Source: Apostichopus japonicus
Lineage: Eukaryota > Echinodermata > Holothuroidea > Aspidochirotida > Stichopodidae
DNA: 64,000 nucleotides
Direction: 5' to 3'
NCBI RefSeq assembly: GCF_037975245.1
Contig: NC_092568.1
Coordinates: 4,413,001 to 4,477,000, forward strand
Shown here: one piece after another, positions 1-64,000 of the stretch
Numbering within the stretch: the stretch's first letter is position 1
How the letters are laid out: each line of letters starts with the position of its first letter
The notes under the pieces: model-generated
Seen by the model: only the letters and a program-made list of their open reading frames with translations
What the model was told of the DNA's origin: nothing
Databases searched by the model: none
Translations under genes and position numbers: made by a program

Positions 1-199
1 AAAACCTTGAAAAGTGGGGCTGACGGGTATTGTGGGCCGCGACGTAGAATCACCTTCAAAAGCAAAGACCCACAGGAGATGCGATCAGGTCGAACGTGAT
101 GTGTGCCGGGTTGACAATCTTCAAAAAGGTTATGGATGGAAAAAAAAACTATTAGGAAATACTTGGTTCTCAGGCAAAAATTGTACATCTGGTTGGTTA

Positions 200-343
200 T
201 TTCAAGCCCGAGAGGTGCCGTCTCCGGTGATCTGGGGGGTATCAAAATAAGAAACTTTCTTGTACGCTGCGCGCCAACCGATGGTGGCGCTCCGCTTAGA
301 TAGTAATTCGCGCCCCCCGGGTTTGAAAATCCTGGATACGCGC

Positions 344-345
<2 letters not shown>
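200..345 (-). mobile_element. hAT-type miniature element, right end and shared core module
   Basis: Carries in reverse the module GCGGAGCGCCACCATC...TTGGCGCG..GCGTACAAGAA that recurs through the window, and ends with GCGCCTG like the element at 8607-9588. The left end is not recognised. A (TA)n microsatellite starts immediately after, at 346. Confidence 0.6.

Positions 346-390
<45 letters not shown>
346..390. repeat. (TA)n microsatellite
   Basis: Uninterrupted TA dinucleotide run. Confidence 0.95.
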
Positions 391-394
<4 letters not shown>

Positions 395-2389
395 ACATAA
401 TATTTTAAAAGCCCCCCCCCACCCCCTGGGTCTCACCAAGTGTAAATCCGGAACTAGTTGAAACGCACATGAATTCGTGTCACAAGGGCTATTCCTCCTT
501 TCATGTTAAAGGAATAATGAAATATTTAGTTTGATTTGACATTGCATGATGTGAGCATGTACATTTATTAATGCATATATATCGAGGCTGCACAGTTGTC
601 ATAGTGGAACATTGATTACATCAATCATTATTCATCAATCACTTACTATAGGTTGTCTAACTATGATCAATCGTAATCATAATAGCGTTCATAATATCCG
701 ATATGATATATATGACGAATAGCTTTACATGCATATTCCATAAGCCTGGAAGACCTTTGTATGCCCTTAAGTTACATCAAAACCACGATTTAAACCAAAT
801 ACCATACAGTTAACATTGGTCGGATGGAGAGGGCGGGGGGGGGGGGGTGTTGTAGAGGAAGGAGAGGGGAGGGAACTGGGGAGACCAATCGTGGATGCAG
901 GTATAGTTGTCAAAGCGCATAGAACTTGTGGATTATGCGCTATATAAATAACGGCGTAAAAATAATAATATATAGGATCCTTATGTTTTAATGTAGGGTT
1001 GCTTAGCTTATCTGGTACTTTTTCCCATTAATGAGATATCCTGTGGAGGGCCGGGCTAAGTTTGAGAACATATACCAAACAACACGCCTGTGCTTGTAGC
1101 CCAATGTAAATCATACAAGATTAGAACAGCCGTGACATCGCTGTAATATTTTTTATATATAGTACTGATGTCGCGTTCGGTTCGAGAGCGATTCATCCTT
1201 ACTGTGGTATTTATTTGTTCTGTTTAAAACTTTATCCACGGACCCCTCCCCCTCCCCTCCCTCTCCCTCTCCCTCTCCCAGTTCATTCAACGTTAACCCC
1301 TCACTCTTACTGACACTGATAATATGTTCTATATTATAGAGTTTCTGTGAATAATGGATAACTATATTTCTGATATTCTTTTCTGTTCCTTTGTATACTT
1401 AAAATATCTCTCTATAAGATAAATACCAATTTCTTTAGCCTAATGGCGGAGGGTCTGCAACTTCTGTGACGTCGGAATTAATTTATCAGGCACAAACTGT
1501 TTACGGCATATAAGTGATTGTATGTTCTTTCTAGATGTAACGAAGGGTAGGGAGGGAGGGGGGTCACAAATGCTGACCTCGGTTTGTAAACGCTTCTCCT
1601 TGAACACATACCATCTGTATCACTAGTCCTCCTCTGCCTTTCCACTTCACCTTCCATCACATGCGAGAAATAGATCCATACCAAGAAAACCTCATTCGAA
1701 TCTTACAAAAAGACTGTACTCATCTTCCTCAGTGAAATGTTATCTCTGTGTCTGTCTGTAGGCTATAACGAGGCAAAGCAATCTTGCACTTTTGAGAGGA
1801 ACGTATAAGTATAGAATATGTTAGAACCAGTTTAAAAGATCTATGTTATCGACAATTATCCGTGTTTAACGATCTATGACAATTTACAAAGAGTAACAAC
1901 TGAATCCTGTAAATGTTCGACATTTGTTCAATTTGTGGAGAAAGAAGATAGATTACAGTTAAGACATGAAATGAGTGAAATGGGGTATGATACGATCTTT
2001 TTAAAAACGGAGGGACTGCAAAGAAAGGTTTGTTTTTATCTTTTCCTTTCTGTTTTTAGTTTAACCAAACGAATTGTCTCTTTAATTTTCTCTACATCCG
2101 GATGGAAAGTCACGTTCACGCTCGTAAATGTATCCTCTGTGGTCGTTTACATTGTTACAATAATCTAGTAAACTATAAAATGTTATACGCTTAACCTAAA
2201 TAGACTATAAAATAAGATATTTAGAGAGGAGACTGCCTTTATAACTCTTTTTTTTGGGGGGGGGGGGGGGGTGGCGGGGGATGGGGGGTGTTGCGGTTAA
2301 TAAGGTACTTTCCTTTTAAGTCACAAGAGGTGTTTGTTATGCAACGTAAAAGAGTTAGTAAACATTTTCTACAGTAGAAGTAGGTCTTA
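391..2389. other. Intergenic, no gene recognised
   Basis: AT-rich DNA with a C run near 411, a G run at about 834-847 and a CCCTCT-type pyrimidine tract at about 1240-1279. A short open frame at 1935-2168 has no recognisable motif or convincing splice sites. Confidence 0.6.
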
Positions 2390-2794
2390 AGGCCCGGTCA
2401 CACTATACCGATTTTTTATCGGAATACTACCCGATTTTCCCGGAGGAATCGAAACAGCCAGGTTTTCGTTCGGATCTTCTAGCCACAGTGATAAAGGACC
2501 TGATTTGCTATCTGTTGAGCCATTCCGATGTGGAATAGCCCTCTCCTAACTTTTGACATTGACTCCGTTTCCTTTTATCGGATAGCTATCCGATTACTCT
2601 TCCGATTTTTATCGTTTTTCGATGTGACGTCACTTCAGAATGTAGTCCGTTCCAGAACCCCTCAGATTTGGAGTAGGTATTCGAATATTCCACTGCATTC
2701 ATTACATTCACTACCACAAACCTCACTCTTCGGCCTACAATCGGAAAAATCGGACCGTATTCCGATAAAATATCGCTGTAGTGTGACCGGGCCT
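2390..2794. mobile_element. MITE with AAGGCCCGGTCACACTA terminal inverted repeats
   Basis: Both ends read AAGGCCCGGTCACACTA toward the centre, and the inverted similarity continues inward over roughly 35 bp with ATCGGAATA blocks. The interior has more copies of TCCGAT / ATCGGA. No clear target duplication was found. Confidence 0.75.
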
Positions 2795-4201
2795 TTACAT
2801 TTCTGATTTTGGATAAATAAGTTTGCAAATAAAGGGGACAAAATTCCAACAAGTATCTTTAGGTTACATCATTGTGAAGAACAACTCCGTCAAACAACTA
2901 AGAAACATCATATTCCGTTTGGGTGATATCATAGCTTAAAAGCCATATCTGGGAGTTGCCATTTTGTAAACCTGTGTCATCGTACCACAAGGATCTGAAA
3001 AAGTCTAACTTTCTCTTGTTTTTTTTCTCTTGTTTCTCATGTTTTTCTTTTTCATATTTTCAAGGTAATATGTCGATATGTTTGACACCCGAATGTCCTG
3101 CCATGAGTAGGTCATGTTAAGAGCCTCAGTATGCTTAATTCAACATTCCTACACACAATTTCATTACAGAAAATAAACATTGTAATCAACTTGATAAAGA
3201 GAAACATAAGACGAAATACAGCACACTAGCACAGGTGGCTCGATAATGTCATATTTTCAATATTATTTTAATTAACATATATGTCTATAGTAGCTCTTGT
3301 TTCAATATAGGAGAGACATCATAACAATATACATATATTATATTATATATTATATATATATATTAAAGTAGAAGAAGAGGACAGTGTTATCATGATACTG
3401 TATGTGTACCTGAAGCCATGCCTGAAGGACTTGTATTTTTGGTGACATTTTGTCATACGGTTAGAAACTATCCTTAATTTTTTACTTGGGTTACTATATA
3501 CGATTGAAAAAGATGGCGGTATATAGATATAAATGTTCCACGTGATAAGCATCCAATTCGCTGTAACTCAAATGTATATACGTCGTGCACCATGGCCGTG
3601 TTTATTTGTATATATTTGTATATACCACAGTAGGCTACCAGTTGCCAGGTGAAAATCTAAATTTTACCTGTCTATATTTCCTGTCTATTTCACTTCTAGT
3701 CCTCTTCTAGTCACCGGAATGCGGTAGAACTTTATACCGAGACAATATTGTCCCCTCGTCTGTTCGTGTGTCTACATGTGGAGTATCCGTTGAAACAGCC
3801 ACTGTTGTAGTAGGCTACGGTATATTTGATTCTCTTTTTCACATGTTACACACGAAGGAGGAATCACATCTTCGTTTATCACGGCTTCGAATTTGAAACA
3901 GTATCGAAAAGTTCAAGAAATGCATCAAATGTACATTTATTATAAAAAAAAGTGAAAAAGTAGGAGTTAAACAATATACGCGTGCAACATAAAATTATAG
4001 TCCAACTGTTAGGAATTACTAACCAGTTCTAACGAAGTTCTATCTGAATGGCTGAAACACGTTTCTTCCCTCGAACACAGCAGATAACTAACGTATATAT
4101 CACCTTAACATTATTGCAATCCTATAATGATATTGGATTTGTATCAAATCTGTATATACAGGGGATCTATTCTCGAGAAATTAATGAACTGTTAGGATAC
4201 A
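2795..4201. other. Intergenic, no gene recognised
   Basis: AT-rich sequence with a TATATTATATTATATAT run near 3335-3362. No coding signal recognised on either strand. Confidence 0.6.
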
Positions 4202-4717
4202 GTTAAAACCAGTGGCGGAGATTTCTTGTCAGAAGTGGGGGGGGGGGGGGGTTGCAGGCCATTGATGAAATAAAAAGTCATAACTGCTGGCTCACTATCT
4301 AAGTGGAGCGCCACCATAAGATGGCGCGAAGTGCACAAGAATCTTTTGGCAAATATTGCCTCCCAGATTGCAGTAAATGGCACTGCACTGCCCAGGCCTG
4401 GAAAAGCTGCATTTAACCATTTCATACTTTGAAAATTGAAATCTCATGTTCTGTCACTGATGTGTTACTATAATGAAAAGCAAGAATTTTCGTTTCTTCA
4501 TGTTGTATTCTCAACTTGTAAATAAACGGTCACCATGGATTTTCTGAATCGCATGCGCTCTACCAGTGCAACATATAGGATACAGTAAAATTCATTTCAA
4601 TGCAGTTTTCCCGCGTGGGTGCAAAATATTCTGGAGCACCGTATGTTGTTTTATTAGCTGTCCTTGATACTCTCAGTCAGTTACAGCATAATAGTTCTAC
4701 ACTAACCATATCACAGG

Positions 4718-4890
4718 CAGGGGCGTCGTGCGAAAATAAATTTGGGGGGGGGGGGGCCGTGAGCAGGTGATGACTATCTAAGCGGAGCGCCACCACAGGT
4801 TGGCGCGCAGCGTACAAGAACATTTTTCGTCTGGCACACCCCTCAGATTGCAGGAAACGGCACTTCCCGTGCCTTATGGCAGTAAGCAAC
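4718..4890 (+). mobile_element. hAT-type fragment with CAGGGGCG left end and shared core module
   Basis: Starts CAGGGGCGTCGTGCG, then a G run, then the core module (GACTATCTAAGCGGAGCGCC...). A matching right end was not found, so it is probably truncated inside the larger composite. Confidence 0.6.
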
Positions 4891-5221
4891 ACCCCTAAAA
4901 TTGATAACAATTTCAGGCAATTTTTTATGATCGCCATTTATTCCTCAGTTTACCAATTCCTTGCTCCCAGAAGCGCTCAAAATTTAAGAAATCGAAACAT
5001 CTTTGTGTTGGCTGATCCATGATCGCCGCCCATGCCCGTGAGAAGTGGTGACTGGGTGAAGAAAAAGCAATCTTTCTTGTTTGCGACCTTCCTGCAAATT
5101 CCCGAGCTAGTTGAATAATGTCCACTGCATCCAGCTTTTTCTTGTGCACGTTCAAAACTTTAGGGAGAAAAGTGTTCAGAATCTTAACACAAGTCAGTTC
5201 AAAATTATTTGAACACCAGAT

Positions 5222-5882
5222 CAAGGGCGGCGGAAGCACTTTTAATCTGGGGGGGCACCGACATCAAAGGGCACTTTGCAGAAATTCGATTGGACTGATG
5301 TAGCCTGATATTTAGTACCCTTTAGTACCCTTTATATCTCTTATTGTATTATCTTATTTGCGTATACACATCACTCCATCCCCCCCCCCCCCTGAAGGAA
5401 AATACTAGCACTACTATACTAGCACTGCAATATCCAATGTGCAAATTGGGAAACAGGGAACAAGTTTTCTATTGAGACAAATGAGGTGAAATCATGCTAG
5501 TTGCTAATGTAGGAATCTTCCGAATTAGAGTTTATTTCTTGTTAATATCTTAACAAATTGTTTCCATTCGAAATAGCTTTGAGTTTGACCCACATATATT
5601 CATTAAAAGTCAGGGGCGTAGCCAGCATTTGCAAAGTTGTATGTACGACTATCTGAGCGGAGCGCCACCATCAGTTGGCGCGGAGCGTACAAGAAAAATT
5701 TTGGTTTTACAAACCCCTCAGATGGCCGGAAGCGGCCCTTCCCGAGTGTTCATTCTGGTTCCCTGGCCTCTTGCTAACTTGAGACACCTCAATTTTTATG
5801 TAGAAAAAGGGCACATTTTTAACCCTGAGGAAAAGTGGGGGGGCACGTGCCCCCTGTGCCCCCCCCGGTTCCGCCGCCCTTG
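5222..5882. mobile_element. hAT-type element with perfect TSD CACCAGAT
   Basis: Termini CAAGGGCGGCGGAA and TTCCGCCGCCCTTG are exact inverted repeats, flanked by CACCAGAT at 5214-5221 and 5883-5890. Inside, at 5612, a second left terminus CAGGGGCGTAGCCAG begins a truncated copy of the core-module family. Closely related to 19623-20521. Confidence 0.9.
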
Positions 5883-7031
5883 CACCAGATTGCGTGTGTT
5901 ACATTCTGGTGTCAAAAGACTGAATTTGCAGTGTACAGAAACCGAATGAGTCATTAATTTTCTACACGCTGCGTTTTTATAGAGTAGGCCTACCGAAGTG
6001 TGACGTCAGTTATGCATGACTATCGTGCCGTGTGGTCTAAACAAACTTAAAACAAATTAAACTTAAACCAATTAACAAACATAAACCGTAACGCTATAGG
6101 CTTTTGAATCGATCATGTTTTGATCATTCTTTTTCTTTATTTTTGTTTGGAATTTCACTCTTTATGACCCACGAACAAGTTTGACCATGATTATAGGCCA
6201 ACATACTTGCATTTGTAGAGTTTCCTTTCGTAAGTATGACTCACTGACGATTAAAAACAGAAGTGCCCAAATCGTAAATATTTACGTTGACTTTATACGA
6301 AAACTGTCAACAAGTTACAGTTCCGCGAAATTGTGTGGGCTTGTGGCCATAGCAAGTTAGCAACAGGCAGTTATTTCAATCTACAGTCATCACATACTCC
6401 AAACTTTGCCAAAATAGTCCTAACTCCTAAGGTAGTCCCCTACAACACAACCAATGTAATTATCAATTCATGCCTAAAAACAATAAGAGTACATTTTTAC
6501 CAAACGGTGCTGTGTAGGACGTAAGGCACGTGCGGCGAAATCGACCTCGCATTGATAGTGCCAAAGCGCGCTAGCCTAGCGACAGATTTCGACACTCATA
6601 TTGCCTACGTACATGTACTTAAAAACACCTCGTTGAAGTTGGCAAGTGTATGTATACAGTTCCAAATCTATTCAACAGCAACAAAACGTTATTTTGTGTA
6701 TGTCTGTTGTGGGGTGAAGTTAGCGCTATGAGCTACAAGTTCCAATGCGCAAGGTGGGGGAAAGGGGCTAGAAATAATGTGTGGGTCAATTCTAACTCGG
6801 TTTTGTTAATTGTTGATGTATCAGGTAAAAGGTTGAAATGACTTTAACAATTTCAAATTTAATAATTTGATTTATTATGCCATTTGGAGCACATAACATA
6901 GGCTATAACAGAACATTACTGGCAAAAACTGGGGGGGGGGGGGGTTGATTGTGTGGGCCAACCCCCCCCCCCTTCAAAAAGTGGGGGGTTAAAAATCCCA
7001 ACCCCCCTGTTTCTCCGCCCATGGTTAAAAC

Positions 7032-8598
7032 TGCAAGTTATTCGTTTTGTAACTTAGCATAAAATAACAAAACAATTTTGAATTATCACAAAGATATACT
7101 CTACTATAGATATAGTCCAAATGTTCCGTGAAATTCTAAAAAAAATTACTCCGAAAGTAGAGCTCGTGAAAAATTATTGAATTCCGTAGGCTACATTTAG
7201 CCCGACTTGCCTGTTAATGACAATAACGATCGTGTACATCCCGATACCCATAATCAAGCATACAAAATCGGCTAGAATTTAGCTACGTCTCCTGTAGATA
7301 TGCTATAGGCATAATCGGCTAATGATGTTAATTCAGATCAATTCTTTTACTCTGCTCTCTGAAGGCCTAAAGTGGTCTAAATTTATAACTCTACAAGATA
7401 TACCGTGGATCAGTCTATTAACGGGATGAGTTATATATATAAACGCAACCAACGAACCAACTTCAACTCAGGACTCGTCGGTGATGAAGATATAATGAAC
7501 ATTTCATTAAGATCTGAAAGAACCGTTGAAACCAAAACCGAAAACAAAAGCTGGCAATTTGAAGTTTTCTCATTTTAGTTTTAGTTTTCACTGGTTGGAA
7601 GGTTTTATGCAGGATTTATATTGATCTTATTGTTTTCGAGAAGATTTCTTTTTCGTTTTATTTAATGTTGTAGACCTATGTCGTAAATTGGATGAGGAGA
7701 TCATAAAATGCTCTCAATTAAGTTTGTACTGTTTGCTGTAGACTGCGGGGAGATAATTATAAATGGCGAAGATGATTCTAGATTGGTCCTTAATATGAAA
7801 AATGGGGAAAAACAAGCCATTTCGAGCACATATATTGTCAACCAACCTACTGACGGTATTGTTTATACGGTACAATATATGCACATGCAGTGAAACACCA
7901 TACATATTTTGCATATGTATATACTGGAATAATGCTAGGTCTGTGTCTTAAAGGTCAAAGGTCCGGCCATTGAATTCTATTATACAGAGAGTCAAATAAT
8001 GATCATTAATGTTCAAATGATTTATGATTTCTCTCACTGACACGGTCATAGCACTGTACCTGGGAATAAACTTTGAAGATTTGTGGCAAACCTTTAGTAT
8101 GATAAAATTTAATAGCAATAAGTCATGAAGGTCATTTGTCATTTTGTGAACACAAAATAGATAGGATTATTCATATTGCCCAAACAACTGCACACAAATA
8201 TGAAAAATTGCTGATTTCTGGTGGGCAACTATATAGAATGCATATATCATTCAGAAAACCTTTTGTTTTTGGGAAGTGGATTTGAGAACTTTGTTGTTCA
8301 AGGATCCGTGTTTGAAGTCATCACACATGTCCATGCCGTTAAAACACATATCCAAGGTTCAGCACAGCTACATGCTAGGGTATATACAACTGTTCTAAAT
8401 AAGATTTGCAACCCGAATGTGCACAAGACCGTCACGCAACCGACCCCCCCCCCACCATCATCCCATCCACCTGAAGCCCGTCATTAAATTAACTGAATTT
8501 TTTTTCTCTGTTTTATACAAGCTCTGATATCAAAAAGACACACCAAGATTAAAACTTATAATTATCAATAATATAACAATTCGAAAAGTTGTGTATGT
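7032..8598. other. Intergenic, no gene recognised
   Basis: AT-rich. It includes a direct-repeat motif AGGTCA-A-AGGTCC at 7952-7964. Open frames at 7708-7914 lie on both strands and have no family features. Confidence 0.55.
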
Positions 8599-8606
8599 AT
8601 GTATTT

Positions 8607-9588
8607 CAGTGGCGGCGGAACCAGGGGGGCTTGGGGGGGCTCAGCCCCCAATGAAAAAGTTGAGGGGGCAAATGCATGATAAGCCCCCCCCCCCCCAATA
8701 TTTACCAAGGCTCCGAAACGTGCATCTGCCCATTTTTCAATGCATACTTGTCGATCTGTCCGATATACTATTATAGGTGTAATAATTTTAGTAAATGCTG
8801 GGGGACCCTCGGCCCATCCCCTGGCTATAGACCACATTGTAACCCCAACCGCGTCTTCACGCCCCGTGAAAAGTGGAAGCAGTGAGTGTGAGTACCGGTA
8901 AGCGCAACACAACTTCGTCTTAGGCCAATGACTTGCCTCATTTCAGCCAGTTCTCCAACATCCCCTGAAGGATATATCCTTCTAATGGTAGCACATTTCC
9001 CATGGATATATCCTTCAGGGACATTTTCTTCTAATTGGAGATGTATCTTTCGTAGGGTTTATCCTTCTAAAGTGCCTTAAGTGTGATAACAAAAACACAA
9101 TATTAGCATTTCACCTGTACTGTTTAGGGTACATGCATTCGTGACAGTGGTTCATAGAAATTTGTTGGCAACTGCACATGGTTTGGAATTACCCATTTGT
9201 TGACATTAAGAAATGCTTTCAGTTTTTTCTTATAACATTTATTTAATTATTGCATTTAATTGCAAGTAGTAATTTACTACACTCAAAAACGTCTTTGCGA
9301 GCACACTACGAGTAATAGCTACTCTCTTAAAACACCATCGAATATACAAATTACCATGTTTTTACAGATTTTTACGTGCAATTTGAGAAATTGCAGGCTT
9401 GAGACCCATATTTTAGGGCTAGGTATTCGCAGCATAAAACACTCGGGAAGTGCCGTTTCCGGCCAACTATGGGGGTTTGAAAAACCCAAAATTTTCTTGT
9501 ACGCTCCGCGCCAACTGATGGTGGCGCTCCGCTTAGATAGTTTCCACATTTTAGCCCCCCCAATAATTTTCCCGTTCCGCCGCGCCTG
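8607..9588. mobile_element. hAT-type element with perfect TSD ATGTATTT
   Basis: Left end CAGTGGCGGCGGAACC, right end GTTCCGCCGCGCCTG, flanked by ATGTATTT at 8599-8606 and 9589-9596. It contains a G/C-run pair, a hairpin built from GGATATATCC units (about 8959-9022) and an inverted copy of the core module at 9497-9540. The right flank is the tail of a SINE. Confidence 0.88.
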
Positions 9589-9822
9589 ATGTATTTTAGA
9601 TCCTCCTGTAAGCAGGAACTCGCGAAGAAGCCTCATTGGCTTATCAAAGCCGCAAGCTGACCGAAGTCAGTCTCTTAGATTCATATTTAACGTCAATGAT
9701 TATAAATTGTCAATTGTCAACAACTCATGAAACTGGACGACATACATTAATCTTGGATTGACTCGAACTCGGGACCTTATGATTGAAAGTCACCGGCGTT
9801 AACCACTGAGCTAACACTCGTA
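9589..9822 (-). mobile_element. tRNA-derived SINE, fullest copy
   Basis: On the minus strand an A box TAGCTCAGTGG (9803-9813) and a B box GAGTTCGAGTC (9760-9770) are spaced as in a Pol III promoter. A body shared with 44176-44367 and 46265-46480 follows, containing GCTTGCGGCTTTGATAAGCC, and then a tail ending GGAGGATCTAAAATACAT. Confidence 0.82.
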
Positions 9823-10533
9823 GATGTATGTGGGTGACATGTGTGAAAGCCTTCTTCCCGGATCATGAACAAAGCTATGATAACTTAAATTTAGTTCTTA
9901 CTTGAAAGTGGCGTCGGAAGTATTTCGATCATATATTTATATATTCCGAAGAAACTCGTGTTGGATAATGTACGGTAGATGAATTTTCACATAAACAAAA
10001 AAACTAATTAAGAATAGTTTTCAAATATTACTTGAGATGTCTGATGCTTTTAATTTTAATAATAACCTTCAAATATATTCTCGTTTATGGCCGAGCCATC
10101 CAAACTCAATCCGTTTTTAGTTCTTGAGTGGATTGTTTTTATTATTATATTGAGTATAAGCAATACTTCATCGATTCATTTAAGCATCAAAAAGGAATTA
10201 GCCTTGAAAACATTTGAATTAATTTCTGTTCGATTCATATACAATAGGTCTATTACTGAAGTGGTGCCAATAGCCAAGTACCAACTGAATTAAATACGAT
10301 AAACATCGGTTTTTGTTCTTGTCTTAGACGAACAAATAAAACTCTGTCTCGCCAGTAGAACGATTTCTAACTTCCTTTGAAAAAAGGAAAGAAAAATAGT
10401 CATTTTAACGGTAGCAGTGAAGCGAAGCATAAATCAAATTAAGAGGCTGATAATGGTTTGAATAGCACTACTCCTTCAACATCATAAATTGAGTTAGTGC
10501 ATGTGAATGTTAGGTTCGGTCCTTGTAAGGATA
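9823..10533. other. Intergenic, no gene recognised
   Basis: AT-rich DNA. The open frame 10087-10293 shows no known motif. Confidence 0.55.
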
Positions 10534-10838
10534 TTAAAGGATTGGTTCAGTTGTCATACATGTTTATGTTATATGAAAGAGGACAATAAAAGAAACACAA
10601 TGGTGAAAAAACTGTTCAAATATCTTTTTTCGGTTAAATATATTTTCAAGTGTAAAGTTTTATCAGATTGTGTAGAAACTGCTGAAATCTGACTAGCTGT
10701 GATGTCACATCCTCACATTCCTGAAAAGTCTTTGTTTTTTCCCCAAAATATTTTGTGAGATTTCATGACCATTGTGTTTCTTTTATTGTCCTCTTTCATA
10801 TAACATAAACATGTTTGACAACTGAACCAATCCTTTAA
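10534..10838. mobile_element. MITE with ~70-bp near-perfect terminal inverted repeats
   Basis: The first ~70 bp (TTAAAGGATTGGTTCAG...) reappear inverted at 10766-10838 with about one mismatch. Ends can be read as AGGATTGG...CCAATCCT flanked by TTAA on both sides (10534-10537, 10835-10838), which would suit a piggyBac-type target duplication. The TTAA is itself part of the palindrome, so this is ambiguous. Confidence 0.8.
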
Positions 10839-12205
10839 AGGTACAACAAGTTGCATTGATCAATTCTAAGGTCCAAGGTATAACCATGTTACTAGCCATG
10901 GATCAGACTAAAAAACCTCCGTGAACATAACCGTGAATTGTCTGGTGAGGTTTGCTCTATCTATCATGGAGCAAAATTATCAACCCGTCCATAAACGTTA
11001 CCATCTTTTAGGTTTTGAGTTTCATGGTTAAGTTGCAAGTTCATTTAGAATCCAAATCAATCACTGCATCTCAAAGAATGTTTTTCACTTCTGAGCTAAA
11101 ACATAAAATTTACAAACAAAGAACACAACAAAAAAATGAAAAATAACATATACAAACAGAAGTAGAGAATAATGAAAAGCAGATTATAAAAAAGTTCAGA
11201 AAGCCAATAAAAATATGGAAAAGAACCGTAAGATATCAAAAGAATTCAAAAGTAAGTGGTTCGGTGTATTTTTTAACGTTACCGCTTAGTACTAAGGTAA
11301 TAATGAAGACATTCGACTGACCACTGTCATATCTTTAACAAACATACGGGGGACAAGTGAGGATTTTGTTAATTCTTGGAAAGGTCGTCCCCCCCCCCCC
11401 CCCCATGTATTCTTGCTTTTGTTTTGGCAGGTGATAAATGATTCCCGGTGTTTCAAATAAATTGGAAAATCTAGATACTCAACTCAGTTACGAGGTTTCA
11501 AATGAATCTTTACAAGTCAGACTAATGGCGTGTAGAATACGTGTTTTATTGGAAAATTGAGCAAAATATTTACTTTACCAATCCAGCTTGGTACTTTCAG
11601 TTTACAGCAAGTCCACAGCGCAAAGTGTAGCTTTAACTTGTATCATATAGGCCTATTATCACTGCGATCGTGTTCAAGATTTCTCTATTGACCTTCAAAC
11701 TGAACACGGAGCAATATTTAAGTTTCCGATAAATTACATCAGGGTCAGAACTCTGGAAAAAACATGGGTTGACATTTACAGCAACTGACAATAGAAGAAA
11801 AAAAAACATCTCCACGGTTACGTAGTGGACGATTGTCATCTTCTCATTAGAAACTGTATAAAACAAACTGTACCTTTTATTCAATCATTGGTATCTTTTC
11901 CTGTCTGTTTGATGACAAATGAGACAAATGAGACAAATAAACCTACAGCTTCCTTACATTGCTATTAGAGTAGAAATAAAGATTATTGGTGGAATAACAG
12001 TTCCATACTACCTGGCGGTTTTGACGTCTGCGAAAAGCAAATCGCGCCAACACAACAAACACAAGCGCACGAACCTTACAACATATCGTTGTGAAATACC
12101 TAGGGGCCTAACGTTAGGCTAGTAGTATATGAATTCTTTTTAATAATACTAGTATAGTGTGTTACTCATTAGTCTTCGCTAAGAGTAAGCGTTTTATAAA
12201 CGATA
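10839..12205. other. Region upstream of UBR7
   Basis: AT-rich, with a C run at about 11390-11404. No TATA box or other core promoter element stands out before the UBR7 start codon. The start has an in-frame TAA nine bases upstream. Confidence 0.5.
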
Positions 12206-12340
12206 ATGCAGGAGCCATCGAGTAGCGACGGAGGCGGTACGCTGTCCATGGTGGATGTGTTAGAAGAAAATGAAGAACTGGAAGAGGAAGCTAAAGCTGT
12301 TCTTGGTGACAGCGATGACAGATGTTGCACATACACAACG
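12206..12340 (+). CDS. UBR7: UBR7 exon 1 (residues 1-45)
   Basis: Contains the start codon and the acidic segment VDVLEENEELEEEAKAVLG, a conserved family signature. It ends phase 0 before a GTATAG donor. C40/C41 lie at the start of the UBR box. Confidence 0.93.
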
Positions 12341-15300
12341 GTATAGAACTTAGGCCAGCCCAACGTTATGGATTCCAAAGTAGACTACTGTAGGCCTACT
12401 AGTAATACTGTAACTACCAGTTTAGCACTTGGCTAGTAGTTAGGACTGGTCTACGCCTCACTTCAAGTTCATGCGAGCCCTGTAATTTTATAAATAGTAG
12501 CCTAGGCCATTACCTAATAGTGTAACCATGCCGGTGACCAGACACACCATTACCAGATTTCTGGGAACAGTCCCCAGATTCCATGAACGGACCCAGATGA
12601 CTAGTGTCCCTGAAAAGGTACCTGAAATTAAAACCGTCTCTGGAATCCCAGAATTTGTGAAACTGTCAATCACAACTTTACCTGTTTGGCCATCCGTTCA
12701 TAGAAGAGCTTGACTGCAGGCTGTGAAGCAAGCTTAAATGTAACAGGCAGTGTTCGATTTTTCCGGTATCGCATCGCAAAATGCGATCCAAAACGACAAA
12801 CTTGCGAGACGTTCCAAATCAGCATCGCACATTGTGCCGATTTGTGCGATACAAATTCCTAGTCAGATTTGGGAGCAAACACTCAAACCTTAACTTACGA
12901 ACTGTCGATCACAATGTAGAAGTTATAATTTATTGAGTTTATACGCAATGTACAACTTATTCACTTGACCGTATAGCGAAAAAAAACCTGAAAAAATAAT
13001 ATCCTACCATAGTTCAGTGTAAAGCGAATAGCCTAACCACCTCGGCGGTTACGGATCTCACGTAACTAAAAGGTTCCCTGGCAACGTGCCAAAAAATGTT
13101 AACAAACAGGTGTTACACAGGGGATGAGCTCACAGTTGTTGGGAAGGTACCTGGGCAAATTCGCAGCACATGTACCCTGGTACAGTAGTTGGGTATAGGG
13201 TTAAACACTGCAGTTGTAAAAATGTACGCATAGTGCACGCTATTCATTGTTAGGCAGTCTAGAAACGGGGCTTTGCTGAACGTTGTTTGTTTCATAATAT
13301 CAGAAGTTTTGTAAGTTGCACTTTTTAAAGATTGAAAGACAGATTAAATCTCTTTTCATTTTATAACATAATATAGCTACTTTAACTTGTCATTTTAAAA
13401 TTTTCATCAGTGACAATTTAATTTTCATCGTGACAATTTAAATAAAAAAAGTTATCAGTATTTTGCATCCTCAACTGTGAATTTTTTCATCGCCAGACAT
13501 CGCAAAAAATGACAACAATTTTCGGGGGCTTTCTCCCCCAGGATCCCCACGAGGGGTTCTACCCCATGACCCCACCATAGCCCTAAGACGGGCCCCTGGA
13601 CACCACGCCTTTATGCTCGCACGTTACGCGTGCTAGGCAGGCGAACACCGGCGGGAAATCGGCAGTGTGTTCGCGGGAAATTGAACAAGGTTTTCCAACA
13701 CTGCTGAACTGTGCACTTACTGTATGCATCATGTTCAAGGTTTTCACGGAGGCCTTTGAGGAAATGAATGGTTAGTACAGTGTATATATGCTGCACTAAT
13801 GCTGTGTGTAGGCCAAAGTTCACGAAGGTCATTGGTTATATTCGCGCGCCGTAGAGGTGTTTTTAGATGTTAAGGAGAGTCAGGTTTCCATGGATATTAA
13901 TCGTAAATGAATCTGAGTTTAACTGACGCTAAAGAAATGGATCGTCTTGGGCAGATTAACAAATCATTGCAAGTATAAATAAGTACAGGTAGCTCTGCTG
14001 TTAAAAAGAAAAGTTCAATATCGGTTTGCTGTTATCGGCAATTAGGCAAAATTTTACCGATACCGATATGCTGCCGATATTGCAAATATCGGCCGATACC
14101 GATATTGAAAACGAATATCGTAGCAACACTAGTATAAATAATAATAATAAACAAACATTTTCTAGTTAATACATTGATCGCCAACATTTGGTCCGTTTTG
14201 TGGTAATTTCAAAACTGCTATTCAATATTGGGGAACTGCTATGCAACAAAAATTTTGTATAGCAATTGTCGAAATTTGTTGCTATGCAATTTTTTGGCCA
14301 TAAGTCGAACACTGGTAACAGGCAACCCAAATTTTCGCACAATTTCGTAGGCTGTAGTCCACATGGAAAACATCGTTTTGCACTTAGTTGGTAGTGATAA
14401 ATTATGAGACTTGCAGCTACCAAAGAAAGTCTTGGACATAATACTTGTTTCTGGATGAGATGTGATTTTTCATCATCCCTGAAACAGTAAAACTGCCAAA
14501 ACACAAAGAGGCTTTCAATATTCCACCATCCCTTTTAATGCACACAGTGTTGTTAATAACCATGGATATGGTCATCATCAGTGCCATTGCCAGGGGGGGG
14601 AGGGGAGGGGGCTGGGCCTCTTCCTAATCTCTCAGACTTTCTTCAGAATTGCTTACATTTAATAACAAATGCTACAAAAATGAAAGCTTGTACAACACAA
14701 ATGTAGTTAAAAATTATAGAAATTATAGCACCATTGGCATGTAATTATCCTCCTTTCCAAACCTAATGTTCTCCTGGAACGGGCAACATTAGTGACCTCC
14801 TCTTCTCCAGCATGCACAAAAAGAAAAACAAAACATATATACTGGCTACAAGCCTGGACAACACTATATTCCCAGATTTCCTGGAAAAAGTATCCAGGTC
14901 ACCTTAACCAAGGTACGTTACTTATATCACAAAGTGACTAAATATATGTTAGTTTTAGTACTGTTGCAATGTAGCCAAGGCTTGTGCAAGTTTAAATTAT
15001 TAATCATGATGTTAACAATATGTTGTAATAAAAAAATGTAAACACTCTGTACAGTAGCTTGGTCTACACAATACTCAAACGTACAGTACTTGAGATACCA
15101 TAGTGTACAGTATGAATTCAAACAAAATTTATAAAATAACTCATGTATTAAAGTTTTTGCTTGTTTTCAAGCTGTCAAAGTTGTGTGTACTTAAAAATTT
15201 CTTTAAAATGTATCTTTTTTGGTTCTGATGATATTCATAACCTTTTTAGTCATGCAGGGGGATGATTGTGTGTGTGTGTGAAGCCTTGCTTGTAAACAGG

Positions 15301-18300
15301 ATATCTCAAGAAGGTAAGCTTGGAACTATCTATTTTTGGTGTGTAGGAGTACCACAATTGAGTAGAAAAAGCATATTGTTTTGGGGAGGTCAAAGGTCAT
15401 TTGGGGTCTGCAGGGGTCAAATTGTGTACACCTTGTAAACATGATATCTCAAGAAGGGAATCTTGGACCAATCTCATATTTAGTATGTAGCTGTGAAATG
15501 TTGAGTTTAAGATCTCTATATTTCTTGCTGGAGGTCACAAAGGTCATTTGGGGTCACTAGTAGTCAAATTGTGAAAACCTTGTAAATACTTGTTTTATAA
15601 TCTACTGTATCTCCCACCTTCCAGCCTATTAGATAACATGCGTTTTGCCTCGTAAGAATCGGAGAGGCTATTTGCAAAATTTGGAAATTAGCTTAAGGGC
15701 ATCTGTAGATAGGAATCAGAAGTCTGGACCAAATCTCCATTGACTTAAGTGTGTCAATAATTTTTGCAGCTGCTATATACATCGCTGCATACATGCCTGT
15801 GCACAAAGATGTGTAATGAATGTTGTTCTGATATTCATACAACATTGCTAAATGAATGGACGATATCATTGTGAATCATCGGTATTTTATCATTGCTGCC
15901 CTTGATTTAAGTTTTCCGTCGTATTTGGCAATGGTAGAGATTCAGTGCCAAATAAAAACTTCAGGTTTGGATGTAGTAACGTTGGGGAAATGACCAGGTG
16001 TGTTTACGAAATTAATTGTCGCCTAGTTAGATGTTTTAGAGGCAAACCAGATGCTAAATCTTGGGGACCAGGGGGTAAAAATCGTCCGGCGCCTGCTTAA
16101 TGTACGGCTTGTAGGTGTACCACATTGTGTAGAAGAAGGCTGTTGTCTTTGGTAGAGATCAATCAGTATGCTGAATACAAGAACATTTTCCAGCTCGGTC
16201 ATCAGCTCCCAATGTGAATATTGTTTGTCATATCTCAATTGCTTCTTGCTGTACTACTTAGAGTAAAGTACATAGTTCATCCTGGTTATACCCTACAGTC
16301 TAGTGTGTCACATACATATAAGATTATTCATGTAGCATCATCAAAACCACACTGCAGTTTTGCCTCCGGTTTGTAGAAACGTTTTTTTTTTCTGTGGATA
16401 AAATGTTACAAAGTAAAGAAAAACAAAGACATTTTCAGCTGAAGTGCCCTGATGACATCATCCAGTCTACTGTTGCCAGATCAATAATTTCCAAATATCA
16501 CAAAATTTCATAACTTGCGCTAAAAAATTCTACTCAAGTATGTGGTTTTTGTCCAAAAGTTTCAAAAAAATGTTAAAAGCAAACTTTGCTAAGCAATCAA
16601 CCAAAAAATCCTTTTAACAAAAGTTGTGGGTTATACCTTTTTATATTGTTATAAATTCAAAAGTTTTGAGGTGCAAATTTTCATCTAGTTACAGTACATG
16701 AGGTCTTACCTATCACAATGTAATAGAAGGACGGTTTAAATTATCTTCCCATAAGTTACATTTTAGGTTAAAGAAAAATCCCAAGTAAATTAAAAATTAA
16801 AGTTTGTATGATCATGTCCCATTATATCCTGTTTTTGGTCCACCTTTGGCTAATTGTTAACAAGATTGTATTTCCAGGCCTTGCTGTTTCTTGTGCAACC
16901 CTACATTTCGAGAATGTCTGTATATGTTTCCCATAAGCAATTGCTATGCTGCTTTCTAGTTCATTAACTTTCATTAGGTACCTGTACATGAAATTTTAAT
17001 TAATTTAAAATTTAACATTCACACTTTAAACATTATAAAACAGGTAAAGGCATTGTTAAGAATGATCCCAGAGAGAGTTTTATGCTGCCTGAATCAGTGT
17101 TAGAACTATAATTCTGTAGTTTTCATATTTCATGAGTATCTATGCTATTTTCCTATCTTTTCACTGTAGAGATAATATGGTGATCTGCTACTGTATCAGT
17201 GGCTGTCCGATTCAGTGTTAGAACTATAATTCTGTAGTTTTCATATTTCATTAGCATCTATGATGTTTTCCTATCTTTTCACTGTAGAGAACAGATAATA
17301 TGGTGAGCTGCTATCAGTGGCTGTCTGATTTAGTGTTAGAACTATAATTCTGTAGTTTTCATATTTCATTAGCATCTATGATATTTTCCTATCTTTTCAC
17401 TGTAGAGAACAGATAATATGGTGAGCTGCTATCAGTGGCTGTCTGATTTAGTGTTAGAACTATAATTCTGTAGTTTTCATATTTCATTAGCATCTATGAT
17501 ATTTTCCTATCCTTTCACTGTAGATGTGATATGATGATTTGCTATCAGTGGCTGTTTAAATGCTGATTTATTATTGACCTTTAGGCTAATATATATTCTT
17601 TTGCCTGTTTTGTTACTGTAGGGCTATCAAGATAGGCAGGCTTTGTATGCTTGTAACACATGCACATCATCATCAGAGGGGACCCTGGCAGGCATCTGCC
17701 TGGCCTGTAGCTATGCTTGCCACGACGGACATGAGATGTATGAGCTGTACACTAAAAGGTAAACCATTACTCATAGACATACATATCAAACACGAATAGC
17801 TTATCATGGTGCTGTTATTTAAAGTGGATTGCATATCCTATAGAATGGCCGCACAAAGAGTAAATTGAATTCTGACAGTGATTTAGAGGGGGAACTCCAA
17901 TATTGTAAGATTTATGAAAATATTCAGAGCAATTTTTTTGGCATCAAGTTATTTGAATATTTCCCTTCATTGCTTTCAAGGTTGCTTTGTCCTCTTTTAG
18001 GTTTGCACTGTTTTGAGTGTTTTCCCCTTAATTCTGCCCTTTGCTCCTTTAACTTTGACATGTTCTCCTTCAGGTTTGCCTTGTCCTCCTTCCCTTACTC
18101 TCCCCTTCCCTCCCATTCCTTCCACCCCTTCCTTCCACCCCTTCCTTCCACCCCTTCCTCGTTTGTGTTGTTTCCATTATTCCTACTGTTTCATCCCATC
18201 CCCACAGTTACCCTCTCCCCTCCTGTTGCTCTCCTTCCCTTTTTGTGTTGTTTATCCTTCTCTTACTGCTTTGTCCCTTCCCCTCCTGTTTTCCCCTCCT

Positions 18301-21300
18301 TTGTGACCTCTTCCCCCAATCTTTGTGTCCCTTCCCCCCTGTTTCTTTTCCTTCCCCTCCTGTATCTTTCCTTCCCCCTCCTTTGTCTCCCCTTCCCCAG
18401 AAAAGACATAACAGAAACCCTTCCTGCCCTCCTTTCTTGACCTCCTGTTCTCTTCTTCCCCATTGTAATTCCAGTCATAATGATGGTCACTGAGCATTGT
18501 GATATACTATTACAATCTTTCAATCCTTCTCCCTTCCCTCAAATCGCTTCCCACATTTCCACAAGTATTAGTCACCTCTGAGAAAATCTAATCACACAAG
18601 TAAACTACTACCTTGTAATGTAAATGGAACTTACAACCCTCCTTAGACTTATGCTCACATTCATTTACAACCAGCAGGTGATGAACTAACCTAGTTTCTA
18701 TTTGCAGACCGAAGTTGCACATGTTTCATTTACATACAACATTACATGTTCGCAAAACATTTCTTCCAGCTTAAAAATAGCCAAGACCAACGTGCAGTAG
18801 TCTGTACAGTATTGTACAGTAGATGTAACTTTAACCAATGCCTAAATCATCTTATTTCATCTAGTTTCTCTCATATTAAGATTCCCAATTTCACTGTATT
18901 TTTATTTTCATCTTCTTGTTATCTCTCTTTCATATGCTAATACTCAGCAGGTGTTGTTTCCCTAATTTTGATATTAGTCTCTCAACTCTGCTCTTCCTTG
19001 ATTACATTTATGCAAATTGAGATCATGAATATTCGATATGTGTACATTTACATCTTTATTGCAGCGTGTGGATCTAATTGTGCTCTGCTTGATCACGAGT
19101 ACGTACTTTAAAGAAAGCATAAGACCCTTACCGTTCCAAAAATGGAGATTAGCTACAGTACTTTCAATAACAAAATAGCTGAGGTAAAAAAATTAGTCCA
19201 AGCCAAAGACACTTTGCACTCAAATGCAGTGAAATGTTCAGTAACGATAACAAAAAAATTAGTTTTCTGAACTGTGGTACTGCGGCTTAATGGTGGATAT
19301 TGTTTCTACCCAGCGACGTAGCCAGGAATTTGAAAGGGGGGGAGCACTTTTGCGATGGATATGGATTTTCAAAGTTGTAGGCACGACTATCTAAGCGGAG
19401 CGCCACCATCGGTTGGCGCGGAGCGTACAAGAAAATTTTTGGTTTTACAAACCCCCCAGATGGCTGGAAACGGCCCTTCCCTAGTGTTCATTCTGGTTCC
19501 CTGGCCTCTTGCTAACTTGAGACACCTCATTCAATATCACTTTCAAACCCAAAAAACAAACGAGTTAAAATAGTACGTAATTCAATAATACATAATGTAT
19601 TAAAATTAGCAAGGTACATACACAAGGGCGGCGGAAGCACTTTTAATCTGGGGGGGGGGCACCGACGTCAAAGGGCACTTTGCAGAAATTCGATTGGACT
19701 GATGCAGCCTGATATTTAGTACCCTTTATAAATCTTATTGTATTATCTTATTTGCGTATACACATCACTCCATCAACGCCCCCTCCCCCCCCCCCCCCCG
19801 TCTTAGTAGTCTTACTTTTCAACTTCTGATACTTGTAGATACAAAGATAGGCCAGAAATGTCTTTGATACAACCATAGCCAGTATTTGTCTTTGATACAA
19901 CTGTAGCTAGTAAATGTTTATCGAAAAGGCTGTTTTGGAACTTGTAACGCCGATCGTGACAACAACAGGCAACAAAGTGCTGCAGCTCTATACATATAAA
20001 GTCTGTTAATCAACGATAGGTTTATTTGACTGTGGAATGTTCTCAACTGAAATTTTATCTGCGTAAACGGGTTCTTAAGTAGATGTTAAAAAACTGACAA
20101 GATCGTATCCTAGTCTTTTTCGGCGGGTAGAGTATTGAATGAAACGGCACGCGATATGAATGACAGCCTAGATGACAGAAGAATAGGTCACCTTATTTAG
20201 CCATAATCTTGCTACGTTCATTTCAATAGTTTTTCCTGTCTAGACTCTTAAACTCGTCCAGCAAGCTTATGGATTTGAATTATGGGTGTTTTAATAAAAA
20301 AGATAACTTGGCCAAAAAAAGTGTACGCCCGGGCCTACAGTGCTACACACTGGCTACGCCCCTGATAGTTCTAAATTAGCATTAGATCTCTTACTGAAAT
20401 ATCGCTGACCTAATAAGGTGATCAAGAGTACAAGTTTTATGTAGAAAAAGGGCACATTTTTAACCTGAGGAAAAGTGGGGGGGCACTTGCCCCCTGTGCC
20501 CCCCCGGTTCCGCCGCCCTTGAAGGTACATGTACAGAGTAGTCTTACTTTTCAACTTCTGATACTTGTAGATACAAAGATAGTCCAGAAATGTCTTTGAT
20601 ACAACTGTAGCTAGTAAATGTTTAAGTTAGCCTAATAAGAGAAGGCGAGAGCTATCCGACGATTGCCATCTGATGCAAATTTTTCAAGTGTTTTCTCAAC
20701 TGAAATATTATCTGCGTAAACGGGTTCTTAACTACATGTTAAAAAACTGACAAGATCGGATCCTATAGTCTTTTTCGGCGGGTAGAGTGTTGAATGAAAT
20801 TATCGTGCTACATACTGGCTACGCCATGATCATATGATATCAGTATCAGCAGATTTTGTTTCCTGTTTAAATTCTTTTACATGTTCTTTTACATAATATA
20901 TCAGAAAGACAAACATAGTGCTCTTTTACAAGTTTTCCAGTAGGATGATTCTTGTTTATTGTCCAATGTCTGGACTTTAATACATTTGACGAACTTAACT
21001 GATGGACAAAATAAACTTTCATATTTTGTAATACAGCCAGATATGCAGTGGCCTAAAAACAAATATCGTTATCGCAGTGTATTAGCAGTGTAATAATTAT
21101 TTATAGGAAGTGCGTATCACGTACGATTGCTAGCTTAGCTTCATAACATGCTGTTCGTGCAACAACTTAGGACGACTCATTGAACGAACATTGTCGACGT
21201 TGTTGTGCATACAGTTCGTGACATTCCATAGAGTGCGGTTAGGTAGGCAATATGTATTTTATTATGCAGTGGCCAACTGTAGGCTTGTAATTGGCTATAA

Positions 21301-24300
21301 GCTAAATTTAGCTAATTGCATCTGCCAAACTAAGTAAGTAGTTGAATCAGTAGGCGTGAATGTTACTACGATTACAATCGAGTTAACGGAGCTGACGAGT
21401 ATTCAAGACCAAAAGAGCACTGACAAAATACCATGCTAAAAAAACGACAGTTTAAAAAAAAAAAAATCGACACTGAAAGGGGGGGAGCGGTCGCTCCCCC
21501 TGCTCCCCCCCTGGCTACGTCCCTGTTTCTACCGCTGACATAGAGGGAATGAAAAGTAAACAAAGTTCATTTGATCTTCTTGCACGGACTGAAATCGTGA
21601 AAGAAGCCTACAAGTTGTGCCGAGAGAAAAAACAGCAAAACAATACTGTACGTGGAATATATCAAATTCAAATAAAGACTATGCACAAAGCGTGAAATAG
21701 TCAAATGGTTCAATAGGGTCTTGTTTCATGTTTTAGTGAATTGTAAAGCCGACCAACACATCGAACACAACGTGCATAACTTGTGTTTTAGTTTTTTTTT
21801 TAAATTTGAAACTTATTACCTTTCATTTGTAATCTTCAGTCATCTCCAGTGTTTTAAGTTGAACGTCCTTCACTCCGACACATTTAATGTACAGAAAATA
21901 TTGTACAATGTTTCATTTTATCTTTGACAAACTTTGAGAGTCTATTTCGTTTATCTTTTCATACTCCTCTCAACATTGTCTATGGCTCTCATGAGATACA
22001 TAAAGTTTTTTCTAAGTTAAGTTTGAAAATTTCATGAAAATCTGTCCATTCGTAAGGTGCACTACTGCTTCTCTGTCTATTGGATTGCAGGAACTTCAAG
22101 TGTGACTGTGGAAACAGCAAGTTTGCAGACCTGACATGTAAACTAGTATCCGTAAGTCATGTCGTGAATAGTCAATCATGTTGTCATTAGTATCATTGTC
22201 TTCCCTGCCTCACTTACCTGTTACCTTTCTAAATACTGCGCTCTCTACTGTGTGACCTGGGAACCATTTTGAAACTCACCCCTTCCCCCACATCCCCCCC
22301 TCCCCACAGTGACCTCTGGTCTTAGTGAACGAATGTCAGTTTCACAACTTTGAGAGGCAAGTCTGCTGCGGTAGGTTGAGTCAAAGTCAGTTGTGACGAA
22401 CATACAAGATGATGAAACATCATATTTGTTACTAGATTTGGGGCTTTGGCAACTCCAAACCGTTTGGATTCAGTGATTACCGTGGCTTCCTAGGATTCAA
22501 GACTGGGATGTGTCAACTCTTCAACGATATCTTTCAAAAGATGTTTTCATGTAGTTCAATCGGATTCATTTTCAGCTTCTGGCATAGGCTGTATATTAAG
22601 TTGAATCTACACAGGATGACAGCAGGTCTTTTGGTCAAGCAGGTTTAATTGTTAAAGTGTTTTAAACATTTGCTGGGTACCAAGTTCCAGCCACACTGGG
22701 AAAGTAGATATGCGGCTCATGATATCGGAAATTGGTAAAGACGACCATTGCCAACTGACTCACTACTGTGCACTACTCTACTCTTTGGAGATAAGACTTC
22801 AAAACCAGAGCCTGCTTGAGCATAGACACACTCCAATTAAAGATGGAGAATTGTTTAGCCAATTTGATTGACTTGATCAAAACATACGAGGACAAGATTT
22901 GCTCTTTGTAGGTATAGTAGAGTGTAACAATGGTTAGAGGGGTACAGAAAGTGTTTGGATTGCTTCCAGCATATATTTACAGTAAACACAGACTTAAAAA
23001 TGGACAGCCAAAGAGGTTGCGATTTGTTGTAATAACTCCTGCCTTTGTTGGTTTATCAGATGCCTTAGGGAATAACTTATCTGGTATCGCATCACAATAT
23101 ACTATGCAAGATTATTACATTGCTATACAACTCAAAAGATGTATAGTAGTCTTTTTACACAGGAACACATAGTATTTTACTAAGAGACAATATGTGAAGC
23201 CCTCAAACTACAATGCATATAATTAAACACTAAAATTATTTACCTGTGCGTGTATGTGTTATTTGGATCAATAAGAAAATAGATGGTACCAATATGGTTT
23301 TGGCAGGATTCTAAAACCTTTAAATGCTGAAGAATCAACTTAGCAGCAGAATCAACCCTGTAGCTTTATTTTTATCTGGAATTCAGAAATATCTTTTCAT
23401 ATTGTCTCTGATATTTTTGTGTCAGAAATGTATCAATTTTTATCGGGTGTAATTGAACTTTTTTTGCAGGATAAAGATCCCCTGAATGAGGAGAACAAGT
23501 ACAATCAAAATTTCAATGGACTCTACTGTTCCTGCAAGAGGCCGTACCCAGACCCAGAAGACAATGTAAGTTTTTCTCTCAATTATCGCCCCCTTTCCCC
23601 CATCCCATCTTCATACCTACCCCTTCCCCCCTTTTCCTGGCAGTTGTCTGTAGAAATTGGGTTAACCCTTACTCATTTATTCTCAAACCATACCTCTCTC
23701 AATAGATTCGAATCGACCAAAGATTTACAACTCCCTCAGAAGACGAGAGGGGTCACAGAAAATTTAGAACAGCCAGTGTTCAGGATATGTTTGCTTAAGT
23801 AGTATATCCTATTTTAACTTGTCACTGGTTTTAACTCAACAACACAGGTCTATATCGTTTCAATGCACTGCTTATGATGTTCTTGATAACATTTTGGAAG
23901 GTAATTCTTTATTTTGGTGCAGCTTAACACTTTAAATGTTCTCTGCTTCGTGAGTCATGTAATGTTCGTCCTTTCTTCTGATCTTTAAAAGGTCGATGAT
24001 GAAATGATTCAGTGCGTAATCTGTGAGGACTGGTTTCATGGCAGGGTAAGTAAGTAGGCTAGGTATGATTAAACTTAGTGAGACTAATTCCTTTAATTAC
24101 ACTTTCTTCTTTCTAGAGCTGTATTCATTTAAAGAGATATTTACAATCCTTCATGTCTGTTTCATTGCAAGATTGGTAGCCTACAAGACATAGCTTATAA
24201 TCAAACAGAGTAAAGCACTAATCTTTGTTGTTGTTTTTGTTGTCGATCTGCATTTTGTGTCGTATTTGCCTACCATCGGGTGGCACCACCCCCAACCGTT

Positions 24301-27300
24301 AATGCAAAGATAGTAGGCCCCTAGCGAGTCTGCAGCAGGAAGACCAATGTGCATTTCCCAAACCTACCAAAATCTTTAAGTTGTACTTCCCAATATTTTA
24401 TATCAAACTATGGTAAAAGGTACAGTAAAGTGATGATGGCATTTTTTGTACAAACTAGTACTATGCCATGAAATCTGCAATATTATCGGCTACGATTTCT
24501 TAACCTTTAATATAGCAGATTTTTAGCTTCTAGAATGGTGACACACCACTTGAATTTGTTTCACTGCAAGCTACAGGACACAAATATTCCTTTAAATATT
24601 GATGTCCCATCCAACTGATTAACTCCTGCCCACAGGTATGAGTACCGTGACTTGATTGTGTATCTCCGTAGCAACATTGCATCACATAAAGGTTTTTTTT
24701 AAATATCCCAATATACCCAAAAAATTAAAGGGTAAAATCATAAGTTGGAGAGACTTTTGGCCCAACTTTGCAAAATCTGACAGTGTATATTGATGGAACT
24801 TCATTTTGTTTTCAAATGTTACCAATCCAGCTTCTGTTAATTTTCTTTTTTATACTAATTCCTTACAGCATCTTGGTATCCAGGAACTCCCTTCCAACTA
24901 TGAGTACCAAGAGATGGTTTGCACAAACTGTATGACAAAGAATGACTTTCTCTGGGCTTATACACTACATTCTGTCGGTGAGTGTGATTTATAATTTCAA
25001 GTTTCAGGATTTAATTCTACTTTCATGGATCAGGAAGATTACAATTAATTTGATACAAACAAAGAGTAAGCTTAGAAATGGAGAAAGAATAAAACTAATT
25101 TTCTAACCAGAAAGCAGAGAAGGTCTAAGGAAAGCAGAACTTGTGCAAGTAGACCCCTATGGAAGAACAAAAGGAACCAAAAATGGACAAACTTATATGG
25201 AAAAAAAACGAAAATTGCAATTTTATACAAGAGAACATAGAAAAAACTATGAAATAAGGTTCAAACCTGAAAATAGACATAGATTTCAGTGAAGGCCCTG
25301 AAGGTTCTAATTTCATCATGGAAGTAGATGTACATGTCAGTGAATCATCTAATTTGTTCCACAGCAGTTTTTATTGCGTGTTCTATATTTAACTTTTCCG
25401 CCAAGAAATGTATTTCTGCTGATATTGAGACTCTTAAAGCAGCTACCAAACTATGATTCCAATTTCCTAATTATAAATTCAAAAATTCATGAAAGTTAGG
25501 AATAACCCAAAAAATGATCAAAATTTTGTGAACATAGGTTTAATGTTTTCATATGACTGGTGTATCCAATATACCCAATATCAGCTGAACCTGAGAAGGT
25601 CGCCTAGAATTCCCCAAAATTCATGTTTACTTTGGCATGGACATGACCTATTTTTTAACCTTGAATATGTCTTTCGAAAGGCCTATTCACATTGGGTAAA
25701 GTACTCTGTTGTAGCTTCCTAATATTATCCTAAGGCTAGACTAATTTAGCTCCATATCTGGGGGCATTGCCGCAACAGAGATGACATTTATAAATTTGAG
25801 AAAGACTACTGTGGTGAGTTTTATCAGCAAACTGCAGATTAAACCTAATCTTTCTCCATTAATGCATCATACATGTTGTTTTCAAATGTCAAGGAAGATC
25901 ATCTGTCTAATGCCAATGTACTTTGGAATTAACACGCCCGGGCGATCTGTGAAGACCTTTTCATTTCCAGCACTAACGACAGAGTTCACAAATCTGCCAA
26001 TATCTGTCAAGTCATCGCTGGTCCACGAAGGATAGATATCTGATTAAATGAAGCCGAAAGTTACTTTATATGGATGACTGATAACTGATATTAAAAACAT
26101 TTTTCATCGCAGATGAACTTAGTGTTACTTATTCGAAAAAGCAAAAGAAATAGAAAATAGATACTTGTTACTAGTATTCTTCAGACTTCTGCTTGTCCGT
26201 TGAAACTATAGATATTGCTTCGTGTATTAACCATGTACATGTTGCATAGGATTTGGTGTGAATAAGCTGGTGTTCATAATGCAGATCTTCTACTTTTCAG
26301 AAAGCCAGTTTTATGCTTAATGCTAAACACGGAAAGAAACTGTTACATTTATCTCGAAAGAATGTGGTAAATTTATTCATATATTCCAGATATTACAGAA
26401 GTCAAGGATGAAAGCAACGTCAAACATGAGATTGATGTCGATTCGGTACCAACTGATGTTATCCAAGTCGCTGGGAAGGTAAATTAGAAAACAGATTTGT
26501 TAAAATGTCATCAAGTTAAGATTGCAGTCCTTATGCTCTTAGAGCCGATGGTTACATTTGCCTTGCAGTTCAAATTCACTTTGAGGACAAACTTGTTTCG
26601 TTACTTCATGCATAAGTTTTACCCCAGATGATTAAGATTGTTAGAAAATCCAGTGGCGTACAGGATTGCAAAATTGGGGTCGGGGGGGGGGGGGGGGAAT
26701 CCAAAATTTCCCTCACTGAGTTAGGTATAAATGTTTAAACTTTTATAGAAGGGCCAGAGGCATATAGAAGGATTTCATAGACTAGAGGGTGCTTCCTTCA
26801 GGTCATTGAAGGTGACCCTTGTGTATGGGATGGTCGAGGGGGTGTAATTAATCCAGAAAAAATCCAATTTACATCAAATGGTGCATGTTGAGATATCTTT
26901 ACTCTATAAATTATCTATTAATAGCTCTAAAATGCTAATCTATGCTAATAATATAATCATATTTATTTTTTTTATTTTTTCGAGTGAGGTTGAAAGGTAG
27001 TGTACACAGAAAGCATTTGTCTCATTATTCCTCAGGCTGAAAAGGGACCTTCTTGATTACAAAAATGGTAAAGGGCCCTTTTCTGTTACAAAAAAAAGTA
27101 ATGCTTTGTATTTACTGAAAAAAGAGGTACTTTTGATACATTTCTTGGCATTCATACAGAACATGGCTCTCATAGCTTCCTGAATCAGATGCGAGTTGCA
27201 TCATGTTTAATGAAATGTTTAACCTAAAATGTTAGTAATTAAACAATCCAGTTGCTCTAAAAGCCACATTTTTTTTTAGCTCATACCAGCATGCTGGTGT

Positions 27301-30300
27301 GAGCTATTGTTACAGTGCAGCGTCTATCACTCTATCCGTCAACAATTGGTAAAACCGCTCCCACTCGCACAGTGTTTGATGGAATTTCATGAAACTTGGA
27401 CACAAGGACCATAAGGTATAGGGCCATCAGAGATGGTCCGAAATTTGGGGTCAAAGGTCACCTGTGGGCCGTAATGGGCCATTTTGTGGAAATACGCAAA
27501 ATGCTTCTTCTCCTACAGATTCCATGTTACAATGTTGAGGGTTTGTCACGACAGTACTATGGAAGTTTTACCTTCAGGGTGTTCATGAATTTGAGATCAA
27601 AGATCAACTAGGGGTCTTTTGTGGCCCGGGCCGTGGCCCTATATTTTCAAATTGCTCCTGTTCGTACAGTGTATGGCCAGTTATAATGAAACTTGGTCAC
27701 AATGTTCCTCTCGATGATAGTTACGAGGGGTGTTCGGAAAATTGAGGTCAAATGTCATTTAGAGGGTCATCGGGGGTCATTCTTTGTAATATTTTCAAAT
27801 ATCTCAATCTCCTCAAGATTTTGATGGATCATATTCAAAGTTGAACTGATGATTGTTTGATTGTGTATGAATAAGGTGATGCCTTATAATTTTTGGTCAA
27901 AAGTTAATTAATTACAATTAATCCCCATTGTTTAAAAAAATCTGAGCCTTCACCTTTTGCCAAAGCTCCTTTAATTTGTCTCCCAGTCTCTGCAGTGTTT
28001 GTTTACATTTGTGGTTAAGCTCTGCAGAGGTTGTTAGTTGAATTAAAGCAGGACTGGGAGTTGTTATTAACTGTTGAACTGTAAGCATGAGAGCCCTATA
28101 GCCAATCAGCACTTGCCGATTCTTAGAAGTCTTTGAGCCTGAGGTATGTAGGCAGCCAGCCAAAATTTTGGCAAGGAGTGCTTCAGGTCTGCTCTGGTAG
28201 AGGGGAGAAAGTTTAATAGGGTAGGTCAGTGGTATTGTTTGAGAGAGTGGGTAAAATAGGATTTAAAGGGGGAAAATAGGAATTATAGCCAGTGGTGTGG
28301 CCAGGGTTCTGCTATTGGAGGGGGGGGTTATCCCTCATGGGCCCAAAATTGGTGGAATCTGAAAAATGGCCTGAAATATGGTGGGCAATAAAGTTTTGTG
28401 GGCCCTACATTTTTAAGCTCGAAAAGGTTTGAGCTTCTGCACCATTGGTGCTCTAGTTTAAATTTTAATGTAATTGCAAAACAGATCCGTCTAAATCTTA
28501 CTTTTTAAATCTGACAGTTTAATAGGTTACATCAGCTCATTGATCGTTTCCTTTATTTGCAACATTTGCTCAGTTTCTCAAACATATTGATAGTTAGTTC
28601 AAAGGCGATGATGGTCCAGGAGGAGAAAGAATTCACATATTATATATTCTCTCCATCCCCTTGTCAGCTAATCCTCTTACATCTATCTCTTTTGTGTTCA
28701 CCCTGTTCATTAACCTATCTGTATTCTGTGCTTGTATTTGTCCCTTCTGTTACTGTTACTTGTCATTCAGCCTGTGAAGAAGATCCTGCTAGGATTGAAA
28801 CGTCAGGCCCTCTTACTTTTACACAATTATTACATACCTTAGATTTGCTCCAGGTTTAATGTCAATTGCCATAGGCTGACACAGCCAAGATTAAATTAAG
28901 TATAAAAGTTAAAGGACAAAATAAAGAGCTGTTATTCAAATTAAGTTTGATTATATCTTCATCAAGACATGCAATGTGGTTTCAAAACCTTGAAACTGGA
29001 ATATTTCCCATCATTTGTTGACCTTGTGCTGACAAATGGGATGCCACCCATCCATCCTCCTTGTTGAATATGCATTAATTCTCATGTTTATGCAGGAACA
29101 GGGTGTTTCCCAAGATGTCTTCCAATCTTCTAAATCTGCCGATGCTGCTGCAATTAAAGACGAGGTAAAATCAGATTCCAAGGAGGAGAAGCCAGAGGCG
29201 GACAAAGATAATGCCAATCACAAGGATGACACATCATCCTCATCCCATGTAAGTTAAATCTAGCTGTGTATGTAAATTCCATATTGGTGGTAATGTATGT
29301 TGCTGTTAATGTCGCCGTAGCATTATTGTGGAGATGTGTTTGCATCTTTACTAAATCAGACATACAATGCATGTGGCTAGTGAAGTGGTATACATTTCAG
29401 TGTCCAATGCCCTCCCCATGCATTACCTTGTCTACTGCAGCAGTGAGGAGCTGGTTTGTATCCGCCAATATATGAATCAGCCAATAGCAGTGTAAAATCT
29501 GAGATAACTTGGTCACTTTACCTTCAGTAGAAGCGTAAGCCAGAGAAATGATTCTCAACATGGTTTTATAGTAGAAGATTTTGTTGTGTGCTTCATCACT
29601 ATGAATTCCAATAAGTTTGTCCAAAGTCTAGAGACTGTTTCAAAATATTCAAAATGTAATTTTTTGATAATGACTAAGGACACTGCTTTGGGCCAACATT
29701 TGTATATTTTAGGAATAAACATAGATCCCATGCTGTGTTTACCTGGCAGTATTTAGCGGAAAGACAACCCAAACTTGTTTGCATTGGATTTTAAAACATT
29801 GCAAAGTGTTTACTCTCATAGCCTGTAAGAATAGTAAAACTTGAAAAGGTGCCAACAAGTGTCTTCAAACTTATCTGTAAATCAAAAGATGATCTTTCAT
29901 GTTGGTTGTAACTGTACAGCATTTTGTTATATGCTTTACAAGGTGAATTATTTAAATAGTTGTTTACATGTTTAATAGACAGAGTGGTGGTCCTCACGAG
30001 ATAATGTGTTTCATGATATATCAAAGTGTTTGTTTTATCCCTCGTCTGTCGTAGACGAAACCCTCTAGCGTTGTGGATTCTGATTCCAATGGAAAGCCTT
30101 CAGAAACGAACAACGAGGAGAAAGAAAAATCCAGACAAAGCTCAGGTGAAACCACCGATAAAACAGAAGATGGTAAATCTTCATCATCTTCATCTTGTCA
30201 ACTGGAGCAGCTGAAGAATCGGACAGTGAAGAAAACGGATGGTGCTGTCTTTTGGAAGAATAGTTGGAGATCTAAGCTATGTGCTTGCCACTCATGCATG

Positions 30301-33300
30301 GTAAGTTTTAAATTTGTCTTTAGGTCATGTCTTGATGTTATCAGCATTCACTGACAAAAAAAAAAAAAAAATAGTCTGCAAAGCGTTAAAGGGGATAGTT
30401 TAGTGACAGACAATTCAACATTTGTATCAAAAACCAAAATATGTATCTCGCTGCTAACTTCAAAATACCAAAGCAATAAACCCGCCGGTAACTCCAAATT
30501 TGTTTATAATATGAAGGTAAACTCATGTTTTGTTTTGCAAAAAAAAGCTCTTTGTTACTCTGAGAGATACATTATTTGCTCTATCTGTGATGTCATTCAT
30601 GGCAGACGCTTTGCACAAATGTTACTTGTGAAATGTGAACATGTATGAGAAGCTGTTGATGAGCTCAGCATTGAAGCCATAACTGTTTCTGCTTTAAGAT
30701 TATTTATGGTACATTGTGGATATATTCTCTTTGCATGATGAAGAAAACCGAAGCCATTTCAGCTCAATCACCATGATGATTTCACTCTCTCTGTTGCCAG
30801 ATGCATTTTGTAAAATTTGACCTCAAAGTACATTCTTTAGAGCATAGCTATCACTGTTGATCCGGAAGTTTTTGCAACAAATCTTTCCAATTTACACAAT
30901 ATACAGACGATTAGGTCAGTTTCATCAGATGCAAACTATAGTATTACTTCACAAGGAAAATAAGACTTTTGGATGGCCTCAAATAACATATGGTTACAAT
31001 GCATTACAATTTTGTCAAGAACCACTGACAAATGAATGGCTATCCAAAAGTCCTACATTTCAGTTAATTTTAATTGGAATTAATATAACAGTGGATTTCC
31101 ATAAACATTTATCCCTGCACTGAGGAGGAGTGGACATCGTTATCAAGTAGCCTTAAAGGAACATTCCAGAGATCCACCATATCATGAAACCGAATATCTT
31201 GAAAACCAGAATAGCTACAGTATAGAAACATTCAAGTTATTCTTTCCTTTGTAGATGATGACATGTGAAGGCTCATCCTTTAAGTGAAAGTAAACTTGTT
31301 ATCGTTTGTCAGAGATCTGGTTCGTGGTTGGATTAATGCTAGTAGATCATCGTCGATCTTTGTCGGCCGGGAGGAATCGAAATTAGATTAATTCAAACTT
31401 GCTCATGTGTAAAATTTGAAAGTACACTGGCATGAGACAATCTGTTTTGACATCTTAAAACAATGTTTCTTGTTGAGGAAGCATGTACTGAGAAATTCTA
31501 AGCCTATTTCTACCTTCAGGATAAAATGAAAAGGCTTTGTTTGCAAGGTTCAAATGATACAGATCTGTTTGTGTAAACTTTTTCTTTAGATAATATAGAA
31601 ACATAAGAAACAGCATTGATGTTATTTTTAATCATATGTGTTGTTTGTGATTGTAATTCATTGAGGTTACAAAGCCAACTATTTTTTTTTAAAGACTTAT
31701 CCAATCAACAGAAAGTGACATTAGTTCAATATTAATTAAAATTATTATTCTCCATTCTCAGGAAATGTACCAGAGGTTACACGTAGAGTTCCTGGTCAGA
31801 GAGGACGACACAGTCCTAGCGTACGAAGAGAGAGGCAAGCTGAATCAATCTGGTATGTCGCAATACGAGAAAGGAATTCAGGCTCTGTCTCATCTTGACC
31901 GGACACAGCAGGTGGAAGTCCTGCAAGGTATTCTTGACATGCTTATATTATCATCACTATTTACTGGAAGTTTTATGTTTGTTTGTGATATAAGACCCTG
32001 CTATTCAAAGTTGTTTGCTTGGTCACATCCAATTTTCAGCTTCATCATCATCTTGGCACCCCGACCCCCCGGCTGTGGAGTTTGTGGCTGTAAGAAAGAT
32101 TTATCCCCTTCCTCCTTTGAGCAACTTTTATCTGATAAAGGGTGCTTAGTTGCAAAATGGTGTTACAGTTTGCAACATTTGAAGTCAGTTTTTTTCAAGG
32201 TTGTCTCCATTTCTTTTCTGCTTTTTTTTTTGTGACCCCAAAAACCCTCCAAAAGACATTGAGGGACCCCTAAAATGGTCATGGTCCCCACTCTTTGAGT
32301 TGCAGAGATATAAGACTTCATTGTCATATGGCTATAAAGGACTTCACTTTGTGTTGTTATTTCAAATGTCAGGTCCTAATATAAATTGGATGAACATTAA
32401 GACTAGATATAAAGTGAAGTTCATAGTGTAATGCATAAAGCCCATCAACTTGTGTATTAATATCTCCAATTGTCACCTGCATTAGAGTTTACAATGACCA
32501 TTGAGAACCAACTACAGGCGGGGGTCTTTGAGTACTTTGTAAGTTTTTTATATATATTTTTCATCTTACATGTAATTTTGTTTTTAATACATTCTTTTCT
32601 ACCATTGACAGGATACAATGACATGAAAACCGAGCTCAGAGACTTTCTGCAGTCATTTGCTGACAAGGGAAAGGTGAATACTATTTATCTCCTTACATGA
32701 GTCTTACATATCGTGTAGATTAAGGTTGAACAACAGCGCACGTTTGCCCCAAAGAAATACTTATTTTGAATCAAGCTATGCGGCAGAATGTCAAAGAACA
32801 TACCCTGTATACCATAGATATGTAAATTCCAAGTCAGTGTTCATAAGTCGTTCATTCATCAGTCCTACATTCATTTGCTAATTCATCCATTCATTCCTTG
32901 GTCAATTGTCTGTACCAAGTGAACAGATATGTAAATTCCAAGTCATGTGTTCATTAGTTGTTCATTTATCTCTCACTTGTCCTTGTGTCAATCATCCATC
33001 AGTCCTACATTCATTTGCTAATTCTTCCATCCATCCTCTTGTCAATTGTCTGTACCAAGTGAACAGATATGTAAATTCCAAGTCATGTGTTCATTAGTTG
33101 TTCATTTATCTCTGACTTGTCCTTCTGTCAATCATCCATCAGTCCTACATTCATTTGCTAATTCATCCATTCATTCCTTGGTCAATTGTCTGTACCAAGT
33201 GAACAGATATGTAAATTCCAAGTCATGTGTTCATTAGTCGTTCATTCATCTCTGACTTGTCCTTCTGTCAATCATCCATCAGTCCTACATTCATTTGCTA

Positions 33301-34064
33301 ATTCATCCATTCATCCCTTGGTCAATTGTCTGTACCAAGTGAACAGATATGTAAATTCCAAGTCATGTGTTCATTAGTCGTTCATTCATCTCTGACTTGT
33401 CCTTCTGTCAATCATCCATCAGTCCTACATTCATTTGCTAATTCATCCATTCATTCCTTGGTCAATTGTCTGTACCAAGTGAACAGATATGTAAATTCCA
33501 AGTCATGTGTTCATTAGTCGTTCATTCATCTCTGACTTGTCCTTCTGTCAATCATCCATCAGTCCTACATTCATTTGCTAATTCATCCATTCATTCCTTG
33601 GTCAATTGTCTGTACCAAGTGAACAGATATGTAAATTCCAAGTCATGTGTTCATTAGTCGTTCATTCATCTCTGACTTGTCCTTCTGTCAATCATCCATC
33701 AGTCCTACATTCATTTGCTAATTCATCCATTCATCCCTTGGTCAATTGTCTGTACCAAGTGAACAGATATGTAAATTCCAAGTCATGGGATAATTTGCTG
33801 TTCATTTTATCTCCTTTGTCCATCTGCTTGTTCCAAATGAACATTTTTCTTCGAGCGTTTTCTCCAAATCATGTGTTCATTATTCCTTCCTTCATCTCTT
33901 TCCTGTCTGTGGAAATAAAGGGATCGGTATCCACCGTGCTAACACATTTTTTTCGCTACATTTCACCACAGGTCGTCAAAACAGAAGATATCAACAATTT
34001 CTTTGGAGAGATGCAAGCCCGGAAGAGACAAAAGACGGACTCGATGCAGTATTTTTGTCGATAG
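12206..34064 (+). CDS. UBR7: UBR7, putative E3 ubiquitin-protein ligase (12 exons, complete)
   Basis: Spliced CDS: 12206-12340, 17622-17758, 22091-22151, 23470-23565, 23992-24045, 24869-24977, 26390-26478, 29096-29248, 30055-30300, 31762-31927, 32612-32673, 33972-34064. This gives 1401 nt and 466 residues; all introns are GT-AG and all phases fit. Seen: an acidic N-terminus; a UBR-type zinc finger (about residues 41-110, ligand candidates C56, C59, C71, C74, C78, H79, H82, C95, C97, C107); a PHD-like finger (C131, C133, C151, C154, H159, H162, C179, C182); a Ser/Glu/Lys-rich linker (about 198-335); and a conserved C-terminal block ending in MQYFCR. Known of the family: UBR7 is a nuclear UBR-box protein whose PHD finger has been linked to histone H2B ubiquitination. 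Human UBR7 is about 425 residues; the extra length is in the linker. The start ATG is preceded by an in-frame TAA at 12197. The gene is convergent with the peptidase gene at 36117-49957. Ligase activity is inferred from homology. Confidence 0.97.
12748..14314. mobile_element. hAT-type element with perfect TSD GTAACAGG (UBR7 intron 1)
   Basis: Termini CAGTGTTCGATTT and AAGTCGAACACTG, flanked by GTAACAGG at 12740-12747 and 14315-14322. The interior has a G/C-rich block (13520-13610) and repeated ATATCGGCCGATA-like units (14020-14120). No intact transposase frame. Confidence 0.87.
15250..15620 (+). repeat. ~145-bp direct repeats carrying AGGTCA direct repeats
   Basis: Two and a part copies, each starting CTTGTAAAC.. 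(15288, 15432, 15579) and containing GATATCTCAAGAAG and AGGTCA pairs. A perfect DR1 lies at 15387-15399 and a DR3 at 15532-15546. A degraded further part continues near 16080-16170. Confidence 0.75.
17091..17560 (+). repeat. 118-bp tandem repeat, 4 copies (UBR7 intron 1)
   Basis: Copies begin at 17091, 17209, 17327 and 17445. Each holds TTTTCCTATC(T/C)TTTCACTGTAG, a strong acceptor-like sequence, at 17169, 17287, 17405 and 17523. The real exon 2 acceptor is at 17621. Confidence 0.92.
17622..17758 (+). CDS. UBR7: UBR7 exon 2 (UBR box, residues 46-91)
   Basis: Encodes most of the UBR box, with motifs RQALYACNTC, AGICLACSYACH and YELYTK. The acceptor is CTGTAG at 17616-17621. The donor GTAAAC splits the Arg-91 codon (phase 2). 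Confidence 0.96.
18060..18450. repeat. Long pyrimidine (C/T) tract in UBR7 intron 2
   Basis: Mostly CCTTCC-type sequence. It produces overlapping open frames on both strands that are compositional artefacts. Confidence 0.85.
19311..21525. mobile_element. Composite hAT-type element with perfect TSD TTTCTACC
   Basis: Left end CAGCGACGTAGCCAGG, right end CCTGGCTACGTCCCTG, flanked by TTTCTACC at 19303-19310 and 21526-21533. It contains a core-module copy (19387-19510) and the nested element 19623-20521. Located in UBR7 intron 2. Confidence 0.9.
19623..20521. mobile_element. Nested hAT-type element (CAAGGGCGGCGGAA family)
   Basis: Same exact inverted termini as 5222-5882, with matching first ~150 and last ~90 bp. 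AAGGTACA follows the right end (20522-20529) and also lies at 19611-19618, followed by an extra TACA that looks like slippage before the left end. An internal terminus CTGGCTACGCCCCTG ends at about 20362. Confidence 0.85.
22091..22151 (+). CDS. UBR7: UBR7 exon 3 (end of UBR box, residues 91-111)
   Basis: Encodes NFKCDCGNSKFADLTCKL, the distal zinc-binding part of the UBR box. Acceptor TTGCAG, donor GTAAGT. Confidence 0.96.
23470..23565 (+). CDS. UBR7: UBR7 exon 4 (residues 112-143, start of PHD finger)
   Basis: Encodes the conserved KYNQNFNGLYCSCKRPYPDP stretch; C131 and C133 begin the PHD-like finger. Acceptor TTTGCAG, donor GTAAGT, phase 0 at both ends. Confidence 0.96.
23992..24045 (+). 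CDS. UBR7: UBR7 exon 5 (residues 144-161, PHD core)
   Basis: An 18-codon exon encoding DDEMIQCVICEDWFHGR, which includes C151, C154, the core Trp and H159. Acceptor AAAAG, donor GTAAGT. Confidence 0.96.
24869..24977 (+). CDS. UBR7: UBR7 exon 6 (residues 162-198, PHD end)
   Basis: Starts HLGIQ, so the fourth-pair ligand is His162 where most PHD fingers have Cys (human UBR7 also has His). Ends with CTNCMTKNDFLWAY, carrying C179 and C182. Acceptor TTACAG, donor GTGAGT. Confidence 0.96.
26390..26478 (+). CDS. UBR7: UBR7 exon 7 (linker, residues 198-227)
   Basis: Low-conservation acidic linker. Phase and splice sites (ATTCCAG acceptor, GTAAAT donor) join exons 6 and 8 without a break, which is the main support. 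Confidence 0.88.
26651..26840 (+). mobile_element. Possible hAT-type fragment with CAGTGGCGTACAGG end
   Basis: A CAGTGGCG-type left end is followed by a G run, as in other copies. No matching right end or duplicated flank was found. Confidence 0.35.
27278..27900. repeat. Degenerate interspersed repeat with palindromic leader (UBR7 intron 7)
   Basis: Begins with the near-perfect palindrome AGCTCATACCAGCATGCTGG / TGTGAGCT, then phrases such as TTTCATGAAACTTGG and GGGGTCAAAGGTCA. The latter forms a DR1 at 27448-27460. It resembles the 15250-15620 repeat in style. Confidence 0.55.
28290..28420 (+). mobile_element. Possible hAT-type fragment with CAGTGGTGTGGCCAGG end
   Basis: Only the left terminus and a G run are recognisable; no right end was found. 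Confidence 0.3.
28770..28808 (+). ncRNA. Degenerate hammerhead-like RNA motif
   Basis: GCCTG (28770-28774) pairs with CAGGC (28804-28808). Inside, GATCCT pairs with AGGATT, followed by GAAACGTC. The first core strand reads CTGTGAAGA, a CTGAAGA with a 2-base insertion. Probably a dead relic from a retroelement tail. Confidence 0.4.
29096..29248 (+). CDS. UBR7: UBR7 exon 8 (linker, residues 228-278)
   Basis: Charged, Lys/Glu/Asp/Ser-rich segment, likely disordered. Acceptor TATGCAG, donor GTAAGT, phase 0 at both ends. Confidence 0.88.
30055..30300 (+). CDS. UBR7: UBR7 exon 9 (linker plus conserved motif, residues 279-360)
   Basis: A Ser/Lys/Glu-rich linker followed by the conserved family motif FWKNSWRSKLCACHSCM. 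Acceptor CTGTCGTAG, donor GTAAGT. Confidence 0.94.
31762..31927 (+). CDS. UBR7: UBR7 exon 10 (C-terminal domain, residues 361-416)
   Basis: Encodes FLVREDDTVLAYEERGK, matching the conserved C-terminal region, and a helix LDRTQQVEVLQ. Acceptor TTCTCAG, donor GTATTC; the Gly-416 codon is split. Confidence 0.95.
32612..32673 (+). CDS. UBR7: UBR7 exon 11 (residues 416-436)
   Basis: Encodes YNDMKTELRDFLQSFADKGK, a strongly conserved helix. Acceptor TTGACAG, donor GTGAAT. The following intron contains the 140-bp tandem array. Confidence 0.95.
32817..33787 (+). repeat. 140-bp tandem repeat, about 6 copies plus a partial (UBR7 intron 11)
   Basis: Near-identical units, each containing TGTACCAAGTGAACAGATAT and runs of TTCATCCATTCATTCC. 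The period is exactly 140 bp (equivalent positions 32906, 33046, 33186, 33326, 33466, 33606). The similar short open frames it generates are artefacts. The array ends about 185 bp before exon 12. Confidence 0.95.
33972..34064 (+). CDS. UBR7: UBR7 exon 12 (residues 437-466 and stop)
   Basis: Encodes VVKTEDINNFFGEMQARK and the basic, conserved terminus ending MQYFCR, then TAG at 34062-34064. Acceptor CACCACAG. Confidence 0.96.
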   Translation, partial: VVKTEDINNFFGEMQARKRQKTDSMQYFCR

Positions 34065-34136
34065 AGATGAGGCATAGCCAATGCATCATACATCCAAGTT
34101 TTAAGCTCTGCACAACTCATTCTTTGAAATCATGAA

Positions 34137-34142
34137 AATAAA
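34137..34142 (+). promoter_or_regulatory. Polyadenylation signal AATAAA for UBR7
   Basis: A canonical hexamer 73 nt after the UBR7 stop codon. The resulting 3'UTR would be only about 100 nt. Confidence 0.75.
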
Positions 34143-34491
34143 GTGTCGTTTGTCTATCTACATCATTGTGAAAATTTTGCACTATCGTTCGTTAATTAAT
34201 GTTATTAATGTTTCTACAAAACAATCCGCTGATTAGAAGCGTTCCTTTGACTGTGTATTTAGCCTTGCATCAGTTGTGAAAAGAATTTTAACCATTAATT
34301 TATTTCTGAAAAAAATATCACTGAAGTCTTTAAACATGAGATGGTTCATGGGTACCTTGTAATATATAAACTTCATGTGGCAGAACTAAGCATGGAAGGT
34401 TTCCATATGGTTCATTGGTTATTAACTAATTATGCTGGCAACATAAGCCATATAACATGCAGCAATGCATTCAAAGGAAGTTTGAATGAAA

Positions 34492-34785
34492 CAGGCGAGT
34501 AGCCAGGAATTTGCCAAGGGAGGGGCGAAACTGTAGATTCGGCATTGCAAACTATCTAAGTGTAGCGCCACCATGGTTGGCGCGAAGCGTACAAAAAAAA
34601 TTTGGCTGAAAATGCCTCCCAGATCGCTGGAAATGGCACTTCCTAGGCCTTGTTAGTTGATTCTTAGCATTTTCTCTTTTGAAAATACTAGCGATATCAT
34701 AAAAACATTTAATTTTTTTTTTTAAATATGCTCAAGGGGGGGGGCGGCTGCCCCCTTTGCCCCCCCCCCTTTGGCTACGTGCCTG
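34492..34785. mobile_element. hAT-type miniature with perfect TSD GAATGAAA
   Basis: Ends CAGGCGAGTAGCCAGG and GGCTACGTGCCTG, flanked by GAATGAAA at 34484-34491 and 34786-34793. It is 294 bp, the simplest intact member carrying the core module (34551-34600). Confidence 0.9.
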
Positions 34786-35104
34786 GAATGAAATAAAATA
34801 CAGCTTCTTGTCTGGAATATCACAGATTGTCTGTCATCTTTTTGGGAGTTGCATTTTATTTTTTTGAAAGTAAACATGAAATATTAAATTACAAGTATCT
34901 GATGGAATTTAGGGAAATTGTGTGAGCCACCTTGGTTGTAGATTCACACAAACAGCAGTTAGGCTTTCATGTAATCTCTGTGCTTCAAACTGACAGAGTT
35001 TATGGTTACAGTAGAAGAGATGATGATGGTTACAGTAGAAGAGATGGGAAACATTAAAGAATGCAAAAATATGTAGTGTTTGTCTTCAACTTAACATGTA
35101 TCTT

Positions 35105-35485
35105 GGATCGGACAGATATGCTAAGTTGTGATTACATAATGATGCATTGCACAATGATATATTATACATTGATGTGCTACACAATGTAGTACAGTTTGAT
35201 ACATTACATATGGATACATTACACATGGACTGTTTTATACACTGATACATTACACAGGGATACATTACACAGGGATACATTACACGATGAGAGAGCATAC
35301 AGTGATACAATAAACATTGATACATTACACAATGATAGAGCATTATACAGTGATACATTACATATGGATACATTACACATGGAATGTATTATACACTGAT
35401 ACATTACACAGGGATACATTATACTGGGATACATTACACAATGAAAACATACAGTGATACACTGCACATGGATCAAATACAACAC
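35105..35485. repeat. Minisatellite based on GATACATTACACA
   Basis: Irregular array of roughly 14-20 bp units such as TACATTACACATGGA and TACATTACACAGGGA, between UBR7 and peptidase copy A. Open frames on both strands here are repeat artefacts. Confidence 0.85.
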
Positions 35486-35790
35486 TAAACCAGCTGGAAG
35501 ATCATTAAATACTGAACACTGGTAATGACACTGATTGTGTCAAACTTATCGGAAGTGGCAAACGGGAATCTATCCACATCCATAATTACCTTTGACCTGC
35601 CAAAACTTACTGAAAGTGTCAAAACTGCATTCTTGTACTTTGTAACTCTCTAGATTCAAAGGAACAAACTTGCAGATGGGCTAAATTTGATAATGAAATG
35701 TTTCAGTAAGGGGCAGGTGATCAAGCAAGTGCGATAAGAGGTTGGTTACAATATTTGACAGTGGGTGACCGGACCACTTTAGTATAGCAT

Positions 35791-35796
35791 TTTATT
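35791..35796 (-). promoter_or_regulatory. Candidate polyadenylation signal for copy A
   Basis: AATAAA on the minus strand about 320 nt past the stop codon. Plausible position, not verified. Confidence 0.45.
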
Positions 35797-36116
35797 ATCT
35801 TAGTCACCATGGTTATTTGGATACTTTCAGTCGATATAAAGTCTATGTTGGTATACATCAATATAGTAACACTACTTATATAAGACATTAGAAACGAAAC
35901 GAGGTCTTGAATTTCCTTTTTAAAGTATAAGACGAGAAAGGGGAAGTGTGATGTAAGGGGTTGAGGTTGAACCTGTAAAGAAACCTGTAGTCTCACCTCC
36001 CACTTGGTTACCCAATTTCTCGGCAATAATAATAACAAATGAATAATAAATGAAGCTGGTAACTCTATATATTTTTATGAAATTAAAATATTGTTAACTG
36101 TTATATAAGTATTCGC

Positions 36117-36351
36117 TCAAGAGTTGTATCTTGATTCGTCGCTAGAAACGTCCTTGGCAAGTATGTCGACTTCCATGAGAGTGGTGGCAGCAGAGTCCAA
36201 TACAAAGGCAGCTATGGCCATGTAGCGTTCAACCTCTTTCCATGCGAGTTCAGGATCATCTGCTCTCTCAACTTCTAGCATTTTATCAGCAATCACCGCA
36301 AAGGCGTCCCTGTAAGCCTTGTTTATGTTGGCGGGTGAGAAGACAGCGTGC
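36117..36351 (-). CDS. Copy A exon 17 (residues 685-762 and stop)
   Basis: Encodes the 'lid' loop [13 protein letters not shown], where Lys696 matches K699 but the Y700 position is Ala, then [20 protein letters not shown]. It has a 10-residue longer tail than copy B. Confidence 0.94.
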
Positions 36352-39300
36352 CTGAAATGAACAGGAGGAACAACTTGAGTGTTAACTTCTCCGGGTTGCA
36401 AATGCGCAGGCGCGCGTTGTAGACTTTCATCCGGGTACGGTCATTTGATGCTCTCATGTGAGACACATATCGTGCAGCATACCACAGTTGAGGCGATTGC
36501 CGGCTCTGATCTACCTATTCTCAGTCGTTTTCGGTGAGTGATATTATTGAGTTAAACCGTCTTGATATCGTCAAGTGTGTCCGTGACTTTCAAATAAGTG
36601 CACAGGCAAGTCCCAAATCTTATGTACCGGATCCTATGACAGGAATACGCATTCAAACTAGGGGCGAACAACTTGCGACCTACTGACTACTCAAATATTT
36701 GTCTGAAAGTCAGAATTTGAAGGGCACTCTCATCTTTCATTTATTTTCTGGATGGATGCTTAGATGTGTTCATGAGTTGCAGTGGTGTAGGAAGGTACTT
36801 TTGAGTGGGGGGAGGGGGGCTGAAGACTGATGGCCGGCCTGGGGGAGGGGTCTAAGGAGAGGGGATTCCCCCTTTGGAATTTTTTTGCATTTCCAGGTGG
36901 CCTCAGATGCAATTTGGTGCAATATAGCACACTTCAACCCACCCACTCCATTTTGTATATAATTTTGCATTTTCACCTGGCCTTAGATGCAATTTGGTGC
37001 TCCAAATGAGATTTTTTTCTCATTTGGAAATGAAAAAGGGGTTTTCTGACTTGCGAAGCGGGGGGGGGGGCGGAATGATACTTCCGCCCCTCCACATTTT
37101 TCACTGGGGGCTTGCGCCCCCCCCCCAGCCCCCGGTTCCTACGCCCTTGATGAGTTGTCAGTCCATTACAAATCTCATTCTAGTGAAATCCTCACTCTAA
37201 TAGGACCCTCATGCTTAATTGTATTGAAGCAAAAAAGAGAGAAAAGTAATTATATGCTTGATGGAATCGCCTGGTAGTAGGTTCGGTAGATAGATAGTGT
37301 ATAAGTTAAACCTCACCACGTGGCCCATACTGCACTGACGAAGAATACGAAGTTGAAACCATTGAAAGCTCATAGTTAAGGCAATTAGGGTGTTACTGAC
37401 CTGTGATAGGGTTTTCCCGGCATGCCTTGCGGTTCTATGAAAGCCCGCTCTAACAGCATTAACTGGTCATTGACAGCACGAACTGCAAACGGACTAAAAG
37501 AAATCAAAACAAAAATGGGCTTTCGTTTCTCTTGCAAATTTCGCTCTGTAGAGCTCTAAAAGGACTTAGTCTTATTCTATCAACCATTACCTTGGCAACA
37601 TGAACTGACAAAATGAAGAACAATGAAGTAAAATCAAAAGATTTCCACGTGTGGTTAAGCATCGGGGTTTAACTGTAGGTTGTTTGCTGCTAATCTGTTT
37701 CACTATAACCACAGTTACTGTAGCGGAAATGAAGTTAAGTGCAGGGAACGGCTCTTTTTATACAATATATCTTTAGTAAAATGCAATTTTACTTCAGGGG
37801 AACTAATTTCACCTAATGTTAGCTGTATTTAATTGAGTAAAATTACTTCTACTTAAGTAAAAAAGAGAGGTAAACGTTAAAACTGCTTGCCATACTCCAT
37901 ACACTCTGTTAATAAATGCCAAGCTGTGTATGCCACACTTTGCAATATCGGCATAAGCCCCTCGTTTTCCACGAAACTTTACTAAAATACAAAGATTGTC
38001 CCCAAATGAGCTTATAAATGGTCGACCGATTTCAATGGCCGTCTGTAGTTGCCTCTCTGGGTTAAGATGCTGATCAATTCGTCTTAGTTTCAAGAATTTA
38101 AATAAATGGTCAAGGTTCTTACTCGCTTTTGTCCATGTTCTCAATCCTTTTATGTAGGTCGGCTGCTGCCATTGTGAATTTTTGGAGCTGCTCGTCTATC
38201 GCAGCTGAAAGGAAAAGAATATAAACAAGTGGAATATTTGTCTCTCACACAGCTTCTCAAATTAGCCCTATAAGACCAGTCACTAAATCGTTCATGTTTT
38301 CATTTCAAATAAATGACATGAACTATATAGAAAAGCTACAAAGAAACTACGATATATTTGTCTTCGTTAAATCCTCTTGCTTTAAATGTGTTCCAAATAG
38401 GGATTGACAAACTCCTTAAATCAAGCAGAGCCGAAATACCAGGTTCAATTAACTACTGGCTTTCTACTCCCTTACGTAGTGAGTCTGATAATTACTGACA
38501 CAAATAAGACTGACTCTGTTCTGTGACTTGCATATCAACCGCCTCCACTCATCGCTATAGCCCAGCCACACCCACCACGCCCCACCCTCAACTAAAAACA
38601 GGCAATCTATGTGTGATAAGATCGATCAGATCAGATCGATAATCGGATAATATTGCTAACAATCTCACTTTACGTACCAAAAGTGATTGGCTCTGGACGA
38701 ACTGCCATTTTGTCTTCGTATAGATCTTTGAGCTGATCCACGCCTGATTTGATTCTTTCTGCGTAAGCCGAACAGTTTATAGGTACGATGTGCGCATCGG
38801 ACAATGATCGGGCAAGTTCGGCCCATACTCGTGCTAAGGCAAGGTGATACTGAAATGTAGGGTCTAATACAGCAGACACGAAGTGAAAGGTTTCGTACAT
38901 TGTGTGGTAGAGAGGGTAACTCGGCGTTCCAAGGCTCTGGAATTTTCGATGAAAACGAAATCATATAAAGAAAGGTTCATTATTTTGTTTACAATAGTTA
39001 TCGCAGTTTTTCCCCCATTAAACATGCTGCTAGACGATATCACATAACAATAATTATACCCATTGATAAGATGAGTTACCTGGGTTCTAGATACTTTTGA
39101 GGATAGGGTATAGGTCGGTAGGATAGGACAGAACATAATAGGATAGTATGGGGTGAGAAATAAGCACGATCATAAGTGGAGTGGAACGGTTTACCATATT
39201 TCGTTCATATCTGATGTCAATTGACGGGATACCTGTCACCATAATGAAAGGTCGAAAGTCACTTCCGGTTCGTATTGTCGACACTCTAAAAAGACAATAA

Positions 39301-42300
39301 AATGAGTTTTTGGTGTTAAGTTAGGTCGCACTGACATATTGTTTCCATTTGGACAGACTAGACCCTCCAGACGTCCACAAAGTGAGAGGTATTACCTATT
39401 TAGTTATTTGAATTACACTGGGCAATTCTTAGCCCAAACTATTCAAAATTGTGCCCAAACTTCAAAACCATTACCACCTGTACACTTTACTTGACTATAT
39501 GTCTTCCGTCGGTCCGTGGAGAAAAGCAACTGGTATCGTGAATGGTCGCCATTGTGACGTAATGGATCACGTTACCCCCACCAACTCGCTTCAACCTTTT
39601 CATACCTATGAAACTACAACCCTATGAAGATATAAAATACTATTTATGTAAGTCAAATTTCTCGCCATAATTCATAACATGTTAGCGTATTACAACATAT
39701 ACAACGACAAGTATACTTACACAGGTAAGTCAGCATCTTCACGAGGGTTTCTCGCAAGCCATGTATCAAATACTGTACCACCGTGGTCAGGTGTGTCTGG
39801 AATCTGAAACATAATAAGAAATGTTATCAAGATTCCATTTCAAGCATGACTGATCTCATATTTTTTTTCATTATCCACATATTCTAGTCATGAGTAGTGA
39901 ATCTGCATTCTGATTTATAGGAAAAGAATATTGTCATGTGTATTTTATATACATATCGTTACATCATTAAACTAGGGCCAGTGGCCAGGATTTTATAGGG
40001 GAAAGTTTGTGGCCCTGGGTCCGTTGAATCCGACTCCTATGTAGGGGGTTTAGAGAGAATCCCCCGAAGGAATAAAAAGGTAGAATTTTATATGTCATAT
40101 GATGCATCCTGAGGCACATTTCGACTATAACAAAGGTCTAAAATTAGATAACTACTTTTGACTTTTGTGCGAGAGGTTGACAAAATGGTTTGGGGGGGGG
40201 GGGGGCTGTGCACCCCTGGATCCGCGTACGGGGGTAAGTTGTTTATAAAAGAAAAACTTATTGTACTGAAATGAAACATCCTTGGCGAATCGCTTGTTAT
40301 GATTTTGTCTTTCACCGAATGATTCTGTATAACATATTCATATTCTTTTCAAACAATCTATTCTCGTGATGTTTGACATATCAGTTTTCACCATCGGCTA
40401 GTTACTCTATACCCCACCCTCCCCTCCCCCACCCATTCCACACCCCTCCCCACCCCTCCCCCACCCATGAAACTACTAGCTGATCATTTACGTTAGACTT
40501 TCTAATGTGGTTGTAACTGTGTGTTTGGTTTACCTTTTGGGTAGCTTCGTAAATCATGTCAAAAAGACTTGGACTGGAACGAGCTCGAAAAGCGTGGTTT
40601 CCTGACACCGCGATGTCGACGTTTAGGTATGCTATCGTCCTTGGCGAAACAGTCTTGGCAAATTCCTTACGGAGAAAATAATAGACTTAATGCAAGGGAT
40701 AACATTTATTCCGTACCGTATGTGTTAAATAGTATTGCTGCTGTATGATTGCAAAGGGAAACGTTACAAGTAAGGTAGAAATGATTGGAGGGTCGAAATC
40801 CCACTTTGCAGTATAAGAAGTGATCCATTTCACTATAAATGTTATTTGAACATCTTTGAAATTAGTCTACATTAAACCGTTCGAGAATAAGAGACTACAA
40901 GACCCCAGGAGTTATACATGTTTAAATTCTTAATTGTCTTACCAAGTATGAACAGTTTTGAAAGACAGATTTGTTTCATTCGACGAACGATCTACACATT
41001 CGATCTTAAGAATTGTCACAATTTAGGTTACTCTGACATGATCATTAAAACTCACTTCTATCCATTCATATGCTCCCATTATACCGTACTCCTCCGCTCC
41101 CCAGCTAATGAAGAGAATAGACCGGCGAGGGCGCCAGTGTCCTGCAGTTTTGAGGGGGGAGAAACCACCAGGTAAGAGTTATATGACACGTTAACGTTCA
41201 CGCCAACACACACCATGCCACCCCACATCACTTCATATCACTTCATGTTACGTCACCACAGGACACCACACGTCACCAGGTACGCAACCAACGATTTTGT
41301 ACTGGAGGGCTGAGTTGGCGTCAAAGGGAGGGGTCTATGGGGTGGTGTGTCTCCTTCCTTTTGAGGAGGGTGCTTAGATGCAAAATGGTGCTATATTTGA
41401 AAATTTTGAAACACATACTCGTTGTATATAATATTTCAAAGTATTCTGTCCGCCTGTTGGGAGGAGGGTGGGTGGAGGTGAGCCCCATTGATTTTATCCT
41501 GGGGAGGTATACGTCCTTTCTCGACTCTCACGCCACTTCACGTTAATTAAACACGTGACGTCACCTTTCGTCATCCTTGTCACATCACGTACCATCACTT
41601 AATACACGTAACGTCATGTCATCTCATCCCATCACAAGACACGTCACCTCACGTTCAATCATTTGACGTCATAACAAACACGTACCGTAACGTCACCTCG
41701 CGGCACTAATGATCACCTTACGCTAGATCATCCCAATTCATTTCAAGCCATGCAAGTTAAATATATAAAACAGTAGACTTACATAGTAAGGACTTAGTGT
41801 GTATATGGTACAGTAGGAAAGAAATCAACTACTAATTAAGCTCGACAAAGAGCGTACTCCCTAATTGTACTATTAACATGATTTACTACTCGCCACACAG
41901 ATGTAAACATATCCGCGTAGATAGTTCACGTTATCACAACGTCCTTTCAAAGTTAATACTGTGATTTTAATTAATGGAGTTTGATTCTTGACGAATAACA
42001 TTTTTTTTAATCCTTAATAAGAAGTATTGTAATAACAAGTATAGTGATCGGCTATACCTTCTTTCACCAACTTTGCAAATGTTCTGCTGATTTCAAGCAT
42101 TGCAGCTGTCCCACTTGAGGGATCCAGTGCCCCATAATTCCATGCATCTCTATGGTTACCGATGATGACGTAACGATCTGAAAGCCAAGAAAAGCAAAAA
42201 GGCTGACGTTTCGCGAATTTAGTTTATCACTAAAAGGTAGCATTGAACAACTTTTGTTGGAGTCTACGCTATATAAGACTATTTGTTAGTATTAGTATTA

Positions 42301-45300
42301 CTCCATATAACCTTCCTATTGACTTTAAAACGATAAATCGTCAAACTAAATGTTTGCCGAGTAAACGATACCACTCACATGAAAGCTGAAAAGTTAACCA
42401 TTCATGCCACTTTCAACTTTCCATATCATGACATGAAATTTTAGCTTTAAGAGCTGCATTTGTTCGTCATTTTATAAAAAAAGCTTCTTTTCTCACCGGT
42501 AAACAAATTTCCTACGCTGTTCTTTGAAAGTCTAAAAGGAAATTAAAGTTGTCGGAAATTTAACCAACTTTCGCACCACATGTACTTCCATTCATACTCT
42601 CCGACATGCAAGCCAAGCAAGACAAATACTACTTGCTAAAATATATCAAAGATTTGCTTCTGCAGCTTTTTGACTTTTTGCACTGAAAGGAGAACAGTCT
42701 GGCGGTTTGATATCGAATCTGTGTAGGCTACCATTACGCCAATCGCATGCACTATTACCCTACATACGTTCTGGCTGTCCCGTCTCTTCGGCTACAGAGC
42801 TTACATGTTACAATACCCGACGAACGGTTTCATGAAATATACCTCTGCATAGGAAGACCATGGAATATTTCAATTATAAAATAATCGCCTAAATTTAGCA
42901 TATACCGTATGTTTATGTATATTCGGTTAAAGGTTGACCCCAAGCAGGATTTCATATTTTGTTTTCATCCCGTTTTTTATAGCAGAACAATAACTTGCTG
43001 TTCACCTTACCTGGTTCCAGGGTACCCTTTATAATCCCCACAACGTTGTGTACTGGTCTGATTTCGTTGAAGTTATTCACTTCAAGTTTTACCTTTCTGT
43101 GGATTGTGAAAAGAAATATATGCAGCCTGAAGGAGATAACAAACGCAAAATCAAAGATATGGAGGGATTTGGTTGAATGTTATACATGTAGATGTAGCTC
43201 TCTCTATATGGCATAGAACTGTGTGAGGTGTTGCGTTTAGTACTGTCTACCGTACGTTGACCTGAGGCCACTTGCGAGGTTTAACGGTTATCGTATACTC
43301 AAGGCAAAGAAAACGTACACAAATAAAACCGAATAAACGAATTGTAGTAACATTGGATTACTGCAAAAGTAAAAGGTAGTGTGTTGTCTTTGACAATATT
43401 TCCAAAGCTTTATACTGAACACAGCAACAATGCCAGTGTTTGTCGTGATATCAAGTCAGCGTAACTTGGCAACGCAATAAAATGTTATATATGTTTGTTA
43501 TGTATGTTTTTCCAATTCAGAGTATACAGCACAGCTAATCGATCATTGACATATTTATTGGAGTAAATTTTTCATGATGTTCTACTCAATCCTTACACAC
43601 GCATAACTGATCTTCATACAGCATGTATGGGCCAAACGCCATCATCACTGAACCGCATATCAGTTCAGTGATAATAGCCATACTGACCTGTTACCAGACA
43701 AACCTGGCCCGGTCTTGTAAGTTACACCTGGGATTGCACCTTGCCAATCGTCTGGAACTTCGGTTCCGTCCATTAGCCTGTTAAAGGAATATAAAATCAA
43801 ATAAAACTTACGCAAGTTTAGGAAAACAGTTTTCTGGTATGTCATTTTAGTTCAGTCATGATAGATTTGATGATTTATAAAAACGCGATATTGATATGTT
43901 ATTTGATCAGAGATAGCACATGATCGTCATTGCTTGGCGAGGGGAGGATGGGGTGGGGGAGAGGAGGGGAAGTGGAGAAGGGGGAGAGGGAGGAAGGGGA
44001 GTTGGTTAAGACGTATGAAATAACCGGTCAAGATAATAAAACCAAGTACACACATATTTTTGAAGAAAATTCACTTAAGATAGAAACCTGGGTGCGAATA
44101 CCAAACAACTTGATCCACTCTCAACCCCAGTCCCCTTACAACAAGACTAACCGAATGATCATGACAATATCACTCCCAGTTCGAGTCACTCCCAGATTAA
44201 TGTATGTCGTCCAGTTACAGAGTTGTTGACAATTAACAATTCATACTCATGGACGTTAAATATGAATGTGAGAGACTGACTTCGGTCAGCTTGCGGCTTT
44301 GATAAGCCAATTAGGCTTCTTCGCGAGTTCCTGCTTGCAGGAGGATCTAATATACATACATATCACTTCAAATGAGTATTACAAGTACACACACATACAT
44401 CAAAATACCTTCACTGCTCTGTAATGCACGGTAAAATCCAAGTGAACTACAATATGCCATGTTCAACCACTAATGCAGTAAAACGTTGTACAACTATGAA
44501 GATACAGTATATGAATGTCTGCCAATAGCATAATATTCAAATCACATTTAGTAACTGCTATTACACTATAATTCTCTATTATACACTACACTTCGTTGCT
44601 GCACAGTACTATTTATTGCTCTACGAACAGTGTTGGGTTATATCGCATAGACAAAGTAGACCACGGCATTTAATAGGCCCCGCAAAATTTTGGAGCCCCG
44701 CGCGTAGGTAAATTTCCTGAAAATTAACACGAGGCTTCATGTATTGGGAAGATATATTTCATCATTAAAAGTAGCATTAAGTGTGTACTCAGAGATTATC
44801 TCAGTATGGACCTCTATAATGACGCTGAGACTATTTTCACTGAGGTTCAAAATGGAAATCAAGCTAATGTCAATATGTCATCAATGGTGTAATTTATAGG
44901 CCACCTGACAACAAAATGGCGTCGTTTAGTAATTCCTAGTGCAGCTGTCTGAACGCTATATGCAAAGGAAAGAAAGATCGTTTTCTGGTGACTTCAATAT
45001 TGATTTGTTCAATGATGTTTCTTGCTCTAATATCTAACTTATTGTAGATGCATTATCTTCCTTTCGTTTTACCCAACTATAAATAAATCTGAAAGAGTGT
45101 GCGAAACGTCATCTACGTTAATCAACAATATTGTATACAAATAAACCTCTTAATGTTGTACTGGCATTGTTATTTCAGATATTTCGGATCATGTTCCTAT
45201 GTTTAATATATTTAAAGAAAAATGTAAGAAATCATATTCCAAGAGAAATAGCTATTTCCATAATACAAGTGTTAATAATATCTTATACGACTAAACCAGG

Positions 45301-48300
45301 AGCTCTTAACTATTGGTTGGACAGGTGTTACGTGTAATCCAGATGCCGATTCGGCTTACAGCAAATTCTAAAGCACTCTCCAGTTTACATTTCAGCCTTG
45401 CTGTGATTTAATCAATCGTAGGAATAAAGTTAACTATTTTAAATCCCCTTGGGTGAATAAAGGTGTCTTAAAATCCATCCGGCAATAAAGCAAGTTGTTC
45501 TCTCATTTTAAGCGTACACATTCTCAAAGCGATAACGTACCAGTATACTCATAACAAGTATGTCCTCTCCATTGTAAGTAAACACGCGAAGAAAAAACTT
45601 ATTATGATGGTTTGACTGAGCGTTCAAAAAAAGACAACACCAGCGAACCCTGGAAGATCCTTAATGGCATCCTTGGTTTGTAAAATTATGAAAGTTCTCC
45701 TTCTGGATTCAAATGTGAGAACTTAGAATTTAATGATAGTATATAGTATTACAAATGAATGTATGGCCTATGTCCCGCATAGTCTAAATCCGGGTATGTC
45801 TACAATATACCCTTGAACTGGCTAATGGGTTTCACTATGATATATATATACATTACAATACTCTGAGATGATATGACGACATACGTTGTGTTTTATACTT
45901 AAATTCTAATCAACGTAAAATGTGAAATGGAAATATTACTTGATAAATTCTTCAGCATCCTTATAACTGATTGGTTGAACAGGAATCTTTGGTAGAATCG
46001 CGTCTTCTTCAGATATTCGAAACATGTAATCTAAAAACAAAACGATGTTGAAAAGAAAATTCTTTTTAAATGTTATTCGTAGGGCCCTCTATACTTGCCA
46101 TAAAACTATTGTGCTTTCATGTTACTCTTAAAAATAGCTGCTTACGTTTACTATATAAGTTATACAACCCTGGTGCAATTATATGATTTTTTCTGTTGTT
46201 TAGCTTAAAACAGCGGATTGAGTTTAAGTTAAGCGATTGTTAAGCGAAGTTAAGCGAAGTTAAACAATCATAAGGTCCCCGGTTCGAGTCACTCCCAGAT
46301 TAATGTATGTCGTCCAGTTACAGAGTTGTTGGCAATTAACAGTTCATAATCATGGACGTTAAATATGAATGTATGAGACTGACTTCGGTCAGCTTGCGGC
46401 TTTGATAAGCCAATGAGGCTTCTTCGCGAGTTTCTGCTTGCAGGAGGATCTGAAATACATACATACATACATACATTGTTCAATGCTATTTTTTACCCAA
46501 ATTATATAACAATAGACTTAATTAGTTTGATTATAATCTCGATTAATTTTTAAATAGCAAGATAAGAGACTAAAATTAGAGATTTTCAGTTTGGTTTTTA
46601 CATGTGATAATGTGTCAAGGAATCGAATCAACTTCGTCCTGTTATTAACCCGCTGATGTAACATTCACTTCAATGCTTGAACACGTTATGATAGTTATTT
46701 TAGTTTGATTATAACTGTATTCTCATTTTAGGTTATTTTTCGTATTTTTGTAAAATTGTTTACCATAATAATCATAAGCTGAATCTGATTTAACTCATTC
46801 TAGCGCATTGTTGTTATTCATTGAGTATCTGAATGAAGCATCTCAATTTTCTCGTCCAGGATGAAAAAGTTACTATAGTTAGCCCCCTGAGTCGAATAAA
46901 CTTGTTGACTATAAAACATTTCGAATTAAATATTGAATGTTTCTTCAAATTACGCCAGTACTTCTGATAAATATGTACTTGTATTGAAAAAAAAGCAAGG
47001 AATATCAACTAGCCTTTTGCTGGGTACCCTTGCGTCAGAGGGTCACCCTGCTCTGTTATAATGTTCCCACGTTGTACCCCAGTGCTAGGGAGGAACACCG
47101 TGTCTGGGTATACCTGGTCTACACCGTAGATTGCGTAATCGGCTGGGTCTGAGTACAGAATAAGTCCAATCGCACCATAGAGATGAGCTTGCTTGGCCTA
47201 AAGTGGTACGATGCGAGGCAAAATTAACGGCGAAAAGAAGAAGGAAAGAAGTTATTCATACATAAATCAAACATCGTTGTTAACTCTATATATATTGAAA
47301 TGATAAACAATTTCTCCTAATATAGTAAGAAAAAAAGCTATTAGTAATGATCATGCATTCATCTATTCTATACATATGACATCACGGTGCAATAACTATC
47401 GCAAATAGGTTTCTATTTACATAACTCCTTCAACGAAAGTGGTTGCAATGTTAAAGTGATCGTTACTAAATAATCAATTGGCTGTATACATAAACGAAAA
47501 TGGAGCTATACAAACCTTTTCTCCTCGAAATCCTTTGCCATATCTTGCAATTACAATTTTCCCACTGCAATTGACACCGAGCTCTGTTTGTAATTGTTCA
47601 AAATCGGTTGCGCGTGCGTAGTTTGCGTACACTAAATCACCCTGAAGTTTGAAAATAAGACGTTTTTTTCACTGTTCTGAATTTTTCAACTCATTACCAT
47701 TTCAATTGCATTTGGTTGGCATGAAAACAAACAACTGGATACTCATAACTCATAGTATTATGGTATAAATCTGATGATAGAGTTAGAGGAGACTGGTTGG
47801 ATGTCCAAGATAAGGAGCACAAAGTAAAAGTTAACTAAAAATATTAGTTAGTTCCTGGAGAACAAGTCCCTATACAGTTTTGATGATCTTATTTTGAGCC
47901 TGGACATATTTCTCACCAAAATCCTCTGCATTGCCTCTCATCAAGTAAAATTGACCTTTATACGTCTCTTGAGACAAAATTTTACTGTAGTTTTACTTGA
48001 GGGACAGACAAACATATCCCTTGAGAAACGCACCTACAATATATAACTCATAAACCTTTATCACATCTTTACGAAAATTACGCAACTTTTTCAATTTGCG
48101 CTTAACTTGACAACTATATATAAATTTCTTATTTTAACGTTCTGTCTACAACTCGTCTGTCTCTTCACGGCTACCGTAAAAGAAGGTGCCTTAACATTGT
48201 TTTTCATTATGTATGCGTTACCTCCACGACACCAGCTTTTGCGTATGCATTAAATGGTGGCACCGCGTTATCTAGTGTATCTCCTGGCACTAGTTCAGTC

Positions 48301-48524
48301 TCCTCAACAGCCGTTTTGAAGAGTTCGCTGTTATCCTCTGATAAAATATAAGCCTGAAAAACAAATCACACCAAAATTAAAAAAAAAACATTCGTTGACT
48401 AAAATACAAATATAATTATATCTGAATAAAAATAAATAAAAAAATGTCCGATGACAAACTCGCACCGGGTGAGGGGTAGGGATGGGGTGAGGTACGGGCT
48501 TACTCGGCTCTCGATGCCAAAGAT

Positions 48525-48560
<36 letters not shown>

Positions 48561-48567
48561 GTATATA

Positions 48568-48625
<58 letters not shown>

Positions 48626-49957
48626 CATATATTTATATATATATACAACTCAGCTATAGTTTAGAGCACACGACCTAAACTCATGGCGTTACTGGTAACT
48701 CAAATCCTATCATTAACACACTCATAGACTGACATGGTTATAGGTTGATCCTTCCTTGGGTAGTAGGATAATATTCTATTTAACTATTCAACTGGAATCC
48801 AGTCCTTTGTATATACTTACATGGTTAGGTTGATCTTTCCTAGGGTAGGATAATAAGATATTCTATTTAACTATCCAACTGGAATCCAATCCTTTGTATA
48901 TACTTACATGGTTAGGTTGATCTTTCCTAGGGTAGGATAATAAGATATTATATTTAACTATCCGGCTGGAATCCAGTCCTTGGTCATCCCATTGACCTTT
49001 AACATATTCAGCGTTCTCTTTCTCTTCATCTGTTCCGCCCAGATGAGCTCTTGAAGTGAGATACCTGATGACGAAAAGAAAGTGATCTGTCATCTCAGTA
49101 AAATAATAAAGGGGTGCGGGGGATGGGGGAGGGGATAGGGTTAGGCGACATAACGATCAGCAGATATTCCTAGACACAACGTAGCCATCAAACAGTATTC
49201 AAAATGGCGGATCCTTTTGAAGCGGTACATGAAAGTATGAAGATACTACTGCTTGATATTAGACCTATACTATTTAGCAAAGATACACGTCAGGGGTAAG
49301 GGAATGGGATGGGGTCTCCTAATATTCCTTTAAGTTATCCATTTCAGAGTGTGACCCATAAAGGTTCAGACCCCTACCTTAATCAGTCGGGGGGAGGGGG
49401 GATTTTGGAATTTCTGATGATGTATTAGCACCGTCTTACGGTTAGAGCTACTTATGTAGTCCTAAATTGTAATCTAAATATGTATTCATATGTTACAATA
49501 ATTTTAACATGAGGGAGGACCTCCACACCCCCTACCTTAATCCGTCGGGGATATTTTGAATTTGCCCCCCCCCCCACCCTCCTCAGCTTTGAAATACTAT
49601 GAACTCCACTTTCTGTTGTGACGTCAGTGTTTTTGGCATGTTTTTCGAAGGTTAGTATGACATTATGCTATTTCTGATATCAAATCAAGTATTTACGATT
49701 TATAATTTGACTAACCTTAAACTCTCTTTGATATTCTCTGGGTTCATCTCGTCAATTATCATCTTGGTCAAGCTTCCGTCATCTTCATCCTCCTCCACTG
49801 CCTCTCTCCATCTTTGATATATTTCATCATTCGATGGAGGAGACACCGAATCTCGGTTTAAACTTCGTCCAATGAGAATTCCAATAACTAAGGAAACAAT
49901 TGTTGCTATTACAACAATGGCTAGCAAGAAGTATGTTGATTGTCGTTTATTTCCCAT
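36117..49957 (-). CDS. Glutamate carboxypeptidase II / NAALADase-like metallopeptidase (M28B), copy A, 17 exons, complete
   Basis: Spliced on the minus strand: 49716-49957, 48908-49064, 48222-48353, 47516-47641, 47014-47197, 45940-46030, 43688-43777, 43011-43096, 42058-42177, 41056-41141, 40534-40665, 39721-39803, 39195-39285, 38678-38936, 38123-38204, 37401-37493, 36117-36351. Total 2289 nt, 762 residues (human GCPII 750). Seen: a short basic cytosolic tail, a membrane anchor at residues 8-30, the protease-associated and peptidase regions, and the C-terminal dimerisation domain. Zinc ligands H378, D388, E427, D455, H551 and catalytic E426 are all present. By alignment to GCPII, R210, N257, R463 and R536 positions are conserved (R216, N264, R465, R535). 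R534 is Asp533, N519 is Ser518 and Tyr700 is Ala697. Known of the family: type II ectopeptidases that cleave C-terminal glutamate from NAAG or folyl-polyglutamate. The altered pocket makes that exact substrate uncertain. Exon 5 uses a GC donor. It is the upstream-facing member of a tandem pair with 53856-64000. Confidence 0.95.
36780..37149. mobile_element. hAT-type miniature with perfect TSD ATGAGTTG (copy A intron 16)
   Basis: Ends CAGTGGTGTAGGAAGG and GGTTCCTACGCCCTTG, flanked by ATGAGTTG at 36772-36779 and 37150-37157. The interior has the GGGGAGGGGTCTAAGG module and two copies of a CAGATGCAATTTGGTGC-like unit. Confidence 0.9.
37401..37493 (-). CDS. Copy A exon 16 (residues 654-685)
   Basis: Encodes [20 protein letters not shown], a hallmark of the GCPII C-terminal domain ([19 protein letters not shown]). 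Acceptor TTTTAG, donor GTCAGT. Confidence 0.95.
37494..38677 (-). other. Copy A introns 14-15
   Basis: Ordinary AT-rich intron sequence apart from exon 15 at 38123-38204. Nothing else recognised. Confidence 0.5.
38123..38204 (-). CDS. Copy A exon 15 (residues 627-654)
   Basis: Dimerisation-domain helix, [20 protein letters not shown]. Acceptor TTTCAG, donor GTAAGA. Confidence 0.92.
38678..38936 (-). CDS. Copy A exon 14 (zinc ligand H551; helical domain)
   Basis: Encodes [11 protein letters not shown] with His551, then the helical region including [20 protein letters not shown] and [10 protein letters not shown]. Acceptor TTCCAG, donor GTACGT. Confidence 0.96.
39195..39285 (-). CDS. Copy A exon 13 (substrate pocket loop, residues 510-540)
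   Basis: Encodes TGSDFRPF and [12 protein letters not shown]. Aligned to GCPII, N519 is Ser, R534 is Asp533 and R536 is Arg535, so only part of the arginine patch survives. Confidence 0.94.
39721..39803 (-). CDS. Copy A exon 12 (residues 483-510)
   Basis: Encodes [15 protein letters not shown]. It aligns to the variable loop before the conserved GSGNDF motif of GCPII. Donor GTAAGT; the Val-510 codon is split. Confidence 0.9.
39979..40232 (+). mobile_element. Probable hAT-type fragment (copy A intron 11)
   Basis: Left end CAGTGGCCAGGA; toward the right a G run and CCTGGATCCGCGTACG resemble a decayed terminus. No duplicated flank was found. Confidence 0.4.
40534..40665 (-). CDS. Copy A exon 11 (zinc ligand D455)
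   Basis: Encodes [15 protein letters not shown] with Asp455, then HAFRARSSP carrying Arg465 (R463 equivalent in the S1 arginine patch). Acceptor CCGTAAG, donor GTAAAC. Confidence 0.95.
41056..41141 (-). CDS. Copy A exon 10 (catalytic E426, zinc ligand E427)
   Basis: Encodes [18 protein letters not shown]; the Glu-Glu pair is the general base and a zinc ligand. Acceptor CTGCAG, donor GTGAGT. Confidence 0.96.
41180..41720. repeat. Degenerate CACGTCAC-type repeat region (copy A intron 9)
   Basis: Dozens of variants of ACGTCA and CATCAC. Two perfect TGACGTCA octamers occur (near 41556 and 41664). Interrupted around 41290-41520 by sequence containing the GGGAGGGGTCTA / TTAGATGCAAAATGGTGC module of the hAT miniatures. 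Confidence 0.65.
42058..42177 (-). CDS. Copy A exon 9 (zinc ligands H378 and D388)
   Basis: Encodes [20 protein letters not shown], with zinc ligands His378 and bridging Asp388, then [12 protein letters not shown]. Acceptor TTTCAG, donor GTATAG. Confidence 0.96.
42178..43687 (-). other. Copy A introns 7-8
   Basis: AT-rich intron DNA around exon 8. No repeats or extra exons recognised. Confidence 0.5.
43011..43096 (-). CDS. Copy A exon 8 (residues 341-370)
   Basis: Encodes [20 protein letters not shown] then IIKGTLEP, the strand leading into the peptidase core. Acceptor CCACAG, donor GTAAGG. Confidence 0.94.
43688..43777 (-). CDS. Copy A exon 7 (residues 311-341)
   Basis: Encodes [17 protein letters not shown] and [10 protein letters not shown], equivalent to the conserved GPGFTGN stretch. 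Acceptor TAACAG, donor GTCAGT. Confidence 0.93.
43938..44008 (+). repeat. Polypurine (G/A) tract
   Basis: About 70 bases of almost only G and A, with several GGGG runs, in copy A intron 6. Confidence 0.8.
44176..44367 (+). mobile_element. tRNA-derived SINE, 5'-truncated copy
   Basis: Starts at the B box (GTTCGAGTCACTCCCAG) and matches 46265-46480 and the reverse of 9589-9822, ending GGAGGATCTAATATACATAC. Confidence 0.8.
44820..45700 (+). pseudogene. Decayed non-LTR retrotransposon endonuclease region
   Basis: Scattered frames show apurinic-endonuclease landmarks of LINE ORF2: IYRPPDN near 44893, GDFNID near 44988, a STLINNI..TN-like segment near 45115 and SDHVPMF near 45185. A linker-like segment with SPWVNKG and WKILN follows (45440-45670). 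Many stops and frameshifts; no reverse transcriptase seen. It sits in copy A intron 6. Confidence 0.75.
45940..46030 (-). CDS. Copy A exon 6 (residues 281-311)
   Basis: Encodes [20 protein letters not shown] followed by ISYKDAEEF, equivalent to the GCPII LPSIPVHPIGYYDAQKLL region. Acceptor TTTTTAG, donor GTAATA. Confidence 0.92.
46265..46480 (+). mobile_element. tRNA-derived SINE copy with (ATAC)n tail
   Basis: Contains the B box CGGTTCGAGTCACTCCC and the same body as the other two copies, ending in GGAGGATCTGAAATACATAC followed by further ATAC repeats. Preceded by short AAGTTAAGCG repeats (46225-46262). Confidence 0.82.
47014..47197 (-). CDS. Copy A exon 5 (residues 220-281, GC splice donor)
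   Basis: Encodes [11 protein letters not shown] and VQRGNI (Asn264, the N257 equivalent), ending QGYPAK. The only in-phase donor joining exon 6 is AAAG|GCTAGT, a GC-AG intron. Confidence 0.92.
47516..47641 (-). CDS. Copy A exon 4 (protease-associated domain, residues 178-219)
   Basis: Encodes [14 protein letters not shown], then [17 protein letters not shown]. It carries the equivalent of substrate-binding R210 (Arg216) and a conserved N-glycosylation site NCS. Confidence 0.95.
47642..48221 (-). other. Copy A intron 3
   Basis: No feature recognised beyond AT-rich intron sequence. Confidence 0.5.
48222..48353 (-). CDS. Copy A exon 3 (residues 134-177)
   Basis: Encodes the segment ending [15 protein letters not shown], equivalent to VPPFSAFSPQG in GCPII. 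Acceptor TTTCAG, donor GTAACG, phase 0 at both ends. Confidence 0.92.
48525..48645. repeat. (TA)n microsatellite, interrupted
   Basis: TA repeats with TTTATG and TGTGCATATATT interruptions, in copy A intron 2. Confidence 0.95.
48727..48989 (-). repeat. 87-bp tandem triplication of the 3' end of copy A exon 2 with its splice donor
   Basis: Three copies with equivalent positions 48734, 48821 and 48908 (period 87 bp = 29 codons). The one at 48908 is the live exon end. The second keeps the CAT|GTAAGT donor but has TAG where the exon has TAT (Tyr). The third has lost the donor (ATGTCAG). Confidence 0.93.
48908..49064 (-). CDS. Copy A exon 2 (residues 81-133)
   Basis: Encodes [10 protein letters not shown] and [15 protein letters not shown], matching the GCPII segment with HLAGT and LLSYPNKTHPN. 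The last ~85 bp, including the splice donor, are tandemly triplicated downstream (48727-48989). Confidence 0.93.
49065..49715 (-). other. Copy A intron 1
   Basis: Contains two related G-rich segments beginning CACCCCCTACCTTAATC-like or GACCCCTACCTTAATCAGTC (about 49366-49400 and 49530-49580). No coding feature. Confidence 0.5.
49716..49957 (-). CDS. Copy A exon 1 (cytosolic tail, membrane anchor, residues 1-81)
   Basis: Starts MGNKRQS, then a 23-residue hydrophobic anchor, then an acidic stalk. The positive tail before the anchor fits type II topology. Donor GTTAGT at 49715-49710; the Arg-81 codon is split. Confidence 0.93.
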
Positions 49958-50434
49958 ATTAACAAACCACCAAACTAATAGAACAACGTAACAAAATCAA
50001 TCTTTTGACTAAAATGTCAAAATTCGTAGTTTTAATTTTCAAGTTCTCTTACAGTATGAGCAAACACGAGCATACATAAACTAATCCAGTATATGATACG
50101 ACACCTTGCAAGCAATATACAAGTATTCAACTGGTTAGTACTGAAGGGCTCACACTTTTAACAATATACAGATACCATGCCTTATACATGTATACGAGAT
50201 CTCCTTGAAATGATTTGGGTCGTGCATACACTCTCCACAGACTATAGAGGTAACGTTAAAGGAACACATTGAGTGAAGACTCGATATTTGTATACGAGCG
50301 GATTAGGAAGCTAGACTTAGCTTACAAACTTCCCTATCGTCTTGGTTGGCATGTTGTAGCAATCTTCGTTAGTTAATGTTGTTGTCATTCCTAGTCGGAC
50401 GGTGGGACCGCCATCTAAATACCTTTACCTAGAG

Positions 50435-50626
50435 CAGGGGCGTAGCTAGACTTCTTTGTTTACAGGAGAACGGGGGAGGGGTAATGTTTTTTTGTTGTTG
50501 TACATATTGAGCAGGCAGAACCTATAAAGTTTCTCATCCACTACCCCACAATAACAAATCTAGCCATTATTTCGGCGGAGGGTTTAGACAGATATTAACG
50601 ACCCCCTGCCCCAGTAGTTGCGCCCG
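50435..50626. mobile_element. hAT-type miniature with perfect TSD ACCTAGAG
   Basis: Left end CAGGGGCGTAGCTAG, decayed right end AGTAGTTGCGCCCG, flanked by ACCTAGAG at 50427-50434 and 50627-50634. At 192 bp it is the shortest in the window. It lies just upstream of copy A. Confidence 0.85.
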
Positions 50627-53382
50627 ACCTAGAGTCAGTCTGATGCAAGAATCATTCTCTTCTCAGTTAGACTTGTAGCGACTGTACTCGCTCACGACTT
50701 GTAGCTTTACTGTTACTCATACTTAGCCTACGAGTACACGACTGAAGTACTCGCTTAGTTCGTGTTAAGAGCCTTGTACTGGTACTTAATAAGTACAATG
50801 TGGAATTAAACTTGCACTCATACTTGAAGCTGCTGTACTCGTACTAATTATCTGAAGGTCAGACTCTAATGTCTGATGGACGATTATGACGTATATCGGA
50901 GTCTAGTCACTTCTAGTTTGTCCATTTTCTGGTATTTTGTTGAACAGTTGAATGAACAAAGTCATTTTAAGAACAGATAGGAAAATACATATCCCAAATT
51001 CACAAACAAGAGACAACAATTTTTTATATTTTTGATATTATTTATGAAAGACTCATTTCGCGACCATGTTTTGTATACAGCGCATGTTATTTGGAAGTCT
51101 ATTACTTAAACTCTATATTTTGGTTGTCTTGGTATACTGGTAACCTGGGACTTGTAATGCGTGTCACCGTGGGCAGACAATGTAACCTATACATCAAACC
51201 AAATCCCGCAGGCAGAGAAGGTCAAACAAACTATATTTGTCCAAACGTAGCACGGCTGAAAATAACATGGATAAAACGATGGAATAGATATATGCACCTT
51301 TGCCATGGTTTCAAAAGACTCCTTCGTATGGTGATGAAAGTTCAATGAAATGCAAGCTGCTAACGTCAGTTCTAGGAATTATCATCATGCAAATGTAAAT
51401 TTATTTTTTAATAAAGGGACGCGGATAGGGGAATGTGGAGAGGTGTCGCCTTATTCCTCCCTAAAATTGCATCATATGCACCGTTCAAGAGGAACTCAGT
51501 ATCTAACTCATAAGATATGCATCCAAAAAACATATTGTAGCTGAAAGAAATTTTTAAATCAAAAATGGCAATTGCGACGCAAATAGTTGAAGAAAATCAA
51601 TCACTTCTGACGCAAAGAATCGGGTCATATTTTGGCTGCAGGTTATAAGTAAAGTGCTATACCTTTAACCATAACATGATTTATAACCTTGACATTAAGG
51701 CATATCTTATTTATCATTTAGGTCTGCACCATTTTGTAAACTGATTTTGTAAGATAATCTTATTTACCTGTTGCCATAAAAAAGCTGAGTAAATTGCCAA
51801 TGGCAATATTGGCAGTGTTTTATACAATGGACATATTGACACAGATAACCCGCTCATGTAGGATAATGTATTAAAGGCATTGAAGACTCGCCCCAAACCG
51901 CGTGCCGCCCTCTGTAAAAGTTAACTTTCCGTTGCTTGCAAGTGAAGTTTTCTACTTGTCGCTACAAAATGCAGACAGTAATGAAACGTGATACTTTGTT
52001 ATCTTTTATCTGGACCTGAGATCAGGGAGTTCCATAACAACTCCCTGCTGAGATGTCCACCGCTGCTATGTACACTGTGTTGTGGGTATTGACCGTAGCT
52101 GCATTTATTGACTGTACACTAGTGTCTAATTACCGACGTTAGCAAGCTGTGTGTGTATTTTCAGAGATCGATGGTGGTGTATAAAACTTCTGTTACACCT
52201 CATTCGAATGTAGGTCAGATTACCGGCATCAGACGATTCATTGTGCGCGAGTCTTCACTCCCTTTAAGTCATGGAACTATAGAGGATTTCAAATGCACTC
52301 ATGCCAAATATGTCAAAAATGTAATTGTCAGATTGAGAATCCATAACGCAGGTTTTCATAATGTAGAAGTGTCTTCCTTTGTTTCCGGTCAGTGTTTTCG
52401 TAAAGTAGGCGAGCCAACGAGCAAACTGCGTATAGGAATAAGGGAGAAAGATACCGCCATTTTGGTTCATTAGGAATATTATCCAATTATATATAGTTCA
52501 GTATACACGGCGACCGATCATTATAGGTAGCGAATTCGGGAATGCGTTTAGAATATTTTGTTTTTCGAGTTGAACCAGTTTAACATCATCACATTTTTAT
52601 TTGTTGCTTATTTGACATACTGGGGCATTCTCTTTCGCTGTTTCTGCTCCTCCCTCGTGAGCATCTCAGGTGATACAACAAGCAGTGATGAAGAATACGT
52701 CATCTCATTGAAGGAACTTTTAAGAGGGCGATAGTTTTAGATGAGAAATAAGACCATAATCGATGATCATTAGTAGCAAGAAGATACTACTGTTAATGAT
52801 TAGCTCATTATGATATTTTCTTGTATTAACAGAGGTTTGATTTTTTTTTTGCTGGCCGCAGAAAATTCATCAGAGGGTCTGCACTTTACCAGTTTCTCCA
52901 TGAAGTACATATGGTTTCTTATAGGCAACCAGCTATCTTAATGCTCAATTATAATTAAATAGACGAAATGCCAAATAACGACCGAATAAGAGTAGTCTCA
53001 TTATAATGTGGAAAGATATTTAATAAAAAATATTCATTGCATAAATTCGCACTAATCACACTGAACACTTCACAGGCAATCCCTACAGTATCATAATTTC
53101 GTACTATTATATACGAATTAAGAACAGTGTTTATGAATATTTGTGGCCCCTGTTGGAGATTTAATTGATGATTATGCGAATCAGGAAGACACAGTACACG
53201 AAGTAGAAACAAGAATTGATATTTTTATTTCTTACAATACCGATTCGGGGAAGCAAAGGGAAAATAATTTCAGAAGAAATTTCATATCAATCATAAATAG
53301 AAAGTTTCTTGTGGAATTAAATAATTACCTGTAAGAGAAAATAAACTAAAAAATGTACATTTGCCAAAGCATCAACTGACAT

Positions 53383-53388
53383 TTTATT
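53383..53388 (-). promoter_or_regulatory. Candidate polyadenylation signal for copy B
   Basis: AATAAA on the minus strand about 470 nt after the stop codon. Plausible but AT-rich context lowers its weight. Confidence 0.35.
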
Positions 53389-53855
53389 CTGGTATATATA
53401 AAAGACAACGAAATCATTGTCAAGAATGGGACATATTGAAAAAAAAGTAGAAATATTGTTATAATTTTTAAAATATTTTAGTTCATTAAGTGACAGTTCT
53501 GACATGATTCAGATTTGCAACGAAACCTCCCTTGCAATAGACAACAACTTCCATGTAACTGCCGGAAATTCGCTTGTCCAAATAGATTAATTGAAGAAAA
53601 TAGAGATATGAATATTGAACACTTTGTCAGCAAACAAAGCAAGTAAATTTTCTGATATGATACAATTTTATCAAGTATTTTCTGACGTAACCTACATAGA
53701 AATAGTGCGACTACTTTCTATGAGAGTGCCGCGAGTGTTAATGTCCAAATAGAGAGATTGAAATCGTATTGTTGTTACTACAAAAAAATGTCGGTGAGTC
53801 TGGTGACCGTTCTGATATAATTCAGATATGCTAGGTCGTTTCTTCCACGATTCGA

Positions 53856-54060
53856 CTATTCTCTAGCGAGGATGTCTACTTCCATGAGAGTGGTGGCAGC
53901 AGAGTCTAATGTGAAAGCGACAACAGACATGTATCTCTCAACCTCTTTCCATTGGCTCTCTGGATCCGGTTGATTTTCTATATCAAACATAAGATCAACG
54001 ATACCAGGGAACGCCACACCAGTGTAGGAGTCCTTACTGCTAGGCGCGAAAACGACATGC
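53856..54060 (-). CDS. Copy B exon 17 (C-terminus and stop)
   Basis: Encodes [40 protein letters not shown] and a terminus [10 protein letters not shown]. Ser occupies K699 of the GCPII lid and Tyr700 is kept. Confidence 0.95.
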
Positions 54061-57000
54061 CTGATTGTATAAAAAAGAACACAAGGATATAAGGTCACGG
54101 ATTCGATTCGACACACTTTAAATAATATATGCCTTTACCTTTAATTGGTTTGAACTTTTCTAGTCTCATGCCATAACGTAGCGACCGTAGAAAAGGGGCA
54201 TAAAGGCGAGAAAACAACCTAATGCTCAGTATTACGTTGGGTCCCCAAAATATTGAGTTTAAATTAGTGTAATACAAATAGTAAACTATAATTCCTTTCA
54301 ACACCATCCCTAAAATAAAGTTTCCATTCTCACAAAGACGAGAAGTTTGACGCTGTTGGAGTATATACAAAACTAATTGCACTCCTTGATTCAACAGAAA
54401 GATTACTGCATGATATAAGTTGGGCAGCTGTCATAGGACATTCTCGTATAGCCCCTCTCGCCGCCCCTCCCCTCTTACCCCGTCTTTTTACCTTTCTCGT
54501 GGTCTTCCGGGCAGACCAAGTGGGTCAATGAAGGCTCTCTCCATAAACATGAGTTGATCATTAACTGCACGGACTGCGAAAGGGCTGAAAAGTAAAATAT
54601 AAAATGAACTCAAAACAGAGCGTTAATGAAGGGCTGTATATATACGAACTACTCTTATTCTTAAAATTTTCGTGACTATTTCTTAAAACATAATTCACTA
54701 AGAATTTTTCGTATTTAAGTTCGAGAAACTGGAAATTAACAGAAAGTAGTACTTACTTTCTCTTGTCCATTTCTTCTATTCGTTCATGAAGTTGATTCGC
54801 GGCATCCGTAAACTTGTTCAAATTATCATCAATTGCATCTAAAAAAAAGTGAATTATTGAGATAAATTGTTATCTATACGCATATATTGTTCGTCACGGA
54901 GAATATTATGGCGTATATTATGTAGGCCATGTCTGTAAATCACGTCATTTTCTGAAGTTACTTAATCCGTAACAGTTAACGTTTCCTGTAAAATCATTCG
55001 TAAACCACACAGTTTTGCTTCACTATTTGAAACGTGAATAATCGATAAAAAATCATACTAAAAACCAAACATTTACTTTCTACAAAACTTTAACCGCTTT
55101 ACAAAGAAATTGAATCTGATAACAGAGACAGTCATCTTAACGCAGTACTGTATGTACGATATGTACTATATGCAGGGGCGGGTCCAGGATTTTGAGAAAG
55201 GGGGGGCCGACATCCCGATGGTAGCACTTTAGTGATCTGTGTACTGGGGGAGGGGTCTAGGGGGAGGGGTTGTCCCCCTCCCCCTTGGAAATTTTTGGTT
55301 AATTGTGAGTGCTTAGATGCAAAATGGTGAAACATTTCGCCAAAAACTAGAAAAACCAGAAACGTTGCAGACACGCTTTTTTGTGCACATATTTTTTCTC
55401 GATAGACACATATTTAACAACGCTCAACAGTGCATGTACAATGGATACACTATTATTGCGTCGATTCGTTTTTTCTTTTGCGCGAAAATTATGACACCAG
55501 ATTCACCCCAAGAAAAAACATAAAACAAGATATATTCAATGAGATAATTATGATATACTTATTGATGAAAGGGGGGTGTAGGCGGTTTTACACTATCTAA
55601 CGCAACGTAGTCGCTAAGAACCTGAAGTATTTTTAAGGGAAGGCCCGATAATAAGCGGAAACGGATCACCGTCCGAAAAAATATCGGAATTTGTGGACTA
55701 TTTCTTGCTTCCTATTGTATTAAAACAAAGCACCTATGTGAAAGACACAAATCACATTCTGAAAATTGTGGAAGCCACCCCTTTACCAAAAGCAGTAGTA
55801 CTTGCTACACTCGATGTCGTCGCCATGTATACCAATACTCCCCAAGAGGAGGCATTAGATATATGTCAAGAAGTCTATGAAAAGGCGGAATAAAGCGAAT
55901 ATGGAATAAATAAAATATCTTCCATATCCATGCGCAAACTAATTGAACTTATTTTTAACAAGAAACTGTTTCAAGTTCAATAACCAATTCTATCTACAAA
56001 AGATCGGTTGCGCCATGGGTAGCCAAGCCTCTCCGGAAATCTGTGATATCGTCATGCATAGACTGGAAAACCAGATTTTACCGACAGATAATAAAATCTT
56101 AAAATGGCTCCGCTATAGAGATGAAATTCTATTGCTTTACGACGGTTCACCTCAGGAACTTGAACAACTAGTAAACAGGTTGAATGAAATTCACCGCTTC
56201 TTAAAGTTTACGGTAGAAATATTACACACCGAGGTAACATACCTAGATTTGAAAATCTTCAAAGGTCCAAGGTTTGAAACCAATGGGTTATTAGACACCA
56301 AAGTCTACACCAAACCCACGGAAACCTTCCAATACCTCGACAGAAACTCTGCACACCCACTTGCCACTTTTAAAGGCTTCATTAAAGGGGAAGTCTTACG
56401 ATACGCACGTCTCTGTAACAATGAGACTGATTTCTTACAGAAAAAGAATGCGTTCACAGAGAAACTGTTACTCCGTAACTATAAGAAAGAGGAAATTGCC
56501 TTAGCCACGAAAGGCATAAAATTTGAAAACCGTGGGCAATACCTCACTACCAAACCTAAACAAAAGGAACCACCAATGGTGTTCAAGCTTACCTATACAC
56601 CCCATATCAAAACCACGCATTTGAAAAATGTACTTTTGAAACATTGGCACTTAATCTCGCAACACGCGGTCAGGGGCGTAGCGAAGTTTTTTTTGTTGGG
56701 GGGGGGGGTATGGAGGATTAGATTTTCCGACGGATCTGGATGTGGTGACTGAAATGGGGGAGGGGTCTAAGGGGAGGGGGTGTCCCCCTCCCCTTTGGAA
56801 AATTTTTATTTTTGAAACGCCCTTAGATGCAGTCTGGTGCTTATTTTAAGTCAAATTTGGCACCGTAGAATTTCCATTTCGATATTATTTTTATGGCAGT
56901 CGGCAGAAGAAGAATTAATTGGGACCAATTATCGAACTGTGTTTTCTCTTTCACCGATCGTTGAAATAGTGAAACTTCGTGATGAAAATGTTCAGAAGAC

Positions 57001-58893
57001 TTTCCGGTAATGAGAAATAACAACATTCATTGATATACAAGCGAGAAACGTTAAAAATTGTGTACAATTCGTGAGCCGTGTCCTTAAGTTTTCCACGGAG
57101 AACGAATGACATCTGCGATGACGTCATTCTGAACAGCGGATAATAACAACACGTTGTCACACGATAGCACGACTCATGGGCTGCGGCCTATACGGAAGCC
57201 TTTAATTCCATTTCTTTCACTGAGTTGCCGGCAAATCTGGCACTCGTCTAGCTGAGCCTGGCTACAGTATAGCTATACTGACGGCCGTGACATTATCAGT
57301 TATTTGCCGAGAGGTTTTTAACTTGCAGGCGTCGGGTGATTGGATTGGTGAATGAGTTTATCAGATGAATAACTGGAAAATCGAAATAACCGATAAAGAA
57401 GCTCCCGTTCTCCTTTTCTCTATTCAGCTTTCCTTCTTTCTTCCCCTTCCGCTCTCTTCACCTTTTCTCCTTTTGCCGACAGACCCAAAATTTGCCGACA
57501 GCGACCAAATTATTGGGGGGTGTGACACCCCCACACCCCCCCCCCGCTCGCTACGCCCCTGCACGCGGAATTATCCAAACTGTTTCCAAAAGAACCGATT
57601 CTAGCCTACAAAAGGGCCCCAAATCTCAAAGATTTACTTGTTAACTCAAGGTTTCATACTAACGAAGAATCAGCTGACTCTCAAGGTTCACACGAAGCTC
57701 TTTTAGATGCTCTTATATCTGCACTATGAGTCCATAAAAACTCGTGCACAGAAAATAGATGCATTTTGAGAACGAGACGCCCAGGCCGAATATAAAAAAT
57801 TCAAAGGCTACTACTGATGAAGCTCCTCCTATAAAGTTTGAGAGCAGAAACCGGTCTAGTTGGTCATAAGAACCTACACTAGTCTCTCCTACTATTAACA
57901 GTACACTCAATTCACCTAATAGGTGCAATTATGTTTCACCACGAGGAGCATGCTATAAGTTCATGTTCCTCGGGCCCTCCCTTAAAAATACTTCAGGTTA
58001 TTGGCGACTACGTTGCGTTAGATAGTGTAAAACCGCCTACACCCCCTTTCATTCAGATAATTATGATATACTTGCTAACTGTGCATTGATTTTCCCTGAC
58101 AGTAATAGTCAGCACTATAGTACTGAGCCGTATCTAATTAATACGTGATGTCGCGTAGGCCTGATAATTGCCTTAGTTTCAAATTTGGAATAAAAACGAT
58201 CGCGTTTCAGGAAAGAGCAGCTGGATATATATTAGGCTTTTCTTTCACCAAGTTATGCCTATTAGGAATTTGAAGTACTCCCACATAAAAAAAACGCAAC
58301 TGATTTCCAAAAAGGGGGGGCCGGGGCCGGGTCGGCCCCCCTGGATCCGCCCCTGACTATATGTACGATATGTACTGCTCTGCTCTGTTCTTCGTCGTCT
58401 GTGTTTTGCTCACCGAATGTAATCGGATTGGGTCGTGCAGCCATTTTAGCTTCGTAATTCGTCTTCAGCACGGTAACCGATGATCTCATACGTTCCGCAT
58501 AAGCCTTACAATTAATCGGGATTATCAGACTATCCGACAAAGCTAGAGCGATCTCTGCCCAAACACGGCCAACCACCAGATGGTGTTCAAAGGTCGGATC
58601 CATTATGGCAGACATGAGATGAAATGTCTCGTACATCGAATGGTAGAGAGGGTAACTGGATAATCCTAGGCTCTGAATTTAGAGAGATTAAAAATCAAAA
58701 GTTTTAATTAGTAAAATTATGACAAAGATATATGATGAAGAAACGTTTACAACTATAATAAACTTGAGGTAGTGGTTGGTTAGTCTTGACGTATTTTTTT
58801 GTCAATCTGAGAAATCTTTAAGTGCCAGCAGGAGGTGAAATCTGTTGCTTAATTCCTTTTGTTGTTGTTTTCCTTTCATATTTGTAACTTCTG

Positions 58894-58953
<60 letters not shown>

Positions 58954-61900
58954 CAACTATTCTGTCCCGATTCCTAAATGCAAATTGCCATCATGATAGT
59001 TTACTAAACTTACTTATCCCTCCCCACCCCTACCTCCTTTAAATTGATTGAACGACTGCCTAAAGGGCCTTTTGATCATAATGGCAGTCTTTAGTTTATA
59101 AGGCGTTTATACTTTAAAGTGCATATACGTACGGAGTCCCTCGTGTATCTGATGTCGATAGCTGGTATACCAACGAGTCCAATAAATGGTCGGAAATCAC
59201 TTCCGGAACCTAAATCTGGTGTCCTGCAGAATAAGGAACAGATTAATGAAGAGCAAATATTTTTCTGATGAAACAATACACATGACACGTGACCTTAACT
59301 TTGTGCTTATATCTGAAACATTAACAAGAAGGTTAAATAAATATTTTCCTAACTAATTATAAGGTGTCTTTAATTCACATTAACGGTACTATAGGCAGCG
59401 ATACCGTTCGCCATTTTGTAACAATACCGTGGTAGATTGGACCCTTCGCTTGGTGTTTTCTCCAACCAGTTATTATACAGAATTCCACCATGATTCGACG
59501 CATCTGAAACCTGTTAATATAGAGATGTATATACCCTTATAATTGTTAAACGTTCTCAGGGGGTACGTAACCACTTTACCACTCCATACATGTATGTACC
59601 AACATATTATCATTATTATACACTTCATATTATTGCAGGGTGTCTCTAACTTTATCCCCCCACGAACCCCCTGTGGATGTCAGAGTTGTCCACGAACCCC
59701 CAACTTTTCGAGACACGATCTGAGTCCTTATTATACTATAATACGCATAACAGTGCTTCGTAAAAGATCAAGTTCATAGTGTAATATTGTAATGAAAAAA
59801 CACAAGAGATGAAAATATTTATCTGGAAACTTCAAGATCAGATCAGCTCTTTATCTTCACGAAGTACTGTCATGCATTCACCAACTTCACCATAGTCATG
59901 CGGCCGGTGTCTGTTCATAATTCAGTTATTTATCACATGCACGGTACGGTACTACTATTGCAACGTATATGTATGGAAAGAGAAAAGAGGTACGACTTTT
60001 GTACATTACTAAATTATATCAGATTTTAGTACAACAAGAAGTACTCTAGTTTTGACTTTCAGAAACGTCTCACGAACCCCCTAGGATGGACTCACGCACC
60101 CCATGAGGGTTCATGTACCCCAATTAGGGGAACTTAGGGAATCCCTGTATTATTGTCTTGAATAATGTAGGTACGAAATAAATTTAATATTTGAGAACCA
60201 GAGAACATCTTAGAAAATGGTTAAAGTATACTACAGTTTGCCCCATATTCAGTGCATTTTGTTGTGTGACATAATCTCATTCAAAATGTGTTGAAATCTT
60301 TGAAAAGGCTCTTTTCGTTTCCAAGACATACACATTTGGGAAATTTAATAAATCTCGGAAACTCGTTAAATATGTGCAAATTATAACATGGAGTGTTGCA
60401 CTCACTAAAATCTCTTGTGTTAGGCTATAATAAGTTAACTCCTAATCACAAACCCACAATAATATGATGTTCCTCTTTTCAAAGAAGACACCTTTTATAG
60501 GCCACAAACTTGTGATTAGTGTCCTTGAAAGAAGGTTGTAAAAACAAAGGAATAACATAACAGAAAATTAGGCAGTCACTCCCTTTACATCACCAATATA
60601 CATAATTAGCTAATGTTGATTCATGAATAACACTAGAATTAAGAAAAGACTTTAAAAATGGTCAATCTTTGATGGATTTTGATAGGAGTTGCAGCTATTT
60701 TTATGATTTCTAATGCCTTTTAGAGTGATTAGGACGATGTTGTTCATAGGTGTCCGTAGACCTTTAACTTGGAAGTAAAAGCAGTACTTCTCAGTCCATA
60801 GTTTAAACTTGATTCACTCAGAAATTGAAGAATACAGATTGAATGATTGTAATGAAATTAATTTAAAAAAAAAAGAAGAAAAAAAAGAGGTACAAAATTG
60901 TCAATATCACTTACTTTCTTTGTAGCTTCGAAAAGTACATCAAAATAGTTGGGGGTTGAGCGGCCTTGAAAGGTGTAATTGCCACTTACTGCACTATCAC
61001 AATTAACATAGGCAACGGTTCGCTCACCAATCGTCTTCGAGAATTCCTAAAATAAAAACCGACCATCAACAGTATAAGACACGAATCCAAATTTCAGTAT
61101 ACGTACACTATTCGGAGCCGTTGGACATAGGAGTCGCGGGGTTTGGAAAGGAGGGCCGGATGAGGGGAGGGTGGGGGGGGGGGGTAAAGTACTTCCTCGA
61201 CCTCTTGTAGAAATAGCTCAACCAATAGCATAACCCTCTTGTAAGCTCGAACAGCTATACTGTATTCTGTTACCGTTTGGCGATGAAACATATTTTTATT
61301 CCAGCGAGAAGAGTAAAAATAATGCAGAAAGATTTTTAAAACAAATAACACTTTATGTGCAAACCTATTTTCATTTGTTAAAATTTTAAGTCAATCAAAG
61401 TATATTAAATATGCTTATCTTATACAAAAGATAAGAACAATTTTCCCCACCTATATACTACCCATCAGGCACCTGGCGTCCGGTGAGATATGATCACTGT
61501 ACAGTGTATATGTCTGCTCACGTGCAAGTTAATATCTTGGGCAATGCCTTGTTAATTATCAGAATGATAGACTGTACACATTGTTTACCTCAACCCATTC
61601 ATAAGAACCCATCAGGCCGTATTCTTCCGCTCCCCAACTGGCAAATACAATAGATCTTCGAGGCCGCCATTTACCTGTAACAGAGTCAATGTATCGACAA
61701 TATCAGCAAGTGTCGTAAAGCGGGCGGGGATGGGACTGAGAAAGGGAGGGAGAAGGGGGAGGGAGAAGGGGAGGGAAATATTAATAAAAAGCAAAGCTTT
61801 GGTAGTATAATATTCGTTTATTGCATAGCTGGTCATTTACAATTTACCGGAAGATATACGATTTCATTTCTTCTTTTTTCCTTTTTTCTGTTTTCTTTAG

Positions 61901-62291
61901 GGGAAGGGGGGGTGAGGGGGTCTGTCTTTATGACAGGATTGGGGGGGTGGGGCGTTAGGGAGTGCGAGGGAGGATCCTGGTCAGAACAGGAAGGACAAAC
62001 CTATACACAAAGTCCTGTGTTTGTCCTCGCCCCCTTCACCATGTAGTTATACCATTACTCCTCCTTCTCACCTTCTTTGACAAGTTTACCAAGACTGCGA
62101 GATAACTCAAGCATGGTGGCAGTACCACTTGAAGGATCTACAGCTCCAAACACCCAGGCATCTCTATGGTTACCCAGAATGACGTAACGATCTATGATGT
62201 AGAAGAAAACAAAATATGATTGGTGACGAATTCCAGGATTTTTCTTTTGCTTGTATATTGTATGTATTGTATTGTATATATATATATATTG

Positions 62292-62329
<38 letters not shown>

Positions 62330-62584
62330 TATTAAAATCGTAATGAGTTGGAAAATCAACAACAGTGAAAAAACTTCCAGCCTCCACCGGGATTCGAACC
62401 CGGGCCTCCCGCTTTGTACGCGGACACCCTAACCAACTAGGCCATGGACGCTGATTGTATGTCCAGAGGTTCGAAACCGGTAAGGAAGGTCGTAATTCCA
62501 CTGTAGGCGTTTGACACCTGTATCGAACAATACTAGTTCTGTTTTTGGTGACATATTTTGCCTTACTCCAGAGATCAAACATGA

Positions 62585-62634
<50 letters not shown>

Positions 62635-62649
62635 CATACATCTATATAA

Positions 62650-62718
<69 letters not shown>

Positions 62719-64000
62719 GATGTATGTCTGTATGTATTTTTTTTTGAACAACTCGTTACGTCACAAACTCTTCTACTCGTTTTCACCCCCTTCTTTCTCT
62801 CCCACCCCTCTCTCCACACTCGCTCTGTTCTCTCTCTTCCTTACATGTAGCCAATATTGTATTGCTAACGTCACTGCTAGGACAATATTCCCTCTTTTTC
62901 AATCTGAAAAGAAAAGTTATTTTGGGTGATTATAAAGGTCAGAATTGTAGTCCTGGTGCCACTGATTCGAATCCCGTGTTAGACAAAAAAAATATATGCT
63001 CCTTTGAAATTGTTCATAATATCCAAGTAAGATTTCCAATGTTCATATATATATATATTTTGTTCATCTACTCTGGAACTCTCAAACCAGTTCCTATATC
63101 TTTCTTACCTGGTTCTAGGCTTCCTTTGATGATACCGATTACATTGTGAACCGGTCTCCTTTCATTGTAATTATTCACCTCTAACCGTACCTTCCTGTAG
63201 GGCACAAGTATAGCAACATAATAATTATAAAATGTTATTGTGAAAGGATTTGTGAAAGGATTGTCAATGTGATATGTAATCGCTGTTAAAACATTTCCGT
63301 TGATTTGTAAGAAAGAGGAGGTTTGGATTTATACATTTAAGTCCTCCAAACTTTACATTTGCTATCAGATACTTCACCGATTGCTATCATATACTGTATG
63401 TGTCGTATATGCTTAAAGAGCAATCAACCAATCAAGGACATTTATGAAACGCCAAATCTTTCAAACGCTCTCTAAGGTGCAGAGGCACAAAAGTACAGTT
63501 CATGCTGATATTACATGTAATACAATAGGAAATTCAGGAGAGTGTTAAAAGTTTTCCGCACTGCAGTCAGCCGGTTAGTTACTCTGCTCGCCACTAAATG
63601 ATAACCAAAGGGTGGGGATCTAGTGGGGGGGGGGTGGTAAGGAAGAACACTGTTTGTCGACAGTTTTAAGGTACTGTCTCTTAAATAATATTTACGTGTC
63701 TAATTGTATTTACCAATGCCACTATTCCATTCCCTTCCCTTCCATTCTCTCCCTCCCTCCCTCCCTCCCTCACCACCCATCCTTTCTCGCATTCTTCCGT
63801 CCATTCATTCATTCATCCATCCATTCATTCATAATCCATTCGTTGATCATTTATTCAACCGTCCATTCATCCCTCCATTCGTTTCATTTCATTCATCCAT
63901 TCATACATTCGTTCTTAGTCTAGTGTGGTGTATAGTGTACATGTATAGCTTTCTAAATACAGTAAATTAGTTGAGTATCCCTCAATATATATTTCTTACC
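53856..64000 (-). CDS. Glutamate carboxypeptidase II / NAALADase-like metallopeptidase, copy B, exons 8-17 (5' part outside window)
   Basis: Spliced on the minus strand: 63109-63194, 62072-62191, 61589-61674, 60915-61046, 59428-59510, 59133-59223, 58414-58672, 54757-54838, 54492-54584, 53856-54060. The window ends in CTTACC, the complement of a GGTAAG donor, so exon 7 appears to end exactly at base 64000. Exon lengths and phases equal those of copy A exons 8-17 (86, 120, 86, 132, 83, 91, 259, 82, 93) except the last (205 versus 235). Zinc ligands are kept in [26 protein letters not shown] and PLYHS. Pocket changes relative to GCPII: R463 to Gln, N519 to Ser, R534 to Asp, K699 to Ser; Tyr700 is kept. 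Probably an active type II ectopeptidase with a substrate range distinct from copy A. Intron 14 is swollen to 3.6 kb by nested transposons. Confidence 0.94.
54492..54584 (-). CDS. Copy B exon 16
   Basis: Encodes [20 protein letters not shown], very close to vertebrate GCPII. Acceptor TTTCAG, donor GTAAAA. Confidence 0.95.
54757..54838 (-). CDS. Copy B exon 15
   Basis: Encodes [20 protein letters not shown]. It is 82 nt like copy A exon 15; acceptor TTTTAG, donor GTAAGT. Confidence 0.93.
55642..57729 (+). pseudogene. Penelope-like reverse transcriptase, broken
   Basis: Begins inside the RT domain with [17 protein letters not shown], then [30 protein letters not shown] and, later, [20 protein letters not shown] stop at 55891-55893 and a frame break precede the frame running 55943-56670. 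The YxDD active-site box reads YRDE. The nested hAT element at 56671-57561 interrupts it; afterwards the thumb-like segment [20 protein letters not shown] leads to a TGA at 57727. The element is inactive. Confidence 0.88.
56671..57561. mobile_element. hAT-type element nested in the Penelope-like RT
   Basis: Exact inverted ends CAGGGGCGTAGCG and CGCTACGCCCCTG. Flanks CACGCGGT (56663-56670) and CACGCGGA (57562-57569) agree at 7 of 8 positions. The interior carries the GGGGGAGGGGTCTAAGGGG and CTTAGATGCA..TGGTGC module. Confidence 0.88.
57808..57862 (+). ncRNA. Hammerhead-ribozyme-like motif in the Penelope-like element
   Basis: Stem I: CTACTA (57808-57813) with TAGTTG (57857-57862), 5 of 6 pairs. 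Core CTGATGA (57814-57820). Stem II: GCTC (57822-57825) with GAGC (57842-57845). Core GAAAC at 57847-57851. Stem III is the self-complementary ACCGGT, and GTC gives the expected cleavage site after C57856. The 10.1/11.1 pair is A-A rather than G-C, so activity may be weak or lost. Confidence 0.65.
58414..58672 (-). CDS. Copy B exon 14 (zinc-ligand His; helical domain)
   Basis: Encodes [15 protein letters not shown] and the helical domain through RPNPITF. Donor GTGAGC at 58413; the large hAT element ends only 58 bp further downstream, at 58355. Confidence 0.95.
58896..58951. repeat. (TA)n microsatellite
   Basis: Pure TA run in copy B intron 13. Confidence 0.95.
59133..59223 (-). CDS. Copy B exon 13 (pocket loop)
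   Basis: Encodes [20 protein letters not shown] then IRYTRDS. Ser replaces N519 and Asp replaces R534 of GCPII. Acceptor CTGCAG, donor GTACGT. Confidence 0.94.
59428..59510 (-). CDS. Copy B exon 12
   Basis: Starts at GTT after TTAACAG and encodes [18 protein letters not shown]. It is 83 nt like copy A exon 12; donor GTATTG splits an Arg codon. Confidence 0.9.
59636..60147. mobile_element. hAT-type element with perfect TSD TATTATTG (copy B intron 11)
   Basis: Ends CAGGGTGTCTCTAACTTTAT and GGGGAACTTAGGGAATCCCTG, flanked by TATTATTG at 59628-59635 and 60148-60155. Both ends carry CACGAACCCCC units. This is a different family from the G-run copies. Confidence 0.88.
60148..60914 (-). other. Remainder of copy B intron 11
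   Basis: AT-rich, with a polyA/G stretch near 60865-60890. Nothing else recognised. Confidence 0.5.
60915..61046 (-). CDS. Copy B exon 11 (zinc-ligand Asp)
   Basis: Encodes [18 protein letters not shown] followed by QGRSTP. The R463 position of GCPII is Gln here but Arg in copy A. Acceptor TTTTAG, donor GTAAGT. Confidence 0.95.
61589..61674 (-). CDS. Copy B exon 10 (catalytic Glu pair)
   Basis: Encodes [19 protein letters not shown]. The Glu-Glu pair provides the general base and a zinc ligand. Acceptor TTACAG, donor GTAAAC. Confidence 0.96.
61700..61990. repeat. G-rich polypurine tracts (copy B intron 9)
   Basis: Runs such as GGGAGGGAGAAGGGGGAGGG at 61740-61780 and GGGGAAGGGGGGGTGAGGGGG near 61900, plus GGGGGGGTGGGG near 61940. 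Potential quadruplex-forming DNA. Confidence 0.6.
62072..62191 (-). CDS. Copy B exon 9 (zinc-ligand His and Asp)
   Basis: Encodes [20 protein letters not shown], then [12 protein letters not shown]. Acceptor CATAG, donor GTGAGA. Confidence 0.96.
62276..62333. repeat. (TA)n microsatellite at SINE 3' tail
   Basis: TA repeats immediately after (in minus-strand sense) the tRNA-like element at 62380-62451. Confidence 0.9.
62335..62452 (-). mobile_element. tRNA-like SINE (copy B intron 8)
   Basis: 62380-62451 on the minus strand folds as a tRNA-like cloverleaf: acceptor GCGTCCA with TGGAGGC (one mismatch), anticodon stem TCCGC / GCGGG with loop GTACAAA, and a perfect T arm CCGGG-TTCGAAT-CCCGG. 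The loop gives anticodon ACA after U33. A T6 run (62368-62373 complement) follows at once, then a short body and a TA tail. It reads as a SINE or tRNA relic rather than a working tRNA. Confidence 0.75.
62586..62730. repeat. TA microsatellite with a 100-bp perfect-ended palindrome
   Basis: TA run 62586-62630, then CAGACATACATCTATATAAA at 62631-62650, matched by its inverse TTTATATAGATGTATGTCTG at 62711-62730, with TA repeats between. The whole 62631-62730 block is a cruciform-capable inverted repeat. Confidence 0.92.
63109..63194 (-). CDS. Copy B exon 8
   Basis: Encodes [20 protein letters not shown] then IIKGSLEP. Acceptor CTACAG, donor GTAAGA; 86 nt as in copy A. Confidence 0.94.
63195..63999 (-). 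other. Copy B intron 7
   Basis: Contains a G run near 63622-63634 and an imperfect (CATT/CCAT)n repeat at about 63725-63912. Ends at the window edge with a GGTAAG donor complement. Confidence 0.7.

What the first reader, a model, noticed from the sequence alone, without database searches (positions are those of the whole stretch)
55173..58355. Four-level nest: intron, hAT element, Penelope-like retroelement, second hAT element
The boundaries of each layer can be read directly. The outer element has ends CAGGGGCGG... and TSD ACTATATG. The retroelement has ~85-bp inverted ends and a 19-bp direct repeat. The inner element has exact CAGGGGCGTAGCG ends and a 7/8 TSD, and cuts the RT gene. This gives a strict order of insertion inside copy B intron 14.
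Basis: partly seen in the sequence, partly recalled or inferred. Interest (0 to 1): 0.75.

Follow-up and report, generated by a model that had tools for sequence, protein, structure and literature searches.

The report
Transposon nest that spreads whole
A "jumping gene" sitting inside a gene holds a broken retroelement, which itself holds a second jumping gene, and this whole three-part package turns out to be a repeat found at many places in the genome, so the nest was built elsewhere and arrived in the gene as one piece.

Summary
The layers and boundaries are real: outer hAT-like element 55173-58355 with TSD ACTATATG; 5'-truncated Penelope-like (PLE) copy with ~80-bp inverted ends and a 19-bp direct repeat; inner hAT-like element 56671-57561 cutting the RT.

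The nest was not assembled in this intron. The window's genome holds it repeatedly: in 39 of 39 other outer copies fetched the PLE sits at the same junction, and 37 of 39 show the inner element. Flanks are unrelated and 27 of 29 readable other copies have an exact 5-bp TSD. The layers diverge alike between copies (about 2%). So a non-autonomous hAT-type element with a dead retroelement and a second hAT as cargo spreads as one unit.

Intermediates fix the order outer, PLE, inner: PLE copies without the inner element (40 of 40 scored); L079, and by its right junction L096, are outer+PLE without inner. A five-layer version also spread. The same PLE also abuts the end of a second hAT family (6 of 18 junctions).

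Unexplained: the window copy's 8-bp TSD.

The parts
54839..58413 (-). Host intron (GTGAGC..TTTTAG) of a glutamate carboxypeptidase II/III-like gene
   Evidence: Splice sites and length by script; coding stretches 58400-58678 and 53859-54134 match GCPII/III chains in the PDB
55165..55172 (.). Outer target-site duplication, left copy ACTATATG
55173..58355 (.). Outer hAT-type element, 3183 bp here; 670 bp of its own sequence once PLE layer and one direct repeat are set aside
   Evidence: Terminal inverted repeats; 39 other copies fetched, found by the left arm; identity inside left end 0.991, outside 0.28
55542..55560 (.). Left copy of 19-bp direct repeat, TSD of the PLE insertion
55565..58052 (+). 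Penelope-like retroelement copy, 5'-truncated, interrupted by inner element; filler ATTG (55561-55564) and TC (58053-58054) between it and the direct repeats
   Evidence: 3' end ...CCCCCTTTCA(T) followed by unrelated flanks in other copies; RVT_1 match in window piece, just under the curated cut-off
55569..55648 (-). Inverted copy of the PLE 3' end fused to the truncated RT; 4-bp microhomology CCGA at the junction
   Evidence: 95% complementary to 57970-58049; junction compared with free PLE copy L078
55649..56670 (+). RT coding remnant, left part; YRDE where free copy L078 has YRDD
56663..56670 (.). Inner TSD, left copy CACGCGGT
56671..57561 (.). Inner hAT-type element, 891 bp, ends CAGGGGCGTAGCGA; longest frame wholly inside 78 aa
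   Evidence: a second insertion of the same family in L009 with its own 8-bp TSD CCACGAGG
57562..57569 (.). Inner TSD, right copy CACGCGGA
57562..57729 (+). RT coding remnant, right part, to the stop; no GIY-YIG domain detected
   Evidence: no Pfam match for window 57526-57729
57970..58049 (+). PLE 3' end, partner of the inverted arm
58055..58073 (.). Right copy of 19-bp direct repeat
58356..58363 (.). Outer target-site duplication, right copy ACTATATG

Best explanation
The thing in the intron is one copy of a dispersed, non-autonomous hAT-type transposon family that carries a dead nest as cargo and moves it whole. Steps: (1) a short (about 670 bp) hAT-type element, whose family makes 5-bp TSDs, existed [inferred; no PLE-free copy was found]. 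(2) A Penelope-like copy landed in it, 5'-truncated, with an inverted copy of its 3' end joined by a 4-bp microhomology and a 19-bp TSD [shown by anatomy]. Its catalytic motif reads YRDE in nest copies and YRDD in the one free copy examined for it, so it was probably dead when it began to spread. (3) Outer+PLE moved as a unit (L079, L096) [shown for one copy with both ends, one by right junction]. (4) A second hAT-type element with 8-bp TSDs inserted into the RT of one such copy [shown]. (5) The outer+PLE+inner unit multiplied; subfamilies with deletions, tandem arrays and further inserts also multiplied [shown]. (6) One copy landed in this intron [that it is there is shown; that it came as a finished unit is inferred from the other copies]. 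The ends used are the outer hAT-type ends; the transposase acts in trans from another hAT element [inferred; hAT transposase domains abound, but none was linked to these ends].
For: Left-arm search: 40 places scored of 733 candidates, 97-100%. In 39 of 39 other copies fetched the PLE starts 0-16 bp after the left arm, and 37 of 39 have an inner-element match of 250 bp or more. From the right arm, 29 of 30 fetched loci (window included) show PLE and inner sequence next to it; the exception, L061, is N on its left. 82 distinct places on 23 contigs over three searches, merged within 10 kb and counted by arm or junction, not each read whole. Exact 5-bp TSD in 27 of 29 other copies with both ends readable. 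Sequence alike inside the left end (0.991) and unlike outside (0.28), 39 copies, window included. Mean pairwise K2P: outL 0.020, pleL 0.022, inner 0.026, pleR 0.018, outR 0.025, 21 copies. Distances of layers correlate across copies: Mantel r 0.51, 0.47, 0.73, at most 1 of 4999 permutations as high. Intermediates: (40 of 40 scored contiguous over the inner site), L078 and L079, L096. Five-layer set. 150 hAT dimerisation-domain matches scored of 633 candidates, all 150 over the cut-off, some in open frames above 700 aa.
Against: No autonomous hAT with these ends was identified. No copy of the outer element without PLE was found: of 40 scored of 410 candidates, only L061 spans the join, and it is a deletion derivative that keeps bases of the PLE right end, with N to its left. 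The window copy itself has an 8-bp TSD while its family has 5 bp; L030 and L045 also lack an exact 5-bp match, and 10 of 40 copies were not readable at both ends. Copies were chosen by similarity to this copy's arms, which biases against diverged or empty relatives. L015 and L029 show no inner sequence in the stretch fetched. No allele or species without the insertion could be examined: the flank is single-copy in this assembly apart from weak matches.
Confidence: 0.93

Rival explanations
1. One reading: each layer inserted one after another inside this intron.
For: The layers are cleanly nested in that order.
Against: The same three-layer unit with the same inner junctions lies at dozens of unrelated sites with their own TSDs. 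Identical inner junctions cannot arise independently that often.
Confidence: 0.03
2. The copies arose by segmental duplication or gene conversion, not by hAT transposition.
For: High identity between copies (up to 99.87%).
Against: Similarity stops at the terminal inverted repeats; flanks are unrelated; 27 of 29 other readable copies have exact 5-bp TSDs.
Confidence: 0.02
3. Copies without the inner element lost it by excision and are not earlier stages.
For: hAT elements do excise (recalled), and L079 carries a substitution at the site (CAACCCGCGG).
Against: L079 has no length change at the site and only one TSD copy. 17 of 20 examined innerless PLE copies lie outside the outer element by their right junction: 11 free or tandem, 6 next to another hAT tail.
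Confidence: 0.12
4. The outer family makes 8-bp TSDs and the 5-bp reading is an artefact of misplaced ends.
For: The window copy shows a perfect 8-bp TSD, and hAT elements usually make 8 bp (PMC12730594, passage seen).
Against: 27 of 29 other readable copies match for exactly 5 bp and not more with the ends placed at CAG..CTG.
Confidence: 0.03

Closest known systems
hAT5 group of hAT DNA transposons (5-bp TSD)
   Same: CAG..CTG type ends and 5-bp TSD in 27 of 29 other readable copies. [quoted passage not shown]
   Different: No transposase in the element, so descent was not tested; the window copy has 8 bp; it carries retroelement and hAT cargo.
Non-autonomous hAT elements / MITEs
   Same: Inverted ends, TSD, no transposase, many near-identical copies.
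   Different: At 3.2 kb most of its length is foreign nested DNA that is copied with it.
Penelope-like elements with inverted pLTR ends
   Same: RT with PLE-like order of motifs (recalled), inverted terminal repeat, 5' truncation and TSD. PMC3846280 (passages seen) describes 5'-truncated Penelope copies flanked by inverted pLTRs and microhomology at a 5' junction.
   Different: TSD 19 bp against the 8-10 bp in the passages seen; no GIY-YIG domain seen; multiplied as cargo of another element.
8-bp TSD hAT non-autonomous elements with CAGGGGCGTAGCG ends (inner layer)
   Same: CAG..CTG ends and 8-bp TSD; a further independent insertion of the family seen in L009.
   Different: Also copied passively as part of the outer unit.

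Membership tests
hAT superfamily, hAT5 group (outer element) | 5-bp target-site duplication | tested here: met
   27 of 29 other copies with both ends readable; the window copy does not (8 bp)
hAT superfamily, hAT5 group (outer element) | Terminal inverted repeats starting CAG | tested here: met
   CAGGGGCGG[AG]TCCAGG at both ends of the window copy
hAT superfamily, hAT5 group (outer element) | hAT transposase of the hAT5 lineage, in the element or in a partner with the same ends | not tested
   No transposase seen in the element; hAT dimerisation domains abound in the genome but none was linked to these ends
hAT superfamily (inner element) | 8-bp TSD and CAG..CTG ends | tested here: met
   CACGCGGA on both sides in 19 of 24 other copies with both junctions readable (window 7 of 8); L009 second insertion CCACGAGG
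hAT superfamily (inner element) | Transposase | not tested
   Element is 891 bp, longest frame wholly inside 78 aa; no partner sought
Penelope-like retroelements | Reverse transcriptase | tested here: met
   RVT_1 28.2 bits in window piece (cut-off 29.6, just below); 37.7 bits in free copy L078, above cut-off
Penelope-like retroelements | RT branches with PLE / telomerase RTs | not tested
   No reference PLE sequences at hand; the motif resemblance (LPKIHK..GRPIISG..YRDD) is recalled
Penelope-like retroelements | GIY-YIG endonuclease (EN-bearing branch) | tested here: inconclusive
   No GIY-YIG match in the window C-terminal piece or in three L078 pieces, but the copies are damaged and no intact one was seen
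Penelope-like retroelements | Inverted or direct pLTR-like ends with TSD | tested here: met
   80-nt inverted ends, 19-bp direct repeat; one tandem junction in L085

The most novel reading that the evidence does not exclude
In this genome a Penelope-like retroelement spreads to a large extent as DNA-transposon cargo: it was captured at least twice by different hAT families. The first is the outer element of the nest. The second is a hAT whose 3' tail lies 78 bp after a hAT dimerisation domain at five places. Capture may even have helped the outer family multiply, since no PLE-free version was found among the 40 places scored. A retroelement family would then have changed from copy-by-RNA to copy-by-transposase.
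Probability: 0.3. Interest if true: 0.65.

Novelty: new variant of a known kind. Interest (0 to 1): 0.5.

Why it matters
It shows that a nest read at one locus need not record the history of that locus: the nest can be a mobile unit with its own family tree. Intermediates, including outer+PLE without the inner element and a five-layer version that spread in turn, make it a natural series for asking how much cargo a non-autonomous hAT tolerates, and how dead retroelements keep multiplying through another element's machinery. Repeat-annotation programs would be likely to split such a unit into three families and misjudge copy number, age and activity of each (inference, not tested).

Tried and rejected
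Sequential insertion in the intron: rejected. Empty site by comparison with gene copy A or another copy of the locus: not possible. A search with 58364-58860 found the window itself, 201 bases at 68% at the place of gene copy A (window about 38745-38945), and one 81-base match at 75%. PLE-free outer element: sought with a joined query; only L061 of 40 scored spanned the join, a deletion derivative with N to its left. Hammerhead ribozyme or other RNA in the PLE ends: nothing credible in Rfam at E up to 5; the two matches listed (a CRISPR repeat model and ceN80) lie far below gathering scores. Relatives of the RT in viral contigs: none confirmed. RT against PDB sequences: only weak matches. Source transposase: 150 hAT domain matches scored, none linked to the outer ends. 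Second hAT context: right side ends at CGGCCCTG in the two copies compared, but the left side of the one copy read (L100) shows a PLE truncated near window 56446 after sequence I did not identify (no transposase recognised; a 30-base match to the inner element lies about 120 bases upstream), so that context is not proved to be a unit bounded by two hAT ends. Prior nests of this kind: paper searches listed nothing; one listed 3 papers and 61 listed 12 of 13, judged by title and start of abstract only, apart from passages of PMC8576890, which held nothing of the kind. These were narrow phrase searches of open-access papers, so this is weak evidence of novelty.
Full report
WHAT IS IN THE WINDOW. 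Reading 54600-59000 and the repeat search confirm each boundary. The outer element runs 55173-58355 with CAGGGGCGG[GA]TCCAGG ends and ACTATATG on both sides. Inside it lies a Penelope-like copy, 55565-58052, with 80-nt inverted ends (95% complementary) between two copies of a 19-bp direct repeat. Inside that lies a second hAT-type element, 56671-57561, with ends CAGGGGCGTAGCGA and TSD CACGCGGT/CACGCGGA, which cuts the RT. The host intron is 54839-58413 on the minus strand, GT..AG, 3575 bp, 384 bp without the element. Coding stretches 58400-58678 (next to the intron) and 53859-54134 (further downstream in the gene) match glutamate carboxypeptidase II/III.

THE NEST IS A REPEAT. The window lies in a held genome of 671.6 Mb. 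A search with the left 388 bp of the outer element scored 40 places of 733 candidates, 97-100% identical. I fetched the 39 others with flanks. In 39 of 39 the PLE starts 0-16 bp after the left arm, and 37 of 39 have an inner-element match of at least 250 bp; L015 and L029 have none in the stretch fetched. Several copies are internally deleted or carry further inserts. A search with the right arm scored 40 of 352 candidates; of 30 loci fetched, window included, 29 show PLE and inner sequence and one, L061, has N in 1409 of its bases, on the left. Over three searches the places merge (within 10 kb) to 82 on 23 contigs. These were counted by arm or junction; not every one was read whole.

IT MOVES BY THE OUTER ENDS. 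Sequence just inside the left end is 0.991 identical on average and 0.28 just outside, beyond the TSD (39 copies, window included). On the right it is 0.827 inside and 0.273 outside (31 copies). Of 30 copies with both ends readable, window included, 27 have an exact TSD of 5 bp, L030 and L045 have none exact, and the window has 8 bp; 10 of the 40 were not readable at both ends. Two further 5-bp TSDs were read by eye: L009 with L054, GTCTT, and L079, TTTTT, the latter weak since it is a homopolymer. A 5-bp TSD marks the hAT5 group according to PMC12730594 (passages seen).

THE LAYERS TRAVELLED TOGETHER. In an alignment of 21 copies (20 of the 39, the nearly complete ones, plus the window) mean pairwise K2P is 0.0195 outL, 0.0218 pleL, 0.0261 inner, 0.0182 pleR, 0.0252 outR. 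Distances correlate between layers: Mantel r 0.512 outer-PLE (1 of 4999 permutations as high), 0.472 outer-inner (0), 0.733 PLE-inner (0). The tree has 18 inner branches, 8 well supported and 9 open; the window groups with L010 (97/93). The closest pair, L032/L046, differs by 0.13%. No dates are given because no mutation rate is known for this genome.

ORDER OF EVENTS. The RT around the inner element, joined across it with one TSD copy, matches without a break in 40 of 40 scored places (511 candidates) at 94-98%. I examined 20 of those 40. L078 is a PLE outside the outer element, itself frameshifted and with an inverted head. L079 is outer+PLE without inner, bounded by TTTTT, with two other hAT-like inserts. 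Right junctions of 18 more: 9 unrelated flanks, 1 tandem PLE (L085), 6 with one shared flank, 1 in the outer element (L096), 1 unresolved (L081). The nest copies share YRDE at the catalytic motif: of 21 rows, 18 have the identical stretch, one has it after a 2-base insertion, one has a gap there and one reads AGAAGAAC. L079 also reads GATGAA, while L078 reads GATGAC, YRDD. The fusion of the inverted 3' end to the RT shares CCGA with both sources. So the founder was one 5'-truncated insertion, probably inactive from the start.

FURTHER LAYERS. L023 and L036 share a ~370-bp insert in the inner element at window 57033 with TSD TTCATTGA, and their outer TSDs differ (TATAC, TAAAG); L020 shares its left junction, with a longer insert. 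A five-layer version therefore spread too. Inserts with their own TSDs, each seen in one of the 39 copies, lie in L011, L012, L021 and L024, and a second inner-family element in L009. Eight right-arm loci (L051, L053, L056, L064, L066, L071, L073, L075) show a repeated stretch of inner positions from about 47 to 189.

A SECOND hAT CONTEXT. The flank shared by six PLE copies was scored in 40 places of 160 candidates. In five of these 40 it begins 78 bp after a hAT dimerisation domain listed. In two copies compared it runs 309 bp at 96% identity and stops at CGGCCCTG. It is therefore probably the tail of another hAT family, and the PLE abuts it. In the one copy whose left side was read (L100), the PLE is truncated near window 56446 and the left neighbour was not identified, so a second complete composite is probable, not proved.

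WHAT IS NOT KNOWN. No PLE-free outer element and no autonomous partner were found. The window copy's 8-bp TSD stands alone among the 30 readable copies. Its flanks hold a 21-bp near-repeat, so the site itself is repetitive, but no 5-bp reading fits. The flank is single-copy in the assembly apart from weak matches, so no empty allele could be read. The assignment of the retroelement to PLE rests on an RT match, structure and recalled motifs; no tree with reference PLEs was possible.

VERDICT. The nest is real and its internal order stands, but it is a mobile, multicopy unit that arrived in the intron complete. Known kind (nested, non-autonomous hAT elements), unusual variant.

Noticed in passing
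55165-55172 and 58356-58363: The window copy has an exact 8-bp TSD while 27 of 29 other readable copies have exactly 5 bp; L030 shows a 7-bp near-match at a similar ACTATAT site.
   Followed up: partly
L086:78-181, L098, L099: The same PLE family abuts a 309-bp tail ending in CGGCCCTG, probably of another hAT family; at five of 40 scored places that tail lies 78 bp after a hAT dimerisation domain.
   Followed up: partly
L020, L023, L036 (at window 57033): An extra hAT-like insert inside the inner element, shared in full by L023 and L036 and by its left junction in L020: a five-layer version of the nest that spread.
   Followed up: partly
L051, L053, L056, L064, L066, L071, L073, L075: Repeated stretch of inner-element positions of about 47-189, a tandem-array subfamily of the nest.
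   Followed up: no
C7:9747129, C7:9836554, C7:9878765 and C1:1198075 in G000: hAT dimerisation-domain matches with equal scores, each in an open frame of 804 aa, at four places: candidates for a recently active hAT family.
   Followed up: no
window 32852-33787: Tandem array of a 140-bp unit, 6.7 copies, 97% matches.
   Followed up: no
window 17084-17524: Tandem array of a 118-bp unit, 3.7 copies.
   Followed up: no
window 62379-62451, minus strand: tRNA model match, 54 bits, near AT microsatellites; gene or tRNA-derived repeat not decided.
   Followed up: no
window 36839-36920: Weak matches (75-81%) to the subterminal motif shared by outer and inner elements, perhaps another hAT-type remnant.
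   Followed up: no
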